Shown: piece after piece, positions 1-63,394 of the stretch | How the letters are laid out: each line of letters begins with the position of its first letter | How positions within the stretch are numbered: position 1 is the stretch's first letter | Virus record (IMG/VR): IMGVR_UViG_3300017771_000005 | Span: 1-63,394 of that record | Reading direction: 5' to 3' (one strand) | DNA: 63,394 nucleotides | From: a virus | Made by a program: the position numbers and the translations under genes | Notes under the pieces: generated by a model | The model's input: the letters and a program-made list of their open reading frames with translations, nothing else | What the model was told of the DNA's origin: nothing | The model's database searches: none

Positions 1-414
1 GGCAGTGCCCTTCTTATCATATCGTGACGCATACTTGAGGATGTTGCTGCGACAGAATGCCTCACCATCACCACAAGCTTCGATAAGATCAAGAGTCTGA
101 ATCTTATCATCACCAGCAGAATAGTGCTGTTGATATGTTCCTGAAATGTAATCTGAAAGTTCTTTGAGGATTTCTGCCTCACTATATTTGTATCGGTTGG
201 AGTCTTTATTCATAGTAGGGTTGTTAATCAAGAATTCATAATCACTATGCCCCCACGGGCGAATACCATCGTCAGTTGGTAGTTCAGTGTAATCTGGATA
301 TGGATATTCATCCAATCCATAATCCATAGTTGTTTTTTGTGAGACTGTAATCTCAGGATATGGGTATTCATCCATGTTCAATTCATCGTATAGGAGAGAC
401 CACGAGTTAACCAT
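1..414 (-). CDS. DUF3310-like protein, 3' end cut by window edge
   Basis: An open minus-strand frame starts at ATG 414 and runs 138 codons without a stop to base 1. Its C-terminal visible part (HYSAGDDKIQTLDLIEA...NILKYASRYDKKG) matches the DUF3310 pattern, in which an 'I-E-A' helix is followed by 'N-x-x-KY-x-x-R-x-x-KKG'. DUF3310 is common in tailed phages and its biochemical role is not settled. The N-terminal half is acidic and tyrosine-rich and holds the heptapeptide DEYPYPE/DEYPYPD twice, 22 residues apart. The start lies 7 nt past the CobS-like stop, so the two are probably co-transcribed. Family assignment is from motif memory; the rest of the protein lies outside the window. Confidence 0.8.
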   Translation of the reverse strand, partial: MVNSWSLLYDELNMDEYPYPEITVSQKTTMDYGLDEYPYPDYTELPTDDGIRPWGHSDYEFLINNPTMNKDSNRYKYSEAEILKELSDYISGTYQQHYSAGDDKIQTLDLIEACGDGEAFCRSNILKYASRYDKKGTA

Positions 415-421
415 AATTATA

Positions 422-1516
422 TCAGGATAACTCGTTTACGTCAAGGTTGAAGTCAGCATCGACCTTATCATACAGTTCCATGAAGGCACTCTTGGTATGA
501 TCATCGAAGCGGTTGAGGCACATCTCCAGTGCTTTCTGCTTGTCGTTAAAGATTGCATATGCACGGATGATATGAACCAGACGACGAGTGCTGACAATCT
601 CCTCCAGCGTTCCGTCACAAGCAAAGAAGGTTTTACGAATAACGTCTGCCCAGTCAACTAAACGCTTACAGAAGTCTTCGTTGTCAACACCGAGTTCATT
701 TGCCGTGTTCTGAAGAATCACCATCTCAATGGCAGCACTGGGATATGCCTGCTCAAAGGTCACAGGGAAACGCTCAAGAAACGCTTCATTCAGAACATTA
801 GTACCGATAAAACGTCCATCATCAGAACCCTTACCCTTAGTGTTGGCAGTAGCAATGACATTGAATCCATTGGCAGGTTGCACAAACCGACCAATCTTCT
901 TTAGGAAGACTCCCTTACCTTCTAAGATGGACTGAAGGCAAAGAATCTTATTAGATGCAAGGTCCACCTCATCCAGAAGCAGTATTGCTCCGCGCTCCAA
1001 CGCTTCAATAACTGGTCCGTTGTGCCATACTGTTCCGCCATTAACAAGGCGGAACCCACCAATAAGGTCGTCTTCATCAGTTTCGATTGTGATATTTACA
1101 CGAATTAGTTCCCTACCCAGTTGAGCACATGCTTGCTCCACAGAGAAGGTTTTTCCATTACCAGAGAGTCCAGTAATGAATGCAGGATAGAATAGTTTGG
1201 ATTGGATGATTTTTTTGAGATCACGGAATCCGCCAAAAGGAACAAAGTTGGAATCTTTCTCTGGAATCAAGTTCTGTTCAACCGCTGGCATTGCGGGAGG
1301 AGCATTGAAAGTCTTCTCAATAGTCTCGACAGTACCACGAGCAATTTCAAGATTCCAACGACCACGAGAGGTCTTATATTCTTCCAGGCGGCGAGTTACA
1401 GTCTGATATACCACATCGTTCATGGCACAGTATGCCCGAACATCAGAAGCAGTGATTTCAGGACCATAGGTTTCTTTTAGAGAGTTGATCAGTTGATCGT
1501 TGGTCATCGAAAGCAT
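422..1516 (-). CDS. cobS: MoxR/CobS-like AAA+ ATPase
   Basis: This 364-aa AAA+ ATPase has Walker A GLSGNGKT at about residues 116-123, Walker B ILLLDEVD at about 178-185, a sensor-1-like ATAN near 222-225 and a probable arginine finger in EAFLERF near 249. It matches the protein annotated CobS (cobaltochelatase ATPase subunit) in T4-like cyanophages. The gene follows a VWA protein, the usual AAA+/VWA pairing of cobalt and magnesium chelatases and of MoxR systems. ATP-driven remodelling of a partner is the safe inference. Metal insertion into a corrin or tetrapyrrole is not shown, because no CobN-like large subunit is in the window. An in-frame alternative start lies at residue 4. Confidence 0.88.
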   Translation of the reverse strand: MLSMTNDQLINSLKETYGPEITASDVRAYCAMNDVVYQTVTRRLEEYKTSRGRWNLEIARGTVETIEKTFNAPPAMPAVEQNLIPEKDSNFVPFGGFRDLKKIIQSKLFYPAFITGLSGNGKTFSVEQACAQLGRELIRVNITIETDEDDLIGGFRLVNGGTVWHNGPVIEALERGAILLLDEVDLASNKILCLQSILEGKGVFLKKIGRFVQPANGFNVIATANTKGKGSDDGRFIGTNVLNEAFLERFPVTFEQAYPSAAIEMVILQNTANELGVDNEDFCKRLVDWADVIRKTFFACDGTLEEIVSTRRLVHIIRAYAIFNDKQKALEMCLNRFDDHTKSAFMELYDKVDADFNLDVNELS

Positions 1517-1556
1517 TGTTTGTTGGATCGCTTGTGAATAGTATAAGGGATGCCTA

Positions 1557-1574
1557 GGGTCTCGTCAGAGACCC
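1557..1574 (-). other. Hairpin between cobT-like and cobS-like genes
   Basis: A perfect 7-bp stem GGGTCTC/GAGACCC closes a 4-nt loop in the 79-bp spacer. There is no U-tract on either strand, so it is not a standard intrinsic terminator. It lies directly beside a degenerate copy of the 24-bp palindrome described at 59-63 kb. RNA processing or attenuation between the two genes is possible. Confidence 0.5.
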
Positions 1575-1595
1575 TTGTGACAGTTATTCAAGTGG

Positions 1596-3728
1596 TCATG
1601 CGACAAGTTGAATAAAATCAGACAAGATTTTTTTATTTAGTTTTTTGTTCTTCAAACTCTTGATGAATGCATTCTTGATTTGACTCTTAGTAGCATTATC
1701 TTGAACTACAAACTCATCGTCCTGAGATAGAGCAGTTGAAGAGAGACCAAAGTATGCATCATATCCACTACTCTTGATATTCATAGTTTTAGTCTTCTTC
1801 CAGACAGACATGAGTTTATCATACTCATCACCAAAGTACCCAGTATACTTGCGGATGAATCCACCACTATCACGAGGAGCAAGAACTCGAATACCAATCA
1901 AGTTCATCTGTGGGAAGTTGTCTTTCAGATTGCGGAGAAGAATGTCTGTATTGTCACCTAGTCCAGTATTCATATTGTAATTTTTACCGGTCTTACGATC
2001 ACGAAAGACAATATTATCCTGCGACTCTGCACCACGAAGACCAAGAGATGGTTCCTCCTCCCAGTGACGATAGAACATAGTATGGTAGCGCATTCCATAT
2101 CCCTCACCATCGGTAAGGATTACACACTGAACCTTCTCAACATTGTTGTCTTTTTTGAATTGAGGAATAATCTGGTACAAAGCGAGAATTGCTTCATTCA
2201 AAGGAGTTCCAGAAAGAGAAAGTCCCACAGGAATATCATGATGACTATAATTTGATTTAGTATATCGAGAAGCAACTCTCCAAATGTTAATCATTTGCTT
2301 TTCCAACTGACGAGTCGATACCTTGCTCGTAAACAGATTCATCAAAGACACATGTTCTTGGATATAGATATTGCCTTCTTTTTTTTCGTAGGAGAGTTGA
2401 TACATATTCTCCTTAGGGTAATCAGCGGTAAACGCATACACCTCAAAAGGAATACCAACCTTCTTACAGAACCACATCAAATTGTACAATTGCTTCATGG
2501 TGTCCAATAGGACATTACCCATTGAACCAGACCAATCCAAAACAAAAACTAGACCATGGTTTTTTCCTTCAGGAAGAATAGTCACCTTCTTAAACAGATC
2601 CTCGTTGTACTTGTAAGTGTGTAGTTTGGAACAATCCAGGACTCCAGTACGAGAGGTAGTTGCACGAGAATATGCGGTAGCAGACTTCTTGCATTCAAAT
2701 TCCTTGACCATGTAGTTTACTTCTACCTGTGCATCTTTCTTAAACTTTATGTAATCCAGATCACCATTAGCAAAGATGTCATATTCCATATCTGGATACA
2801 ATTCATCAATATGAGACTGTCGCTCTTCCCAATACTGTTCACAACCCTCATGGATTTTTTGATTAGGAATAATCAGACGATCTAAGAACATCTTTGGACG
2901 TTCAATGTAAATATTCTCAACAGCGTTGGGATTGTTGAGTTTTTTCAGTGCTTCTTCTAGGGACTCAGTTGTGTGGGATCCTGCTGGTGATGGTTGAGGT
3001 TGAACCTCCTCCTCATCTTCATCATCCTCAATTTGGTCTATAGAAGATGCAGCACCACCATACGATTCACCAGATTCTGGTTCCGTAGATTCATCTTCAT
3101 CACTCTCTCCACTTCCTTGAGATTGATCAGCATCAGGACTGCCATTACTCGGCATAGGAACCTCATTCGTCTGCTCCTCCACTTCATTCATACACTCGGT
3201 ATAAACGATCTCAGAGACCCTCAGAACGTCCTCAAAGGTCTCACAATCAGAGATCTGACGGAGAATAGTCTTCTCATGATTAGTAAATTCAATGGAAACA
3301 AATGCACCAATCTTGAAATGTAGATTAATACGATCAGCGAAACTCATTCCATTGACATCTATGTCCTTGATGGCAAAGAAGTCCATGTCAGAAAGTTCAT
3401 GATATGCCTTGTAGAAATCTTTACTAAGACCACCATATCTCTGCTTAACCTTCCTCTCAATGCGGACATCCTCTATGATGTTCACAATGACTGGAGTGGT
3501 ATTATATTGACCTAACCAGTTCATATTGGGAGTGTACAGGGCATGTCCAACCTCATGTCCCACCAGCATGTCATAGACAGCGTTACTCGCATTTTCCCAC
3601 ATGGGAAGAATAAGGACGCGAGTATGGACATTGAACTGTGCAGTCTCTACCTTCTTATGCTCAACAGCGATGTCCTCGGTGGCAAGCAGACGGGCGAGAG
3701 TGCCTTTGATTTCAAACTTGACAGACAT
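1596..3728 (-). CDS. cobT: VWA-domain protein with HExxH zincin motif (CobT-like)
   Basis: The open frame reaches 3827, but I take ATG 3728 (MSVKFEIKG, 710 aa), because the longer start would lie far inside the preceding small gene. An N-terminal HEVGH motif at about residues 58-62, followed by a downstream IIEDVRIER segment, looks like a metallopeptidase site with a possible third Glu ligand. A long acidic Ser/Glu/Asp linker follows, then a von Willebrand factor A domain with a full MIDAS motif DWSGSMG near residue 397. Cyanophage annotations call it CobT or peptidase. It is coupled to the downstream AAA+ ATPase, with which it probably forms a chaperone- or chelatase-like complex. The substrate is unknown. 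Confidence 0.82.
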   Translation of the reverse strand: MSVKFEIKGTLARLLATEDIAVEHKKVETAQFNVHTRVLILPMWENASNAVYDMLVGHEVGHALYTPNMNWLGQYNTTPVIVNIIEDVRIERKVKQRYGGLSKDFYKAYHELSDMDFFAIKDIDVNGMSFADRINLHFKIGAFVSIEFTNHEKTILRQISDCETFEDVLRVSEIVYTECMNEVEEQTNEVPMPSNGSPDADQSQGSGESDEDESTEPESGESYGGAASSIDQIEDDEDEEEVQPQPSPAGSHTTESLEEALKKLNNPNAVENIYIERPKMFLDRLIIPNQKIHEGCEQYWEERQSHIDELYPDMEYDIFANGDLDYIKFKKDAQVEVNYMVKEFECKKSATAYSRATTSRTGVLDCSKLHTYKYNEDLFKKVTILPEGKNHGLVFVLDWSGSMGNVLLDTMKQLYNLMWFCKKVGIPFEVYAFTADYPKENMYQLSYEKKEGNIYIQEHVSLMNLFTSKVSTRQLEKQMINIWRVASRYTKSNYSHHDIPVGLSLSGTPLNEAILALYQIIPQFKKDNNVEKVQCVILTDGEGYGMRYHTMFYRHWEEEPSLGLRGAESQDNIVFRDRKTGKNYNMNTGLGDNTDILLRNLKDNFPQMNLIGIRVLAPRDSGGFIRKYTGYFGDEYDKLMSVWKKTKTMNIKSSGYDAYFGLSSTALSQDDEFVVQDNATKSQIKNAFIKSLKNKKLNKKILSDFIQLVA

Positions 3729-3897
3729 TGGTTTGTTCCGAATGACCATATAATACAAAAGAACCCCGCCTTTGGGGCGAGGTCTTGTGACGCTTCTTGA
3801 ATTGGCGCAGTGCTTCACGTCGGGCACGCAGCGCCTGTGGTTTGAGTTTTCTCTTCTGGTCTTTACCAGAATTGTGTTGCCAGTTTGGAGTGGTCAT
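3712..3897 (-). CDS. Small basic protein
   Basis: This 61-aa protein is rich in Lys, Arg and Gln and starts MTTPNWQHNSGKDQ. Its ATG overlaps the gp46 stop as ATGA, and its end overlaps the start of the VWA gene by 17 nt. That tight packing supports a real translated gene. Predicted pI is very high, and the middle (ALRARREALRQFKKR) could form an amphipathic basic helix, which is compatible with nucleic-acid binding. I do not recognise a family. Confidence 0.6.
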   Translation of the reverse strand: MTTPNWQHNSGKDQKRKLKPQALRARREALRQFKKRHKTSPQRRGSFVLYGHSEQTNVCQV

Positions 3898-5606
3898 GGC
3901 ACAATGCGACTGAATCCCTTGAACTTCTCGAATTTTATCACATTATCGAACTTATCGTGAAGATCGGTCTTGTGTGAGATGATGAATGTGTTACTATCTT
4001 CGATGACGTACTTGACGATCTTAAGGAACTCTTCTACTCCAAACCCATCAAGAGAACTATCAAAAATTTCATCCATGATGAGTAGGTTTGTATTTGTAGA
4101 GTTTTTAAACTTTGCAACTTCTCTCCATGTGAACAGAAGTGCCAGGTCAATTCTTTGTCTTTCTCCTTCACTGAAAGAAGTATATGAAAAATTTTCGTGG
4201 ATAGGAGATTGAATCGATTCATTAAACTCTTCATCAAGAGTAAAATTAATGTAGAAGTCCATCATTTGCAGGTATCTATTCACCTGTTTGTTAATCAACG
4301 GAAGATACTTCTGTATAATTTTGGACTTCACACCTGAGTCTTTTAGAAGACTCTGAGTAAAATCGTAGTATGCAATTGTTTCTTTTTTCTCAGAAAGATT
4401 AGTATCGGAATTTTCTAGATCTTCCTGGAACTTGGTTAACTTCTCATACTCAGTACTTGAATTCTGTAGTTGGTCGGTAATTCTTTGAATTTCCGATTCA
4501 AGATCTTGGATTCTTCTCTGATGTGAAGCGATCCGAGTATTGTTTTGAGAAATGCCATGCGTTAGTTTTGTGATCTCCTTCGAAAGAATATTGAATTGAC
4601 GTTCTCGCTCTTTTTCGAACTTAATTGTTTCTTCAAGTTTCACATAACCATCTTTTAGTTCCTTTGCTCTATTTTGAACGTCACTAATTCTATTTACACG
4701 AAACTCTTCTTCTATGTCTTGATGACAAGTAGGGCATACCGTATTTTCAGTGAAAAACTTATGCTCTTCAGTAATAGTAGTTACTTTTTGAGTAATCTGA
4801 CCCTTAAGTGTGTTTAGTTTTGATAACTTATCTGCTGCACCAATTACTTTCTCTTGTTCTTTAGTGCGAGATTCGATATTTACCTGGGTCTTGGAATTTT
4901 GATCCATATACTCAGAAACTTCTTCCATCAAAGTGGTAATCGATCCCTTCTTTGTTGTGATATCTTCTTTACTGCGACTCTCAATCTCTTGAATAAAATC
5001 GTTTTGCATTCTGACTTTATCTTGAAGAGATTCTTTCTTTAGAGTAAGTGTTCTAACATCGTCTCTTATTGAACGAATCTTTTCCTTCACAATATTAGTC
5101 ATTGAAGAAAAGATTTTAATATCCAATAAATCTTCAATAACTTCTCTTCTATTGGTAGCACTCAGTTGCATAAATGGAACGAAGTTACTACTTCCCAGAA
5201 TCACAATCTGAGTGAATGATTTGAAATTCATCTTCAAAACACTTTGTTCAAACCATTTCTGTTGTTCAGATGAAGAAGCATCCTGATTGAACAACTCACC
5301 ATTCTTATAGATTTCAAAGATGGATGGTTTGATTCCTCTACGAATTTTAAATTCACTACTAGAAATCTTAAACTCAATCTCAACTAAACAATCCTTTTCA
5401 TTGATTGAATTAGTTAGTTGTGGTTTGTTAATATTTCTGAAAGACTTTCCAAACAAAACAAAAGTAAGGGCATCAAAAATGGTGCTCTTACCTGCTCCGT
5501 TATTACCGATGATTAGAGTATTTTCAGTTTTAGTGAAGTTTACTTCTGTAAAATGGTTCCCGGTACTTAAAAAATTCTTCCACCTAATTGTTTCAAATAA
5601 AATCAT
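3894..5606 (-). CDS. 46: gp46 recombination endonuclease subunit (Rad50/SbcC-like)
   Basis: This 570-aa SMC-like ATPase has Walker A GNNGAGKS at residues 34-41, long coiled coils, a zinc-hook CPTC motif near 291-294, the ABC signature SFSEGERQR near 472 and Walker B LLIMDEIFD near 505. With gp47 it forms the T4 exonuclease that resects DNA ends for recombination-dependent replication and helps degrade host DNA. The size is close to T4 gp46. It overlaps the upstream DUF3110 gene by 14 nt and the downstream small gene by 4 nt. All key motifs are intact. Confidence 0.96.
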   Translation of the reverse strand: MILFETIRWKNFLSTGNHFTEVNFTKTENTLIIGNNGAGKSTIFDALTFVLFGKSFRNINKPQLTNSINEKDCLVEIEFKISSSEFKIRRGIKPSIFEIYKNGELFNQDASSSEQQKWFEQSVLKMNFKSFTQIVILGSSNFVPFMQLSATNRREVIEDLLDIKIFSSMTNIVKEKIRSIRDDVRTLTLKKESLQDKVRMQNDFIQEIESRSKEDITTKKGSITTLMEEVSEYMDQNSKTQVNIESRTKEQEKVIGAADKLSKLNTLKGQITQKVTTITEEHKFFTENTVCPTCHQDIEEEFRVNRISDVQNRAKELKDGYVKLEETIKFEKERERQFNILSKEITKLTHGISQNNTRIASHQRRIQDLESEIQRITDQLQNSSTEYEKLTKFQEDLENSDTNLSEKKETIAYYDFTQSLLKDSGVKSKIIQKYLPLINKQVNRYLQMMDFYINFTLDEEFNESIQSPIHENFSYTSFSEGERQRIDLALLFTWREVAKFKNSTNTNLLIMDEIFDSSLDGFGVEEFLKIVKYVIEDSNTFIISHKTDLHDKFDNVIKFEKFKGFSRIVP

Positions 5607-5874
5607 TTTTTAAAATATCCTTTGGAGGAATCACAATGTCATTTTTGGTAATAATCATGTACATGTAACCGAAGTTGTCACACGTTTTAATTATAGCATT
5701 ATCGTCAACTTCAACCGCAGTCATTTCTGGATACTCATGATTATTTTCCAACATCAAACCAAATCTAGTAGCATCATCTTGTTCTTCAAACAAATAAAGA
5801 ACTTGATCACCTTTTTCATTTGACGCTGAATATGCACCATTCTCTTCTTTTCCTAAAACTGCTAATATATACAT
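5593..5874 (-). CDS. DUF3110 family protein
   Basis: ATG 5874 (MYILAVLG, 93 aa) starts just after the gp47 stop. The longer open frame would begin inside gp47, so I reject that start. The pattern (Y-I-L-x-V, then V-L-Y-L-F-E-x-x-x-D-A-T-R-F, then an acidic E-V-D-D stretch) matches DUF3110, a small family of cyanobacteria and their phages. Its function is unknown. It sits between the two subunit genes of the recombination nuclease and overlaps gp46 by 14 nt, so it is probably co-translated with them. Confidence 0.75.
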   Translation of the reverse strand: MYILAVLGKEENGAYSASNEKGDQVLYLFEEQDDATRFGLMLENNHEYPEMTAVEVDDNAIIKTCDNFGYMYMIITKNDIVIPPKDILKNDFI

Positions 5875-5875
5875 G

Positions 5876-6919
5876 TTACAGTATTTCGCACGCTTCTTGA
5901 TAGATTTCCTTGACCATGGATTGAACTTTTGACTTATCCATTCCAAAATCAGATTCTTGTATGTATCTATTCAGGATGGAAAGTGTATCTTCAGATTCTA
6001 AAGTTTCTTCATCTTCTATATCATCAATATCAACAAAATTGAAGTTTTCTACAATTTTAATCTCTTCTACGTCAGAAGCATATAACTTATCTAAGAACTT
6101 ATCAAACTGCTTAGCATTGGTTTTTTTCTTGACAATAACTTTTACAATCTTATTCTTATACTTTGTAGTATCAAATAATTTGTAATTTGTATCTTCATAG
6201 TAGATATTAAAGAATAGACGGTGAGGATTATCTATGTGTGTAATCTCTAGAGTTTCAGTATCAAATATTGTAAATCCACGAGGATCATCAACATCAGACC
6301 AGAACATTTCGTATGGATTTCCTAGATAAAATATCCGCCCATCAGTCGATCTAGTGTGATAGTGACCGGAGAAGACATGGGAGAACTTCTCAAATAGTTT
6401 GCCGTCCAAACCATGCTCCATGATGATTTGTCGATTAACTCTAAATCCTGAGAGTTCAAGGTGCCCCATCGCGACCTTGCAAGTTGTCTTTTTAATACTT
6501 TTGAAAGTTTCATCTTGATTATCCTGATTAATCCAAGGTAAGAACAAGATGTCTAATCCACCAATATTGACTTCTTTTGCTTCTCCGTAAGTTTTGATAT
6601 TGTTATACGTTTGAAGTAGTAAGTCTGGTGAGTTTATGTCATTCGTGTTCTTGTAATATGTATCATGATTACCCACAATCATATGAACATCATAAGATTT
6701 CAAACGATCAAATACAACTCTCTTTGACCACTCAAGACTTTGATAATCAATTGATTTTCTACTATCAAAGGTATCTCCCATGTGAATGACAGTAGTGATA
6801 CCCTCCTTTTCTAAGGTTGGGAAAAATACATCATCATAAAAAAGTTCGAAGTAATCATGAATAAATTTTGAACCCTTTCTTGCCCCATAATGTGTATCAG
6901 TAATGATCGCAACCTTCAT
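5876..6919 (-). CDS. 47: gp47 recombination endonuclease subunit (Mre11/SbcD-like)
   Basis: This 347-aa calcineurin-like phosphoesterase shows the Mre11 metal-binding motifs in order: DTHYG at 8-12, HMGDTFD near 46-52, GNHD near 82-85 and SGHYHTR near 186. It is the nuclease partner of gp46. The gene overlaps gp55 by 4 nt (ATGA), so sigma factor and nuclease are translationally coupled. Size and motifs match T4 gp47. Confidence 0.96.
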   Translation of the reverse strand: MKVAIITDTHYGARKGSKFIHDYFELFYDDVFFPTLEKEGITTVIHMGDTFDSRKSIDYQSLEWSKRVVFDRLKSYDVHMIVGNHDTYYKNTNDINSPDLLLQTYNNIKTYGEAKEVNIGGLDILFLPWINQDNQDETFKSIKKTTCKVAMGHLELSGFRVNRQIIMEHGLDGKLFEKFSHVFSGHYHTRSTDGRIFYLGNPYEMFWSDVDDPRGFTIFDTETLEITHIDNPHRLFFNIYYEDTNYKLFDTTKYKNKIVKVIVKKKTNAKQFDKFLDKLYASDVEEIKIVENFNFVDIDDIEDEETLESEDTLSILNRYIQESDFGMDKSKVQSMVKEIYQEACEIL

Positions 6920-7419
6920 TGATTTCTCAACTTCGAGTGCACCGCATCTTTAATTGAATTATAGTCACTATAGTTTTCTCCATCGATCATAGTACTTCCA
7001 TCTGAGAATACTTCATCAAAACCAGTCTTTTCTAAGATCTTATTCTTAATCTCCAATTGTCTCTTTTCTTTCTGGATCCTACGTAAAAATGCATAATGAA
7101 TGATCTGAGTAAAATATGCAAAAGGATTGGAGGACTTTTTAGGATCGAAATTGTGAATATACTGAACACAATTTTCAATACCATCAGAAATCATATCATC
7201 TTTAAAGATATAATTAACAAAGTTTGGTTTGAATGAGAGGTGAGTTGCAATCTTAAGAAAGCACTCTCCAACGTAATTAGAAATTTGTGGTTTTGGATCT
7301 CCACGTTGTTCAGCAATTACTATACGTTGTCTATAATCAATAAGTGCTTCTAGGAACTCTTTGTTGTTAACATAGTGTACTGACCTTTTCCTTTTTGTCA
7401 TTGTTGTGCCTATTGCCAT
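6916..7419 (-). CDS. 55: gp55 late-transcription sigma factor
   Basis: This 167-aa highly reduced sigma factor resembles T4 gp55. The region DDMISDGIENCVQYIHNFDP followed by NPFAYFTQIIHYAFLRRI is a recognisable sigma region-2-like segment that melts the late -10 box. It directs host RNA polymerase to TATAAATA-type promoters, several of which precede virion genes here. A second in-frame ATG (residue 7) is also plausible. A sigma-70-like promoter lies just upstream, consistent with expression before late genes. Confidence 0.93.
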   Translation of the reverse strand: MAIGTTMTKRKRSVHYVNNKEFLEALIDYRQRIVIAEQRGDPKPQISNYVGECFLKIATHLSFKPNFVNYIFKDDMISDGIENCVQYIHNFDPKKSSNPFAYFTQIIHYAFLRRIQKEKRQLEIKNKILEKTGFDEVFSDGSTMIDGENYSDYNSIKDAVHSKLRNQ

Positions 7420-7443
7420 ATCTTATTTGTTCATTATGTATAC

Positions 7444-7471
7444 ATTATATCATGATTCTACAATAAATCAA
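7444..7471 (-). promoter_or_regulatory. Sigma-70-type promoter upstream of gp55
   Basis: On the minus strand TTGATT (7466-7471), a 16-nt spacer and TATAAT (7444-7449) precede the gp55 ATG at 7419. The box is a perfect host-type -10 with a good -35. The 120-bp gap 7420-7539 is otherwise AT-rich and without a gene. Confidence 0.65.
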
Positions 7472-7539
7472 GACTTGACAAGACCTAGTGAAATGCTTTA
7501 CAATATCTTTGTTAAGGTTCACAGGGTGGGTTGTAGCCT

Positions 7540-7956
7540 TTAAAGCTCTCTTTGTTCTGTAGAGTTTTTGAAGATCTTTTCTAAGATCTCTTTAGCATCA
7601 TTTACAGAAGACAAGTATCCCATCTCTTTAGTATTCATATTTCTACCTCTAGTTTTTTTAGAGTCCTTCTGTCTTACATAAGACTGATAGATATAAATCA
7701 TTTCAACATCCTTCGATTCAGACATTGTAAGAACCTCACATAGGTTAATAGCAAACATATCATCACTAGATGTCTTTAACCAAGGTTCAATTCGATATCC
7801 CATAGGATTACCTCTTTTACTAGTTGCTTCACTTATGGTAATTGGATTACTTAGTAGCAAGATAGTTTTATTTTCTTCTATCGATGGGAGAACTTTTGAA
7901 AAAATCTCTTCACCATTTTTAAATTTGATTGTTGCAAAAAAGTCTTCTTCTAACAT
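7540..7956 (-). CDS. Conserved cyanophage protein, possibly Sm-like fold
   Basis: This 138-aa protein begins MLEEDFFATIKFKNGEEIFSKV and continues with short alternating hydrophobic strands (ILLLSNPITI, YRIEPWL, FAINLCEVLTM). That is compatible with a small Sm/Hfq-like beta-barrel. The C-terminal third is polar and helical (VNDAKEILEKIFKNSTEQ). I do not recognise a certain family. It lies 3 nt downstream of uvsW and upstream of the gp55 promoter, so it likely closes the uvsY-uvsW unit. Confidence 0.75.
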   Translation of the reverse strand: MLEEDFFATIKFKNGEEIFSKVLPSIEENKTILLLSNPITISEATSKRGNPMGYRIEPWLKTSSDDMFAINLCEVLTMSESKDVEMIYIYQSYVRQKDSKKTRGRNMNTKEMGYLSSVNDAKEILEKIFKNSTEQREL

Positions 7957-7959
7957 ATA

Positions 7960-9420
7960 TTACTTTAGATTTACAGTTACTATGTCGTAATTAAAACTTT
8001 CCTCATTGTAGATTTTTACTCTTTCAATGAAGTGATTTAATGTATAGTTTTTTCTTGAGTTGTACGTGCAGTCATCTGCAATATCATACAATGTTGCTTT
8101 GTCTTTATCTTTTGCTTTTCTTAGAACTCTACCTATCGATTGTAGGTTACGTATTCTTGATTTACTTGGAGACGCAAAGATCACATTATGTAAGTTCTTA
8201 ATATTAATACCAGTAGAGAATACACCGTAAGAAGCAACAATAACTGCATCCTTTTCTGATTCGGTAATCGCTCTAATTCTTTCTCTCTCGTTCGTGTCTA
8301 CTCCACCATGAACGAAGAATACCTTTCTACCTTCACTTACATTGCTATTTATTAAATTAAATAATGGTTCACCATGTGCCTCGATTCGTGAAAACAGTAC
8401 AAGAGTGTTTCCATCAAGTTTTGAAACCAAGTTTTTAATGAAGTTATTTCGTTTATCATGTGATATAATAAACTGAACCTCATCTTCAAAAACTTCAAAC
8501 TTTTGAGGAGGATGTTTTAGAACTATACAGTTAATATCTAACTGAGAAACGTGTCCAGTCTTCATTAGTTCTGCAGTTTTAGTAACTTTGTATGATGGAC
8601 CAAAAAGTCCTTCTAACACCCACTTATGAGTTTGTGTTCCATCTAAAGTTCCAGTAAACCCAAATCTATACTTGGCATGATGCAATTTGGACATAATTGA
8701 TATCAAGGACTTACTTTTGAACTGGTGTGCTTCATCACCAATAACAACACCAAATTGCTCGAAGAATTTTCTGTCTAATTTATAAATTGATTGCCAAGTT
8801 GTAATAGTAACTGGTAAGTCATGATACTTTTCTCTTCCACTATAAATCTTGTGACAGTATGAATCTGAATCCCAACCATAATCCAAAAAATCTTTATACA
8901 TCTGTTCTACAAGAGATGTCGTCGGAACAACTAGAAGAATTTTTTTACCTTTATCCACATAGTATCGCACAATTGAATAAATCATCAATGATTTACCAGA
9001 TGCAGTTGGACTTATCAATAATCTTCTGTTATACTTTAGAGCGTCACTTACTCCCTCAATTTGATATGAACGTGGAGTAAATGTACAGATCGATGCCATA
9101 TAATCTTTGACACCTTCTTTTGTTATCTCCTCATTGATTTCAAATGGGAGACCATAATACTTATTATTTTCAAACTCGTAAGTATATCCGTGTAATTTTA
9201 ATTTGTCAATTATTTTATCTAACAGTCCTACGTATATCTCTCCAGTATGAACTGAAAGTAATCTTATTTGTCCATCCCAATGCTTGCTTCGCATTTGGGG
9301 CATGAACTTTGCACCCGGAACTTCAAACGTAAAATATCTTTGTAACTCATAAAGAATATGTGGTTCACATTTTAATTTAATATAAATCTCATTCTTCTTC
9401 AGTATCTTAACGTCACTCAT
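7960..9420 (-). CDS. uvsW: UvsW DNA/RNA-DNA helicase
   Basis: This 486-aa superfamily-2 helicase has SPTASGKS (motif I) at 137-144, the DEAH box at 229-232, FTGTL (motif III) at 255-259 and QSIGRVLRK (motif VI) near 434. The N-terminal about 100 residues match the small UvsW substrate-recognition domain (PQMRSKHWDGQIRLL). T4 UvsW unwinds R-loops and branched DNA and helps switch from origin-dependent to recombination-dependent replication. A CTAAATA box (9442-9448) lies about 21 nt upstream of the start. Confidence 0.95.
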   Translation of the reverse strand: MSDVKILKKNEIYIKLKCEPHILYELQRYFTFEVPGAKFMPQMRSKHWDGQIRLLSVHTGEIYVGLLDKIIDKLKLHGYTYEFENNKYYGLPFEINEEITKEGVKDYMASICTFTPRSYQIEGVSDALKYNRRLLISPTASGKSLMIYSIVRYYVDKGKKILLVVPTTSLVEQMYKDFLDYGWDSDSYCHKIYSGREKYHDLPVTITTWQSIYKLDRKFFEQFGVVIGDEAHQFKSKSLISIMSKLHHAKYRFGFTGTLDGTQTHKWVLEGLFGPSYKVTKTAELMKTGHVSQLDINCIVLKHPPQKFEVFEDEVQFIISHDKRNNFIKNLVSKLDGNTLVLFSRIEAHGEPLFNLINSNVSEGRKVFFVHGGVDTNERERIRAITESEKDAVIVASYGVFSTGINIKNLHNVIFASPSKSRIRNLQSIGRVLRKAKDKDKATLYDIADDCTYNSRKNYTLNHFIERVKIYNEESFNYDIVTVNLK

Positions 9421-9450
9421 AGAATCATAAAATTCTAAGAATATTTAGTA

Positions 9451-9654
9451 CTACTTATGAAACTGATAATCTAAAATTATTCTGTATAGAGAGTCTCTCA
9501 TATACCACAAATGTTCTTGTTCTTCTGCAGGTCTAGCGGGAGAACCTTCCCAGTGTTCAATTCTTTTTAATACACAATAGTGCAAAAGACGAATGTCTTG
9601 TATTCTCATATCAATTTGATAATCTGGATATTGTTCTTCAAAGTCTTCCATCAT
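9451..9654 (-). CDS. Small acidic/aromatic hypothetical protein
   Basis: This 67-aa protein (MMEDFEEQYPDYQIDM...) starts with an ATGA overlap with the uvsY stop and ends 30 nt before uvsW. It is rich in Glu, Asp, Tyr and Arg, with a predicted helical pair and no motif that I recognise. Its place inside the uvsY-uvsW unit suggests a link to recombination, but this is only context. Confidence 0.7.
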   Translation of the reverse strand: MMEDFEEQYPDYQIDMRIQDIRLLHYCVLKRIEHWEGSPARPAEEQEHLWYMRDSLYRIILDYQFHK

Positions 9655-10085
9655 CCCAATCCAGACTGGAACTTCATGAATTCAATTGAATTGGTAATAT
9701 GATAAGAGCGATTGTGAATCATCTTTAGAATATCTTGTAAGAACTTTAGAATCGTATCATAATATTCAACCTTCATTTTAGCATTGGATAGATTTTCATC
9801 AGCATCCAGATACTTCGTCATTGTTTCTTTATCACGAATCTTTTTAGGAAAGGGATTTTCTTGATATACATCTGGATCCGCTTTACCAGAAAAGTATTCG
9901 TAACGATTATGTCTTATATTTTTTGTCTGCTGTTCTGCCTTCGCTTTCAATAAAATTATATTATTGAAGATGTCATAGTACTTTGCGTGAAGAACTGGAA
10001 TTTTTAGGGACTCTTGGTGAAGATTATCTGGATCAATTTGTGAGTCAATATTCCACATCTTTTGGATTTCTTCTAGACTAATCAT
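9651..10085 (-). CDS. uvsY: UvsY recombination mediator
   Basis: This 144-aa, mainly helical protein starts MISLEEIQKMWNIDSQID and is the size of T4 UvsY (137 aa). UvsY loads the UvsX recombinase on gp32-coated single-stranded DNA. Position upstream of uvsW and the gp55-gp47-gp46 genes matches the T4-like core. A TATAAT-like -10 box appears about 20 nt upstream, without a clear -35. Confidence 0.85.
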   Translation of the reverse strand: MISLEEIQKMWNIDSQIDPDNLHQESLKIPVLHAKYYDIFNNIILLKAKAEQQTKNIRHNRYEYFSGKADPDVYQENPFPKKIRDKETMTKYLDADENLSNAKMKVEYYDTILKFLQDILKMIHNRSYHITNSIEFMKFQSGLG

Positions 10086-10112
10086 AATAACGTTTTATTT
10101 TATATTATAGCA

Positions 10113-10691
10113 TCAATCAACTCTATATTCTATTGGATGTAGAGGTTGTCCATTGGGACCTACAATATTATACATCGTATACTTGAATGAAACCTCTGCA
10201 GTCATATATTGAATATCATTGTCAGTTGCATCAAACTGTAATGTTGATAGTTGGTATGGGAACAAATCTTTGAATATAACCTGCCAATTTGTTCTCTGAT
10301 TACTACTCAAAACTATTAGTGTTCCATCAGAAAAAATGTTATGGATTCTATCATCCGAGTTATCAACTTTTCCATAATAATCTTGGAACTGTAAATTATA
10401 AATTTCTTTTAAATCTTCTGGGAATCCAATACCACGAATCCAATTTTGGATTTCCATAAAGTTATTTAGATCTTCATCAACCATGAATCTAATAGTAAAA
10501 TCACCAAAATTAATGTTAGTTCCTGGTTCGGGAATCTGTCTGGTATACGTTGGTTGTGAAGTTACACCCAATGTTAAGTCTGGAATATTCGCAGCATTGG
10601 CAAAGAACGCAGCCTTGGGTGATCTTGATAGGGTAAATTTGAACCCTACAGGACTTAAGAAGTTCCTATTTGTAATCTGCTGAGACAACAT
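10113..10691 (-). CDS. Tail-tube-fold structural protein (gp19-related)
   Basis: This 192-aa protein carries the order of motifs seen in T4 tail-tube-like proteins: a FKFTLSR strand, IPDLTLG, a PGTNINFGDFTIRFMVDED segment and then NFMEIQNWIRGIGFP. The gp19 gene of this phage has the analogous SPIDIPFRGR...WTVTIINDES...AFEAWMQN. I infer a paralogous tube, cap or baseplate-hub protein. It stands apart from the main tail cluster, between HNH and uvsY. The exact T4 counterpart is not clear to me. Confidence 0.7.
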   Translation of the reverse strand: MLSQQITNRNFLSPVGFKFTLSRSPKAAFFANAANIPDLTLGVTSQPTYTRQIPEPGTNINFGDFTIRFMVDEDLNNFMEIQNWIRGIGFPEDLKEIYNLQFQDYYGKVDNSDDRIHNIFSDGTLIVLSSNQRTNWQVIFKDLFPYQLSTLQFDATDNDIQYMTAEVSFKYTMYNIVGPNGQPLHPIEYRVD

Positions 10692-10723
10692 TGGTTTTAT
10701 TCTTTTATACGACTATTTAGAGT

Positions 10724-11053
10724 TTACCTATGCTCTTTGTAGTGTCTGATGCGGTGACAGTTGGAGCACAGCATGACACATTTCTTTGCCTCTTCCATAA
10801 TCGTGTCTATGTTGCCGTCCAATCTTGGGGCGATTTCAAACTTCTTTTCTAAAGGATTTACATGGTGAAAGTCATAACAACAATGTGGAAATGTGTTACC
10901 ACAATCATGACACTTATCACCAAAGTGCTCAACAACAATTGCTTTTCTTTCATCTCTACGGCGCATAACATATTGCTTATGCTTCTCCTTATTGCGAGTT
11001 CCTCCCTTGTTCTTATAATGGGTTCCAATGGTTGGGTCACTAGGTCTAGGCAT
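10724..11053 (-). CDS. HNH endonuclease
   Basis: This 109-aa HNH protein has a CHDCG zinc ligand pair, a DFHHVNP core and a CVMLCSNCHRIRHY second pair, giving the order C..C-HH-N-C..C-H. Such free-standing nucleases in T4-like phages are often homing endonucleases. It lies between gp23 and the tube-like gene, which suggests a mobile insertion. A perfect TATAAATA box lies 27 nt upstream of its ATG. Confidence 0.9.
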   Translation of the reverse strand: MPRPSDPTIGTHYKNKGGTRNKEKHKQYVMRRRDERKAIVVEHFGDKCHDCGNTFPHCCYDFHHVNPLEKKFEIAPRLDGNIDTIMEEAKKCVMLCSNCHRIRHYKEHR

Positions 11054-11079
11054 TAGTCACAACGTATATTTAACAAAAT

Positions 11080-11087
11080 TATTTATA
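11080..11087 (-). promoter_or_regulatory. Late promoter TATAAATA for the HNH gene
   Basis: An exact T4-type late promoter box lies 27 nt before the HNH ATG. It directly abuts the U-tract of the gp23 terminator, so termination and re-initiation are only a few bases apart. Confidence 0.75.
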
Positions 11088-11092
11088 AAAAA

Positions 11093-11114
11093 AGAGACCT
11101 CCGAAGAGGTCTCT
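11093..11114 (-). terminator. Intrinsic terminator after gp23
   Basis: A perfect 9-bp stem (AGAGACCTC/GAGGTCTCT) closes a TTCG loop when read on the minus strand, giving the very stable C(UUCG)G tetraloop. Seven T residues follow. It lies 20 nt after the gp23 stop and should end the head-gene transcript. Confidence 0.93.
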
Positions 11115-11133
11115 GGGTAAATGTGAACAGAGA

Positions 11134-12549
11134 TCACATTAGATTTTTCACTTGGACTCTTCTGTAGTAACGGTTTGCGTTAGTTGTAAGAGCGCCGAGA
11201 CCCTGGTTAGATACATTTCCTTCTGCGAAGGGGTTAGCAACTAGACCATAACGGGTCTTGAATCCGATCTTGGGTTGGAAGGTGTCCTCACCAACTGCAC
11301 GGACCATTTGGAGGGGTACATATGGGCAGTAGAATAGACCTGCGTCATATGGGGAAGAACCCTTATAACCTACAACGTAGTACTGCTGAGCAGCAACGTT
11401 TGCAGAATATGGATCGATATATACGCGGAACTTACCAAGCAGGGTACCTGCAAAGGTGTTACCAGCGTCATCAACGTTGAGGTTAGCGTTGAGTGCGGGG
11501 GTGTAGTCTAGTACTCCAGCCATTGCTAGTGCAGATGCTACGTCTGCGGAGCACATGATTACGTTACCCTTTCCTCTACGAGTTCTTTGTGCGATTGCGT
11601 TTGCATCGCGCTCGATTTGGAAGAGTAGACCCTTGAATTTCTCAACAGACCAACGACCGTTGCTGTCGATGTCTAGGTCGAATACACCAGCGGTTGCGGT
11701 GTTTGCAGCAGCACCCTGTTCAGCGGTCTTGTAGATGGTTCTGATGACTTCGCGGTTGATTTCAGCAAGAATCTCAGTAGAGAGAATGTTTGCTAGTTCC
11801 GCTTCAGCGTTCAGACCGTGGATCGCCTTGAGGTCTTGTGCTAGTTCTAGTGAGTACTCAGCTTTGAGTGCTCTGGACTTCGCTTCGACGAGGACTTTCT
11901 CGATAGAGAATGCCATCTCGTTGAACTGGTTACCAGTTCCGTTACCGAGGTTCTCAGAGTCACCAGTCTTCATACCCTGACCGACGTTATAATCGGTTTG
12001 GGATGCAGAAGCTGTTGGGTTGAGTAGACCAGGGTTGGAACCGTTCTGGGAAGTAGTTCCCATACCAGCGACACCGTTGGTGAAACCACCTTCAAGGTTC
12101 AGACCATCGTCCTGACCTGCGAATGCGGTATCTGCTTCGTCGAATAGTGCTTCACTACCATTCTGGTTCTGATAGCGGGAGCGCATTGCAAAGATTAGTC
12201 CAGTAGGACCGCTCATTGGTTGTACGCCTGCTAGGTCATAAGCGACCAGGTTGGGCATGGAGCGTCTGATCAAGGAGATCAGAACGGGGTCGAAACCAGC
12301 AACAGGACCACCTGCTGCTGCGTCTCCACCAAATCCACCACCACCACCAACGCCATTGCCGTTGTTGGTTGGGGTTTCAGTTAAGAATGTCTGTCCACCA
12401 GAGAAAGCATTTTGCTCTCTAAGGAATTTTTCTTGGTTTTCTAACAGGACTGCGGTTACAGCTCTACGATGATTGTCTTTGATTTCATCGCAACCCTCAT
12501 GATTGAGGAGAGGTGCCCACTTTTCCTGCAGTGCTTCTGATTGAAACAT
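11134..12549 (-). CDS. 23: gp23 major capsid protein
   Basis: This 471-aa protein is a T4-type HK97-fold capsid subunit, shorter than T4 gp23 (521 aa). The N-terminus (MFQSEALQEKWAPLLNHEG) is the conserved delta region removed by the gp21 protease. LTE at residues 56-58 fits the (L/I)xE cleavage rule and is followed by a Gly-rich stretch near residues 62-80. Downstream blocks such as IRRSMPNLVAYDLAGVQPM are diagnostic of gp23. It is the last head gene before a strong terminator. Confidence 0.97.
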   Translation of the reverse strand: MFQSEALQEKWAPLLNHEGCDEIKDNHRRAVTAVLLENQEKFLREQNAFSGGQTFLTETPTNNGNGVGGGGGFGGDAAAGGPVAGFDPVLISLIRRSMPNLVAYDLAGVQPMSGPTGLIFAMRSRYQNQNGSEALFDEADTAFAGQDDGLNLEGGFTNGVAGMGTTSQNGSNPGLLNPTASASQTDYNVGQGMKTGDSENLGNGTGNQFNEMAFSIEKVLVEAKSRALKAEYSLELAQDLKAIHGLNAEAELANILSTEILAEINREVIRTIYKTAEQGAAANTATAGVFDLDIDSNGRWSVEKFKGLLFQIERDANAIAQRTRRGKGNVIMCSADVASALAMAGVLDYTPALNANLNVDDAGNTFAGTLLGKFRVYIDPYSANVAAQQYYVVGYKGSSPYDAGLFYCPYVPLQMVRAVGEDTFQPKIGFKTRYGLVANPFAEGNVSNQGLGALTTNANRYYRRVQVKNLM

Positions 12550-12596
12550 TGCTATTACCTATGAATTAAAAGTTGACGTTTGATTTAATATTAAAA

Positions 12597-13748
12597 TCAG
12601 TTTTTAGCAACTGATGAAAGTGTTCTGAGGTATGCTGCCATGGTTCCACTATGAGATTCATGAGCAACTTCTTCTCCCTCAGAAAGAGTTTCGGTTGTTG
12701 CTGCTGGAGAAACGGACTTTGAAGAGAAATAAGATTCCTTCATCATCTCCATTTTTTCACGATACTGGGTTTCACTTTCAAACTCCACACTTTCGGAAAG
12801 TGAGGCGAGCTTTTCTTTCTGGGAGACTGCTAGTCCCTCAGAAACTTCTGCGAAGATTCCGTCTGCAACCGACTCTGAGAGGCGCTTGTTTAGGGAAACA
12901 TTCTTCTCAATCTGCTCGTTGAGTTTTGTTTCCATGTCATCTAATTTTTCTACCATGCTCTCTAGCACATCATATTTATCTTCAGGGATTGATACATAAT
13001 GTTCTTCAAAAAGTCCTTTCATGCCAGTCATGAAGGACGTTACCATTTCGGACTTGAGTCCAGACTCGATAGCGAGTTTGTTCTCATCGACCCATTCTTG
13101 AGAAACATACTCAAGATAGGAATCGACTCTTTCAGTTAGGGCAGAGGTTGCTTCCTCTACTTCTTCTGCAACAGCCAGTTCCAACTTTGCTTCGTACTGT
13201 GACTTAAGACCTTCCTTGATCTCGGACACTTTAGAACGAAGTGCTGCTTCGAAAATGGTGCGTGCTTTTTCTTGGAATTCTTCGGAGAGTTCCTCGCCGG
13301 AAAGGAGTGCATTAACATCTTCTTCGATGTCGAATGATTCTTCTTCTACGACTTCTTCTTCAGCAACCACTTCTTCGACTTCTTCAGTCTCTTCGGTTAC
13401 TTCTGCTTCTTCTTCGGAAACTACCTCTTCGGTGGTCTCTTCTGCTTCTGCAACTACTTCTTCGTCTTCAGCAACTTCCTCTTCTTCCTTCATACCCTTC
13501 ATGGGTTCCGCAGGCTTAGCGCCTTTGTTAACAACGTCCTTGACTTGCTTTAGACCTGCACCTGCATCCTTCAGTTCCGCAGAACCGTCGTCAGGGCGAT
13601 AGTTGTCAGGAGTGGGGCCGCCGAGATCCTCGTAGGAGGTGCCATCCAAAGTTTGCATGGGTTCTGCAGGTTTAGCACCCGCATTTACTGCAGTTTTGGA
13701 TTGCTTAGTGCCTGCCTCCATTTCCTGTAGATTTTTGTCACTAGACAT
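12597..13748 (-). CDS. 22: gp22 prohead core scaffold
   Basis: I choose ATG 13748 (MSSDKNLQ, 383 aa). It has a GGAGAG ribosome-binding site and lies 41 nt from a TATAAATA box, whereas the upstream ATG 13772 is only 17 nt from it. The protein has a strongly acidic Glu/Val-rich region (roughly residues 90-150), then a helical coiled-coil-rich part, as expected for the internal scaffold cleaved by gp21. The N-terminus holds a tandem unit with GAKPAEPM in both copies. Position between gp21 and gp23 is as in T4. Confidence 0.85.
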   Translation of the reverse strand: MSSDKNLQEMEAGTKQSKTAVNAGAKPAEPMQTLDGTSYEDLGGPTPDNYRPDDGSAELKDAGAGLKQVKDVVNKGAKPAEPMKGMKEEEEVAEDEEVVAEAEETTEEVVSEEEAEVTEETEEVEEVVAEEEVVEEESFDIEEDVNALLSGEELSEEFQEKARTIFEAALRSKVSEIKEGLKSQYEAKLELAVAEEVEEATSALTERVDSYLEYVSQEWVDENKLAIESGLKSEMVTSFMTGMKGLFEEHYVSIPEDKYDVLESMVEKLDDMETKLNEQIEKNVSLNKRLSESVADGIFAEVSEGLAVSQKEKLASLSESVEFESETQYREKMEMMKESYFSSKSVSPAATTETLSEGEEVAHESHSGTMAAYLRTLSSVAKN

Positions 13749-13788
13749 TTGAAACTCTCCGTGATTAACCATTTGTTAATTATATATT

Positions 13789-13796
13789 TATTTATA
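13789..13796 (-). promoter_or_regulatory. Late promoter TATAAATA for gp22-gp23
   Basis: An exact late box lies 41 nt before the chosen gp22 start. Because the gp22-gp23 spacer has no equally good box, gp23 probably also depends on this promoter. Confidence 0.7.
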
Positions 13797-13807
13797 CAAT
13801 AATAATT

Positions 13808-14464
13808 TTATAATGATGACAAGAAGTCATTGAACAAATTAAGTTTATGCTCATCAAGAGTACGCTGCCTAGACAGTTCTTCTACTTGATTCTTAATTTG
13901 TTGTGCTTTTCTTTCACGAAGAATACTTCCTTCCCATACCCACTCCTTACCTTCCATGATTCCTTGTACAAAGGCATCAGGTGCAGATGGATCCGCTACA
14001 ATATCAGCAGCAGTAGCAAGCATGAAGTCTTCACCGACTTCTTTATATCCCCTATCATTCTCTTTTAGTGAACCAATACCACGGGAAGAAACTCCAAGGG
14101 TAACTCCATCTTTGAGTAGTGACTCAGCAATCTTACCCATAGGAGTGGAAAGAATTTGTGCCTTACCAACAAAGTTATTGCCAGAACGATACAGTTCAGT
14201 AATTTTATGTGAAACACGATCCAAGTTGACAGTTGGACCATCGGGGTGACCCAGCTCTCCTAGGGCACGTCCTTTCTTTACATAATCTTCTGCATATCTC
14301 TTGACTTCCCTTTCCATGATACCCATTGGATACATGCGACCATTGCGGTTTACTACTTCCGCTTGGAGGAAAGGTCCTTTGATATACAAAGACTTCTTAC
14401 CGTTTCTTTCTTCGGTAAGAACCTCAACCTTTTCTATTTCTTCTCTGATTAATTTCATGGTCAT
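13808..14464 (-). CDS. 21: gp21 prohead core protease
   Basis: This 218-aa serine protease of the herpesvirus-assemblin-like S77 family has candidate catalytic His73 in LGHPDG and Ser in VSSRG at 125-129. It also has the conserved EVVNRNGRMYP and DIVADPSAPDAFV segments. It degrades the scaffold and trims gp23 inside the prohead. Its start overlaps the upstream 89-aa gene by 4 nt. Confidence 0.95.
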   Translation of the reverse strand: MTMKLIREEIEKVEVLTEERNGKKSLYIKGPFLQAEVVNRNGRMYPMGIMEREVKRYAEDYVKKGRALGELGHPDGPTVNLDRVSHKITELYRSGNNFVGKAQILSTPMGKIAESLLKDGVTLGVSSRGIGSLKENDRGYKEVGEDFMLATAADIVADPSAPDAFVQGIMEGKEWVWEGSILRERKAQQIKNQVEELSRQRTLDEHKLNLFNDFLSSL

Positions 14465-14730
14465 CCAGTAAATCCGACTTGTGCCCCAAGAACTGCGGCG
14501 TTAGTTGCATACACGCAATGTGTATGATTTTTTTCTAAAATTTCTACGGAATTTGCAGGCATAGTCATGGAACCAATTATAGTTCCCCCCTGCGTCTCAA
14601 CGACCACCACTCCATAAGCAGTAGAAGAATTATTAACTAAACGTACTGCAGTTGCTTGAGTGAAACTAGTTGCAGTACCAGTTGTAGTTGGTAGTGCTGC
14701 TTCAGCACCTAACAATAACGTTCTGTCCAT
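14461..14730 (-). CDS. Small beta-rich virion-associated protein
   Basis: This 89-aa protein is rich in Thr, Val and Ala with no charged core, and is predicted as beta strands. It overlaps gp21 by 4 nt, in the prohead cluster. An AATAAATA late-like box (14757-14764) lies 27 nt upstream. It resembles the 94-aa product at 21797-22081 in length and pattern: V-L/V-E-V/T...GS-M/H-M-A/P near the middle and a -YxG/-FTG end. A decoration or minor head protein is plausible but unproven. Confidence 0.72.
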   Translation of the reverse strand: MDRTLLLGAEAALPTTTGTATSFTQATAVRLVNNSSTAYGVVVVETQGGTIIGSMTMPANSVEILEKNHTHCVYATNAAVLGAQVGFTG

Positions 14731-14759
14731 TAGATAGGTAAAAACTCATTAATTACTAT

Positions 14760-14939
14760 TTATTCTTCTTCAGTTTCCAGCTGTTGGGAGAACATGGAAG
14801 TAGAGACTTCAGGTCTCATAGCATCAATTTTTTCTGCACCTTTGGTGAATAGAATATTTTTAATTTCATCACTAACATCAGATGCAGTTCCATCTGTTGC
14901 AAGTATATCCATCAATTTATCAAGTGATTGTTCAGGCAT
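14760..14939 (-). CDS. Small prohead-core-like protein (gp67/gp68 position)
   Basis: Direct reading of the minus strand from ATG 14939 gives a 59-aa protein starting MPEQSLDKLMDILATDGTA and ending SQQLETEEE, then TAA. It lies between gp20 and gp21, where T4 has the core proteins gp67 and gp68. It is acidic and predicted helical. An AATAAATA box (14964-14971) lies 25 nt upstream. A link to gp67 or gp68 is by position and character only. Confidence 0.75.
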   Translation of the reverse strand: MPEQSLDKLMDILATDGTASDVSDEIKNILFTKGAEKIDAMRPEVSTSMFSQQLETEEE

Positions 14940-14973
14940 TGTTTAATTACAAATTGTATGTTTTATTTATTAT

Positions 14974-16644
14974 TTAAACTTCAACGTCGTCGAGACCTGA
15001 AGTATCCATTTCGGGTTCAGTTGGAACAGATCCAGAATCACCGTCAATAGAATCTCCTGCAGTTGGAGTCATTGGTTGACCAGTCTCAGGATCAATTGGT
15101 GCATTGGGATCTGCAATTATCCCTGCCTCAATTTCTTTTGCAATCAGTCTATCCTGCTCAATAATTTCTTGATCAGTTTGACGTAAAATTTTATTTCTCA
15201 CATAGTTCTGAGAATAATATTTACCGATGTAAGGTTCTGCAGTTGCTGCCATATTGAGTCTTTCAGTTAGCAGTTCAGCATCCTTGAGTTCGGAGAAGTG
15301 ATTATCATATAAGAAGTCATATTGAATATGCTCACTCATGGTCTCCCAATCTTCAGGAGTTACAATATTTTTAAGAATTAGTTGTGTTCTGAGTAGATCG
15401 TTGAATAAATTTGAGAATCTCTTTCTCAAACGACCAACAAACTTAGAGAACTTAAGTTCATCTCTAAGAATCTCAGAAGAACGACCGAGACTAAACCCAC
15501 TCTGACCTTCCATTCTGGAAGTTGGAACGTTCAATGAACGATATAGTTTAGATTGGAAATAATTAATATCAGTAATCTCTCCAAGGTTTTGTCCACCAGG
15601 AAGAGTTGAAATTTCTGTTCCACGACCACCTTCTCTACGTGGCAACCAGAAATCTTCCAGCATACTCATAAACTTTTTATCGTCACGAACTTCACCAGTG
15701 CTTGCATCATAGGTGAGTTTATTGCGATAACGCATCATTACATCACGTAAGTATTGCTCCGCCTTTACTTTTGGTAGATTGCCGACATCAATGTAGAAAA
15801 TTCTACGTTCAGGTGCGCGGGACATTCTATAGATAACGAGTGAATCCTCAATCATTCTAAGTTGATTGAGTGATTTAATTGCTTTGTGTAGATATGAAAG
15901 AACAGTCCCTTTGTTTCTATCTACAAGACCAGAGGTACAGTATGCAATAGAATCTTTGGTGAATCTTACACCTGAAGACTGTGCTGCACTTCTATTTGCT
16001 GGATTATACCCACCACCACCATAGGTTTGCTTCTTATTATAAACAAAGTATTCTTCGATCTCTGGAAATCTAAAATCTTCAGGACTTTGTGTTCCTGCAG
16101 GAGTTCTAGTTATTAGACCATCTTTTGTATCTTTAATTTGTTGTCTGACATATCGCATCTTCATTGGATCGATATATCTTAACTCTTTAATACCTTCTTC
16201 TGCTTTCTTTTCGTCAACTACTTTGTGATAATAGACACGTCCATCAACGTACCAATTCCTATAAATCTCGTGACACTTTTTATCAAAATCAAGTAGTTCT
16301 AAAATTCTTTTGAACTCATCTCTAACCATTTTCTTTAAACTATCACTTGCTTTCAAGTTTGATAGTTCAATCTCGACAGGAGAGTCGTTTGAGTCTGAAA
16401 CAATTGCTTCATTAATAACATCTTCAATAGCACTATCCACCTCTGGATGCAGTGCCATCTCGCGATATCTTTTAATTAGATCGTTTTCTGTCTTGTAGAC
16501 GCCTTCAATATCTACATAAGAACCAAAAAATCCACTAGTCAAATAGTGGTCAGCCCCGTCCTCATTGTTTTGAGGAACGGGGGAGACGGCACCTTTAGAC
16601 TTGGGATCTTCGTCTTCAATAGAAAAACCAAAAAGTTTGGCCAT
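14974..16644 (-). CDS. 20: gp20 portal vertex protein
   Basis: This 556-aa portal protein is close in length to T4 gp20 (524 aa). Typical blocks include MALHPEVDSAIEDVINEAIV, RELRYIDPMKMR-like LRYIDPMKMRYV, RAPERRIFYIDVGNLPK and NVPTSRMEGQSGFSLGRSSEI. It forms the dodecameric ring for DNA entry and neck attachment. A GATAAATA box (16675-16682) lies about 30 nt upstream, overlapping the gp19 stop. Confidence 0.96.
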   Translation of the reverse strand: MAKLFGFSIEDEDPKSKGAVSPVPQNNEDGADHYLTSGFFGSYVDIEGVYKTENDLIKRYREMALHPEVDSAIEDVINEAIVSDSNDSPVEIELSNLKASDSLKKMVRDEFKRILELLDFDKKCHEIYRNWYVDGRVYYHKVVDEKKAEEGIKELRYIDPMKMRYVRQQIKDTKDGLITRTPAGTQSPEDFRFPEIEEYFVYNKKQTYGGGGYNPANRSAAQSSGVRFTKDSIAYCTSGLVDRNKGTVLSYLHKAIKSLNQLRMIEDSLVIYRMSRAPERRIFYIDVGNLPKVKAEQYLRDVMMRYRNKLTYDASTGEVRDDKKFMSMLEDFWLPRREGGRGTEISTLPGGQNLGEITDINYFQSKLYRSLNVPTSRMEGQSGFSLGRSSEILRDELKFSKFVGRLRKRFSNLFNDLLRTQLILKNIVTPEDWETMSEHIQYDFLYDNHFSELKDAELLTERLNMAATAEPYIGKYYSQNYVRNKILRQTDQEIIEQDRLIAKEIEAGIIADPNAPIDPETGQPMTPTAGDSIDGDSGSVPTEPEMDTSGLDDVEV

Positions 16645-16680
16645 AATTAATTAAGTTGTGCTTGGTCTTCTTAGTATTTA

Positions 16681-17298
16681 TCAAGCATTAGTTCCGGGCT
16701 TTTCAGGATAGTAGTACTGAATCTGGAACTCGACCGGGAAGTCTTCAATGATATCGGTTGTTTCATAAGAAAGATCAATCTGACCAACACTAGTTGGGAA
16801 GATATCTACGAATCTATACTGTGCAATGATATTTGCAGTTCCACCAGAACCTTGAGAAGCAGTTTGCTGTTGGGATGCACTTCTACCCAACTGATACACG
16901 GTTGCTTGTCCCATGTAATCATTAGGATCATTCATACCAGCATGGTTCTCATACTGTGCAATATTTTGCATCCATGCTTCGAATGCTCTTCTGTGATTGA
17001 AACTTTCATCGTTGATGATAGTAACAGTCCAAGATTCGAAACTTCTATCTCCAGCAACCTTTAGAGTTCTACCTCTGAAAGGAATGTCGATAGGTGAAAC
17101 GTTTGAGGGGGGTAGTGCTGCTGCCTTGCAGAGGAATCTGAAGTTATCAGAATCAAACTCCCCAGTTCCGTCTCCCTGAATACCGATGTCTACAGCGGCA
17201 GGGAAAGTTACAGAGACCTCGAACAGGTTGGGGCGTGATCCGCCACCAACCAGTTTAGATTTAAAAGCAGAAATGCCTCTAGTTGGAATTGTTGCCAT
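16681..17298 (-). CDS. 19: gp19 tail tube protein
   Basis: This 205-aa protein (T4 163 aa) has the tube motifs RPNLFEVSVTFP, FLCKAAALPPSNVSPIDIPF, GRTLKVAGDRSFESWTVTI and HRRAFEAWMQNI. It polymerises into the inner tail tube. Order sheath-tube-portal is as in T4. A ribosome-binding site (GGAGGATT on the minus strand) precedes ATG 17298. Confidence 0.95.
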   Translation of the reverse strand: MATIPTRGISAFKSKLVGGGSRPNLFEVSVTFPAAVDIGIQGDGTGEFDSDNFRFLCKAAALPPSNVSPIDIPFRGRTLKVAGDRSFESWTVTIINDESFNHRRAFEAWMQNIAQYENHAGMNDPNDYMGQATVYQLGRSASQQQTASQGSGGTANIIAQYRFVDIFPTSVGQIDLSYETTDIIEDFPVEFQIQYYYPEKPGTNA

Positions 17299-17333
17299 TG
17301 TTGGAATCCTCCGTTTATGTTAATTTATTATGA

Positions 17334-19820
17334 TCAAACTCTGCCGACTACTTCCTGGAAATCAACTCCAGTTCTAGTAGCAACAAATGTTAGGGTTACA
17401 TAGTTAATAGACCTCGCTGGCTTCAAGAAGATGTCCGCACGGAATTCGTTATTATCAATTACACTTGGAGTGTTATTAGTTTCATCACAGATTACTCTGA
17501 AGTCAAATAGACCACGCTTCGCTTGAACGTCACGTAGGTAAGGTTCAACTACATTGACGAAGTTTGCTCTGGTTACTGCATCGTTGAACTCAAATAGAGT
17601 TGAATTTGCAGTTCCACGGAGTGATGCCTCAACAACTAGGAAGAGGCGACGGACGTTGATTCTATCAAATGCAGATGCATAAGATAGTGCAGTCTTATCT
17701 CCGAAGAGCATAACACCTACGCCACTTTGATTTACAATTGAATTAATTCTTGCCTCATAGAGAGTGTCTCTTTGATCCTTAGTAGGACTTAGTGCAAGTT
17801 TGACAGCATTGTTCAAAATGCCTCTCTGCTCACCTGCTGGAGAGAACCATGGGAAAGCAGTTACTTCAGTTCTTGCCATTAGACCGGCAACGTCTGCGTT
17901 ACAGGGAACGTATACAAACTTGTTATTAAATCTATCAAATGTATACTTATAACCACTATCAAATACAGCGTAAGATGATGAAGATAGTGGAGCAAAGAAC
18001 TTAGTAATGTTTGAAACTTGTGTGTCAGAGTTGGTTACGTCAACAACATTTCCTCTATGTGGAGAAATAACTGCAACACAATCCTTTCTTGCATTAGCAA
18101 TAGAGATTAGTTTGTTTGCCTTTGCTTGAGACTCAAGTTGAGTTGCAAGTCCAGGACCCATGATTAAGAAGTCAATCTTATGCTCTTCAGTGTTATTGAA
18201 GAGATCATATCCAGTATTAAGATCACCTAAACTTGCGGTCATTCCACCACTTGCCTCATAATCTTGACCACCAACTAAGGTATAAGTTACTTTACCAATG
18301 GAACTATAGATGGAAGATTGTGCATTTGTATCCCAAATTCCTTGTGCAATTGATCTTGGGACAAATCCATTCGCCTGAGTAGTATCAAAGCGAATTGCAA
18401 GAGGTTCAGTTCCATTGATTCCATCTACACCAGTAGATAGATTAGCACCACTGAAAATGTATGCAGAATTATCTGCAATATAGTCTTTCCAGTAGATTGA
18501 AGTGGGTGCGTTAATTGCAGAAACAGCATCAGTTGCCTTGGAAAGTCCAATATGGGTTTCTAGAATTTCATTCTGAATTCCAGTGACATCACCTTTAGCA
18601 TCAACAACTACAACATGAATCTCATCGTTAACACCACTTCTATCATTTGCGAAAGTAGTAGTTCTTGGTTTTGATGCAAGTGACTTCCAAAAAACAGTAC
18701 TTCCACTCAGACCCAGAGTCTGCTCATTGTACCAATCAGCGGTAGTATTTGTCGTGATAGTTTCTTCTACTGAAGAAGCAGTTAGAGTTAGGTTGTCACT
18801 TACTGCAGTACCACCAATAGAAACGTTAGAAATTGTGATAGTTTCACCAGAAGTGTAGTAGCGACCACCACCTGCAACAGTGACAGTTGAAATTCCACCA
18901 ACAGCATTTCTAAAGACGTTGAATGTTGCTCCAGTTCCGTCAGTTGCAGTTCCAGTTACACCAGAGTAAGTTTGGTTTGCTTCGGAAAGAATAGTCGAGA
19001 ATCCAACAGTACTAATACCAGTTAGAGCATTCTCGGGAGAGATTAGACTTCCGTTATCATCATAAAGATAAATTTTATCTGCTGAATCAATAGATGCTGC
19101 TGAATCACCTTCTGCATAATCGACAAATGTTTCAGTTCCGGCGGTATCTACTCTAGATACAATTTTAACTTCTAATTCAGATCTACTGTCTGCGTTTGAA
19201 GTAGTAACAATTCCGGTAACAATACCTTTCAGATATCCATTAAAGTTACTAGTAGTTCCGTTACCAACAATAGGTACATTGGTTAGGGTTGCAGTGATTC
19301 CATATCCAACTAATGAAGTAGTTGCAACAGAAACGTTTGAAAATTTAGTTTCATCAATTCTTAGGATCTGGTCTCCACCATCATCGATTACACAAACTTG
19401 TAGTGAATTTCCGTGCTCTCCGGGATTCTTTGCAGCAAATGCCCAGTTGACGCTATCAGCGTCATAATTAGACAGATAATCGTCGTAATTCTTGATTTTG
19501 ACGCTTTGAGTAGTTACTGCGAATCCTACCGCAGCATTCTTTAGATTAGTTCCATCTACACGAACTACCTTTGCAGAACCACCATAAGATAGGTAACCTG
19601 AAGCACTTGTCCAGTACTCATAATGTAGATTCTCCGCTTTAGGTCGTCCAAAGGTGTTAAGAAGTTCTTGTTCGTTGGAAATGTCAACAACCTCTTCTAC
19701 AGGTCCTCTAGAAAAGGGTGCAGCAATTGCGCCGACATTTAGTAGAACGTTGTCTGCTCTACCTAACGTTAAGTCAACTTCTCTGACGAGGACGCCTGGA
19801 GATAATTGAGGAGTAGCCAT
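17334..19820 (-). CDS. 18: gp18 contractile tail sheath protein
   Basis: This 828-aa sheath subunit is longer than T4 gp18 (659 aa). The start MATPQLSPGVLVREVDLTLG and the C-terminal core (RGLFDFRVICDETNNTPSVIDNNEFRADI..., then PARSINYVTLTFVATRTGV) are diagnostic. The extra length lies in the middle, with a segment GISTVTVAGGGRYYTSGETI that resembles the GxGY module found in several other structural proteins here. An exact late promoter lies 40 nt upstream. Confidence 0.96.
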   Translation of the reverse strand: MATPQLSPGVLVREVDLTLGRADNVLLNVGAIAAPFSRGPVEEVVDISNEQELLNTFGRPKAENLHYEYWTSASGYLSYGGSAKVVRVDGTNLKNAAVGFAVTTQSVKIKNYDDYLSNYDADSVNWAFAAKNPGEHGNSLQVCVIDDGGDQILRIDETKFSNVSVATTSLVGYGITATLTNVPIVGNGTTSNFNGYLKGIVTGIVTTSNADSRSELEVKIVSRVDTAGTETFVDYAEGDSAASIDSADKIYLYDDNGSLISPENALTGISTVGFSTILSEANQTYSGVTGTATDGTGATFNVFRNAVGGISTVTVAGGGRYYTSGETITISNVSIGGTAVSDNLTLTASSVEETITTNTTADWYNEQTLGLSGSTVFWKSLASKPRTTTFANDRSGVNDEIHVVVVDAKGDVTGIQNEILETHIGLSKATDAVSAINAPTSIYWKDYIADNSAYIFSGANLSTGVDGINGTEPLAIRFDTTQANGFVPRSIAQGIWDTNAQSSIYSSIGKVTYTLVGGQDYEASGGMTASLGDLNTGYDLFNNTEEHKIDFLIMGPGLATQLESQAKANKLISIANARKDCVAVISPHRGNVVDVTNSDTQVSNITKFFAPLSSSSYAVFDSGYKYTFDRFNNKFVYVPCNADVAGLMARTEVTAFPWFSPAGEQRGILNNAVKLALSPTKDQRDTLYEARINSIVNQSGVGVMLFGDKTALSYASAFDRINVRRLFLVVEASLRGTANSTLFEFNDAVTRANFVNVVEPYLRDVQAKRGLFDFRVICDETNNTPSVIDNNEFRADIFLKPARSINYVTLTFVATRTGVDFQEVVGRV

Positions 19821-19859
19821 TCGTTTTTCTCCTGGTCTCGATATTATTTCTCTAAAAAA

Positions 19860-19867
19860 TATTTATA
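19860..19867 (-). promoter_or_regulatory. Late promoter TATAAATA for gp18
   Basis: An exact late box on the minus strand lies 40 nt before the sheath ATG, in an 88-bp spacer with no other feature. Confidence 0.75.
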
Positions 19868-19908
19868 AAAAGTACCCCTTTCAAGTGATGAAACCATGCA
19901 TGAACAGT

Positions 19909-20136
19909 CTACCAATCTGGATATTCCCAATTTAAAACCTTTTTTGGTTTTTTTCTAGTTTTCTTTACCCTATCAATAGTGCACTCTTTACACTCATATG
20001 AATATGCTGATGGTTGATATTTGTTCTTTCTTATTCGATAGAATCCATCGATTAGATTTTTAGTCTTACCACAAGATCTACACTTTCTTTCTGAAAGATA
20101 TAAATGTTCTACCTGGAAACTATCTTCTAAATCCAT
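19909..20136 (-). CDS. Small zinc-binding protein
   Basis: This 75-aa protein has two CxxC pairs (CRSCG and CKEC) 32 residues apart and a basic KKTRKKPKK tail. The pattern CxxC-x(n)-F-Y-x(n)-CxxC resembles the zinc part of endonuclease VII-like and related phage proteins. I see no nuclease active site, so a DNA-binding or assembly role is equally possible. Its ATG overlaps the terminase stop as TAATG. Confidence 0.75.
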   Translation of the reverse strand: MDLEDSFQVEHLYLSERKCRSCGKTKNLIDGFYRIRKNKYQPSAYSYECKECTIDRVKKTRKKPKKVLNWEYPDW

Positions 20137-21788
20137 TACAAGTTATAATCCCACATGTACGACATATCACCATACTCATCAGTGTGCCAACGATCACCTT
20201 GATTATCGACAAATGAACCTTGATCACTTACACCATCAACAATGAATCCAAATGGTGCCATATCCTGTTCCACTTGATTTTTTTGTTCGTCGTAAAATCT
20301 CTTTCTAATATCTTGATCTGTAATTTCTTTAAAGTACTCTTGCAAAATCAACCAAGCATACATTACAAGACACATTACCAAATCATCATTACAACCTTCT
20401 TCTGCCTCAAATGATGCACCTTTTTGAATGAACGTTGTTAACTCTCTGATGATTTCATAATCAACAAATGATATCTTCTGGTCTTCAATTAATGTTTTTA
20501 AGTTGAGGCATCCAGTCTTTTTAGTTGCTTTTGACATCTTGACACCAAGTTGCACTTTACTTCCAGAGAATCCTTGCCCAAGAACTTGCCCTGCACGTCC
20601 TCTCATAGAAGTCATTAGAACATTGGGGTACTCAAGGTCATAATGTAAACCGGATGCAACCTGATCCCCAATATCATTCACTTCACATAAAACAAATGCA
20701 TTATTATATAAGTTTGCAACTTCTCTTATTCTTTGTGGGAATAATATTGGTTTAATTTGATTATCTCTATATTTTGCAATTAACTTATGTGGAAACTGTG
20801 TTACATCGAAAACTAAAAATGCAGAATAATCTTTTTCTACACCTCTGGCAACGTCCACAGTCATTACATAGTTGTGATCTTTTTGTGGATATTCATATAC
20901 ATCCAAACCAGCATTACTGTTTAGTGGATTTTCATATGCAAGATTTCTTAGAACAGATGGTCTGATTAGGGTATCAACAGATCCAAGGAATTCACATTCA
21001 AACTCCACTCGAAACTGTTGTTCTGAGGTGTTCTTAATAGTTTGTTCTTTCCACTCTTCATCTCTACCAGGAACTTCTGACCAATGAACCTCTGTAGGAA
21101 TATATTCATTGGCATTCTTTTCGGAATCATGCCAAATCTTATAAAAGTGGTTCATACCGTGAGGTGTACTCACGATGATAACCTTGGTATTTTTACCAGA
21201 AGAAATGGTAGGATAAACAGAAGAAAAGAACTGCTCTGCAATATGGTTTGGAATGAACGCAAACTCATCGAGGAAGATGATGTTATACGATCCACCACGA
21301 ACAGCAGATGCTGACGTTGATGCAGCAATAATCTTAGAACCATTCTCAAGTTCTAGTGATGCCTTGTTCCATGTCAAGACACCCTGTTGCAACCACTTGG
21401 GTAGATTTTCATATGCGGTCTGTAAACGATCGAGTAGATCTCTAGCAGTTGATGCTTTGTTAGCAAGAATCGCTACGTTTACATTATCATTAAAAATTAG
21501 ATAATATAAAAGATAAGATACAACAATCGTGGACTTACCAGACTGTCGAGGTAATTTACATACATTAAATCGATGATCATGAAACCTTTTGATCATCTTC
21601 TCCTGGAAATTATATGGTTTGAACTTCTGCAAACCATAATCCAGGGTAACAATATTGATATAATTTTTAGCGAAGTATAGTGGATCTTCACTACACTTCA
21701 TTATTTCCGTTACTTGTTCTTCTGTAAATTCAATGGCAGTATTCGCTTTTTTAAGAAGCGGATTGCCAAGATAATGATCACTACTCAT
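20136..21788 (-). CDS. 17: gp17 terminase large subunit
   Basis: This 550-aa packaging motor has Walker A RQSGKS at 81-86 and Walker B IIFLDEFAF at 169-177 in the ATPase domain. A RNase-H-like nuclease domain follows, with acidic motifs MTVDVARG near 311, LCEVND near 372 and NDDLVMCL near 470. It cuts concatemeric DNA and pumps it through gp20. The neighbouring order gp16...gp17-gp18 matches T4. Confidence 0.96.
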   Translation of the reverse strand: MSSDHYLGNPLLKKANTAIEFTEEQVTEIMKCSEDPLYFAKNYINIVTLDYGLQKFKPYNFQEKMIKRFHDHRFNVCKLPRQSGKSTIVVSYLLYYLIFNDNVNVAILANKASTARDLLDRLQTAYENLPKWLQQGVLTWNKASLELENGSKIIAASTSASAVRGGSYNIIFLDEFAFIPNHIAEQFFSSVYPTISSGKNTKVIIVSTPHGMNHFYKIWHDSEKNANEYIPTEVHWSEVPGRDEEWKEQTIKNTSEQQFRVEFECEFLGSVDTLIRPSVLRNLAYENPLNSNAGLDVYEYPQKDHNYVMTVDVARGVEKDYSAFLVFDVTQFPHKLIAKYRDNQIKPILFPQRIREVANLYNNAFVLCEVNDIGDQVASGLHYDLEYPNVLMTSMRGRAGQVLGQGFSGSKVQLGVKMSKATKKTGCLNLKTLIEDQKISFVDYEIIRELTTFIQKGASFEAEEGCNDDLVMCLVMYAWLILQEYFKEITDQDIRKRFYDEQKNQVEQDMAPFGFIVDGVSDQGSFVDNQGDRWHTDEYGDMSYMWDYNL

Positions 21789-21796
21789 AAAAAATA

Positions 21797-22081
21797 TTAA
21801 CCTTGATATACTACCGATGTTGCATATACATCCGATGCAGAAGAATAAATCAAATCCGTTCTTTCTTTATGAACTATGATTGGATCTTTCCCTGCCATAT
21901 GTATGCTTCCATAGGTAACTCCAGCGCCAGTTCTAACTTCAACTAGGCGATCTGAAGAGTGACTATGTTGGAGCATGACATATTCAGCACCAATACTCCC
22001 ATTAGTTGCTGATGCTGGAATTGAAGATCCAGAACCAGCATTAACAGTGGTGGATTCTCCTAAAATTTTTATTACATACAT
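21797..22081 (-). CDS. Small beta-rich virion-associated protein
   Basis: This 94-aa Ser/Val/Thr-rich protein (MYVIKILGESTTVNAGSGSS...) lies 8 nt from gp17 and 3 nt from the upstream gene. Length, strand pattern and the VEVRTGAGVTYGSIHMAG segment parallel VVVETQGGTIIGSMTMPA in the 89-aa product of 14461-14730. I infer diverged paralogs. Function is unknown; a small capsid decoration or neck component would fit. Confidence 0.7.
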   Translation of the reverse strand: MYVIKILGESTTVNAGSGSSIPASATNGSIGAEYVMLQHSHSSDRLVEVRTGAGVTYGSIHMAGKDPIIVHKERTDLIYSSASDVYATSVVYQG

Positions 22082-22084
22082 GGA

Positions 22085-23272
22085 TTAGCACTTCCAACGA
22101 CGACGGGCTTTACATACGGGTTTATCTGGAGTCTTAGAGCAATCAATGTTGTGCATATCTTGCTGACCCTTAGAGCGAGCGCAGAATGACTTACGGCGCT
22201 TTGCATCCTTGCTTCCTTTCTTGACTTTTCCAGTTACGGCAGTCTTTAGTTTGGAACCAGGATTTTCACGACGGTATGCAGCAACTGCTTTTTTGCTCAT
22301 GCCGTCAGTCTTATCACCTTTATTTACCTTTTGCCAATCTTCATTTTGCTTTTCTTCTCCAATATTTCCATTGTTCAGAAGATAATTCTTGGAATGTGAA
22401 TTTACAACCTGCATGATTGGTTGTCCTACACCACTTTTGGTAATTCTGTAAGACATAAGTCTTGAACCAGGATACACCTTCTGAATTTCAGATTCAACCT
22501 CTTCTCTAGTTGGCATAGAAGGTTGTGGGAAGAACATAGTCATTTGATATGACCTACCTTTCCAAGCAGCAACAACCATCAACAGATTACCATTGTCTGC
22601 TTCTAATCTTACTCTTTCGTCGATAGTGACTTCTTCTTTCGCTAAGTCACCAAATCTTTCGCGATGCTTTCTCAATGGCATTGATTTATCACGAAATTCT
22701 TTAGGAGATTCATAACCAGTTGGTTTAGAACCATCTTTAGTTGAAGATCTTCTACCTAATGTCTTTCTCTCGGAAGATTGTCCTAGTTTGGTTTTGTCTT
22801 TATATTGAGTGCCGAGTTTTTCATCAATCTCAATAGATTCATTGCTTTTTTCTTTTTTATCAAATAGAGGTTTGCCATCTTTACCCTTTAAAGTATAGAC
22901 ACCTTTCTTATTTCCCCCATTGAATGGTTTGGCATAAGCATATCCAGCATCAGTTTCTTTGCCACCATGAGATGCAAAACGATTCTCATCTAGTTCACTG
23001 AGGATCTTATCTACTAGTCTTTCTTCTTGTCTGATATTGGGTAATTGTACTTTTGCCTTTGTAGACATTTTTCTCTTTGCAACTTCAGCAGTTGCTTCAT
23101 CACCAGTATCTTGCGCTCTCTGAGTAATCTTCTCAGAACGCTGTACAGATCTAAACTTATCCTTATCTACATCCATAGATGGGGATGATTCAGATACGAG
23201 TGGGTCCGCCTTAATTAAGTCAATAAACTCGTAGGCAGCATTGCCAAACATGTCTTCAATCTTAACAGTCAT
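22085..23272 (-). CDS. Basic protein with DUF6321-like C-terminus
   Basis: This 395-aa, highly charged protein lies between gp16 and gp17. The middle part (residues about 100-215) is Lys/Gly/Ser-rich and low in complexity. A more ordered segment follows near 225-300 (LLMVVAAWKGRSYQMTMFFP). The C-terminal about 75 residues (AAYRRENPGSKLKTAVTGK, KRRKSFCARSKGQ, KPVCKARRRWKC) match a family found in marine phages that I know as DUF6321. Conserved Cys residues and a strong positive charge suggest DNA or RNA binding. An AATAAATA box (23299-23306) lies 27 nt upstream. Confidence 0.75.
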   Translation of the reverse strand: MTVKIEDMFGNAAYEFIDLIKADPLVSESSPSMDVDKDKFRSVQRSEKITQRAQDTGDEATAEVAKRKMSTKAKVQLPNIRQEERLVDKILSELDENRFASHGGKETDAGYAYAKPFNGGNKKGVYTLKGKDGKPLFDKKEKSNESIEIDEKLGTQYKDKTKLGQSSERKTLGRRSSTKDGSKPTGYESPKEFRDKSMPLRKHRERFGDLAKEEVTIDERVRLEADNGNLLMVVAAWKGRSYQMTMFFPQPSMPTREEVESEIQKVYPGSRLMSYRITKSGVGQPIMQVVNSHSKNYLLNNGNIGEEKQNEDWQKVNKGDKTDGMSKKAVAAYRRENPGSKLKTAVTGKVKKGSKDAKRRKSFCARSKGQQDMHNIDCSKTPDKPVCKARRRWKC

Positions 23273-23301
23273 CTATTTAGATACTATACCCTATTCTTTA
23301 T

Positions 23302-23760
23302 TTATTCGTTGTCTTTTTTCTGTTGTTTTAGTAACTTAGACAACTCTGAAGTTGTTCCTAAGAACACAGCATTATTAGTAACATTAGTCGTGTTGTTAGT
23401 TACACTTTCTGCTTCAATATCTTTCATCTTTTTCTGAAGATCAATTAATTTATCAGCAGCATCTGATACACTTTTAATTAACTGTCCTGCAACTTCATAT
23501 GCTCTTGCAGACTCAGTTTCTTGTGCTAATTCAAGAACACCATTCAATGCTTCTTGACCTTTTTCTACGATAGAGTAAAAGTTACCTCTGGCATATTCGT
23601 AATCTTTAGTTGTATCGTTTTTCTTTGGTTTCTTTTCTAATTCTTTTTTATTTGCAACTAACTTCTCATCAACATATGGTACAGGAGTGATGTCAACTAC
23701 TTCATCATCATCTGGACCAGTGTTGAATGTTTCATTCAACTTATCAAATTTATCACTCAT
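23302..23760 (-). CDS. 16: gp16 terminase small subunit
   Basis: This 152-aa protein has an acidic N-terminus, a central helical segment (GQEALNGVLELAQETESARAYEVAGQLIKSVSDAADKLIDLQ) and an Asn/Thr-rich tail, as in T4-like gp16. It regulates gp17 and recognises packaging substrate. Its ATG overlaps the gp15 stop as TGATG. Confidence 0.88.
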   Translation of the reverse strand: MSDKFDKLNETFNTGPDDDEVVDITPVPYVDEKLVANKKELEKKPKKNDTTKDYEYARGNFYSIVEKGQEALNGVLELAQETESARAYEVAGQLIKSVSDAADKLIDLQKKMKDIEAESVTNNTTNVTNNAVFLGTTSELSKLLKQQKKDNE

Positions 23761-24755
23761 CAGATAAACTCCGAATCGAATCCAAACTCGTCTCCAGGTT
23801 CAATGAGTGCATTATCTGCTTCAACAACTAACTGAACTCCAGTTCCACTTACGTGATTCGTAATAGTTGTATTTGCATAACCTCTTACAACTTTCACTTC
23901 ATTGCCATCAACTGATTCAACTAACATAGACTCATTACTTACAGTAATGATATTCTTTTCTACAATTCCACTTGCACTAGCAAGAGTGATTTCCACTTCA
24001 TCATCAGATACATTTTCTGCCAAAGTAGTTACCTGGTTATCTGTATAACTCTTCGTAGCGGTAGGTAATACTTTGTAAGTAACATCTCTTTCATATCTCT
24101 TTGGAGTTCCCGCAAGATATTCAACAGATGCTTTCTTGATGATGTTCTTGGAAGCGTCGGTAACTGGACCAAACAAATACGTCTTTGCAGTAAAACTAAC
24201 TGTATAGACAAGAGATCTTCTCTTACTGAAATCTCCCTCATAATCATCACTCATTTTGATATCGTTGATGATAATTGGAATATCTCTCTTCTCTCCTAAT
24301 TCTTTTACTAAATCTACAGTTAATGAATACTCTGGTTGGAAATATGGTAAAATCTGCTCAATAATTTGGAGCATATCATCATTAATTTTAGTATAGATGC
24401 TCAGTTCAAAATTCATATTATAAGGAACTGGCATATATGTTTCCTTAATTTTATTATCATCTTTATCCACTGCCTGGAAAGTTTGAGTTGTTGTCAACTT
24501 TCTCTGTGGATCATAGGTGATTCCATTGAATTCAAAAGACATTCTAGGAAGTTGAATTTCAATAGGTCTATTCAGATCTGCCTGTTGATTCAGTCTTGCT
24601 AGAAACTTTTGAGTAGGTCCATATGCGATGGGCACCTTAACAGTTGAAAAGGTGTTATCATTATCATCCTTTTTTTCAATAGTGATATTATTGAATAATG
24701 TACCAAAACTAATGATAGATTTTCTTAATATCTGGTGATAAAAATAAGTAAACAT
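23760..24755 (-). CDS. 15: gp15 tail completion / sheath terminator
   Basis: This 331-aa protein starts MFTYFYHQILRKSIISFGTLFNNI, the conserved gp15 N-terminus, followed by the diagnostic PIAYGPTQKFLARL segment. T4 gp15 (272 aa) caps the tail and joins it to the neck. The extra C-terminal part (residues about 245-320: VEITLASASGI...VVRGYANTTITNHVSG) matches a module recurrent in the giant baseplate proteins of this phage. A CTAAATA box (24777-24783) lies 22 nt upstream. Confidence 0.93.
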   Translation of the reverse strand: MFTYFYHQILRKSIISFGTLFNNITIEKKDDNDNTFSTVKVPIAYGPTQKFLARLNQQADLNRPIEIQLPRMSFEFNGITYDPQRKLTTTQTFQAVDKDDNKIKETYMPVPYNMNFELSIYTKINDDMLQIIEQILPYFQPEYSLTVDLVKELGEKRDIPIIINDIKMSDDYEGDFSKRRSLVYTVSFTAKTYLFGPVTDASKNIIKKASVEYLAGTPKRYERDVTYKVLPTATKSYTDNQVTTLAENVSDDEVEITLASASGIVEKNIITVSNESMLVESVDGNEVKVVRGYANTTITNHVSGTGVQLVVEADNALIEPGDEFGFDSEFI

Positions 24756-24779
24756 TTTCTTTCACTATGATGGTATTAT

Positions 24780-25442
24780 TTAGACTTGTCCAAATGGATT
24801 AGATTCACTAAAGTCTAGAAATGAATCTGCTTCCAATTCAATGTTGGTATTGTCTGCAAATGCATCATCTGGATCATCTGTTCCAACAATTCGGATTTCA
24901 TATTGTGCAGACGATGCAGCACCTACGACAGTTTCACCAACAACGAACGTTCCTGCAATATTTCCAATCTCTAAGTTTGTAGTAGTTGCATTCCAGGACT
25001 TGACTCTCGCTGTTGCACCACTTGTTTGTCCAGTAACTACTTCGTTGTGTGCAAATGTTCCTATGCCAACACTAGATGGATTTGAGATAGTGATAGTTGG
25101 AGAGGTTGTATATCCAACTCCAGCATCCACAATATTTATTCTACTTACCTGCCCCGCCTCATTTAATTCTGCTTCACCAACAGCAGTCACTGGAGTCGGG
25201 AGAGGAAAATATCCAGATCCAGATGCAACAATGCTAATGCTTTGTATTACACTATTAGCAATAACTGGATAAAAAGATCCAGCAATACCTGGAGTTGTTG
25301 TATTTTCTATATTGATTACTGGTGGATCGGTAGATGCATATCCTGTTCCCCCATTGAGGACTTCAATTGAAGTAACACCATACGTAACGGGATCAAAGTA
25401 TGGTCTCAAAGAAGCACCACTACCAGGGACAGTTCTAGTCAT
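24780..25442 (-). CDS. GxGY-repeat virion protein
   Basis: This 220-aa, almost neutral protein contains three GxGY-type repeats: NGGTGYASTDPPVINI, GSGYFPLPTPV and GVGYTTSPTITIS. A small C-terminal beta segment (GTFVVGETVVGAASSAQYEI) follows. It looks like a free-standing version of the module embedded in gp14 and baseplate proteins. I infer a structural accessory protein. An AATAAATA box (25456-25463) lies only 13 nt upstream, and its 3' end abuts gp15. Confidence 0.8.
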   Translation of the reverse strand: MTRTVPGSGASLRPYFDPVTYGVTSIEVLNGGTGYASTDPPVINIENTTTPGIAGSFYPVIANSVIQSISIVASGSGYFPLPTPVTAVGEAELNEAGQVSRINIVDAGVGYTTSPTITISNPSSVGIGTFAHNEVVTGQTSGATARVKSWNATTTNLEIGNIAGTFVVGETVVGAASSAQYEIRIVGTDDPDDAFADNTNIELEADSFLDFSESNPFGQV

Positions 25443-25458
25443 TGGATTTTTTAATTAT

Positions 25459-27123
25459 TTATTTGATTACTCTATTGTTTCTAAATCTTGGGTATTTTGG
25501 ACCAGAGACTTCAGAATGCCTATTTTTATCTAGAACAGAGGGGTATGTTGACCCATGTTCTGGCCTCTTCTTCATGATGAAAAGATACCTGTTATTACTA
25601 TTACTTCCAAGAGCCTCATAACCACTGTGATTTTCAGTTCCCGTAGTTCCAACCTCAGATAAGGAAGATTCCTTCAAATATTGAAGTGCATCTGATTGTC
25701 TAAGTCTAGGTTCTTGCTCTGCGAGACAAGCAATAACACCACAAACCTGTGGACTTGCCATACTAGTCCCATTAATCGATGCTATGTAATAAGATGCACT
25801 CCTAGAATCTACAACTACAGATCCATAACTAGCAGCATCAGCACTAGTTTTATCGTAAACAGCAGAAATGATATCACTACCAGGTGCCCAAATATCTACT
25901 CTCCCACCCCAGTTACTGAAATTAGATTTGTATTCAGAAACTTTAGAACCAATCGATCCTACACAGATAACATTATCTGCTGAACCTGGAGTTGAACCTC
26001 TTGAGTGATATCTTGTAGATGAAGTATAATAAGAGTTATTATAATCACTACCACTAGAAGTATCACAATTCCAATAACTGTTTCCTGCGGATGAAATAAC
26101 AATAACACCATCATTGATAGCATCTTGAATATCAGCATCTACAGCAGCAACTCTAGCAGGAACTCTATAAAGATAGGTGTTAGTGGGAACTGGGACACCA
26201 TTGTCCTCCAATATCGCTTTCTTTTCTGAATCAGTGCCACTTAAAGAAGTAGTTGTTCCTCTATAAGTAACCCTAGTAATACTTGAAAGGCTGTCACTAT
26301 TATCGCCATAACTATATCCCCAACTATGATTAGTGATTGTTGGGTTTCTTCTGCCAGTTGTTGGATTTCTATCTTTATTTTTATGGAAATGTCTTAAGTA
26401 ATCCCATAACTTTTCATCCCAATCAGTAACACCAGATAATGTGTCACTAAACGCCATATTATAAATGTTGGCATTTCTTGCCCAACCTTGAGTATTACCA
26501 CATGCAGTTCCTGCTACATGAGTTCCGTGGTTACTGTTTGGTGATGCACCAGATGTACTATAAGTATAAGTGTCGTTGGTTGAATATCCTAATGTTGAAC
26601 TATACCTAAACCAATTAAATTGATTAACTCTACTACCGCCAGTACCATCAGTATTCTTAGCAAATTCTGGATGATCTGGATTAATATGCGAATCTACTAT
26701 AACAACATCAACATATTTTCCAGACGATGTTGTCATAATTTTTTGTGTGGTCTCAGTAGTTGAATCACTACCCCAGTTAGATACAGAATCTCCCTTAATG
26801 ACTCTATATAACCCCCAGTTCTTATCAGTGGATTCTAATGTTCCTGTGGTCTTTTCAAAATCTCCTGCTTGTTCCCACATTTCAGTTGGAACAAGTCCAC
26901 GATCTCTTGCTGGACGTTCACAAGCAATTACTCTAGAGTCGTTTCTAACTTGCCCTGCTTCCTCTTCAGTAAGCATGTAATGAGTATTACGACTAATCTG
27001 CCTCCGATGAACTAATTCAACCTCTCTGTCTGGAATATAGAGGTTCCCACCAGGAGTTTCTAGATCATCATAAAGACTTTGAAGATCTTCGTAAGATGTA
27101 CAAGTTACAATATATTCGTTCAT
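25459..27123 (-). CDS. Subtilisin-like serine protease (S8)
   Basis: This 554-aa subtilase has a complete catalytic triad: Asp144 in VVIVDSH, His202 in NHGTHVAGT and Ser454 in NGTSMASPQ. SSAGN carries the oxyanion Asn. The first about 70 residues (MNEYIVTCTS...THYMLTEEEAGQVRNDSRV) resemble an I9-type inhibitor prodomain. There is no signal peptide, so it acts in the infected cell or in the virion. It sits between the collagen-like fibre and tail-completion genes. The start overlaps the fibre stop as TGATG. Processing of fibre or virion proteins is an inference. Confidence 0.92.
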   Translation of the reverse strand: MNEYIVTCTSYEDLQSLYDDLETPGGNLYIPDREVELVHRRQISRNTHYMLTEEEAGQVRNDSRVIACERPARDRGLVPTEMWEQAGDFEKTTGTLESTDKNWGLYRVIKGDSVSNWGSDSTTETTQKIMTTSSGKYVDVVIVDSHINPDHPEFAKNTDGTGGSRVNQFNWFRYSSTLGYSTNDTYTYSTSGASPNSNHGTHVAGTACGNTQGWARNANIYNMAFSDTLSGVTDWDEKLWDYLRHFHKNKDRNPTTGRRNPTITNHSWGYSYGDNSDSLSSITRVTYRGTTTSLSGTDSEKKAILEDNGVPVPTNTYLYRVPARVAAVDADIQDAINDGVIVISSAGNSYWNCDTSSGSDYNNSYYTSSTRYHSRGSTPGSADNVICVGSIGSKVSEYKSNFSNWGGRVDIWAPGSDIISAVYDKTSADAASYGSVVVDSRSASYYIASINGTSMASPQVCGVIACLAEQEPRLRQSDALQYLKESSLSEVGTTGTENHSGYEALGSNSNNRYLFIMKKRPEHGSTYPSVLDKNRHSEVSGPKYPRFRNNRVIK

Positions 27124-29108
27124 CAGTCCTCCATCTTAAGCATGGTGAATGTGATTCCAATTCCTGCAGTACTTACGCCAGTTAGATTCTTCGTCTTTAT
27201 ATAAACAGTGGAGTCTACTGGACTGTTATTATTATATCCAACAACTGCGGGACTGAATAAGATAATATCGGATCCAGTGGTAACTGCTTCAGCAATGACG
27301 CCAGAACCCGGAGTTGGATCTTCTGTAATCAATCTGGAAACATCTGCTGTTCTACTTGCAGCATCACAGTAAATTGTTACCCACGCTGCTGTAGAGATAT
27401 TTACTTTTATGAGTGAATATGTTTTATAACCTTCAACTTCATGATTCTTGGATTCAGTAATTCCGAAAGATCCAGGATTAGTTGAAATCCCCTGACGTAC
27501 TCTTGACTCAATGATGTTGATTCTGCCACCCATATTGGGATGAGCAGTACATTGATAATATAAGGTACTAGGAGCATCAAATTGAACATCCCACGTCAGA
27601 GTGCCGCTAGTTACGTTGTTATTAGTAACTCCATCATTATATTCTGTTCCTGCAGAACCGTTTGGAGTGCTTTGAATCCTGAACGGATGTGCACCCATAT
27701 TATTGACAAACTGATACTCTTGACCACGAATTAACGTGATTGTTGGGTCATTCTCAGCACCAGTTAATCCCGGTCCAGTAAATGTGTAATTATCAATCCC
27801 ATCTGCACCAAGTGTCCATTTTGCAGTAATTAACTGAGTAGCAGTAAGTGTACCAGCAACACCAACGTCCCCAGTAATAGTGGAAACGCCGCTGACATTA
27901 TTAGCAAAAATTTCTCTACAACTTACAATTCCAACTACAAGTTTTTCTGGATTGTCAAATACCGCGTCCACAGAATTAATTACGGTTGTTCCAATACCAA
28001 CGCTTGCACTAGTTGAAATACCTGATGGGAAGTTAGAAGCGGGAATAAAGAATCCATTAGCGGGACCTAATGGGCCTTGTTGACCAGTACCACCTTGAAT
28101 GCCTTGATTTGCAAGACCCTGAGGACCTTGAATACCCTGGGTTGCTTGAGATCCCTGTAAACCCTGAACACCTTGATTAGAAAGACCTTGGAGACCCTGT
28201 GTGCCTTGAGTACCAGCGCCTGTGGTTCCTTGAGCACCAGTATTACCAGCAGGACCTCCACCACCCTGAATGCCGAGATTTCCTTGAATTCCTTGTCCCG
28301 TTAATCCCTGAAGACCCTGAACACCTTGAGGTCCGTCGTTTCCAGTAGGTCCAATTTGACCAAAAGTTCCTTGAGATCCAGTATTACCAATAATACCCTG
28401 GAAACCTTGTGCACCATATCCTAATTGACCTTGAACACCCTGAGGTCCATATGCACCCAAATCACCCTGAATTCCAAGTGGACCTTGGATACCTATATGA
28501 CCCTGAGTACCTTGAGTTGCTTGTAATCCTTGTGCTCCAAATACTCCTTGTGTACCTTGTCCAGCATTCTGTCCATCTCTACCCTGGACACCTTGAATAC
28601 CTTGAGTACCCTGATTTCCTTGAAGTCCTTGATGTCCTTGAATACCTAATGTTCCTTGAATACCTTGTGCTGCATATTGTCCTGCAATACCTTGAGCACC
28701 AGATGTATCACCACCATCTAACCAAACACTACCACCTTGATATACCCAAATGTGGTTTGTTAAATCATCAATTACTGCACTACCAATACCAGCGGTTGGA
28801 TAAGTAGCATTCAAAAATGTCTGAACATTTCCTGGAGGATTGATTGCAACATTTGCTTCGGTTGCAAATACATTAAAGTTAGAACCTATACGTCCTTGAA
28901 CACCTTGGAAACCCTGAATACCTTGAGAACCAGTATTACCCTTAATACCTTGGGCACCACCAAGAGTTCCACCAGTTAAGGTTGTACCATCACCGAAAGC
29001 GGTATAAATTTCATTAAAGTTATCATTAACCTTGCCAGCGCCGGCTTTCAGAGAATCACCAGTCCCGTCGTTATCAGTTGTACCAGTATTGATTATCTTT
29101 TTAGCCAT
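27123..29108 (-). CDS. Collagen-like fibre protein with cupredoxin-like domain
   Basis: This 661-aa protein starts MAKKIINTGTTDNDGTGDSL, a common fibre-anchor N-terminus in marine T4-like phages. About 280 residues of Gly-X-Y repeats follow, mostly GIQG/GTQG/GLQG, broken near residues 75-130 by a small non-collagen segment. The C-terminal part holds a predicted cupredoxin domain at about 449-534: NNMGAHPF (first His) and YYQCTAHPNMGG (Cys, His, Met). The final segment may be a trimer cap. I infer a trimeric virion fibre. A CTAAATA box (29144-29150) lies 35 nt upstream. Confidence 0.88.
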   Translation of the reverse strand: MAKKIINTGTTDNDGTGDSLKAGAGKVNDNFNEIYTAFGDGTTLTGGTLGGAQGIKGNTGSQGIQGFQGVQGRIGSNFNVFATEANVAINPPGNVQTFLNATYPTAGIGSAVIDDLTNHIWVYQGGSVWLDGGDTSGAQGIAGQYAAQGIQGTLGIQGHQGLQGNQGTQGIQGVQGRDGQNAGQGTQGVFGAQGLQATQGTQGHIGIQGPLGIQGDLGAYGPQGVQGQLGYGAQGFQGIIGNTGSQGTFGQIGPTGNDGPQGVQGLQGLTGQGIQGNLGIQGGGGPAGNTGAQGTTGAGTQGTQGLQGLSNQGVQGLQGSQATQGIQGPQGLANQGIQGGTGQQGPLGPANGFFIPASNFPSGISTSASVGIGTTVINSVDAVFDNPEKLVVGIVSCREIFANNVSGVSTITGDVGVAGTLTATQLITAKWTLGADGIDNYTFTGPGLTGAENDPTITLIRGQEYQFVNNMGAHPFRIQSTPNGSAGTEYNDGVTNNNVTSGTLTWDVQFDAPSTLYYQCTAHPNMGGRINIIESRVRQGISTNPGSFGITESKNHEVEGYKTYSLIKVNISTAAWVTIYCDAASRTADVSRLITEDPTPGSGVIAEAVTTGSDIILFSPAVVGYNNNSPVDSTVYIKTKNLTGVSTAGIGITFTMLKMED

Positions 29109-29146
29109 TACTATTCTAATGCAAATGCTTTTTCGTATATGTATAT

Positions 29147-30238
29147 TTAGTTGGAGTCGAAAGTTAGATTCGTTGAATCCTTACTGTATACAGTAGAATC
29201 AAATGTATCATCAAAGATAACTGGTGCACCTGCTGGAACGGTGTTACTAACAATAGCAGTCACGATTCCCACTGCAGGAGGTGCAGAGAATGTAACTGTT
29301 GGAGGTGCTGTGTATCCACCACCAGAACTTGTTACTGTGATTACACCAACAATTCCATCAGCGATTACCGTTGTTGCAGCAGCACCAACACCTCCACCAC
29401 CAACAAATGCAACTTCTGGTGCTACAGTGTAACCAAATCCGGGATTTGTGAGTAGAACTTGCTGTACTCTAGACTTGTCTGGATTGGGTTTACATAGATC
29501 AACAATCCCATCAATCATTGTGGCGATACCAACAGCAGTTCCTATACCAGGAGCAGCAGAGAATAGAATTGATGGAGTAGATGTGAATCCACCACCTCTA
29601 TTAGTTAGAGTGACCTTTCTTATACCATCGTTAACAATTCCAGTATAAGCAGATGCTGTGCTACCAATACCAGTTAGAGTTAAATCTAAACTAAATCCAG
29701 TATCAATTGTAATATCATCAATATCATCAATTCCAGTATCAATAACCTCATCACCAATTCTGAATAGTGAGCAGGTTAATTCATAAGTATAATTCTTCTT
29801 TAATTGATAGAAAGGTTTTTCATGCTCAACATACTTAATTTCAAATAGTTTATCACCAAGTGGAAACCAAATCAAGTCTCCTTCCTTGGGTCTATCTGAT
29901 AATTTTATATTGGGTTTATTCTTAGTTAATGGAGCGATATAGTTCTCAAAACGCTCTCTAGAAATTGTAAGAGTTAAATCGTCTAGCTCTTGAATACCAA
30001 ATTTAGAAAGTATTGTTCCTTGATTTCCATATCCTTCAAATGTATTGACATACGCTTCAATGGGATATGAGTCATTGAACTCAGACTCAATAACTTCTCG
30101 TATTACAGTTGCTTCCGTTGCATAGGTTCTTGGTAGATAATAAACATCTATACCATGTATTTGAATGGTTTCATTTATTAATTCTTGAACAAGTGATTGT
30201 TCATTTCTAGAACCTTGTAGGAAAAACGGGTTGAGCAT
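29147..30238 (-). CDS. 14: gp14 neck protein with GxGY repeats
   Basis: This 363-aa protein has a gp14-type first part (MLNPFFLQGSRNEQSLVQEL, DVYYLPRTY, and a PKEGDLIWFPLGDKLFEIKYVEHE core). T4 gp14 (256 aa) forms the neck with gp13. Residues about 195-335 add three GxGY-type repeats (RGGGFTSTPSILFS, GFGYTVAPEVAFV, GGGYTAPPTVTFS), which I take as an insertion. The gene lies 4 nt from gp13. Confidence 0.93.
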   Translation of the reverse strand: MLNPFFLQGSRNEQSLVQELINETIQIHGIDVYYLPRTYATEATVIREVIESEFNDSYPIEAYVNTFEGYGNQGTILSKFGIQELDDLTLTISRERFENYIAPLTKNKPNIKLSDRPKEGDLIWFPLGDKLFEIKYVEHEKPFYQLKKNYTYELTCSLFRIGDEVIDTGIDDIDDITIDTGFSLDLTLTGIGSTASAYTGIVNDGIRKVTLTNRGGGFTSTPSILFSAAPGIGTAVGIATMIDGIVDLCKPNPDKSRVQQVLLTNPGFGYTVAPEVAFVGGGGVGAAATTVIADGIVGVITVTSSGGGYTAPPTVTFSAPPAVGIVTAIVSNTVPAGAPVIFDDTFDSTVYSKDSTNLTFDSN

Positions 30239-30242
30239 GTCC

Positions 30243-31100
30243 TTATCCGATCATGTCTAGGGGTGGAAGTTCATAAGTATTAGACATCTGTTCCATTATT
30301 GCATCAATTTCTCTTTGTCCATCATCGTATAGTTGTCTCCCGTTTAGTTGAACTCCACCAGGAAGAGAAACACCTTGGAACTTGATTAAATTTTGTCCCC
30401 ATTGCTTCTTAACTAGAGAAGTGACATACTTTTTCAAGAATGAGTCATTCCAAACTTGATCATAATCACTTGGATCTAACTGTCTCCAACAATCAATAAT
30501 GAGGTACTGTCCTTCTGTCAATGCACTCCAGTCAATATCCAAATACAACCTATCTTGTCTCTTATTGAATCTAATTTGTTTTTGAGTAGTGAGCAAGAAA
30601 TCAAGATCTTCAAGATAAGTCTTGGTCATTGCATAAGTTAATAGTTCAACTGAACTGAAATAATAAATGTCATTCAAGAACAACTGATATTTGATACTGA
30701 ACATTCCACTAGCAATGGAATTTGTTCCTTCAAATAAGAATAATTTATTTACGCCAATAATATGACTTGGGACTTGAATATAATTACTATTTTCTTCAAA
30801 GTTGAAGTCTACAGAATTAGTACTAATTCCAGAGGATGCAGGAGCAGTCCCTGTACTAGTAACAATACCAACAGCATTATTACCTCCTCTACTTCTTCCC
30901 CTAGCGATATCATCAGCAGTGACTTTATACTTCAAGAAAGTTTGGTATACACCATCAAAGTGTCGTTCTTGGAAAAATTGTATAGCATCATCAACTAAAT
31001 CATCAATTTGCTCTGCAGCAACATTAACCTCCAAAACTGGAGCACCAAGTTTCCTTAGCGCATAATCAACTAGTTCTTGTCGGGAAGTTGGAATTGCCAT
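30243..31100 (-). CDS. 13: gp13 neck protein
   Basis: This 285-aa protein starts MAIPTSRQELVDYALRKLGAP, contains IQFFQERHFDGVYQTFLKYKV and DIDWSALTEGQYLIIDCWRQLDPSDY, all typical of T4-like gp13 (309 aa in T4). It binds the portal side of the head after packaging. The gene order gp13-gp14 is as in T4. Confidence 0.94.
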   Translation of the reverse strand: MAIPTSRQELVDYALRKLGAPVLEVNVAAEQIDDLVDDAIQFFQERHFDGVYQTFLKYKVTADDIARGRSRGGNNAVGIVTSTGTAPASSGISTNSVDFNFEENSNYIQVPSHIIGVNKLFLFEGTNSIASGMFSIKYQLFLNDIYYFSSVELLTYAMTKTYLEDLDFLLTTQKQIRFNKRQDRLYLDIDWSALTEGQYLIIDCWRQLDPSDYDQVWNDSFLKKYVTSLVKKQWGQNLIKFQGVSLPGGVQLNGRQLYDDGQREIDAIMEQMSNTYELPPLDMIG

Positions 31101-31117
31101 TTTCTTTATCTACTATA

Positions 31118-31354
31118 CTATGTAGGTTTATTTGCAATTTTTAACAATAGATTTTTTATTTCACTAATTTCATTCTTAACATCACTCAATTCGGATCTCA
31201 ATGTTTCCATTTTCTCCTCTTCATTTTGTTGATGTTCCCTCTGCTTAATGTATGTATTATACGCATTAGAATCAGTATTCAGAATCGCATGTGAGGACTT
31301 TTCCCGAACTAAGTTTGGGTGACCATTCACTTTTATATGTTTTTGATCTTCCAT
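31118..31354 (-). CDS. Small coiled-coil protein
   Basis: This 78-aa hydrophilic protein has a C-terminal heptad stretch (METLRSELSDVKNEISEIKNLLLKIAN) that predicts a short coiled coil. Its ATG overlaps the stop of the 2424-aa gene as TAATG, 17 nt before gp13. Its place in the T4 map is that of fibritin (wac), but there is no sequence basis for that assignment beyond the coiled coil. Confidence 0.72.
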   Translation of the reverse strand: MEDQKHIKVNGHPNLVREKSSHAILNTDSNAYNTYIKQREHQQNEEEKMETLRSELSDVKNEISEIKNLLLKIANKPT

Positions 31355-34300
31355 TATGCAAGTGCGATTGCACTAATCTCTTTGATTCTTGGAGGATATG
31401 CTTGGTTAGTACTATTACCAATCACCTTAATACTAAAGTATTTGAATGATGGTAAATCATCAATGGTAAATTCATAATCTCTAAATGGCACATTCTCAGA
31501 TTCTAATACATCAGTCTTGACATATGACGTATCTGGTTTTCCATTATTATTTGCATCATTAATGATATTTCCATTCAGATCTATATTATCATATCCTGGG
31601 AAAGGATAGTAAACTGGATCATCTTCGCGAGAGTTGGAGATTGAATATAGAACTCTAACATCAGACAAGATATTAATATATGCTGCAAACCTTACTTTCA
31701 GAGATGTTGCGTTAAACTCTAGACTTACATCATCAGTAACATATGTAAACGCTGATGGGTCTCCATCGATGGTGGAAACTCTATCATCGGTTGCAAAGTT
31801 AGTAACCGCGTTATTAACTCTATTACTCACGAAGATACAAGAAATTCTATCCAGATCAATCATTGGAGACAATAGAGTATTCTCTGTCGTTAGATCAAGA
31901 GTCATTGTGAATGACTTCTTACCTGGGAATGCCTCATTAGTGAGTTTATTAGTCTCATTGATTTTAGATGCAACAATTCTAGCATCAGAAAGATAATTAT
32001 CCTCATTTAATTTAACATTATCAAATCCTTTATCAATGAAGGATGCTTCAGAGGAATTCATACTAGTTCCTGAAATCGTTCTAACTGCTGCAGTTACATT
32101 AGTACCATTAACTAGAACATACTGGACATTTGGATGAACGAGTTCAAATGGAATGTTCTGAGAAGCAAGAATATTGGATCCACCAGTAGACTTGGTATTA
32201 GTCAGATATAGTTTTGGATATGTGGTTCCAATACTTCTATTAACACCATTATTTGCCATGTCAATCTTAATATAATAATAATCTAGTCCGATTGGATTAG
32301 AGATGGTTGCATCACTCAAATCGTGCTCCTTATTAATTCTTCTGAGTGACACTCCAGAGTTCTCATACTTAAATACACGATCACCAGACTTATAAGAGAA
32401 TGATTTAGTTGAATCAATTCCTCTACTAATTCCAGTTAGATTGTTTCCACTGGTTCCGGTGTAAGAAATAATTTCACCATCAATAATAATATAACCAATA
32501 TTAGTTGCATCTACAGTTTGACCTTCAAAGATGTTGAATCCAGTTGTATTTGTAAGAGCAATATCTGAAGTTGAAGTATTGGAGTAATCTGCATCTAGAG
32601 TAGTTGGGAGACTATCTGAGGTAACATCAGTAATATCAACAAGGTTAAATTGTGAATGCATTCCATGATTTTGATGGATAATCTTCATATGAAGTCCATC
32701 ACTATTATCTTCAATTGAAGTAATCATTACATTTCCACCAGCACCACTATTGAGTGTGGTTAGTGTTCCAGAACCATTTTCGTATTGTAGGAACTTAGTT
32801 CCACTGATTTCAAAATCACCAACAACATTATCAATGATTAATTCATTATTAGAAAATAGTTCACCAACTGTTAGTTGTAGATTTCTACCCAAACTACTGG
32901 ATCCAAGATCACCAATAGTAACAACATCACCAACTCTATATCCAGTACCGCCATTGTTTATTGTTGCACCGACTGCAACACCGTTGGTAACAGCAATGTT
33001 TGCTGTTCCATTTCTACCCTTTCCACTAATTGCAATTAGAGGAATACTATTAAAGGTCAGTGATCCACTGGAAGGAGTATATCCAACTCCAGCGTTGGTA
33101 ATCGATAAAGTTCCAACCGCAGATCCCGCAGTTCCAACATAATTACCAAAAGCAGTGTTGCTACTTTGTTTGATTGTATTACCAAGAACAAGACCCGCAT
33201 CTTGAACAGTGGTTCCAAGACCGACTCTAATTTCTTTAGATGCTGCGATTACTGAATTGGATCCCAACTTAATTACCTGTGAATTTCCAAGATTGAGTTC
33301 TGGGTTATAGAAGGTAATATTTCCTGCAGTGCTAGTAAACTTAGCATTGCGTAAAGTGAACTTAAGATCCTCATATTGACTTGGTGTCCAAGTAGAACCA
33401 TTCTGTGATTTAAATAGAGATCCAAGGTTAGGTTGTTCAGTTACAACAATCTGCTGAGATTCGGGTCCAGAAGCAGTTGTAATATCAACTTCACCAAGTC
33501 TAGAGATGAATACGGTATACTCTTTAGAATTGGATAGTAATACTAGAGCATATTCAGTTTGTGGATTTAGATAAACGGGAGATTCAAATGTAATTGTTGT
33601 TGGTACAGAAGCATCATCGGATAGACTGATGTCATCTGGATTTATGACCACTCTTGAGAATGGTAGAACTTCTTCAGTTGGTAAACCAATAGAGACTGTT
33701 CTAATTTCAAAGAATGCTGGGAGTTTGGTATCCTTCTTACCAAAGAATACATCACAACTAGTAACCAATGCACCATCTTCACTAGTTAAGAATGTTTGTG
33801 CAAGAGGGTCACATCTTCTTGCTCTTCTTAAAGTCCTTTCTGCTGCAACAGATTGTGTTGAGAACTCTGCACTTCTAGTGGATACAATTTTTTCCTGTAC
33901 GTTTTGCAGTGTTCCTCTAGATGTAAATGTAGTTTCTGCAGTTGACCCGGTTGGATCATATGCAGTGCTATTTGTAGAACTTGAAGTTAGAATAAATTGA
34001 GACTCACCAGTCTCAAAATCTGGATTAGTTGGTAAATTTGGATCAGGAATAAACATTGATCCAATTACTACACCAATCTCATCCGTTACCAATTGAACAT
34101 CAGATACAGTTGCTTCTGCACCACTTGTTTGTCCCTGTAAGATATAATTTTTCCTCAAGAATCCATAGAAACTACCAACTGCTTGCTCTTGCAGTGAGAA
34201 AGTGTCAATGTTGATTGTGCTAGAAGTTGGAGAGTAATTAGCAGCAATTTTGGTATTTCTGTCGTATGGATTTGTGGTGAAAATATCTGTTGCAATAGTA

Positions 34301-37300
34301 ATGTCACCATATTTGTGATTAGACTTTGCAGTCTTAAATTTCATAGTTACAGTCTTTGCTGCATCATTTTTTCTGACAACAACAGTTTCACCAATATTGA
34401 AAGTTCCAGAGACCATCTGAATCTGTACTAATTTTGGTACAGAGAACTTAGACATATCCACTTCAGCAAAGAATGGATATAGTCTGGTAAGAGGTCTTTG
34501 TCCTTTTGAAGTGAATTCAATATTTCTGGACCTCATGGTGGTGATGACTTCTGTGCTAACCACAGAATCTCCCTGAGACTGATTAGTAACTTTTTCAGTT
34601 AATACAGTTTGCTCACCCTCTCTTCTTTGTCTAGTTTCGGTAACTCGTAATCTCCTAGATGGTCTTGTAGTTCTAGACCAAAGAGTATTCCAGGATCCCC
34701 ATTTGACTGGACCTAATCCATTTTGATCGAAACCACCTTCAAGTTGAAGTTGTTGTTTTACGGAAGTATAGTTATCAACTTCAATAATATTTGGTTTTAA
34801 TCTATTTGTATCAATCCAAGTATCACTTTCTGGAATTAATTCAATAGTTCCCTCATATGCAATAACCAAGAATGGAGTTACACTTTCTTGTCTAGTGGCA
34901 AATGGTTGACTACGATAGACTTCTTGATCATAATCAAGCGTGATCATTCTTCCAGTACGCTTAATACCATTTGCAACTAAATCAGAATCAGCAATTGTTG
35001 AAATATCTGCATTTGGATTGGATGTAGTACCAATACCAATAATGCTACTAGATCCAATTAATAGATCTACAGAAGTACAATAGTGAGATGGTCTTAACTC
35101 TCTTTTTTCTGTATCGACAGAGTTTTTAACAGCATGATTCTTATTCTGGATGTCATTACTAGTAAAATTATCAACTAAGAATCCAGATTTAAATCTATTT
35201 TTTCCAGATGAATCTTGAATTTGTAGAGATTCAGTTTTTACTTCAAGTAAAGATAGTGTAGTGTAGAATTCTAAGTTAGAAATTCTATTTTCAAGTGCTG
35301 CAATATCTTTCATACGATATCGCTTATGTTCTGTTAGGAGTATTCTTGCATCCTCAACATTACACAAGTATGGTGGAAGTGATACGACGGCAACTTCCAT
35401 TGCATTGTCAATATTGGCGGGTTCAATTGGATCGACTGATGGTTCACCTTCAACAATTTGGAACTTGCCTTGTCTATCTAAGAATACTTTGTCAATTCTT
35501 CCAAGATAATGTGATATTGTAGATACAATAGATTCATCCGATGCTAAAATATTTCTAGCAGTTCCCACGGAAGAGAAAGTTCTACCATAGAATTCGAATG
35601 GTGATCTGGTATTTACTGCAGGAGTATACTCCGCTACTCTTGGTCTGATGTCAATAATATCATGGTTTGAGATATCTCTAATCTTTGGAATATCACAGTA
35701 ATCATACTGAACATATGAATTTGCTGTTACAAAATCTTCAGTATCCGAATCATCAATAGAACCATGCTCAAAAATAATTTTTAATCTTTTTGTTGCTGGA
35801 GAAGCATCATCTGCTCTTACAATTTTAGAATAATCATATATGGTGTCCTTATAGTTAGACTCTAAGGTATAATTATTTGTGATATTATTATCACCCAAAG
35901 TAATAGCATTAACTTGCCCATTGACTCCGGAACGATCAAAATCCACAAACTCATCGTACTCAAACCTAGACTCATTCAAATAAACAACACTAATTGTTAG
36001 TGCATCAATTTTCTCAGCATAAACCGCTACAGCATCTGAGTTTCTTCCGGTAATCTTTTCACCGATAATCATATCATCAGTGGTTGCATTAGGACCACTG
36101 AGGGCAGTCAGTCCAATTCTTTCTAGATCTGGATCCGTTTCATCCGAAGACTCAATAACTGCTATTAGTTTTGATGCATCTGGATGATTGAGTGAAATTT
36201 CTGCGTCTTGTACTCTAGTTCCATATGGATAGTTTCCATATGTGAGTCCATCACCCAATGTAGTTGATCCAATACCAGAAGATCCTCTCGCTGACTTATC
36301 AACAATAATGGTCTTAATGATATTTCTATTCTTAATTTTTGCCTTAAGATTAGTTTTTGTTAGAGTTGCAATAAGTTTAGAATTACTATCATCTGTCCCC
36401 AAACCATCAATAACTAAAGTTGATCCACCACCAGAAATGGTAAACTTATCTGAGGTCAATACTTCGTTAGTACCATCACTTCTAGTTAAGACATATCTTT
36501 CCTCATCAAATGGCAAGAAGGTCTCATTTAAACCAGCAGAAATGCTTCCAGTAGCATTTCCAGTAATGGATACAGAGAATTCTTTTCTAATTACTGCGGT
36601 TGCACCAGTAAGATCAACATCAGAAACATATTCCTGAGGCAACTTGGTGAATAGTGTATCATCAGAAGATGGATTGAATTCTGTTGAAAGAATTTTAAAG
36701 TCTGATGGCGTTATATTAGATGTTGGCAAATCACCATTGCAAACACCTCCTACATCTTCTACTGCTACAATGTTTGCAGTCTTATTCCCAATACTAGAAA
36801 TTCTTCCAAAAGATGGTAGTGTTTCACCAGGATCGGAATAGGATACAATATCACCAACCTTTGCTTTAGAACTGAATTGGAAGGAACTGGAAGTCACAAT
36901 ACCAGCAGTAGATACTTGAACCGAACCCACTTCAATTACTGGAACTTGCTTCACGTCTGCAGTAAAGGTGGAAGCAGATCCAACAATACCATAAACAGAT
37001 TTTACATCAGATATAGAGTGCTCTACAAGGGATGTACTAGTTCTAGTTTCATCAGTAGAATCAAATTCAAGGCGTTCTCCCGCTAGGAATCTTCCTTTGA
37101 TTTCATATGCGGTAACAATGCCACTATTTGATGCTTCATATCTTAGGAATCCAACTGCACCACTAGATTTTCCAATAATTCTAGTTGGGATAGACAGACT
37201 AACATTTTGATTTATAGTTAGATCAGTATATGGTTGAATATCAAATAGGGAGATATCGAAAACATTACTATCTGGAAGTGCGGAATCGTATGATCCAGAC

Positions 37301-38628
37301 TCTAAAGCAAAGTCATATACTCTCGCAACGCCGATCTCTTTTCCTACCTGTGCTGTTTGATCAGATCCAACTCTCTCACTACGGAGACTTATAATTGTTG
37401 GGGAAGCAATATCTAGTTTTGGAGATCCATATACTCTGTTTAATGATAGTGTTGATCCAGTGAAGTAATTGGTACTTTGATCACTTACCGTTCTGATAGT
37501 TCTTGGTTTTGGAAAGTCAATGAGTGAAGTTGCATTCTTAGGAATCTCAAATCCTCTTACATATGCCTTACCTGGGGAGATTTTATATGTCGCTAAATCA
37601 TCCGTTGGGACATTATTTTGTGTAGTTAACTGTCCAGCATTAAAGATACCACCATTTCCAAGTAAGTCATTAAGCGTTTCCTTAGCAACAATATTAAATG
37701 GTTTTACATAGTAATTTCCGGATTCATCATAAGTTCTTCTCGCTAATTCTTCAGCAATAGGAGAAAATGTATTAGATGAATTATCAACAATAACCCCATT
37801 ACGGAGTTCAAATAGTTGAACGAAACTAGGATACTCATCACTAGTTACGGATTTCTTTACTAAAGTAGTAGAAATTTTAAATCTGTCTGCTCCAGGTGCG
37901 GAGAAGTTATTAAACCCTCTGGCATTATCTGATAGTGATGAATCATCGTCTGCAGTGACGACAGACTCAACAACTTCTAGACCAACTTTGTATGTTGGTG
38001 TATTACCATGAGGATCTAGAATTAGAGTCTGGTCGTAAACTTGAACGAAGTTTCCTCTGATATAATATACACCTTCACTAAGAATTACTGCAGATCCAGT
38101 AGTTGACGCATTATTATTAATAGTGCTTGCAAATCCCTGTCCAGAATCAATGACTATAGATGAAGTAGATATTCCATCTTCGAGAAGTAAAACTTCATTG
38201 TCAGCAAAAACTTCTGCACCTGCAGCACCAGTTTCAAGATAATTAATATAAAAAGTTATAGTATTTCTTTCTGCTCTTTCATCAAGATAATATGAAATAG
38301 ATGCAGTAACTCCAGAATTTTGTCCCTTTATAACCTTCCCAACAAGATCTTGCCCATAAGTGGACACAAGAACCCCCAAAAACTCAGGTTCTACTTCTAC
38401 AGCAAATAAATCCTGAATATAATTGGTGGCACCAGGAATAATTACCTGACCCTCTTTAAAGAAATAATCACCAAACTGCTCAGTTTGATTCTGAAGAATA
38501 GTTTGTAAGGTGGTTAGTTCTCTGGATTGAATTGGATATCCAGGTTTGAACAAGACCTGATAAAAATTCTTGCTAGAATCAAAGTCGTCAAAATATGGTG
38601 ATACGTTTAGATTAGTTTCCTTAGGCAT
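31354..38628 (-). CDS. Giant DUF4815 baseplate/tail-fibre protein (2424 aa)
   Basis: The N-terminus MPKETNLNVSPYFDDFDSSK...PGYPIQSRELTTLQTILQNQ is the conserved DUF4815 start seen in structural proteins of marine T4-like phages. Downstream are long beta-rich regions, two GxGY units near residues 1840-1910, an EIISY...GISRG module near 2055-2085 and a C-terminal domain ending YPPRIKEISAIALA. It occupies the T4 position of gp9-gp12, so a large baseplate-anchored fibre or wedge protein is likely. I see no frameshift over 7.3 kb. Confidence 0.85.
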   Translation of the reverse strand: MPKETNLNVSPYFDDFDSSKNFYQVLFKPGYPIQSRELTTLQTILQNQTEQFGDYFFKEGQVIIPGATNYIQDLFAVEVEPEFLGVLVSTYGQDLVGKVIKGQNSGVTASISYYLDERAERNTITFYINYLETGAAGAEVFADNEVLLLEDGISTSSIVIDSGQGFASTINNNASTTGSAVILSEGVYYIRGNFVQVYDQTLILDPHGNTPTYKVGLEVVESVVTADDDSSLSDNARGFNNFSAPGADRFKISTTLVKKSVTSDEYPSFVQLFELRNGVIVDNSSNTFSPIAEELARRTYDESGNYYVKPFNIVAKETLNDLLGNGGIFNAGQLTTQNNVPTDDLATYKISPGKAYVRGFEIPKNATSLIDFPKPRTIRTVSDQSTNYFTGSTLSLNRVYGSPKLDIASPTIISLRSERVGSDQTAQVGKEIGVARVYDFALESGSYDSALPDSNVFDISLFDIQPYTDLTINQNVSLSIPTRIIGKSSGAVGFLRYEASNSGIVTAYEIKGRFLAGERLEFDSTDETRTSTSLVEHSISDVKSVYGIVGSASTFTADVKQVPVIEVGSVQVSTAGIVTSSSFQFSSKAKVGDIVSYSDPGETLPSFGRISSIGNKTANIVAVEDVGGVCNGDLPTSNITPSDFKILSTEFNPSSDDTLFTKLPQEYVSDVDLTGATAVIRKEFSVSITGNATGSISAGLNETFLPFDEERYVLTRSDGTNEVLTSDKFTISGGGSTLVIDGLGTDDSNSKLIATLTKTNLKAKIKNRNIIKTIIVDKSARGSSGIGSTTLGDGLTYGNYPYGTRVQDAEISLNHPDASKLIAVIESSDETDPDLERIGLTALSGPNATTDDMIIGEKITGRNSDAVAVYAEKIDALTISVVYLNESRFEYDEFVDFDRSGVNGQVNAITLGDNNITNNYTLESNYKDTIYDYSKIVRADDASPATKRLKIIFEHGSIDDSDTEDFVTANSYVQYDYCDIPKIRDISNHDIIDIRPRVAEYTPAVNTRSPFEFYGRTFSSVGTARNILASDESIVSTISHYLGRIDKVFLDRQGKFQIVEGEPSVDPIEPANIDNAMEVAVVSLPPYLCNVEDARILLTEHKRYRMKDIAALENRISNLEFYTTLSLLEVKTESLQIQDSSGKNRFKSGFLVDNFTSNDIQNKNHAVKNSVDTEKRELRPSHYCTSVDLLIGSSSIIGIGTTSNPNADISTIADSDLVANGIKRTGRMITLDYDQEVYRSQPFATRQESVTPFLVIAYEGTIELIPESDTWIDTNRLKPNIIEVDNYTSVKQQLQLEGGFDQNGLGPVKWGSWNTLWSRTTRPSRRLRVTETRQRREGEQTVLTEKVTNQSQGDSVVSTEVITTMRSRNIEFTSKGQRPLTRLYPFFAEVDMSKFSVPKLVQIQMVSGTFNIGETVVVRKNDAAKTVTMKFKTAKSNHKYGDITIATDIFTTNPYDRNTKIAANYSPTSSTINIDTFSLQEQAVGSFYGFLRKNYILQGQTSGAEATVSDVQLVTDEIGVVIGSMFIPDPNLPTNPDFETGESQFILTSSSTNSTAYDPTGSTAETTFTSRGTLQNVQEKIVSTRSAEFSTQSVAAERTLRRARRCDPLAQTFLTSEDGALVTSCDVFFGKKDTKLPAFFEIRTVSIGLPTEEVLPFSRVVINPDDISLSDDASVPTTITFESPVYLNPQTEYALVLLSNSKEYTVFISRLGEVDITTASGPESQQIVVTEQPNLGSLFKSQNGSTWTPSQYEDLKFTLRNAKFTSTAGNITFYNPELNLGNSQVIKLGSNSVIAASKEIRVGLGTTVQDAGLVLGNTIKQSSNTAFGNYVGTAGSAVGTLSITNAGVGYTPSSGSLTFNSIPLIAISGKGRNGTANIAVTNGVAVGATINNGGTGYRVGDVVTIGDLGSSSLGRNLQLTVGELFSNNELIIDNVVGDFEISGTKFLQYENGSGTLTTLNSGAGGNVMITSIEDNSDGLHMKIIHQNHGMHSQFNLVDITDVTSDSLPTTLDADYSNTSTSDIALTNTTGFNIFEGQTVDATNIGYIIIDGEIISYTGTSGNNLTGISRGIDSTKSFSYKSGDRVFKYENSGVSLRRINKEHDLSDATISNPIGLDYYYIKIDMANNGVNRSIGTTYPKLYLTNTKSTGGSNILASQNIPFELVHPNVQYVLVNGTNVTAAVRTISGTSMNSSEASFIDKGFDNVKLNEDNYLSDARIVASKINETNKLTNEAFPGKKSFTMTLDLTTENTLLSPMIDLDRISCIFVSNRVNNAVTNFATDDRVSTIDGDPSAFTYVTDDVSLEFNATSLKVRFAAYINILSDVRVLYSISNSREDDPVYYPFPGYDNIDLNGNIINDANNNGKPDTSYVKTDVLESENVPFRDYEFTIDDLPSFKYFSIKVIGNSTNQAYPPRIKEISAIALA

Positions 38629-38634
38629 AATTCT

Positions 38635-40212
38635 TTAAAATTGCAAGATTATCTTGATATCCTCTTTTTGGTTGGCAGATCTTGTAATTGACGTTCTGTT
38701 GTCGATGTGGATTATCTCACCAGAATACTGTTTAGCTTCAGGATTCGCTAATCCCTTGACAAAACTCTGTCCCAAGTAGTATGTCCTATTATTTATTACA
38801 GTACTTATACCCGGATTACTGACAGTGCCAAAGTCTGTATCAATTTCTAAATTATTTGTTCCACCCTCAACTGTGATGAAACTTCCGTCAGAGGCACTGA
38901 AAGAATTCAGAGAATAACCATAAGTTGGATTAATAATCTGACCTGCAGTATTAATTCCAGCAACAGTTCTATCTTGCCAATACTTTAGAACTCCAGTAGT
39001 ATTATCATAAGATACGACTCTACCAACAGCGGTAGTCCCAACACCGACTGTTTGAGTAATTAAAGAATTATTAGTGAAAGATGTAGTTTGATATAGGTCT
39101 CTGTTACCAGAAGGACCTTTTAAAAATACTGCACGAACACCACTTGCCTTATCCAGAGTCAGTAACGATGTTGAATCATATGCCTGTGGATTCTGTACAA
39201 CTCCGACTCTTGCGATCTTATTACCAATGGTAAAGTCTGGGTTCTCGGTGTCATTCTCAATTCTTGAATAAAGGAGAACATTTTTTGCACCAAGTTCGCG
39301 ATAAATGTCATATCCGTGTCCTATTGATGGTGGAATAATAACATTAAATGTTGGATCTGTTCCCGCTGTTGGGAAAGATCCAGTCTTTCTTAAATCAACA
39401 ACTCCGAATGTATATCCAGATCCGCCACTAGTTACAGTGATAGATTCAACTTTAGAATCATTATTGGTAACAATTGTACACTTTGCACCAGTTCCGTCTC
39501 CACTGATGGGGATGTCTGTATATACTCTGTTTCTTACACCAACACTCTCACCACGGTTGGTGATAGTAATCACTTTAATCTGGCCACCAGTGCTGGCATG
39601 ATTTCTGATTTGATCGTAGTTAGTGTTAGTAAACCAATCCTTTGGAACTGGAATAAAGTTAATTGACTCAAACTTGATAATTTCTGATGGTTTCAAAGTA
39701 TAAAGATACTTCCAGATATATCCATCTCCACTACCACCTGCTGCTCTTGGATCAAGGTCGGTATGAACAGGTTCATCTAGTGATGGTTTTCCAGAAGGAT
39801 TTTCTGGGTCTACACCATTTCTTAGACAGATGTAAACTCTGAAATCGCTATTCAGAACATAATAAGGAGCACTATAGAGATTAGTTACATCTGATGGTTT
39901 AGATAAATTATCTCTGTTAATGTCTGGTCTGTACATGTCATATACAGTTCCAGATTGCCACGAATACTTTCTAATAGAAAGTTGAACGTCATCGGAGTTA
40001 ATTTTCTTAAGAGCAATAATGGTATCCCATACCTTATTCTCTTCATCAAAGCAATCCTTGGGTGCTGGAGGACCAGATTCCCAATTATTGTTCAAATCTG
40101 TTGGATTTGGTAGACCAATAAAGGTATAGTAAGAATTCGTAGAAGATTCAACTTCTGCTACGAAATCTCTTGCTTTTTGTATCCTAAACTGGTTTGTTAT
40201 AATTGCTGACAT
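38635..40212 (-). CDS. 8: gp8 baseplate wedge protein
   Basis: This 525-aa protein shares the T4 gp8 plan: an N-terminal 'I-x-T-x-x-F-R-x-x-K' start, the central GDGYIWKYLYTLKPSEIIKFES block (T4 GDGYVWEYLFEIPPDV), PVPKDW, and the C-terminus YSGEIIHIDNRTSITR...KEDIKIILQF (T4 SGEMIYMENRPP...EINILFTF). T4 gp8 is 334 aa. The extra middle residues carry a GxGY-type repeat (TSGGSGYTFGVV). An AATAAATA box (40250-40257) lies 38 nt upstream. Confidence 0.88.
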   Translation of the reverse strand: MSAIITNQFRIQKARDFVAEVESSTNSYYTFIGLPNPTDLNNNWESGPPAPKDCFDEENKVWDTIIALKKINSDDVQLSIRKYSWQSGTVYDMYRPDINRDNLSKPSDVTNLYSAPYYVLNSDFRVYICLRNGVDPENPSGKPSLDEPVHTDLDPRAAGGSGDGYIWKYLYTLKPSEIIKFESINFIPVPKDWFTNTNYDQIRNHASTGGQIKVITITNRGESVGVRNRVYTDIPISGDGTGAKCTIVTNNDSKVESITVTSGGSGYTFGVVDLRKTGSFPTAGTDPTFNVIIPPSIGHGYDIYRELGAKNVLLYSRIENDTENPDFTIGNKIARVGVVQNPQAYDSTSLLTLDKASGVRAVFLKGPSGNRDLYQTTSFTNNSLITQTVGVGTTAVGRVVSYDNTTGVLKYWQDRTVAGINTAGQIINPTYGYSLNSFSASDGSFITVEGGTNNLEIDTDFGTVSNPGISTVINNRTYYLGQSFVKGLANPEAKQYSGEIIHIDNRTSITRSANQKEDIKIILQF

Positions 40213-40270
40213 CGATTTTTATCCAGAGGATTGCCAATTATTAAGTGTGTATTTATTTATTAGGTTAAAT

Positions 40271-43200
40271 CTATGGTACTAAGAATTTTAGAGGTTTCAT
40301 TCTTCTCACAACTGGGGAAGTATCAATTCCCACGATACCTTGTGAGAAGTATGCAGGAAATTCATTCGCTTCCTCTCTAAATGTGATATCAATTTGGCCC
40401 CAACTATATGCACCGTAAAAATCACCAAACTTTGGCATAGTGGCGTCAATGAAAGTATCACATTTAACGAAAACTCGTTTCACAGCAGTAGAACCAATTC
40501 CAGTAACGGTACCAGTTTCAGTAGTTGCCTGGAGAACTTGATAAATGTTATCAATTGCTTCTGTACCAACACCAATGTTACTATTGTCATTTCTAAATGA
40601 TGTTGTTCCAGTTGATGGACCAGAATTAGATCCTTTAACAACCAAATAATCTTCAAATTCCAATGTGCTTACAGTTTTTGCTGTTCCAATAACATTGGTA
40701 TCCCTAAATCTAGAATCCATTGGGATGAATGTATCTAGGAATATACCAAAGTTTGCACCAACAAATCCGGTTCTAATTCCAACAATATTTCCAAAGTCGC
40801 CATCATAAACACACTTGATTGCTTTCTCGTGCTTCACTGCAACATCAAAAGCAACAGGAGTTGAGTCAATGATTTCTACAATCTTCTGTTCCTTATCATC
40901 AATGTCTTCTTCATCATTATCAAAGAAAGTTCTTACACTATCTACATATGCTTGAGTTGATCCAGTCGTAATTGGTTGAATTAGGTTTGCAACCGCACTA
41001 AGTTGTGGTTCTAATCCAACTCTATTTTTAGCAACTGATACGCCATCAATGAATACATCTTCCCTTTGTTTTATCCATGATACTGGACGTTGTAGACTTG
41101 GATTGTCCACAACCCCAGCACCATCATAGACATTAGTTTCAATAACGTCTGGTGCAAGAATATTATAAACTGTACGATCATCTTCTATGAGACTTGGCGT
41201 ATCACTATTAACTTGTACATTATCACCACGTTTAATTGTTTCTAGGATGTCAATATCCTTGACATCTAGATCGGGAGTTCCTCTGTAGAATAGTGCTTTA
41301 AACGTATCTCCTACTCTTGGTGGTTCAGAGAATAGAATAGTACTACCATTAGAAAATTCATATGCAACATCTGGTTCTTGTAAAACATCATTAACAAAGA
41401 CAAGAAGTACAAATTTAGTATCAACTAAACTTCCACTTCTAGCAATAATTGCAAATCTTTCACCGTCTTTAGTTAAGTTGAATCTCGTTTTTACACCATT
41501 AAATTCATCACTAATATCATCTAAAGGTTGTAGTTGTCCAGGCCACCATGAAGCAAACTTATCAACATAAGTTTCATCAACATCCAGTTCAAAATCATTA
41601 AATGTTGCCGAGTATGTTGGTATTCCAGTAACTCCCCCAACTTCAACTGTTAATTTGTCTCCTGGTAGATATGAGTATCCTTGATTTCTGAGATCAAATT
41701 CAATTATACTAGTTCCGGCACCCACAACAATATCAACCTTAGACGAAACTCCATTACCAGAGTTACCATGGGCATAGATTAAATCTAAATTGACATAAGA
41801 ATTTGGATCATCAAATACTACTTCCGGGGGATTACTGGAGGTGTATCCAGTTCCTGGACTTGTAATAGCGACACTGACAACGTGTCCTCCGGAAACAACA
41901 GCAGTACCAATGTTAAAGATATTTGGAATACCTGCACTGTAAGTTTGAACCCCAACATTAACAACTTGAAGTGCTGCACGATATCCCGATCCAGTATTAC
42001 CAATACTAACTGAAGATATAGTACCTAGACCAGAAATAATAGCAGTACCACCAGCAGAAACTAGTGGTTGATATCCCATACCAAATGTAGATGACGAAGA
42101 TACAATTACACCACCTTTAGGGAATGGTGATCTATTGACATCATACTCCAATCCTGTTGCAATTCCAGTGAACTTAAGATCAGTTTTTGTTCCAGCACCA
42201 TCTTCAATTAGATTGAAATTTTCTCCTGGTTGTTGAACAATATTATTAATCATCAACAGAGCATTGTAAGTAGAAATTCCAGTTACATCAGCGGCATCTG
42301 ATTTTAATGTAAATGTAGATTGAATTCCAGTAAATTGCTCTGAAATATTGTCAAATAACTTATTACCATCATAAGTATGTACCGCACTATCATCTTCAGC
42401 AGTTCTCATGAAGACTCTGCCTTGAAAGGTCGATTTAGTTTGAATGTCGGTACGATCTACTTCATCTGGATCATTGGCGTCTGTTTGTGGAACTGGTCCG
42501 TATGGAGGTTGAGAGAAATTAACTTGGTTTCTAACAATATTATAGTTACCAGTCATTTTGGTAACTTGTGTATCACTTGAGTGCCCAACAAGAACTGTTC
42601 CAAGTTGTGGTCTAATGACTGTTAGAGTATTTGCTTTAATTTTTGATACTCCAGCAATTTTCATGATCTCATCATCTACCTCAATGAGATCATTAGCATA
42701 AAAACCTGTTGCACTATCCAGAGTAATTGATTGGTCTGTTACATCAATGTCACCGAATAGATTTGATGTTCTTGAAGTTCCGACAACTGGTGCTTGAATA
42801 ATGTTATCAATATCAACTAATGCTCTGGTATTTTGTTTTGTTGCATTAATATTATGAATAGTTGAAACACCAACAGATGTCAGATCCATTGGACGTGGGT
42901 TTGGTTTTGCTAAAGCATCTAATGCTGTAGCACATAGTTGAATCTTACTATCGCTCAATTTATAAACAAAACAAAATTCTGGTAGTTTTGTTGTTAATCC
43001 GATACCTGGAGAATTAGTTTGTGCTACACCAATATTATTATTGGTCTTACTGGTATCAGTAGAATCAGAATAATATTGAATTCTTTCGCCAGTAACATAA
43101 TAGTGATTTGGCATCAAAATAGAATTGTTAGTCAAATCGACAATAGATGAGTTTGACCCATCAAATTCTCTTCTAAAGATTGGAAGATTTTTATGTGAAA

Positions 43201-44350
43201 GATTAAACTGTGTCCTAAATCTACCAGTTCCAGCATATCCAAATCTACTGATTCCACTTGTAATAGTACCATTACCAAAATCAACCAATTCAGGATATAG
43301 AGTATCTTCAAAGATAGTTTGTGCTATTCTAAAATATGAAACTTCAACATCTATGTTTGCATTTGGTGTGAATGTCAGATTCATACTACTGGATTTCACC
43401 ACATCAAATGTTCCAAGGTCATCTAAAGGATTACCTGTAAACACTTCTGCAAATTCAAGTATATCAGCATCAATTGTAGTACATACAGTCGTTATTTCAG
43501 ACATGTATACTCTATTATAAGTTAAATCTACTACCTGAACTACGTAATATGCTGATTGATATTTTTTAGCAATACTATCAATAATTGTAGCAGTCGGAGT
43601 TGCACTTGAAGCGATACTGACAGAACCACCTTCCAGTTCAGCATATTTTAACTGATATGGTTCATTGGCATTATTAATATTTGTTGATGTACTAGCAAGT
43701 GAAACTAAATTTACATTAATTTGATATGGTGTGTTATAACTTGCAACGGGAACAAACTTAAAGTCTACATCAGATCCATTTTGATCAATCTGAATGGTTC
43801 CAATTCCAATTCCATTAACTATGCCAGTTCCAGAAAATAATTTACCATAAGATGTTTCATAAACATCTGAACCCGTATTGATCAGTGAAATCTCTTCATA
43901 GTTGTTTTGATCATAACTATCTGAAGAAACCGATAGATGTATCTTATGTGAAGTATCTGTTGATGGCAATTTCAAGAACACATGCGTAGATATACCAGCA
44001 ATGGTTCCAGATACTGTAGTATGATAGGTGCCTACTGATGCTGCACTAGCAAGACTAATTTCATTATCTAATGTGATATCTTGAACATTGTCAAATGTTG
44101 TAAATGCAAATGAGTAGTCGTTCTGTCTCCCATCATTAGATAAGAATTTTAAACTGCCCTCTCCGCCACTTTTTTCTACATCAAAATCACCAATATCATC
44201 CGAGGTAAAGACTTTACCATATTGATTCACAAAAACATCTGTAGCCCCAGGAGCATTCACTACTGATATGAGTTGAGATTGTCTTCTAACCTCAAACTTT
44301 TCGTCCCTTACGGATACGAGTATCTTTTTGTATATCGATTTATTTGCCAT
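40271..44350 (-). CDS. Large virion structural protein (1359 aa)
   Basis: The protein starts MANKSIYKKILVSVRDEKFEV and is beta-rich throughout, with no enzyme motif. It contains a GxGY series near residues 785-860 (GNTGSGYRAALQV, SPGTGYTSSNPPEVVF), a module SITLDSATGFYANDLIEVDDEI near 550 and an NHYYVTGERIQYY unit near 420. It sits between gp8 and the gp7-like gene and is probably a baseplate component specific to cyanophages. I cannot match it to one T4 protein. Confidence 0.8.
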   Translation of the reverse strand: MANKSIYKKILVSVRDEKFEVRRQSQLISVVNAPGATDVFVNQYGKVFTSDDIGDFDVEKSGGEGSLKFLSNDGRQNDYSFAFTTFDNVQDITLDNEISLASAASVGTYHTTVSGTIAGISTHVFLKLPSTDTSHKIHLSVSSDSYDQNNYEEISLINTGSDVYETSYGKLFSGTGIVNGIGIGTIQIDQNGSDVDFKFVPVASYNTPYQINVNLVSLASTSTNINNANEPYQLKYAELEGGSVSIASSATPTATIIDSIAKKYQSAYYVVQVVDLTYNRVYMSEITTVCTTIDADILEFAEVFTGNPLDDLGTFDVVKSSSMNLTFTPNANIDVEVSYFRIAQTIFEDTLYPELVDFGNGTITSGISRFGYAGTGRFRTQFNLSHKNLPIFRREFDGSNSSIVDLTNNSILMPNHYYVTGERIQYYSDSTDTSKTNNNIGVAQTNSPGIGLTTKLPEFCFVYKLSDSKIQLCATALDALAKPNPRPMDLTSVGVSTIHNINATKQNTRALVDIDNIIQAPVVGTSRTSNLFGDIDVTDQSITLDSATGFYANDLIEVDDEIMKIAGVSKIKANTLTVIRPQLGTVLVGHSSDTQVTKMTGNYNIVRNQVNFSQPPYGPVPQTDANDPDEVDRTDIQTKSTFQGRVFMRTAEDDSAVHTYDGNKLFDNISEQFTGIQSTFTLKSDAADVTGISTYNALLMINNIVQQPGENFNLIEDGAGTKTDLKFTGIATGLEYDVNRSPFPKGGVIVSSSSTFGMGYQPLVSAGGTAIISGLGTISSVSIGNTGSGYRAALQVVNVGVQTYSAGIPNIFNIGTAVVSGGHVVSVAITSPGTGYTSSNPPEVVFDDPNSYVNLDLIYAHGNSGNGVSSKVDIVVGAGTSIIEFDLRNQGYSYLPGDKLTVEVGGVTGIPTYSATFNDFELDVDETYVDKFASWWPGQLQPLDDISDEFNGVKTRFNLTKDGERFAIIARSGSLVDTKFVLLVFVNDVLQEPDVAYEFSNGSTILFSEPPRVGDTFKALFYRGTPDLDVKDIDILETIKRGDNVQVNSDTPSLIEDDRTVYNILAPDVIETNVYDGAGVVDNPSLQRPVSWIKQREDVFIDGVSVAKNRVGLEPQLSAVANLIQPITTGSTQAYVDSVRTFFDNDEEDIDDKEQKIVEIIDSTPVAFDVAVKHEKAIKCVYDGDFGNIVGIRTGFVGANFGIFLDTFIPMDSRFRDTNVIGTAKTVSTLEFEDYLVVKGSNSGPSTGTTSFRNDNSNIGVGTEAIDNIYQVLQATTETGTVTGIGSTAVKRVFVKCDTFIDATMPKFGDFYGAYSWGQIDITFREEANEFPAYFSQGIVGIDTSPVVRRMKPLKFLVP

Positions 44351-44355
44351 TTACC

Positions 44356-47300
44356 TTATAATGGGAATGATGTTACGACGTTTTGAACTGCACTATCATT
44401 AAACTCTGAACTAATATCATCAATATTAAGAACTCTATTTGAAATACATTCTGCAAAGTCTTGAAGAATTATAGAGTTAAAAATTAATTCATTTGACACT
44501 AATACGGAGTTAATTGTGAATGCAACTTCCGCTACCAAATCAAAATCAACGGTTTCTTCTAAATCAATTATACTTGATAGATCGTTGATTGTTACAATGT
44601 CACCTTCATTTTGGGATGTAGAAATTCCAGAGAACTCATCATCTTGAGATTCAATAACTAAATCGGAGAATTTCTTAAATCCAGAAGTATGATTTAAATC
44701 ACTAACTAATGGATTCCAATCTTCATATTGTACTTGAGAGTTTACTGCATAGGAGAAGTATTGATAATAATCATTATCATGAATACGTTGAGTTCTCTCA
44801 TTCAAGAAACCAACTTCATCTACAGATCCATCAGCAATAATTGCAGAGGCATTAATATCATAATATGCAATCGATTGAATAATGCTTTCAATTGTAGCAA
44901 TACTTCCAGAAGATTCACCATAAATTCGTTCACCTTTCTCAAATTTACTATTAGTAAAGAGTGACAAATACTCATTATTTTGATCCCAAAACTCCACAAC
45001 TCCAGTATTATTGTTTGTTGTTGAATTTATCGTTTCATTAGTGAAGAATATACCCTTTTTCAGGGTTATTGTGAAGGTAGGGAAGTATTTTTGTGGTACT
45101 ACTCTCCCAATATTTATCGCACTATTATAAACTCCTGGACCAGTTCCAATATCCAAATCTTTTAAACTATATGTGATAGTGGGATCACTTCCACCAATAT
45201 TTGGAACTCTATTTGTCACAGTAAACAATAGATACCCATAGTCTTGGGAATTAAACCCAAAATTACCAAAACTATTAACTTCTGCAGGATCAGAAGAGAC
45301 TGCGGTTTTTTCAACAATAATCTTATCACCGATTTCAAATGGGAAGTCGGAAAGATTGCTGTAACTGTTTGATAATGTTAACGTAACATCTCTAGTTATG
45401 GTATCATATGATATTGTTGAAATTCCAGCACCATTAGTATTATTGATTGCAAGGATTGTTGGAGTTACATCATATAAACCTTTAGTGTTTTTCTTAATGT
45501 CAACACCTTCATCATCATATACTAGTTCAACGTCATCAACAAGTTTTCCAGTGAATCCATCAAGAACAACTAAATCTGGTTTTGTGTTATATCCAATACC
45601 AGCAGTTTTGGGAGTAATGGAATCAAATGTTGATAGTGCTTCAACTCTAATAACTGTTGGTAAGAACGCTGTTGGTCTCAGAGTTTTATCAGAAGAGTAA
45701 TCAAAACCAATGTCTTGAATATCAATTGATACACCCTCTTTCAGTGCACCAATAGTAGTGCTCTGAGGTACAATGATTGCACCACTTCCTATGGTTCCAC
45801 CAATTGAAGTAACAGTTGGAAGAGTTGAGAACGATTTATTCGATTTAGAGATATCAAGAGTTCCTAGAGGTCCTCTAGCAGTCTTAGATGGAGTGCTGTA
45901 CTCGAAAGAACTGTCTGGTAGAGTATACTCGTCAACTTCAAGTTTATTTGGTACAACAAAAGTAAATGATCTCGTAGTAATTCCAGTTATATTATGAGAT
46001 CCATTTACATTACTATTCTCAATAATAATGCTGCTGTTATTGACGATATTATCATCATCAACGATAATTCTAGTTTTCGCTACTGGAATGCTTGAATTAT
46101 TGATTGGAGTTAATTTGTAGTATAGAATGTTTGGAGTTCCATCATTAATTAACAATTCAGTTTTTGATCCAGACTGTCCAACGTTTCCTGTAGGAGTAAC
46201 ATCAAAGGAATTTGGAGAATTTGGAGATCTCTTATACTCATCTCTGAAGAATGGGTCAGTATAAAGTTGGAATTCAAAACAAGATATTCCACCAAATGAT
46301 AGTGAAGAACTGGAAGTATCAAATACAACCTTTTGATTTCTAATCGCTTTGATTGGTGGATTAACAAAGAACAGTTGTGCTGCTTGTTGACTTCCTATGG
46401 ATACTGGTGTTGGAGTTGCTTTGGTAGAATTATAATATGTTTCAGATAGTTGAATTTCATTGGAGTTTTTAACAATTACGAAATAAATTTTATTGTCTTC
46501 CAATCCAGTAGATGGAGTTGTTGCCTTATAAACAACTTTTTGACCAGTGACAAGAGAATGTCCAGTTAAAGTGATTGAATTTGTAGCAACAGTAATTGCA
46601 GATGCTACAATAGTAATAGGATCAAATAGTGTTCTGGAAAGTGCATCATTATATGAAACGAATGAAGTGGTAGTAATACCAGATTCAACATCAAGAATAA
46701 TAGAGTCACCGACTTTCAGTAGATGATCATCTGTTGTATCAACGGTAATTTTATTTTCAATGACACTTGCCTGAAGAATATCAGTAGAAGGGAATTCGGT
46801 CAGGAATCTATGCTTAGTTCCCGTTCCGATACCAGCAAGATATAGGATATTATTATCATTGGTTCCAATACCAACATAATTACCATCTGACCCAAGACCA
46901 ACTAGATTAGAGGAGATACCTACTGTATTTCTAGTGAATCTAACTGCATAGATATCTGATAGGGTTGATAAATTAAAACTTGAAGTTGAGTTGACTCCAA
47001 CAGCAATTGAAGAACCACCATAAGAATTATAATCTAACTTATCACCAGTTCTTAATCCATGATTTGGCAAATAAATTGCTCTTGTTGGGATAGTAATGAA
47101 TGTTGCACCAACTCCAGGATTGCTGAGATAAATTGTACTGGTAATTCCAGGACCATGAGTTTGACCCAATCCTAAAGCATCCTTGGGATCAAAGTAATTT
47201 GTAATGTCAGGAACAAATGTATTATTATTATCAACATTAATGATAAACTTTCTAGATTTTTCAGTCAGTTTATCATATGGGTAATGTTGATCGATGAGAC

Positions 47301-50300
47301 CAGAAATATTAGCAATATTCCTTTCAACTCTGATTCTATGATTTGCTTTATCAACATTTAATACTCTGATAGTCTCAGCACCAATAGTATACTGATCATC
47401 GGGCAGTAAATACTGATAATCTGTGTTGTAGATATTGAAGAATGTGACGATGCCAGTATTTGCAATAGCATCAACATTTTCTCTTAAGGTTAAACTCTTA
47501 CTTAATGTTATAATAGAGTAAGTGTTATCGATAAATGAGTTTGCATTCTCAAGATCCTTAATCTCTACAACGTCATTTGTAGTAAATCCATGTGGAACAC
47601 TGGTCAATCCGACTAGAGTATTCTGTCGTTCAACTGCAGGGAAGAAATATACATCTTCAATCTCTTCAACAGAACTTGTTACTGTAGAGATTGTCTTTCC
47701 TTTTACGCTAGAAATAATTGCGGAAGATTTATTAATTCCAGATTCATCTTGGTAAATTACAGAGTCGCCAACTCTATATCCATCTCCACGGGAAGTAAAA
47801 TCAAAACTTTCTATCCCAGAACGTTGAACTGTTTTAATTTCATTCACCTGTTCTCTTACTAGAGCAGGGTTAATATAGAAATCATATCTAGAACTAGAAT
47901 CTTCCTCACCATATGGTTGAGTATTTCTGAAAACATTTAGTGTAGTAATATCTAAAGATGATTGCTCAGAATCAACATCATAATTGAAAGCAATTGGAAC
48001 AGACTTATACTTATTTCCAATGAAATATGGGAATACTGGTTTCTTCGCTCCTTGGAAAAATGAGGACGAATCGATCGTATCATTTATTGTCGTAAAATAT
48101 GCATAAGTACCATTTGGAAATTCTGGAGTTACGCAATATCTACCATTATATTCATCCAAATATGTGTTAGTTCCATCATTAGTTGCAACGTACTTATAAT
48201 CTTCTACAAAGAAACCATTAGGGAATCCACTTGGTCTATCTGAAGATGGGTTTAGAACATATCCAGATTTGAGTTGAACAACTGATCCGGGGGTATTTAA
48301 TCCAGAGAAACCATATGGTCCATATATTGGGTTTCCGTCGTATGCATATCCAAGTATTGGGGAGTGATACAGATTAGTAGTATCAGGATCAGTATCATTA
48401 TCGATATCATCTCTATAAATTCTAACACCATTAGTATCAATCTTGCTTCCTTTTGTGATAGATCTTAGTGCTCTAGATCCATATAAGTGACAATACTCAA
48501 TCCCATATTTTCTAGAATATGAAATAGAAGGAAAAGAATCATCAGAGACAACTCGCTTAGAATCGATCATCCTTTCAACTTCATTGACAGTCCATCTCTG
48601 GATTCCAGATTCAAAAATTACACCTTGTCCAGTTTCACTTACGGTGAAGAATGTATTATCTTGCTTATATCCTTTTCCTCCGCGAACAACAGTTACAGAA
48701 TCAAGTTCATTATTTTTAATGACAGCAGTTAATATTGCTCCCTGACCAGTAGCACTTTCGATGGTAATTTTGGGAGTTGTTGTATAATCTTTACCTTTTG
48801 AAATAATAATGACTGTAACAATCTCTCCGTTTGCAGATACAATCGGCGCAATCTGTGCTCCAGTTCCACTTCTCAAAGTGATTTCTGGTTGTCTTTGGAA
48901 ATTTAGAATGGATTTGGATCCATAGTCACCACCATTTGCACTTAGATTTACTTTTTTGATTGATCCTTCAAATTTTGGTTGAACTTCAACATTAAAGTTT
49001 TGTGCTGTTTCTGTTGACAGTCCAACTAAACCAGTAACACTAACTTTAATTGGTGGATAATTAAATGTGTGATTTCCACCAGAAGCACCAGTAATATCAA
49101 CATGCTGTTTTGTATCATAATAGAAATCTGACCCAATTCCAGATCCACCAATTTCGGATAACTTAAAATTATCTAAATCAAGTGCAGTTACATAGTATGA
49201 AGATCTAATAGTAGTAAGTCCAGCAATACTAGACCCACTCACTGGGATATAATCAATAATTTCTCCGGATGCAAATCCATGATCTTCATATGAAATTACA
49301 TTTGTTGCTGTTTTAATTCCAGAGTCAGCGACTACAATCTTATTATTGGTATATCCATCTCCCGGATTAATTATATTGATAGAGGTTAAGAATTTTTTCT
49401 TTGTTATCGATGTAATAAGTTGTACACCAGTTCCATATGATGTTAAATCAACCTTATTAGTTCCAGAAACAGCATCTGCAAAAGTATTGTGTAGAGTTAT
49501 TGTCTTTGATCCAGTAACATTGACAAAATATTCAGATAAACTGACAAGACCACCAATTACAGTCTCAGTTTGGTTGTCATATACAATTCTTTCGCCAGTT
49601 TTGAACTTATGATTCTTGATGAATACAATTTCATCATCTGTGAGGTCAAGTGCACCTAAAGAAGAACTAGCATCAAACTCCTCACTGTAAATTTGCTCTT
49701 GTAGACTCGGTTCTGCCGATGCTCCAGTACCATTTCCACCAGAAATGTTGATAACAGGATCAGAAAGGAAGTCAGAACCAATATCAACGATTTCAATTCT
49801 ATCGAGTGAACCTATTACAGTAACTGTAGCAGTTGCACCAGATCCAACAGGGTCAGAAACAATCAAATCTGGTGGATCAATGACATCATATCCAGATCCA
49901 GGTTTAGAAACTTCAATTTTTTCTAATTTTCCATAAAAAATTGCATCAGATGACTTATAATTGCAAATTTCTACTCCATTTTGAAGAATACCAATTTGTC
50001 CTGGTTCAGTTTCTACGACATTTTCATCAAAAGATGGTTCTACCAACTTTCTGACGAGTCTTTGTGACTCCAATTCAGTCTTTTCTAGGTTTTCATCAGC
50101 AAATTTGAGTGGATATAACTCTTGATTGGTTGCTGAAGTCGTAAAAGTGATTAAAAACTTGGCCGATTGCTTAGCAATGGTAATTGCGGACGATCCTTTC
50201 TCAACTTCCTTCTCAATTTGATAGATATTATCTCTACTTCTAGATAATTTAAACTTATCTGCATCAATTTTATAGACAAAATAAATTCCCCTCTCAAGAT

Positions 50301-52170
50301 TAAGTGAATTTGTAGTGGTTGGGGGGGCATAAACTACAACTTCACCAGTTAGTAGTCCGTGATCAGTGACAGTTATAGTCTGAACTGCATCAATATATGC
50401 AATATACTCGGAATCCGGATCATTTGTGGTCTTTTCATCTACATTTGAGATGTCTACATCAAAAATAGTCTCATAATTTGTGATGTTTAGACTCTGAATG
50501 TTATAATTTGGGATGGATGATGAAGTAACATATACAGTTTCATCATAATCAGTATAAACATTCTGTACGTTTGCAGAATATTTGGTAGATTCTGTAAAAA
50601 TTGCACTCTTTGTCTTAGCGACTTGCTTTCTTATCTTATAGAAAGCACCCAAATTGACTAAGGATGAAGTAACAAAATTTAAAGTGTTATTTGATGCCTT
50701 CTGATTTACTGTTCCTACTCTGGTAACACCGTCGGAACCAATCAATTCCACACTATCACCAACAACAATGTTGTTGTCACTAGTTGTTATGACTCTATAT
50801 TGTCCTCCAGGACTTACTTGAAGCGTAATTTCTGCAACATCATAAGTCGTTGAGACATTAAATATCCAATTTGTCGTTTTTACATCTTCAGTTACTCTTC
50901 CAAGAGAACTCAGTTTAATCCTATTTCTCTTTCTGAAGAGGTTATTTGGTCTAACAACGGTAAGATCCGATAATACACCAAGAACTTGTACTCTGATTTC
51001 GGATCCATCATCATCCAAACCAAAACAATAGGTGTCCAGTGAGATTTCTTGTCCCACATCAATGTCTGGGACGTTGCTACACCCATAAAATTCAGTATAT
51101 GACGTATCTGTGTATGAAATATATACGTCTTGATTATTACTTCTTGCTCTTAAAACTCCAGATTTTGGAAATCCAATGGTCGTGTCTACAGAAAAGGTAT
51201 CAGAATTCTTATTTACATTTTGAGTGACATAAGTTTTTGGATGCTGTTCGAATCTTCTTACTAAATTTCCTCTAACATCAATATCTTTATTGAAATCAAA
51301 GTCCAAACTAAGTCTATAATAAGTTTCATTTCCCCTTGAAATAGTTTCTACATTAGCAACTGATGCTGAAATTGTATCATAATTATCATCATCTACTTGA
51401 GATAATGTCTTATATTGTAATTTTGTAACATCTCCTTGGATTTCTTTTACGACTATCTTTTCGGAAATCTTATATTCTGAATCAGAAGATCTAATTGTAA
51501 AATCACTAGGACGGATAATAGTAACATCCTTGCCATATATTGATTTAAATAGGATTTTGAACGCAGAATCTGTACCCTTTGCGGAGTAAAAATCGCTAGA
51601 TTGCTTTACAAAGACATTAGCGTTCAGACCAGAGAAAAAGTCTCTACCTTCAAATCCAGGAGAAAACTGCTTCTTAAGTTTAAATATAAACTGCTTTAGA
51701 AAAATTAAACTTAAATTTGATACTTTTGTGCCTGAGGTGTGAGATTCTCCACTAGTAGACTCAAAAATTAGGTCCGATTGAATAGCATTTTCTTTATATC
51801 CAGTGATTCCACTAAATCCTCGGGAACAATCATAGAATGTAGTATCATCTTTAGACTCATAAGATATAATTTCACTGTCAATTTGCAATAATCCATTACT
51901 GGTTGGGAAACCTTCGGTGCTAGAAACAGTTATTGTAGCATCAACTTTATCAATTTTTGCACTTAATGTAGTAAAATCAACAGCACTAAAAATTACATCA
52001 AGGTCAATGTAAGAATCTAAGTTCTCAACAATATCTAAAGGTTTACCTTGAGAACCAAGGGAAACATAATATTGCTTAATAAACTGAACAAATAAAGGAT
52101 ACTCATCCCTAACAAAGTCTGGAATTTGACTTTGAATTATTTGATTTACGCTAACCTTTCTAATTGACAT
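44356..52170 (-). CDS. Giant gp7-like baseplate wedge protein (2604 aa)
   Basis: The N-terminal 250 residues (LFVQFIKQYYVSLGSQGKPL, then FLKQFIFKLKKQF and VKQSSDFYSAKGTDSAFKIL) resemble the C-terminal half of T4 gp7 (FFESRSYDFYSTKGIEASYK). Its position after gp6 is also that of gp7. The remaining about 2300 residues are beta-type repeats: GxGY units, EIISY-type units and repeated HGxxTGxxVxY units. A YHYH-like domain lies near 1245-1350 (SPILGYAYDGNPIYGPYG, NGRYCVTPEFPNGTYAYF). The C-terminus returns to a helical/acidic segment. The tail is likely a surface-exposed fibre extending from the wedge. Confidence 0.82.
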   Translation of the reverse strand: MSIRKVSVNQIIQSQIPDFVRDEYPLFVQFIKQYYVSLGSQGKPLDIVENLDSYIDLDVIFSAVDFTTLSAKIDKVDATITVSSTEGFPTSNGLLQIDSEIISYESKDDTTFYDCSRGFSGITGYKENAIQSDLIFESTSGESHTSGTKVSNLSLIFLKQFIFKLKKQFSPGFEGRDFFSGLNANVFVKQSSDFYSAKGTDSAFKILFKSIYGKDVTIIRPSDFTIRSSDSEYKISEKIVVKEIQGDVTKLQYKTLSQVDDDNYDTISASVANVETISRGNETYYRLSLDFDFNKDIDVRGNLVRRFEQHPKTYVTQNVNKNSDTFSVDTTIGFPKSGVLRARSNNQDVYISYTDTSYTEFYGCSNVPDIDVGQEISLDTYCFGLDDDGSEIRVQVLGVLSDLTVVRPNNLFRKRNRIKLSSLGRVTEDVKTTNWIFNVSTTYDVAEITLQVSPGGQYRVITTSDNNIVVGDSVELIGSDGVTRVGTVNQKASNNTLNFVTSSLVNLGAFYKIRKQVAKTKSAIFTESTKYSANVQNVYTDYDETVYVTSSSIPNYNIQSLNITNYETIFDVDISNVDEKTTNDPDSEYIAYIDAVQTITVTDHGLLTGEVVVYAPPTTTNSLNLERGIYFVYKIDADKFKLSRSRDNIYQIEKEVEKGSSAITIAKQSAKFLITFTTSATNQELYPLKFADENLEKTELESQRLVRKLVEPSFDENVVETEPGQIGILQNGVEICNYKSSDAIFYGKLEKIEVSKPGSGYDVIDPPDLIVSDPVGSGATATVTVIGSLDRIEIVDIGSDFLSDPVINISGGNGTGASAEPSLQEQIYSEEFDASSSLGALDLTDDEIVFIKNHKFKTGERIVYDNQTETVIGGLVSLSEYFVNVTGSKTITLHNTFADAVSGTNKVDLTSYGTGVQLITSITKKKFLTSINIINPGDGYTNNKIVVADSGIKTATNVISYEDHGFASGEIIDYIPVSGSSIAGLTTIRSSYYVTALDLDNFKLSEIGGSGIGSDFYYDTKQHVDITGASGGNHTFNYPPIKVSVTGLVGLSTETAQNFNVEVQPKFEGSIKKVNLSANGGDYGSKSILNFQRQPEITLRSGTGAQIAPIVSANGEIVTVIIISKGKDYTTTPKITIESATGQGAILTAVIKNNELDSVTVVRGGKGYKQDNTFFTVSETGQGVIFESGIQRWTVNEVERMIDSKRVVSDDSFPSISYSRKYGIEYCHLYGSRALRSITKGSKIDTNGVRIYRDDIDNDTDPDTTNLYHSPILGYAYDGNPIYGPYGFSGLNTPGSVVQLKSGYVLNPSSDRPSGFPNGFFVEDYKYVATNDGTNTYLDEYNGRYCVTPEFPNGTYAYFTTINDTIDSSSFFQGAKKPVFPYFIGNKYKSVPIAFNYDVDSEQSSLDITTLNVFRNTQPYGEEDSSSRYDFYINPALVREQVNEIKTVQRSGIESFDFTSRGDGYRVGDSVIYQDESGINKSSAIISSVKGKTISTVTSSVEEIEDVYFFPAVERQNTLVGLTSVPHGFTTNDVVEIKDLENANSFIDNTYSIITLSKSLTLRENVDAIANTGIVTFFNIYNTDYQYLLPDDQYTIGAETIRVLNVDKANHRIRVERNIANISGLIDQHYPYDKLTEKSRKFIINVDNNNTFVPDITNYFDPKDALGLGQTHGPGITSTIYLSNPGVGATFITIPTRAIYLPNHGLRTGDKLDYNSYGGSSIAVGVNSTSSFNLSTLSDIYAVRFTRNTVGISSNLVGLGSDGNYVGIGTNDNNILYLAGIGTGTKHRFLTEFPSTDILQASVIENKITVDTTDDHLLKVGDSIILDVESGITTTSFVSYNDALSRTLFDPITIVASAITVATNSITLTGHSLVTGQKVVYKATTPSTGLEDNKIYFVIVKNSNEIQLSETYYNSTKATPTPVSIGSQQAAQLFFVNPPIKAIRNQKVVFDTSSSSLSFGGISCFEFQLYTDPFFRDEYKRSPNSPNSFDVTPTGNVGQSGSKTELLINDGTPNILYYKLTPINNSSIPVAKTRIIVDDDNIVNNSSIIIENSNVNGSHNITGITTRSFTFVVPNKLEVDEYTLPDSSFEYSTPSKTARGPLGTLDISKSNKSFSTLPTVTSIGGTIGSGAIIVPQSTTIGALKEGVSIDIQDIGFDYSSDKTLRPTAFLPTVIRVEALSTFDSITPKTAGIGYNTKPDLVVLDGFTGKLVDDVELVYDDEGVDIKKNTKGLYDVTPTILAINNTNGAGISTISYDTITRDVTLTLSNSYSNLSDFPFEIGDKIIVEKTAVSSDPAEVNSFGNFGFNSQDYGYLLFTVTNRVPNIGGSDPTITYSLKDLDIGTGPGVYNSAINIGRVVPQKYFPTFTITLKKGIFFTNETINSTTNNNTGVVEFWDQNNEYLSLFTNSKFEKGERIYGESSGSIATIESIIQSIAYYDINASAIIADGSVDEVGFLNERTQRIHDNDYYQYFSYAVNSQVQYEDWNPLVSDLNHTSGFKKFSDLVIESQDDEFSGISTSQNEGDIVTINDLSSIIDLEETVDFDLVAEVAFTINSVLVSNELIFNSIILQDFAECISNRVLNIDDISSEFNDSAVQNVVTSFPL

Positions 52171-52171
52171 C

Positions 52172-54088
52172 TTATGCTCTTACTATGGTTCCGTTTAAGT
52201 AACTTGAAGTAACGAGATATGAGAATCCAGAAACATCGCCTCCGGATTCAATGCTATCATTTACGGATTTAACTTCTGTCTTTGATGTATCTAGTTGAAG
52301 ATATAGATCCTGTTTTCCAATAACATCATTAGATGTTGGTGACACAGATATTTCAATTATGGGTAGTCCCGCTTTTACTTTTGCTGTGGATATAATATTT
52401 AATGATGATAATAAGATCTCCCCTTTTATATAATCAATGGTTCCGACTCCATTTCTAACAACTATTGGTTGTTGTTCTGAGTCTAATCTGAATAAAAATA
52501 GAGATCCTTTCTTACCATCACTATTGGGCAGATCACCAAGATAAACTCTCTGTATAATGCCAGACACATTAAATCCACTACTTTTTATATTATATCCTTC
52601 CTTTGGATTCTTAATATGGAATGCATTACCAAAACAAATCTCATAGTTTGCAAATGCATTTAGTGCAGGTCTTAAATCTCTTCTCATCTGAATAGATGTT
52701 ATATTCGATGTGATAGATCTATGACTATCATCAATAATCTTCAAAAATTTACTATACTTAAATCTTGCACCATACTTATTCAATTCTGTTGAATTTGCGT
52801 ACTCTGTAATAATATCTGATACAGTCGTTGTAACTGTATTAGCATCCTTTACAAGGTTGTCGTTATAGTATACTGTGGAGAATACTTCCAGATACAAATA
52901 CTTTAGATCGATAAATTCTGGAATAATTCCAGCAACACCATATTTTTTCAACTCCCTTTTCAAATTATTCTTGATTGGATCTGCAATAAAATTGGAGTTT
53001 GTTGGTTTTATAGTAATGAAAACTTTTCCAAACTGTGGAGGATCTAAATCCTCACCACCAAATGCTGAAACTGATTCCGATTCTGGATAAATTTGCTTTA
53101 CAATAGTCTCATAATCTGAAGTTGTTACTGCTCTATTTTGAGATGCATATACTCTAGGTGCATACTTCTTAATTGATTCTACAGATTCAATACCACTTCC
53201 ACCATAAGCAGACACAGATGTAATCACTGGAGAAACATACCTGTTCAGAGATGCTCCAGTATCACTTTCAAGTTGTCCAATGTAATTAAATCCAGTTACC
53301 CCATTTCCGTCTGCACCATTAGTTGTAATATATGAGATTTCAATAAAGTTTTGATCTTCTAGTTTTTGTCCAAATATACCATCACCGAAAATTATTTCAT
53401 ATCTTTCATCTTCAACTTCTTGAATAAAATAAACTCTTGGGAATGAATTAATATCGTTTAAATTACTTGATAATCTATATTCAAATACAGTATTACTTTG
53501 CTGTGTTGGTCTAACTCTTACTCTTATAGTTTTAGTGTCAATTCCAGAAGCACCCAAAATATATCTTCTATCTAGATTTGCGGAAGATACGGTAAAAGTC
53601 TCTTTAAGAAAAGATCCTTCGTATAAAATAACATCATCAAAAGATGCAATTCCATCTTCATCTACTGGAACTGTGATGTCTTCGGGGATAGAGAAGATAA
53701 AGTTATTTGATCCTGTTCCATTTGACGTACAAACTTCCCCTGCTTTTAGTTTTGCAGTTACAGGAAAATTTGATGTGAATGAGGAGGTATCAACTGTAAA
53801 TAGTACCTCAGATTTTGGTGCAGTTCTTGATACTGGAACATATCCAATATTCCTTGCCAGAGATACTACATTCTCTCTTAGAGTTGCGCTATCAATGAAA
53901 ACTTCATTGGTTACCATATTGGTATTATACGCAGTAATGTACGTATTATACGCTAAGGTATCAATGATCATAGAGAGATTTGATCCCTCAAAATCATAAT
54001 CAGTAAAATTTGAATTTGATCTGATATAATCCTTAATGGATTGTTTTATTTGATCAAAATCTAAACTTGTAAGATTGACTAAAACCAT
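52172..54088 (-). CDS. 6: gp6 baseplate wedge protein
   Basis: This 638-aa gp6/J-like wedge protein (T4 660 aa) has FDQIKQSIKDYIRSNSNFTD at the start, DTLAYNTYITAYNTNMVTNE and NRAVTTSDYETIVKQIYPE in the conserved core. gp6 forms the continuous iris ring of the baseplate. It is 1 nt from the gp7-like gene and directly abuts gp25. Confidence 0.95.
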   Translation of the reverse strand: MVLVNLTSLDFDQIKQSIKDYIRSNSNFTDYDFEGSNLSMIIDTLAYNTYITAYNTNMVTNEVFIDSATLRENVVSLARNIGYVPVSRTAPKSEVLFTVDTSSFTSNFPVTAKLKAGEVCTSNGTGSNNFIFSIPEDITVPVDEDGIASFDDVILYEGSFLKETFTVSSANLDRRYILGASGIDTKTIRVRVRPTQQSNTVFEYRLSSNLNDINSFPRVYFIQEVEDERYEIIFGDGIFGQKLEDQNFIEISYITTNGADGNGVTGFNYIGQLESDTGASLNRYVSPVITSVSAYGGSGIESVESIKKYAPRVYASQNRAVTTSDYETIVKQIYPESESVSAFGGEDLDPPQFGKVFITIKPTNSNFIADPIKNNLKRELKKYGVAGIIPEFIDLKYLYLEVFSTVYYNDNLVKDANTVTTTVSDIITEYANSTELNKYGARFKYSKFLKIIDDSHRSITSNITSIQMRRDLRPALNAFANYEICFGNAFHIKNPKEGYNIKSSGFNVSGIIQRVYLGDLPNSDGKKGSLFLFRLDSEQQPIVVRNGVGTIDYIKGEILLSSLNIISTAKVKAGLPIIEISVSPTSNDVIGKQDLYLQLDTSKTEVKSVNDSIESGGDVSGFSYLVTSSYLNGTIVRA

Positions 54089-54490
54089 TTATCTAGTTGG
54101 TTGTAATGCGAACTCTAATTGTTGCTGTGGTACATCAACACCGATAATATTGTATACAATTTCTACGTCAATTTCATTAGCATCATAATTTGGTGTCGCT
54201 TTTGTGCGAACCAATGATACTCTAGGTTCGTAGTTCTGAATAACTGTTGATATTTCCAGTTCTATATTTGATGCAGTAATAGGATCTAGATTATCAAATA
54301 GTAATGAAGACACTCTAGATCCAAGTAGAGCGTCAAATGGTCTCTCACCTCTCTTTGTAAACACCAAGTTTCTCACTGCACGAGAAATCGCAGTTTCATT
54401 GGATATACTAATCAAATCATAGTTAATAGGATTAACCTGAAAACTTAGACTGATGTCTTTAAACCCTTTGCTTACTCTTTGAAGAGGCAT
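54089..54490 (-). CDS. 25: gp25 baseplate wedge / sheath initiator
   Basis: This 133-aa protein equals T4 gp25 in length (132 aa) and holds the conserved NETAISRAVRNLVFTKRGERPFDA segment and the EVRI-like EIVYNIIGVD end. It initiates sheath polymerisation on the baseplate and is shared with type VI secretion and contractile phages. Confidence 0.95.
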   Translation of the reverse strand: MPLQRVSKGFKDISLSFQVNPINYDLISISNETAISRAVRNLVFTKRGERPFDALLGSRVSSLLFDNLDPITASNIELEISTVIQNYEPRVSLVRTKATPNYDANEIDVEIVYNIIGVDVPQQQLEFALQPTR

Positions 54491-54519
54491 TAAAAAAATT
54501 TTATAATAATCCTAATGTT

Positions 54520-54527
54520 TATTTATG
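54520..54527 (-). promoter_or_regulatory. Late-type promoter CATAAATA for the gp25-gp6 unit
   Basis: A one-mismatch late box lies 30 nt upstream of gp25 ATG, at the upstream end of the long baseplate operon. Confidence 0.55.
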
Positions 54528-54529
54528 CA

Positions 54530-54724
54530 CTATTCTGGATAGTTTTCAAATAGTTCAGTATCGCATGTACAATCATCACATTTTTTTGGAGTGCGGTCAT
54601 CATTTGCTATTTCACGTAGCATTTTCCTTGGATCTTTACGATCAATGGCATTACCATAATCAGTAATTAATTCATCTGTTCCCCACATTTCGTACATGTG
54701 ATTTTTATCTCTATCTGATTGCAT
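54530..54724 (-). CDS. Small cysteine-containing hypothetical protein
   Basis: This 64-aa acidic protein ends with a CDDCTC cluster, which may bind a metal. It starts MQSDRDKNHMYEMWGTDELI. A short stem (CCGTGT/ACACGG, at about 54733-54749) lies directly upstream of the ATG. I do not recognise a family. The gene is separated from gp25 by the late box and probably belongs to a different transcript from the amidinotransferase cluster. Confidence 0.65.
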   Translation of the reverse strand: MQSDRDKNHMYEMWGTDELITDYGNAIDRKDPRKMLREIANDDRTPKKCDDCTCDTELFENYPE

Positions 54725-54782
54725 GAGTGTGCCGTGTATAGGACACGGAAACTTTTAATGGGGTTCCCAATCCCTTAAGTAT

Positions 54783-55997
54783 TTAACCCCTCTCTGGGAA
54801 GTAGTCCTCACGATCACCTTCTCTATCTAAGTCTAGAGTAATACAATGAATACCACCATCCCAGAAGTAACGATGTCTAAAATTAAAGATATGTGGTGTA
54901 ATTCCATATTCTTCTAGTTTCTTGACAACAACTGGATTCTCACTATTAATAATAGCGTTATGTCTATCAATCATTAATAGGTTGACATCAAATACAGTTT
55001 CTGCTGCATAGTTAACCCAATGAGACATCCAAGAATCAACATATTCTACAGTTGCCTTCTCATATGATGCACCCTCAATCCACCACCTTCCTCTAGTTTT
55101 TGATTTGAATTCTGCCCAGGGTCTCATTTTTCCCCAAGATTCATTTTCTAAATGAACTCTTTCCCAACCAGGAAATTCATCTTTGTATTTTTGATCTGGA
55201 TCAACACCTTCTCCCCAACATCCACCACCAACGGTCATGATTAAACCTGGACACAATGCAGTAAACACAGAATCGGTATGACCGGAGTAACTCGTAATAT
55301 GGCATCTATAGTCCGGAAATAATTTCTCTACATGTTCTTGATATACTATTTCCTGTAATTGTGGATGCACAAGACCAAAGTACAAATCCTTTCCTATACG
55401 AAGTGTGCAGGCAGAATTAATATTCATATCACGAACAACCTCATTCCCATGAGACTCAACATAATCTACAACTGGTTTTAAATTATATAAAACTTCTCTT
55501 CCAATAGGTATGACCCTATCGGGGTATTGTATATTGCAGGTGTATGTTTGAACTACTTTTGCTATCTCTGTATACTTTGCTCTGTCCGTCTTTTTCAATT
55601 CTCGTACAGCATCCCAATCTTCTGGGATATCTTTAATACCTTGATTTTTTAATATTGCTTTCCAATTAGTCATTTCATCACCAGGGGTGAAAAAACGATT
55701 TCCAATCATCGCAGAGTCATCTCTGGGACACATGGGAGGTTTTTCATATACATCACACCCAGAAACCTTAGGAATCTTTCCATCCTCAGTAAGTCTATAC
55801 TGAGTTCGTATAACATCAACATCAAACTTTTTTAGTATTCCTATGAGTTGTTGATAATCTTCCTCAGTTTCAATCGCAATCTTTTCTAGTAAGTTGCGAA
55901 CCTTTGGATTTTCAATATATTCATATAATTCTGGAGTATATGAACGTCCAACCACACATGATTTAAGTTTATCCCAGGGTTGATTAACCGATAACAT
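54783..55997 (-). CDS. Amidinotransferase-family protein, copy A
   Basis: The start is ATG 55997 (MLSVNQPWDKLKSCVVG, 404 aa), which aligns with copy B; the frame is open 13 codons further. The C-terminal part matches glycine/inosamine amidinotransferases: NLLMIDRHNAI, ITPHIFNFRHRYF and GGIHCITLDL with candidate catalytic Cys385. His240 in GHTDSVF fits the catalytic His. The expected catalytic Asp of the DAAN-type motif appears as Asn near 194 (NSACTLRIGKD). It overlaps copy B by 14 nt. The enzyme probably transfers or hydrolyses guanidino groups, but substrate and activity are open. Confidence 0.85.
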   Translation of the reverse strand: MLSVNQPWDKLKSCVVGRSYTPELYEYIENPKVRNLLEKIAIETEEDYQQLIGILKKFDVDVIRTQYRLTEDGKIPKVSGCDVYEKPPMCPRDDSAMIGNRFFTPGDEMTNWKAILKNQGIKDIPEDWDAVRELKKTDRAKYTEIAKVVQTYTCNIQYPDRVIPIGREVLYNLKPVVDYVESHGNEVVRDMNINSACTLRIGKDLYFGLVHPQLQEIVYQEHVEKLFPDYRCHITSYSGHTDSVFTALCPGLIMTVGGGCWGEGVDPDQKYKDEFPGWERVHLENESWGKMRPWAEFKSKTRGRWWIEGASYEKATVEYVDSWMSHWVNYAAETVFDVNLLMIDRHNAIINSENPVVVKKLEEYGITPHIFNFRHRYFWDGGIHCITLDLDREGDREDYFPERG

Positions 55998-57207
55998 TGT
56001 CACCTCTTTCAGGAAAATAATCTTTTCTTTCGCCATCCCTATCTAGGTCACTGGTAATGCAATGGATACCACCATCCCAAAAATACCTATGACGAAAATT
56101 AATTACATGTGGAGTAACACCTGCTGCTTCAAATGCTTGAAATGCTTTCTTATTGTAATTATTACAAATAATATTATGTTTGTCTATTACCAACATATTC
56201 ACATCAAAGACAGTTTCTTCAACATAATTTACCCAATGACTTAACCAAGTCTCAATATAATCAACTGTATCTGAATCATACGATTGACCATCAACCCACC
56301 ATCTTCCACCAGTGCGTTTTTTCCAGTCTAGTTGCTTTTGTATATTACTATCAAACCAACTTTGCCTTTCCAATCTTACGACTGCCCAACCAGGGAAGGT
56401 GTTATTATATGGATCCGTAGTTTTATAATGTTCTGTACATATTAATAATCCAGGTTTCACTGGACATAAATGTGCATCACCATGTCCATACACATCTCCC
56501 AAAATGTGAACTCGATAATCAGAAAATTCTTCTCTTAAGTTATTGATTATTTTTTTATTACCAGATTCAAATTCTATGGGAAGACTAGTATATAAATCTT
56601 TTCCTGCACGAATCATATTAGCACCATTTGCACAGGCAAATCCATGAATCATGGTATTCCCCTGTGAACTCACATAGTTTTGAATATCTTTGTATATCTT
56701 ATAACGTTCTTCGTGATTGGGTCTAGTATAATCTTCAAATAATGTCTGTGGATCTCCAGTGTAACTTTTAAGTAATGATATTATATACTTTTTGAGTTCT
56801 GGTGATAATTTCTTTACATCAGACCATTTCTCTGGTATTTCATTATCTGTAAGAGAACTATTGGTTTTTATAAGTTCTCTCCAATGTATTTTACCTGGTG
56901 AATAAAATCTACTATCCACCATTATAGTATCGTCTCTAGGACACATAGGAGGTTTTTCACGCATCCCATCTTCATAAACACGTATCTTACCCTCTTCAGT
57001 AAGATTTAAATTAGTTCTTATAACTTTAACATCAAACTCTTTTAATTTTGCAATTAACTTCTGATAGTCTTCTTCAGTCTCAATTGCAATCCTCTCCATC
57101 ATATTGCGGACCTTAGGATTCTCAATGAAATCATAAAGTTCGGGTGGATATGATCTACCAACCGCACATACTTTTAGTTTATCCCACGGTTGATGAGCAG
57201 ATAACAT
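55984..57207 (-). CDS. Amidinotransferase-family protein, copy B
   Basis: This 407-aa paralog of copy A has the same start (MLSAHQPWDKLKVCAVGRSY), the shared FIENPKVRNMMERIAIETEEDY block, KPPMCPRDD, His242 in GHGDAHL, a VNMLVIDKHN segment and GGIHCITSDL with candidate catalytic Cys383. The Asp-motif position again reads Asn (NGANMIRAGKD). The copies are clearly similar but diverged in the middle, so this is an old duplication. The gene overlaps the upstream CPYA protein by 29 nt, implying coupled translation of three products. Confidence 0.85.
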   Translation of the reverse strand: MLSAHQPWDKLKVCAVGRSYPPELYDFIENPKVRNMMERIAIETEEDYQKLIAKLKEFDVKVIRTNLNLTEEGKIRVYEDGMREKPPMCPRDDTIMVDSRFYSPGKIHWRELIKTNSSLTDNEIPEKWSDVKKLSPELKKYIISLLKSYTGDPQTLFEDYTRPNHEERYKIYKDIQNYVSSQGNTMIHGFACANGANMIRAGKDLYTSLPIEFESGNKKIINNLREEFSDYRVHILGDVYGHGDAHLCPVKPGLLICTEHYKTTDPYNNTFPGWAVVRLERQSWFDSNIQKQLDWKKRTGGRWWVDGQSYDSDTVDYIETWLSHWVNYVEETVFDVNMLVIDKHNIICNNYNKKAFQAFEAAGVTPHVINFRHRYFWDGGIHCITSDLDRDGERKDYFPERGDNVIG

Positions 57208-57643
57208 CCAGATCTTCTCCTAATATAGTCTCAAGGTAAGACTTATCCCAGTAATCATAATAATCAGTCTTTGATAACATCTCTCGAAAACGACGTAGTT
57301 TTGCTTTCGATTGACAAAGAATTAAATTATAACGACCATTACCAGTCTTAACGTCCTTTATATATGTACCAGCATCTCGATGATCGTCTAAGAAGATATA
57401 ACCCTCATGCTGGGCATTATAGAAGTCGCACCACTTCCTTAAATTAATCGGACTAAACGTATCCTCTACGATATACACAACGACATCATAATCTTCATGA
57501 ACATCGATCTCCTCGACGCCACATTCGATAATTTTATACTTCGAGTGCTTGGCATAGGGACATACCGGGAAACCCCCTAGAGAGGCATTCTCGCGGGTTA
57601 CAGACTCAATCCAGGACTCGATAACATCTTGCTTGCTCATCAA
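57179..57643 (-). CDS. CPYA-motif protein linked to amidinotransferases
   Basis: This 154-aa protein has GGFPVCPYAKHSK near residues 23-35, recalling the CPFAK motif of DUF1415, then an alternating hydrophobic/acidic part (YDVVVYIVEDTF), FLDDHRDAGTYI and NGRYNLILCQSKAKLRRF. I do not recognise a defined function. It opens a three-gene overlapping cluster with the two amidinotransferase paralogs, so it may supply or modify their substrate. That is context only. Confidence 0.75.
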   Translation of the reverse strand: MMSKQDVIESWIESVTRENASLGGFPVCPYAKHSKYKIIECGVEEIDVHEDYDVVVYIVEDTFSPINLRKWCDFYNAQHEGYIFLDDHRDAGTYIKDVKTGNGRYNLILCQSKAKLRRFREMLSKTDYYDYWDKSYLETILGEDLDVICSSTVG

Positions 57644-57717
57644 CTTTTAACGCGGGGTGATATATTTTTTATTGGGCGGATTAATCATAAGATCCATAAG
57701 AGATCTTTACATAAAAA

Positions 57718-57739
57718 AGCGCAGTACAGAGACTGCGCT
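57718..57739 (-). terminator. Intrinsic terminator after the 47-aa gene
   Basis: An 8-bp perfect stem AGCGCAGT/ACTGCGCT closes a 6-nt loop, followed on the minus strand by a run of six T. It lies 15 nt after the small-gene stop. It isolates the glycosyltransferase unit from the CPYA-amidinotransferase cluster, whose promoter must then lie in 57644-57717. Confidence 0.9.
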
Positions 57740-57753
57740 GTGAAACTCTTAGG

Positions 57754-57897
57754 TCATCGACCTTGACCACGATACTTCTTCTTCTTGTTATTCGCAGAGG
57801 TTGCGGAATATTTCGTGTGCTTCCCATAACCCTGTCGGGATCTTTTGGGTTTGGCTTCGACCATTGTTCCGCCAGTTAGAGATGTTCTCCGTGCCAT
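57754..57897 (-). CDS. Small basic cyanophage protein (47 aa)
   Basis: Direct minus-strand reading from ATG 57897 gives a 47-aa protein starting MARRTSLTGGTMVEAKPKRS and ending KKKKYRGQGR, then TGA. It is about one-third Lys/Arg, and I recall closely similar small proteins in other T4-like cyanophages. A nucleic-acid-binding role is plausible. It is followed by a strong terminator, which supports a real gene end. Confidence 0.85.
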   Translation of the reverse strand: MARRTSLTGGTMVEAKPKRSRQGYGKHTKYSATSANNKKKKYRGQGR

Positions 57898-57926
57898 AAT
57901 AAAAAACTCCTGAAATAATTAAAAGA

Positions 57927-58763
57927 TCAAATAACTCGGGTCTTCTCATGACCCACTCTGATACGTGGATCACACCAAATATCAAAACCTTTTTCCTTTG
58001 CATCTAGACAGAATGAGACATCCTCACCACACATGTCTTGTACACTACCTGACTCAAAGACTTGCATCTTAGGAGCAAACCAAGGATATTCAAGATTCTC
58101 AAAGACTCCCTTCTTAATCAGAACCCAACCAAATCCTGTGTAATCTACAGTAAAGGGTTTCTTACGTTTTGAAATACTATCCCCAGTCTCATGATTCATG
58201 ACTCCACCATTCTTACGGAAGTCATCTTCTTCTAACCAATGTGCAACAGATGTAGTACGACCATCTTCAGTCATATACCATCCTCCAACTATTTCCTTGT
58301 GTAGAGTTTCATCAATGGTACGCTTAATTTCCTTAGTACCATCTTCTTTCTCTACTACTTCATCTTTTACAGATTCCTCAGGAATTGCAAGATCACATAG
58401 TTGCCAGAACTTCTCAGCGTTGAATACAATGTCACTATCAATCCATAGTTGATAATCATATTCTAGTTTACCATCCCAAGGTACCTGGTTAGGTCCTCTG
58501 AGAACATTTGCACCAAGACACTTACAACGTGCAAAGTTTACCATTGATGAATAGTCTTGACTGATCTGAATGGCCATACCATTCTGTACCATATCAAAAC
58601 ATAACTGTACAAATGCTTTGAGGAAAGTAAACGAACATCCTCTTCCAGGTAAACAGAAGACTACTGTCTTCCCTTTCATACGCTCCTTGATCTTCGCATA
58701 GTCCCATTCTGGTCCTTCTTTCTTCGGTGGGGTCTTTGCCTTCACCGTAAATCCTTTAGCCAT
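57927..58763 (-). CDS. GT-A-like glycosyltransferase
   Basis: This 278-aa protein has a FCLPGRGCSFTFLKAF N-terminal strand-loop, a DxD motif in YDYQLWIDSDIVF near residue 110, and a C-terminal GEDVSFCLDAKEKGFDIWCDP-type segment. This is the layout of GT-A family glycosyltransferases found in cyanophages. There is no membrane segment. Sugar donor and acceptor cannot be read from sequence; phage DNA, fibre or host glycans are all possible. Confidence 0.8.
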   Translation of the reverse strand: MAKGFTVKAKTPPKKEGPEWDYAKIKERMKGKTVVFCLPGRGCSFTFLKAFVQLCFDMVQNGMAIQISQDYSSMVNFARCKCLGANVLRGPNQVPWDGKLEYDYQLWIDSDIVFNAEKFWQLCDLAIPEESVKDEVVEKEDGTKEIKRTIDETLHKEIVGGWYMTEDGRTTSVAHWLEEDDFRKNGGVMNHETGDSISKRKKPFTVDYTGFGWVLIKKGVFENLEYPWFAPKMQVFESGSVQDMCGEDVSFCLDAKEKGFDIWCDPRIRVGHEKTRVI

Positions 58764-58817
58764 AAAATTTAATTAGTTTCAATGTAATTTTACAAGGTTT
58801 CAACTGGTTTGTCAATA

Positions 58818-59012
58818 TTAATAAGATGCCTCTGCTGTCAGTAAGTCTGTATTTACTTTACATTCCTCATAAGACAGTAGACTCCCATCTAACTCAGTTA
58901 GATCTGCAAGATGTTTTGCGAACTCCCAAACTTTCTTAAACTCTGCTTTCGATAGACTTGGATAAACGCATTTTTCACCATAGTATACATGATACATTGT
59001 GCAGTAAGTCAT
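58818..59012 (-). CDS. Small conserved-looking protein
   Basis: This 64-aa protein (MTYCTMYHVYYGEKCVYPSL...) contains a beta start with YHVYYGEKCVY and a helix KAEFKKVWEFAKHL. The 'Y-x-V-Y-x-x-x-x-C-V/I-x-x-x-L-S-x-x-E-F' layout occurs in small cyanophage proteins that I recall, without a known function. It is followed by 54 bp before the glycosyltransferase. Confidence 0.65.
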   Translation of the reverse strand: MTYCTMYHVYYGEKCVYPSLSKAEFKKVWEFAKHLADLTELDGSLLSYEECKVNTDLLTAEASY

Positions 59013-59046
59013 AATCTCTTATTGACTGCAGTATATAGTATCGACC

Positions 59047-59184
59047 TCATAAGACCATAATTTTCTGGGAGAATTTTTTTCTCCTTCGAGGTTTCTGTGA
59101 CGCAATTTTACTGGCGGTTTTTTTCTCAGGCGCTTGGGGACCTTTGTAGGTTAGGAAAGCTGATTTTTCCTCAGGGACGCCCAT
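59047..59184 (-). CDS. Possible small Lys-rich ORF
   Basis: A minus-strand ORF of 45 codons starts MGVPEEKSAFLTYKGPQAPE and ends RRRKKFSQKIMVL. Composition is phage-like and basic, but there is no clear ribosome-binding site and a 6-bp hairpin (59068-59084) lies in its 3' part. It is the best coding candidate in the 283-bp gap 59013-59295. Treat as uncertain. Confidence 0.3.
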   Translation of the reverse strand: MGVPEEKSAFLTYKGPQAPEKKTASKIASQKPRRRKKFSQKIMVL

Positions 59185-59196
59185 CGAGAATCGCTA

Positions 59197-59280
59197 GGCG
59201 CTTCGCGCCGCTTGGGAAACCGGCACATACACTGTGCCAGCGCCCGAACTGTCACAGGGGACGGACTGTGATCTGTCCCC
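59197..59280. other. Cluster of hairpins and one palindrome copy
   Basis: Three short stems lie in 84 bp: GGCGC/GCGCC (59197-59209), GGCACA/TGTGCC (59222-59238) and GGGGAC/GTCCCC (59257-59280). The 24-bp palindrome copy at 59233-59256 overlaps the second stem. The stretch is visibly richer in G+C than the neighbouring genes. It lies after the 59296-59532 gene on the minus strand, so it could be its 3' UTR or a separate structured RNA. Confidence 0.5.
59233..59256. repeat. 24-bp palindromic element, copy 1
   Basis: Arms TGTGCCA and TGTCACA enclose 10 nt ending in AAC. The G-run hairpin GGGGAC/GTCCCC begins at the next base. Family consensus is TGTGMCA-N10-TGKCACA. Confidence 0.75.
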
Positions 59281-59295
59281 TATAAGCATTGCTGA

Positions 59296-59532
59296 TCAGT
59301 ATCCGATCCCTTTTGGATTGAACTTATCAGGAAATGCCTGATAGAGTCGGAACCGGTTGTTGAGGTCTGCTTTGTTCAATGCAGCGAATAAACTCTGATT
59401 GAATCCACCCTCGTTTCCTTCTGCCATGGAGTTCAGATGCTTCCAGATGACTGGATCACCTTCGCGAACGCGAAAGTCCCAATACTCATAAGAAGGAAAT
59501 TCGGTGTGCTGAGTCAGTGAGCGTGTTGTCAT
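59296..59532 (-). CDS. Small hypothetical accessory protein
   Basis: This 78-aa soluble protein (MTTRSLTQHTEFPSYEYWDF...) is polar and aromatic with no motif that I recognise. Its leader AAGGGACACCCCCATGACA is shared exactly with the next upstream gene at 59605-59865, which suggests a common translation or regulatory signal. Confidence 0.65.
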   Translation of the reverse strand: MTTRSLTQHTEFPSYEYWDFRVREGDPVIWKHLNSMAEGNEGGFNQSLFAALNKADLNNRFRLYQAFPDKFNPKGIGY

Positions 59533-59573
59533 GGGGGTGTCCCTTGAACTTGAATAAAGTCTACCATAAGAAA

Positions 59574-59589
59574 GGGAGGTTTCCCTCCC
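59574..59589 (-). terminator. Terminator-like hairpin after 59605 gene
   Basis: A 6-bp stem GGGAGG/CCTCCC with a 4-nt loop is followed on the minus strand by TTTCTT, 15 nt after the stop of the 86-aa gene. Confidence 0.65.
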
Positions 59590-59604
59590 ATAATCTTAAG
59601 GAAT

Positions 59605-59865
59605 TTAGTAGGTCTGGCAGACCCACTTATAGGTCATCCCTGACTTCCATTCCTCAGGAGTGATGCAAACCCCATAAGAATGATGGGACCAGAACCGATC
59701 TGAGAGGCATTGTGTCCACTGCTGTGGGGTGAATGTCTCCTGATACTCTTGAGGGACTTCAGGCATTCCGACTAATTGGTCAGAAGCGCGAAACCTTTCA
59801 GCGTCAAGATCAGCAGATGAGAGGTCAGGGGAACAAGGAAGATGTTCTGTTGCTGGAAGTGTCAT
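59605..59865 (-). CDS. Small hypothetical accessory protein
   Basis: This 86-aa acidic protein starts MTLPATEHLPCSPDLSSADL and ends with an aromatic segment (WSHHSYGVCITPEEWKSGMTYKWVCQTY). No domain is recognised. It shares the exact 19-nt leader with the downstream gene and has its own 3' hairpin, so it looks monocistronic. Confidence 0.65.
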   Translation of the reverse strand: MTLPATEHLPCSPDLSSADLDAERFRASDQLVGMPEVPQEYQETFTPQQWTQCLSDRFWSHHSYGVCITPEEWKSGMTYKWVCQTY

Positions 59866-59907
59866 GGGGGTGTCCCTTTGATTGACTCTTTTATTCTACA
59901 GGATGGT

Positions 59908-59926
59908 GGGGTCTTATGGTGACCCC
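59908..59926 (-). other. G/C-run hairpin after 59941 gene
   Basis: A 6-bp stem GGGGTC/GACCCC with a 7-nt loop lies 15 nt after the stop of the 59941-60351 gene. No U-tract follows, so termination is uncertain. Confidence 0.45.
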
Positions 59927-59940
59927 AAACCTTAAGACAT

Positions 59941-60351
59941 TCAATAGAAGTTAGTGACAATTTCCTCTCCGGTCATAATCGACGTTGGGGATCCATTAAT
60001 CCATTCCATAGGTTCAAAAGATCCACAGACAGACCAATTCTCCCACTCTATGAAATGTTCTAATGCGAATTGTGCAAACTTCATTGCACCTAAGTTACTA
60101 AAGAAGTCCCCCATAAAGTAATGAAGTACCCCATGATCACCCTGAGAGTTGAATTGTTCAACCGTACAGAATAATGCGCCTAGAGTTAGGATCGTATCAG
60201 ATACCTGAAAAGATATCTTAAAAGTAGTTTCACCTACTGCATGAATCGTTATTGTTTGAGAATAAACTCCTCCCAATTCTGGTGGTTTATTCCATGGTGT
60301 GGAATGATTCCACTCTAGAAGGTAGCGATTAGTCTTAGATGATGTTGTCAT
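59941..60351 (-). CDS. Hypothetical accessory protein
   Basis: I choose ATG 60351 (MTTSSKTNRYLLEWN, 136 aa), because it overlaps the preceding stop as TAATG; the frame is open 11 codons further. The protein has beta-like runs (QTITIHAVGETTFKISFQVS) and a helix rich in Phe (FFSNLGAMKFAQFALEHFIEW). No family is recognised. It is the third gene of a coupled trio with 60351-60548 and 60545-60868. Confidence 0.65.
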   Translation of the reverse strand: MTTSSKTNRYLLEWNHSTPWNKPPELGGVYSQTITIHAVGETTFKISFQVSDTILTLGALFCTVEQFNSQGDHGVLHYFMGDFFSNLGAMKFAQFALEHFIEWENWSVCGSFEPMEWINGSPTSIMTGEEIVTNFY

Positions 60352-60548
60352 TAGTTTACTTTGATGAATGTTTTGTGGACACAAATAGTGGTATCACCCA
60401 TAAAGTGATCACCAGTCACTGCAACTTGGTAAGTTGGATTCTCAAGGCAACGTAACTTTGCTTCCTTATTATAAAGAAAGTGTACGGGAACAAAAGCAAG
60501 GGAGGTTAACAATACTCCCGCAAGGAATGGAAAGTTAAAGTTCTTCAT
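60351..60548 (-). CDS. Small single-pass membrane or exported protein
   Basis: This 65-aa protein has an N-terminal hydrophobic segment (FPFLAGVLLTSLAFVPVHFLY, split here as residues 6-26) after MKNFN, consistent with a signal anchor. The rest is polar with two Cys (RCLEN, TICVH), which could pair in the periplasm. Its start overlaps the 107-aa gene by 4 nt (ATGA). Confidence 0.65.
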   Translation of the reverse strand: MKNFNFPFLAGVLLTSLAFVPVHFLYNKEAKLRCLENPTYQVAVTGDHFMGDTTICVHKTFIKVN

Positions 60549-60868
60549 GCTCTCTTGAAAAGGAGGTAGGTTGATGACTTTTTAATGGTAACATCTCCGG
60601 AATCCTGATGATACTTTCGGAGGGCATCCAATACTTTCTTTTTTTGTTCAAACTCTGCCGGATATTGATACTCATTTCGAGTAGCAATTATAACTGTCCC
60701 GTATGGAGTTTCCTCTTTATCTGAGCGTTTCATTAACAACAACTCCATAATCTGTTGCCTTTTGTGTCTTTCTTTATTTTCTAGTGATTCTCGTTCGTGG
60801 ATTAGGTCAGTGAGTTCGGACGCTCGCGACCAAATTTCACTGTTTTTTGGTTTTGGTGTTGTTGTCAT
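60545..60868 (-). CDS. Hypothetical helical protein
   Basis: This 107-aa, charged protein starts MTTTPKPKNSEIWSRASEL, with a long helix (TDLIHERESLENKERHKRQQIMELLLMKRSDKE) and a C-terminal beta/helix part. It may form a coiled coil. No family is recognised. It begins a three-gene coupled unit. The leader contains competing hairpins (see 60894-60920). Confidence 0.65.
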   Translation of the reverse strand: MTTTPKPKNSEIWSRASELTDLIHERESLENKERHKRQQIMELLLMKRSDKEETPYGTVIIATRNEYQYPAEFEQKKKVLDALRKYHQDSGDVTIKKSSTYLLFKRA

Positions 60869-60893
60869 TGTGGGGTGACCACTATGGGTTAAA

Positions 60894-60920
60894 AGGAATT
60901 TCGGATTCCTACGGGAATCC
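60894..60920 (-). other. Two mutually exclusive hairpins in 5' leader
   Basis: AGGAAT (60894-60899) can pair with ATTCCT (60905-60910). Alternatively GGATTCC (60903-60909) can pair with GGAATCC (60914-60920). The two stems overlap and cannot form together. They lie 26-52 nt upstream of the 60545-60868 start, a layout compatible with attenuation. Confidence 0.4.
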
Positions 60921-61301
60921 TACAGGATGGGATTGGCAGGATCAAACATAATGTGACAGTCTGCAAAGTGTCCCTTTTTTGTTGCTTCTTATGTGTGGGA
61001 ACGAGGTTCGATCTGTTACAATACGTAGGAAATTCAATGGAGGTCTCAAACTCTTCAAAACATCAGCACAGTCACAGACCGTAACGTCATCTGTTAAGAT
61101 ATGCTCACGTTTCATTGACAGACACGCTGCCCCAGAAAAGTCCCGAATGATCTGCATTAGGTGGAATTGCTTACCCCCACATCATGCCCCAGATCACCGA
61201 TGCTGCCAACCCTTCAAATCCGAACAAATTCTAAAATCATTTCATTTCCTTATGTAACAATCCCTTGCCAAACTTGCCCACTTATGATACATCGCTTCGA
61301 C

Positions 61302-61325
61302 TGTGCCAATCCGGAAACTGGCACA
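61302..61325. repeat. 24-bp palindromic element, copy 2
   Basis: Arms TGTGCCA and TGGCACA form a perfect 7-bp inverted repeat around 10 nt. It lies in the non-coding region and lacks an adjacent G-run hairpin. Confidence 0.75.
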
Positions 61326-61478
61326 CTGACGGTTGACAAATCGTCCACAGTCGCCATCATGAATGATAAGCGATCTGAATGGCGTCTAGAAGTGTCCCTG
61401 ATGGATCTCTAGAGAGTCTTAGGTAAGGTTTAAGTCATCTAGATCCTCGCGGATCTTATAAGCATTTACAAGACGCGA

Positions 61479-61502
61479 TGTGCCAGTTTAACAGGTGGCA
61501 CA
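61479..61502. repeat. 24-bp palindromic element, copy 3
   Basis: Perfect 7-bp arms TGTGCCA/TGGCACA around 10 nt. It directly follows a TCGCG...CGCGA pair that encloses a TTATAAGCATT sequence also present (as CTATAAGCATT) beside copy 1. Confidence 0.75.
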
Positions 61503-61508
61503 CAATAT

Positions 61509-61536
61509 TTGAGAATCTAAAAAAGTGTGCTAGGAT
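61509..61536 (+). promoter_or_regulatory. Plus-strand sigma-70-like promoter candidate
   Basis: TTGAGA (61509-61514), a 16-nt spacer and TAGGAT (61531-61536) lie just before the repeat field. No plus-strand gene follows, so an untranslated RNA through the repeats, or a chance match, are the options. Confidence 0.35.
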
Positions 61537-61747
61537 AAAGGGTTATATTAATATGTGATTGCTATATGTGAATCTAGTAGAGTATATGTGTGATATTAAA
61601 TGTGATCTAGATGTGTGATCTAGATTGATATTAATATGTGTGATCTAGTCTAGTTTATGTGTGATGTGTGATATTATCTCGACAAGATTGTGTGATATTA
61701 TCTCGTCGAGTTCCTATGATGTTAACTCGACGAGACTGTGCTAGGAT
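61526..61747. repeat. Iteron-like repeat field with 11-bp inverted repeat
   Basis: Two direct copies of TGTGCTAGGAT (61526-61536, 61737-61747) flank an AT-rich field of TGTGAT-based repeats. These include TGTGATCTAGA units and two copies of TGTGTGATATTATCTCG near 61667 and 61690. The right end holds a perfect 11-bp inverted repeat TCTCGTCGAGT (61701-61711) / ACTCGACGAGA (61725-61735) with a 13-nt spacer. A regulator-binding site, a replication origin or a structured RNA would all fit. Confidence 0.65.
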
Positions 61748-61762
61748 GGGGGGTTGCCCCCC
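61748..61762 (-). other. G6/C6 hairpin after gp88-like gene
   Basis: GGGGGG-TTG-CCCCCC lies 5 nt after the stop of the 61768-62511 gene. No U-tract follows on the minus strand. Confidence 0.5.
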
Positions 61763-61767
61763 CTCCC

Positions 61768-62511
61768 TTAGTTTGAGTATCCTGCAAACTGTTTCGCCTT
61801 GCGACGGTCGCGGATCGCTGCTCCCCAGATGCTCCCCTTAGGTTGAGTACCATGGACTAGCAGGGCGAAGGGTCCATCCTTTAGGCAGTGTGAATCATCG
61901 TGATCCACTTCTAATCCCTCAGAGATTGCTTCTTCTTCAAACTTAAACACCTTAGAGTATCTGGGGAAGTAATTACGATCAATTAAGTGATCCCACTTAC
62001 CACCATATGATGCAGTCAGATAGAAGTTTGAAGGAAGATCAATAATATCCGCATCCAAATCATCAGTAAGAAAGAGATGCAGAGACTTGCTGTAACAGTA
62101 GAACTTAAGGTCGGGAAGTAACTTAGCGCACTCAATCCACCCTTGAAGATATTCTTTGGAGAAGAAATCGCCACTCTCATGAATCCTAACTTTGGTAGTG
62201 TGTTTAGTTCTTTGTGCCAGAATTGCATCATGTAGATTCAACGCCAGGTCATCATTGTGGATTGAATCAATCACTTGAGCAAAGTTTTCTGCTCGCATTT
62301 TGAACACTGCATCGTATTGAACTTCAGAGGATGCAGCAAAGCAACGGAACTTAGTCTCAGGACCGTCCACAATCTTGCGTTTCCCATCTGCCTGCTCAGT
62401 CGCAAATGCCTTGCAATGTAAAGCACCGGGGCAGGTCTTGCCAGCGGGAAGGTTGAAGATCAGGGTGTCTTTCGCCAGTTTGGCGTTGCCTTTGGAGAAT
62501 CGGAGGGTCAT
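61768..62511 (-). CDS. Gene product 88-like protein
   Basis: This 247-aa protein has the features of the phage 'gene product 88' family: an N-terminal GKTCPGALHCKAFA cysteine motif and a central VRIHESGDFFSKEYLQGWIE segment followed by LKFYCYSKSL. The family occurs in mycobacteriophages and cyanophages, and its biochemical role is unknown. The leader (AAAGGAACACAACC before ATG) resembles the shared leader of the 59-kb genes. It is monocistronic, with a terminator before it and a G6/C6 hairpin after it. Confidence 0.8.
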   Translation of the reverse strand: MTLRFSKGNAKLAKDTLIFNLPAGKTCPGALHCKAFATEQADGKRKIVDGPETKFRCFAASSEVQYDAVFKMRAENFAQVIDSIHNDDLALNLHDAILAQRTKHTTKVRIHESGDFFSKEYLQGWIECAKLLPDLKFYCYSKSLHLFLTDDLDADIIDLPSNFYLTASYGGKWDHLIDRNYFPRYSKVFKFEEEAISEGLEVDHDDSHCLKDGPFALLVHGTQPKGSIWGAAIRDRRKAKQFAGYSN

Positions 62512-62548
62512 GGTTGTGTTCCTTTGACTCTTATAAGATACAGAAAAA

Positions 62549-62572
62549 CAGGGGAGAAGTAAATCCCCCCTG
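62549..62572 (-). terminator. Intrinsic terminator after wHTH-like gene
   Basis: On the minus strand CAGGGG, 12 nt and CCCCTG are followed by TTTTT. The stem shares its last bases with palindrome copy 4 (62571-62594), so only one of the two structures can form fully. Confidence 0.7.
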
Positions 62573-62594
62573 TGACAGTTCTATGATTGGCAGG
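62571..62594. repeat. 24-bp palindromic element, copy 4
   Basis: TGTGACAGTT, 7 nt and TGGCAGGA in this orientation: the left arm and the AGTT core match the family, the right arm is degenerate. It covers the stop codon of the 62581-62859 gene and abuts its terminator. Confidence 0.65.
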
Positions 62595-62859
62595 AGATCG
62601 GAAGCACCTTAAAGATAAAGGCAGCAACGCGATCACGCTTACGAATCTGCTGGATCTCCCATAGGTTACGCTTGCCAGTCTTCTTATGCTTTGACGCATG
62701 TAGAATTTGCTCCCTCTCCATATCTGCCATTAAGGCATGAATGGTTCCCTTGTGTCTCTGAGGATCCATACCCATCATCTTTACGATTTCAGAGCAGGTT
62801 GCTGGACCCTTATTGATTAGGGTGGATCGGATTGAAGCACGAATGATCGAAGAAATCAT
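62581..62859 (-). CDS. Probable winged-helix DNA-binding protein
   Basis: This 92-aa protein has a helix-turn-helix-like layout: SIIRASIRSTLINKGPATCS, EIVKMMGMDPQRHKGTIHAL (recognition helix candidate) and a beta-hairpin HASKHKKTGKRNLWEI. It is basic. A transcriptional regulator is the simplest reading, and the palindromic elements nearby are possible targets. That link is speculative. Confidence 0.7.
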   Translation of the reverse strand: MISSIIRASIRSTLINKGPATCSEIVKMMGMDPQRHKGTIHALMADMEREQILHASKHKKTGKRNLWEIQQIRKRDRVAAFIFKVLPISCQS

Positions 62860-62908
62860 GATTTCTATTGGTTGTGGAGGGTTGTCCCCCGTTTCCTAAT
62901 GATACACC

Positions 62909-63049
62909 CTAGGATGCAGGTTGACCAATCTCTTCAGATTGATTTAACCATTCAAACATCGCTTCTAGGGTTGCATCATCCAGGTCTATCTTACCATGGG
63001 TGTCAAGTTCTTCAATCTGTTGCTTGGTTAGGAAGAGATCGCGGAGCAT
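62909..63049 (-). CDS. Small acidic protein (46 aa)
   Basis: Minus-strand reading from ATG 63049 gives 46 residues starting MLRDLFLTKQQIEELDTHGK and ending SEEIGQPAS, then TAG. A GTG six codons earlier (63067) is an alternative start. It is acidic and helical with phage-like composition and fills the gap between two accepted genes. No family is known to me. Confidence 0.6.
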   Translation of the reverse strand: MLRDLFLTKQQIEELDTHGKIDLDDATLEAMFEWLNQSEEIGQPAS

Positions 63050-63088
63050 GTCAGAGGTGTTCGGCACTCATTAACAATACATCAGAAA

Positions 63089-63105
63089 GGGGGGATTCTC
63101 CCCCC
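63089..63105 (-). terminator. Weak terminator after 63133 gene
   Basis: GGGGGG/CCCCCC with a 5-nt loop is followed on the minus strand by TTTCT. It lies 3 nt beyond palindrome copy 5. Confidence 0.55.
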
Positions 63106-63107
63106 AG

Positions 63108-63131
63108 TGTGCCACTTCCTAAACTGTCACA
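63108..63131. repeat. 24-bp palindromic element, copy 5
   Basis: Arms TGTGCCA and TGTCACA enclose 10 nt ending in AAC, 2 nt after the stop of the 63133-63363 gene and next to a G6/C6 hairpin. Confidence 0.75.
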
Positions 63132-63132
63132 A

Positions 63133-63363
63133 TCACGCTTGTGCTTCGGTGATAACACCTTCACGCTGCCATGCAATGAACTGCTTACCAACAGACTCAG
63201 CAGAGTCTAGGGTGATCAGTTGATCTTCAGAGAGAGTGGTTGCGAAGTCGTAGACTTTCTCAGGGGAGGACTGGTAGGAAACCTTTAGATCTCCAGGAGA
63301 TACCATCTCAACTTTGTTGAGCATGGATGATTGCTCTTGATCGAAAATGCGGATAAATGCCAT
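63133..63363 (-). CDS. Small KTSC-like protein
   Basis: This 76-aa protein has the pattern VEMVSPGDLKVSYQ...VYDFATT...SAESVGKQF, which resembles the small KTSC-type fold ('LxVxY...VYxF...ESxGxxF'). The match is loose. It starts MAFIRIFDQEQSSM and has its own 3' palindrome and hairpin. A further gene probably lies beyond the window edge. Confidence 0.65.
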   Translation of the reverse strand: MAFIRIFDQEQSSMLNKVEMVSPGDLKVSYQSSPEKVYDFATTLSEDQLITLDSAESVGKQFIAWQREGVITEAQA

Positions 63364-63394
63364 AATGAAAAATGAATTCGACTTGTTTAATATA

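Follow-up and report, generated by a model that had tools for sequence, protein, structure and literature searches.

The collagen-like fibre protein of a T4-like virus contains a domain that almost certainly assumes a cupredoxin fold and that is probably a copper-binding module. All four residues predicted to hold the copper are kept across related phages, which implies that the virions of these phages may carry copper. The fold and the type of site were already known; what appears to be new is their conserved place in phage tail-fibre proteins. Judging from search listings, the open-licence literature holds no account of phage virions with a cupredoxin domain, and some of the papers there that mention cyanophages, copper and baseplates together use the word 'copper' only for microscope grids or film.

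The stretch of DNA analyzed (hereafter the window, 63,394 bases) comes from a T4-like virus whose record names no host, and from its relatives we infer that the virus is a cyanophage. It shows Pfam matches to the major capsid protein Gp23, the prohead protease S77 and UvsW_N, PHROG matches to portal, sheath, terminase and baseplate wedge proteins, and also encodes the tail-sheath stabiliser gp15 and a neck protein. The fibre ORF (Table 1) matches PHROG 677, the 'baseplate wedge tail fiber protein connector' family (E 3e-52). Its N-terminal anchor is recognized by the T4_gp9_10_N model (E 4.3e-8; 33.9 bits, above the gathering score of 25) and, as the initial annotation had held, the fibre is collagen-like, with the collagen model matching in five stretches (E 2.5e-20), the best of which is aa 137-188. 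That annotation had also placed a cupredoxin-like domain at 27510-27760; the domain does lie there, but its extent is somewhat larger, about 27501-27833. The roughly 125-residue domain that follows it matches a family annotated 'unknown function', and a scan of its own recovered relatives only on the contig of locus L001; the predicted model of fibre aa 405-661 was poor (pLDDT 63.7), below the quality for a fold search. Elsewhere in the window, a protein of 2604 aa that contains a YHYH domain (PF14240, E 2.5e-21) is encoded at 44356-52170 on the minus strand within the block of T4-like structural genes, and the last 90 residues encoded at 22085-23272 (minus strand), which the terminase and gp15 adjoin, match the C-terminal ends of several PHROGs of unknown function.

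Table 1. Features of the fibre gene and of the protease gene next to it, in window coordinates
Feature	Position	Strand	Evidence
Collagen-like fibre protein, T4 gp9/10 type, 661 aa	27123-29108	-	PF07880, PF01391, PHROG 677
N-terminal T4 gp9/10-like anchor, aa 1-55	28944-29108	-	PF07880, aa 3-53
Collagen-like repeats, main block, about aa 137-350	28059-28700	-	PF01391 and sequence
Cupredoxin-like domain, aa 426-536	27501-27833	-	AlphaFold2, Foldseek, VIA-align, profile matches
His474, predicted first Cu ligand, in HPF motif	27687-27689	-	Alignments, CueO comparison
Cys520, predicted Cu ligand	27549-27551	-	Conservation
His523, predicted Cu ligand	27540-27542	-	Conservation
Met526, predicted axial Cu ligand	27531-27533	-	Conservation; Gln instead in one related clade
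C-terminal beta-rich domain, aa 537-661	27126-27500	-	PHROG 15343, E 2.9e-26
Subtilisin-like protease, directly downstream of the fibre gene, one-base overlap	25459-27123	-	PF00082, E 1.1e-28

The sequence FVNNMGAHPFRIQ begins at residue 467 of the fibre ORF, with YYQCTAHPNMGG following from residue 517. The full ligand set that had been claimed for this region, a His followed by Cys, His and Met, is present as His474, Cys520, His523 and Met526, and thus in the order of type-1 copper sites with the last three residues on one loop of the sequence. Across the 35 ORFs of the window (18,342 aa) the pattern C-x2-H-x2-M occurs once, in the fibre, against 0.06 occurrences expected from shuffling, and the full H...C-x2-H-x2-M pattern likewise occurs once against 0.07 expected. 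Judged by these sequence counts, the ligand motif is not due to chance.

An AlphaFold2 model of the domain, built on an alignment of 42 sequences (A1, described below), is all beta with a pLDDT of 93.7 and a pTM of 0.87, and the predicted structure is a Greek-key beta sandwich, as in the cupredoxin superfamily. The comparison with plastocyanin and other cupredoxins that the initial annotation had called for bore out its reading of the domain, as the solved structures matched are cupredoxins. With the domain model as query against the PDB, Foldseek returned 52 matches that pass 1e-3, with rusticyanin at the top (E 2.6e-5) and copper nitrite reductase, CueO, laccases, plastocyanin and amicyanin below it. 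VIA-align superposed the model on the N-terminal domain of 2dv6_A with a Z of 11.6 and an rmsd of 1.9 A over 95 aligned residues, and on rusticyanin (2cal) with a Z of 10.4. Although rusticyanin and this N-terminal cupredoxin domain of the Hyphomicrobium nitrite reductase are the best fold matches, they share only 16-19% identity with the fibre domain and their ligand loop differs from its own.

When compared with the sequences of PDB chains, the A1 profile matched plastocyanin (1e-4) and amicyanin (1.3e-3). The domain falls below every curated plastocyanin or amicyanin cut-off, scoring 18.7 bits (E 0.0024) against the gathering score of 21.2 for PF00127 (Copper-bind), 20.0 against 110.2 bits for TIGR02657 (amicyanin) and 13.1 against 87.85 bits for TIGR02656 (plastocyanin), and it therefore appears to be a new cupredoxin variant in the virion. 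Its Cys-x2-His-x2-Met spacing had been regarded as a departure from plastocyanin; it does differ from the Cys-x2-His-x4-Met of the plastocyanin loop, but it is not odd, being equal to that of the amicyanin loop. Consistent with such spacing, the NCBIfam amicyanin match covers the loop (aa 78-105 of the domain), and PDB entry 2vmj carries a CTPHPFM loop graft. Besides the loop, amicyanin (TIGR02657; PDB 1aac, 1sf3) shares with the domain a profile match of 28-107 to 31-104, whereas amicyanin is a soluble electron carrier and the window domain is part of a fibre. The first ligand of amicyanin stands in a His-Asn context, where the fibre domain has His-Pro.

In the alignment of the A1 profile with plastocyanin the ligand His of plastocyanin lies two residues off His474, so that His474 could be a non-ligand residue. 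A local hhalign comparison of A1 with domain 3 of Escherichia coli CueO places His474-Pro-Phe on His443-Pro-Phe, in which His443 is presumably the first type-1 copper ligand; this match is weak (probability 1.6%, P 0.03), and a global hhalign comparison gave an uninformative alignment. The CueO alignment lends support, short of proof, to His474 as the first ligand, and with Pro instead of Asn after this His the second shell would resemble that of multicopper oxidases. CueO and the fibre domain both have HPF where the first type-1 His stands, but the fibre domain, unlike multicopper oxidases, is without the type-2/3 histidines (HPFRIQ for HPFHIHG). A multicopper oxidase as such was rejected, as PF07731 has no match in the window and HPFRIQ does not contain the two His.

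Of 47 candidate rows, 41 entered alignment A1 beside the window; the selection relied in part on patterns that include the ligands, and divergent copies were omitted. In A1, 8 positions are invariant in 42/42 rows, all four ligands included. The other six rows are the second copies at L043 (L043:1771) and L045 (L045:5119) and four interrupted-form rows from L056, L059 and L060; L047-L050 had been dropped before the candidate stage, which brings to ten the loci or copies omitted as degenerate, interrupted or poorly matching. A less selected sample consists of 22 phage records taken down the tblastn rankings, a choice that made no use of the ligand motif. Whole-record searches detected the domain in 22/22 of these, and in 21 of them a complete domain, 25-69% identical to that of the window, keeps all four ligands, as would be expected had the initial annotation read the ligands correctly. 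In these 21 domains 9 of 107 columns are invariant, with all four ligands among them (chance 2.4e-5). S-CAM1 (L089), the 22nd record, has an interrupted domain and was therefore not part of the column count; HPFEIR and YWYQCTAHPNM can still be read in the halves. In S-SKS1 two residues are inserted between Cys and His, both of which are kept, and RB11-B, also among the sampled records, has in addition a further copy that lacks the site (L114). In L060 (3305-5905), L049-L060 and S-CAM1, cupredoxin-like domains occur in tandem, and each seems to be split by about 130 residues inserted after the strand-6 region and before the Cys-His-Met loop.

With degenerate copies as seeds, searches uncovered two large clades that keep the surrounding LYYQ and GVTNN motifs and in which the copper site is absent, the equivalents of His474, Cys520 and His523 having been lost together while the domain was retained. 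This persistence of the domain without the site implies that not every such domain needs copper to fold. It also favors the notion that the cupredoxin fold is a plain beta-sandwich spacer whose inherited ligand set no longer binds metal; yet a decayed site would drift, whereas the four ligands are kept exactly in the BLAST-found records over the whole range of identities noted above, and we consider the spacer account rather improbable. Selection on a metal site in the fibre domain, by contrast, we regard as very likely.

Among 279 matches, the 231 complete ones were counted (48 partial matches being left out), giving 150 distinct domains. Of these, 90 have the first His together with Cys and His (86 with Met and 4 with Gln), 56 lack the first His and likewise Cys and His, and 4 keep the first His without Cys and His; Cys and His without the first His were seen in 0/150. 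The clade of L045 and L220-L222 retains the first His and has lost Cys, His and Met. This pattern of joint loss among the sequences suggests that the first His is part of the same site. On a tree built from 92 of the 150 rows, thinned at 85% identity, a sign test for joint loss gave p 0.5 and is not significant, because the tree offers only 3 independent contrasts. In L043 (1771-2181), L223, L226 and L227, Gln replaces the axial Met while His, Cys and His are kept; Gln as an axial ligand is a feature of stellacyanin. The sets L114 (RB11-B), L122-L162 and L163-L218 are large families of the domain in phage proteins and nearly all ligand-free, with L160 keeping the ligands. For the second copy at L004 no relative was found outside its own contig.

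A tblastn search (E 1e-3) of 50,697 phage records, of the kind that had been suggested for marine phage fibres, detected the domain in 354, nearly all of them cyanophages, 347 being named Synechococcus phage, Cyanophage or Prochlorococcus phage. Many of the proteins bearing it are annotated as gp9 baseplate wedge tail fibre connector, with the domain forming the end of the protein, and others as 'long tail fiber proximal subunit' or 'tail spike protein'. In a podovirus the domain occurs in a protein beside the tail fibre gene, and a copy with 25% identity is present in a freshwater actinobacterial phage. The gp9 connector of cyanomyoviruses (PHROG 677) has the domain C-terminally, at positions 306-410 of 412 (E 4.6e-38); the window protein differs from it in adding the collagen shaft and a further C-terminal domain, and the name of this family makes no mention of copper or cupredoxin. 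A search for plasmid relatives found none. A scan of genome contigs with ligand-bearing patterns yielded 7 loci, on six MAG contigs and one Prochlorococcus contig, and no clear cellular source of the domain; at least one of them, L061, looks viral, as the fibre C-terminal domain and the protease are present there as well.

The subtilisin-like protease encoded next to the fibre recurs with the domain. PHROG 9158 (696 positions) combines the protease at 6-571 with the domain at 590-695, both are found in a single ORF in ACG-2014e (L109) and in L063, and in the first viral scan at least 16 of 60 loci have a relative of the protease inside the fetched flank, a minimum given how short the flanks are. 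A working relation of the protease and the fibre domain is likely.

The metal of the predicted site is likely to be copper. His-Cys-His-Met sites bind several metals in vitro, and the site might thus hold another soft metal (Zn, Ag or a Cu(I) store) or scavenge copper rather than serve a structural role; but the Met axial ligand and the amicyanin-type loop indicate Cu, no copper-handling family is present among the annotated window proteins, and we rate such a use as quite improbable. For copper as the metal, the fibre site would bind one ion per chain. The domain would fold metal-free in the host cytosol, where free copper would be scarce and, virion assembly being cytosolic, the copper would be taken up once the virion is outside the host cell. 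The bound copper could then rigidify the domain. T4 gp9 holds the long tail fibre, and as the domain is last in gp9-type proteins, copper there would stabilise the joint that links the baseplate or shaft to the next part. Of the roles considered, a mainly structural or stabilising one is the most likely, though its odds are somewhat below even. With still more reserve, we tentatively propose that most marine T4-like cyanophages and some podoviruses carry gp9 or fibre trimers with type-1 copper, loaded after release, which may lock the tail-fibre joint or, during infection, act as a redox or metal switch.

Metals in phage tail fibres have a precedent in the HxH iron sites of T4 gp37 and alterophage R22Y (PMC11705849); there the HxH motifs hold octahedral iron, whereas the window fibre has a predicted mononuclear His2CysMet site within one domain. 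Fibres of marine phages that bear HxH iron sites have been proposed to engage receptors for iron on the host (PMC11705849), and by analogy the fibre could present copper to copper-handling proteins of the host surface, as a metal delivery device or receptor mimic, the equivalent for copper of the iron 'Ferrojan horse' that has been proposed. The location of the domain in tail-fibre and baseplate proteins would suit this, but in most gp9 copies the annotation places it at the baseplate joint and not at the tip. Moreover, type-1 copper sites are partly buried, and we consider metal delivery unlikely.

The initial annotation had also imagined the copper site touching host redox surfaces, for which we found no support. 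A related idea is that reductants at the host surface switch the copper state and trigger a rearrangement of fibre or baseplate, possibly explaining light-dependent cyanophage adsorption. Such adsorption exists and is strain specific (PMC7112961, PMC7238727), and P-HM2, described as failing to adsorb in the dark (PMC7112961), has at least 3 intact copies of the domain. P-SSP7, which infects in the dark, shows 0 domain matches. On the other side, S-PM2, the classic light-dependent phage, has no domain match at E 0.1, which disfavors the link to light, and the comparison spans n=3 phages. We know of no redox partner for the fibre domain, and a redox sensor appears highly improbable. As a general account, the link to light-dependent adsorption was rejected (S-PM2 0, P-SSP7 0 and P-HM2 3 matches).

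If copper is bound as we favor, a large and abundant group of ocean viruses would have a blue-copper-type site in the particle itself, and copper would join iron as the second metal of phage tail fibres. The virions would then hold a stock of a trace metal that is both scarce and toxic, and copper chelation would offer a handle on the adsorption and stability of cyanophages. Binding of copper would also provide a function for domains currently labelled just 'baseplate wedge tail fiber connector' or 'hypothetical protein'.

Follow-up and report, generated by a model that had tools for sequence, protein, structure and literature searches.

The 63,394-nucleotide stretch of viral DNA analysed here (IMG/VR record IMGVR_UViG_3300017771_000005, positions 1 to 63,394; hereafter the window) carries a repeated 24-bp palindrome, TGTGMCA-N10-TGKCACA, for which the first-pass annotation had offered three options: regulator sites, RNA processing signals or a dispersed repeat. 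What does this palindrome do, and which protein would recognise it? Our preferred answer, to which we assign a probability of roughly 70%, is that it is an activator operator for phage early promoters and that its binder is most likely a host protein, the GntR-family regulator PMM1637.

Exact matches to the pattern occur four times in the window (59233-59256, 61302-61325, 61479-61502 and 63108-63131), compared with about 0.003 expected by chance (one match in total in 300 order-1 simulated windows). When three mismatches were allowed, 17 matches were observed versus 9.2 expected, an excess so modest that only the tight pattern is informative. Four degenerate copies accompany the exact ones, at 62571-62594, 60952-60975, 3786-3809 and 1576-1599. 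The first-pass annotation had counted five copies, four of which are indeed exact, while the fifth (62571-62594) has two mismatches, both within the promoter-distal arm. The one degenerate copy it had listed is real and spans 1576-1599 (TGTGACAGTTATTCAAGTGGTCAT; matrix score 10.1), but the copies at 60952-60975 and 3786-3809 (two mismatches each) had been overlooked. Its remark that no copy falls inside virion genes holds for all window sites. The placement beside gene stops was correct yet incomplete, as copies sit in the gap separating a stop from the following start and form part of the next gene's promoter. No convincing tRNA or Rfam RNA was found at the window palindrome sites. Together with their surroundings, the sites comprise the following features.

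63108-63131, minus strand: exact operator palindrome; the promoter reads on the minus strand
63080-63107, minus strand: spacer with a terminator-like GGGGGG/CCCCCC stem that replaces the -35 box
63074-63079, minus strand: -10-like box TATTGT, two mismatches to TATAAT, 28 nt downstream of the 63108 site
62571-62594, minus strand: degenerate operator with an intact promoter-proximal half, AACTGTCACA
62541-62570, minus strand: nested terminator-like stem plus TTTTT, between the operator and the -10 box
62535-62540, minus strand: -10 box TATCTT, 30 nt downstream of the 62571 site; the ATG of 61768-62511 comes next
61768-62511, minus strand: GP88-family gene (PF17338), predicted target of the 62571 promoter
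61479-61502, plus strand: exact operator, directed to the plus strand; TAGGAT at 28 nt (61531-61536), no downstream gene recognised
61302-61325, plus strand: exact operator; TTGACA at 61333-61338, weak -10, no clear target
60952-60975, minus strand: degenerate operator, promoter-proximal half GACTGTCACA
60917-60922, minus strand: -10-like box TAGGAT, 29 nt downstream of the 60952 site; the next gene is 60545-60868
59233-59256, no strand assigned: exact operator palindrome with no clear direction or target
3786-3809, minus strand: degenerate operator upstream of the peptidase/CobT-like gene
3750-3755, minus strand: -10 box TATTAT, 30 nt downstream of the 3786 site, with an in-frame ATG at 3728
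1576-1599, minus strand: degenerate operator between the peptidase/CobT-like stop and cobS
1540-1545, minus strand: -10 box TATACT, 30 nt downstream of the 1576 site; ATG of cobS at 1516

Five of these sites (1576, 3786, 60952, 62571 and 63108) are oriented to the next gene and have a -10-like box at 28-30 nt, and three of the eight (59233, 61302 and 61479) have no clear downstream gene, a point against our preferred answer. Throughout the degenerate sites, the promoter-proximal half is better preserved than the distal half. At 62571, the site is followed by a GGGG/CCCC stem, TTTTT, TATCTT and the GP88-family ATG. Sites are also found in the peptidase-cobS gap of S-CRM01 and before gp179 of S-SRM01.

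The same arrangement emerged from 727 deduplicated cyanophage palindrome sites. An exact TATAAT, TATACT or TATTAT was located 29 or 30 nt after the site in 270 cases, versus 1.6 per position elsewhere, and the first ATG peaked 21-26 nt after the -10 box. As in the window, conservation is stronger in the promoter-proximal than in the distal half. Directed sites show a weak TTGAC 8-12 nt downstream and then the TATAAT box, i.e. a sigma70-type promoter in which the -35 box is weak and the -10 box keeps a fixed spacing to the site. An ATG frame of at least 35 codons starts within 70 nt at 74% of palindrome promoters versus 26% of random positions. Among phage isolates, a -10 box with at most two mismatches lies at 28-31 nt in 72 of 74 matrix sites, a figure that overstates the contrast, since the best result over four offsets and two sides was counted. 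A motif-free positional count of 5-mers upstream of TATAAT-ATG pairs recovered TGGCACA at -36/-37 in ACG-2014f and S-SSM7, and TTGACA at -23 instead in S-SM2 and P-TIM68, which lack the element. A second -10 peak one helical turn further, seen in a smaller set, was gone in the 727-site set. The palindrome is thus an operator with a direction, placed at a constant distance ahead of sigma70-type -10 boxes, and this supports the 'regulator sites' option of the first-pass annotation.

An RNA-level role, as a processing site or as part of an intrinsic terminator at gene ends, is suggested by palindromes directly after stop codons, by one S-CRM01 copy deposited as a Rho-independent terminator and by the G+C stems with T runs that are often nested after the palindrome. 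Across 363 sites, however, the compensatory arm changes of an RNA hairpin or intrinsic terminator did not appear: positions 5/20 form 202 Watson-Crick pairs versus 214 expected, and positions 8/17 are anti-paired, with 85 pairs versus 161 expected. The latter deficit arises because a G...G or C...C form is favoured, an asymmetry that gives the palindrome a direction. Furthermore, the palindrome itself has no T run, the number of sites scales with -10 boxes and start codons, and the stem forms an element of its own, lying after the palindrome and before the -10 box. Such stems (G+C, at least 5 bp) were found in 112 of 448 spacers between site and -10 box, compared with 18 +/- 4 in shuffles and 15 on the opposite side of the site; a T-rich tract follows the spacer stem in 25 cases versus 0.6 expected. 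An upstream gene's terminator can therefore sit where the -35 box would be, and we consider an RNA-level function of the palindrome, including the processing signals proposed earlier, highly improbable.

To describe how widely the element is distributed, we turn to phage contigs and isolates. The stricter 20-base form is present in at least 120 IMG/VR stretches, many of them multi-copy; long contigs contain 1-19 copies each, typically clustered in one sub-region, and a reversed control pattern gave no copies in the same long contigs. At a weight-matrix score of at least 15, there are 19 sites in S-CRM01, 16 in S-SRM01 and 9 in S-SKS1; in S-SM2 and P-TIM68 no sites stand out clearly from background. 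The pattern with one mismatch yielded 24 sites in ACG-2014f, 11 each in P-SSM2 and S-SSM7, 6 in S-PM2, 4 in syn9 and 0 in S-B05 and S-SCSM1. S-B05, S-SCSM1, S-SM2 and P-TIM68 are element-lacking T4-like cyanophages of similar hosts, which counts against our preferred answer. The element also occurs in contigs related to the Microcystis siphophage Mic1 and to S-CBWM1. Its presence in Kyanoviridae, Llyrvirus, Mic1-like and S-CBWM1-like phages argues for a host factor as the binder. The palindrome arms are conserved in relatives, and the earlier idea of a dispersed repeat conflicts with the unrelated flanks, the fixed -10 spacing and the occurrence in unrelated phages.

Expression timing is available for Mic1, where the palindrome is associated with early-expressed genes. 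Our scan of 58-84 kb of its genome detected 46 sites from gp58 to just beyond gp73, none of them within a CDS, and the nearest copy lies 67-79 nt before the start codons of ten genes (gp59, 62, 64, 66 and 68-73). In the published time course, gp49-gp73 belong to the early phase except gp61 and gp67, gp49 and gp69-gp73 peak at 0.5 h, and gp69-gp73 are classed as immediate-early (PMC11237433). A gene peaking at such an early time should rely on a factor that the cell already contains.

Candidate host sites were sought in cellular genomes. The exact pattern is rare there: 8 of 121 picocyanobacterial genomes have one copy and none has more. A scan of 257 Gb of cellular genomes gave 44 stretches, about a third of them cyanobacterial. 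Five of the 44 represent the same locus in five cyanobacteria, the promoter of Cyano-1 RNA (RF01701), which we take to be Yfr2; here the -10 box follows the palindrome after about 29-30 nt. The GGAAACA loop, described in PMC1242208, is shared and backs this equation. With the phage-derived matrix, 18 of 31 non-picocyanobacterial Cyano-1 promoters score at least 0, a score reached by 3.6% of random windows, and relative to the RNA start the position of all 18 is -67 to -70. Of the loci behind this set, five were fetched by the palindrome pattern itself and the others through an RF01701 search. Half-sites were found upstream of Cyano-1 at 17 of 46 loci versus 15 of 1100 windows. Picocyanobacterial yfr2 promoters mostly show an everted half-site form (AACTGTCACWGTGACAGTT), unlike the phage arrangement, and this speaks against our preferred answer. 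In one clade, the exact picocyanobacterial copy lies upstream of the 16S rRNA gene; the idea of a host rRNA promoter was dropped, as this conserved site, about 440 bp upstream of 16S, is real but limited to one group of nine genomes. The phage element is thus shared with a host sRNA promoter.

This promoter has a described regulator. According to PMC6778093, the GntR protein PMM1637 is common to all cyanobacteria, binds yfr2 promoters containing the element CGRE1 and mediates Yfr2 induction. The half-site found here upstream of Cyano-1/Yfr2 promoters, AACTGKCACA, would correspond to CGRE1 (Lambrecht 2018, cited in PMC6778093), and non-picocyanobacterial Yfr2 promoters match the phage ones in arrangement and spacing. 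Position upstream of yfr2 and rarity elsewhere in the host genome are what a CGRE1/GntR operator would show, and we infer that CGRE1 and the phage palindrome are the same element and a putative binding site of the host GntR protein. Two differences stand out: CGRE1 is said in PMC6778093 to occur nowhere else in MED4, versus up to dozens of copies per phage here, and it is described there in yfr2 promoters, while the phage element precedes protein and tRNA genes.

A phage-encoded activator that binds the same promoter element and spread along with early-gene regions would explain why the element varies within one host species group (present in S-SKS1 and S-PM2, absent from S-SCSM1) and why picocyanobacterial hosts have at most one exact copy; the likeness to Yfr2 promoters would then reflect the regulator's origin or a means of attacking yfr2. 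We regard this as unlikely, as unrelated phages have the same element, no protein family tracks it, and immediate-early use at 0.5 h in Mic1 precedes the expected accumulation of phage protein, unless it is packaged. An unbiased co-occurrence comparison of five bearing with two lacking genomes identified no plausible regulator, and co-occurrence searches returned only 2OG-oxygenase, HNH, tail-fibre-like, small or antisense frames. Two named candidates were rejected: the carriers predicted from the AbrB-like gp185 are contradicted by S-PM2, syn9, S-SSM7 and P-SSM4, and the small HTH protein g79 is present in S-SM2 too. The wHTH-like protein at 62581-62859, suggested earlier as the binder, is an unlikely general regulator: S-CRM01, S-SRM01 and S-SKS1 (9-19 sites each) have no convincing homologue, and among the loci compared only one (L080) does. 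A host protein is the most likely activator, given that across cyanobacteria yfr2 (Cyano-1) is preceded by the same element with the same spacing.

Less probable still is an operator for repression or timed shut-off of early genes. GntR proteins are often repressors, and Mic1 early genes drop quickly (PMC11237433). Against this, the site lies upstream of the -35 position and does not overlap the core promoter, a weak -35 box goes exactly with the presence of the palindrome, and PMM1637 is credited with inducing Yfr2 in PMC6778093. Activation rather than repression is what we infer.

In the proposed mechanism, the palindrome TGTGMCASTT-N4-AASTGKCACA would be the operator through which an activator acts on a class of sigma70-type promoters in T4-like and unrelated cyanophages. 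With its centre about 54 bp ahead of the start point, 29-30 bp before the TATAAT box, it would substitute for a weak or missing -35 box. Many small early genes, and also some tRNA genes and cobS-like genes, would be driven by such promoters. The GntR-family regulator that cyanobacteria conserve (PMM1637 in Prochlorococcus) would bind the phage palindromes as an activator, and phages with many copies may titrate it.

Related designs are known. In T4 middle promoters (MotA box plus -10), a regulator box likewise replaces the -35 element; the MotA box is centred near -30 and is no palindrome, unlike the 24-bp phage palindrome centred near -54. CRP/SyCRP1 class I sites (TGTGA-N6-TCACA) are also palindromic, upstream of -35 and built from TGTGA-like arms. 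CRP class I sites are centred at -61.5, while the phage arms TGTGMCA are separated by 10 with a centre near -54, and the TGTGM and KCACA arms lie 14 apart instead of at CRP-type spacing. For the early genes of cyanophage Syn9, Doron 2016 reportedly describes a 'novel regulatory element'. It is probably the palindrome element, as syn9 has five matrix sites, four with a -10 box at 28-29 nt. If the two are identical, the early-promoter role is already known for syn9, which need not be true of the regulator, the host counterpart or the breadth. The literature searched contained no published palindrome in cyanophages; Doron 2016 or Lambrecht 2018 may already describe part of this system.

Cyanophages appear to have borrowed the docking site of a host regulator for switching on their first genes. 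A fuller version, which we offer tentatively and at somewhat below even odds, is that one host GntR operator was captured by unrelated lytic cyanophages (T4-like phages, Mic1-like siphophages and S-CBWM1-like phages) and spread to tens of early promoters. Infection would then be tied directly to the host regulator behind Yfr2 expression in high light and nitrogen stress; some promoters would have an intrinsic terminator in place of the -35 box, bracketed by the operator and the -10 box; and the dozens of phage copies would titrate the regulator off yfr2. The element accounts for many intergenic palindromes, at least one of which was deposited as a terminator, and yields a sequence rule from which early promoters can be predicted in many cyanophages, among them many seen only in metagenomes. 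Phage early transcription would thereby be linked to a conserved host regulator that has a name and responds to light and nitrogen status, making directly testable how lytic cyanophages seize transcription and why infection depends on host physiology.

The peptidase/CobT-like gene in the window, which has a degenerate palindrome upstream (3786..3809, minus strand), was called as follows.

1596-3827: peptidase/CobT-like ORF, called start GTG at 3827

A -10 box (3750-3755) and an in-frame ATG (3728) hint that its true start is later than the called GTG.

Downstream of the exact palindrome at 61479, positions 61540-61745 of the window are non-coding and rich in the repeats TGTGTGATCTAG and TCTCGACGAG/TCTCGTCGAG. 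Cyanophage S-SRM01 has a palindrome with similar TCTCGTCGAG repeats on both sides (locus L169, ~26070-26190). In some phages only, a second box directly adjoins the palindrome. In cyanophage S-CRM01 several palindromes lie upstream of TTATGCTAGC-type promoters that precede tRNA genes.

L017, L048, L050, L081 and S-SKS1 (L178) 6063: second box, TAAATGAGCAC / GTGCTCATTTA
S-CRM01 (L177) 9442, 12594, 16498 and 31102: palindromes before TTATGCTAGC-type tRNA promoters

The Pyrinomonadaceae (Acidobacteriota) MAG SSF56 carries at least six matching palindromes (L127, L134, L138, L144, L156, L159), perhaps an unrelated regulon. In Nostocales contigs (L147, L154, L165, L166), TGTGACAGTTGAnGAAGTGTCACA lies inside or adjoins a conserved frame, neighbored by GGGAACAGAATTTCCCA repeats of iteron-like appearance.

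Across loci L257, L258, L259, L260 and L310-L323, no such palindrome was found upstream of 16S at the remaining 16S loci examined with sufficient upstream sequence, outside one group of nine picocyanobacterial genomes. Among these nine, the palindrome TGTGACAnnTGAAnTAGTGGCACA is conserved and, in loci that include 16S, is located ~430-450 bp upstream of the gene and oriented toward it.
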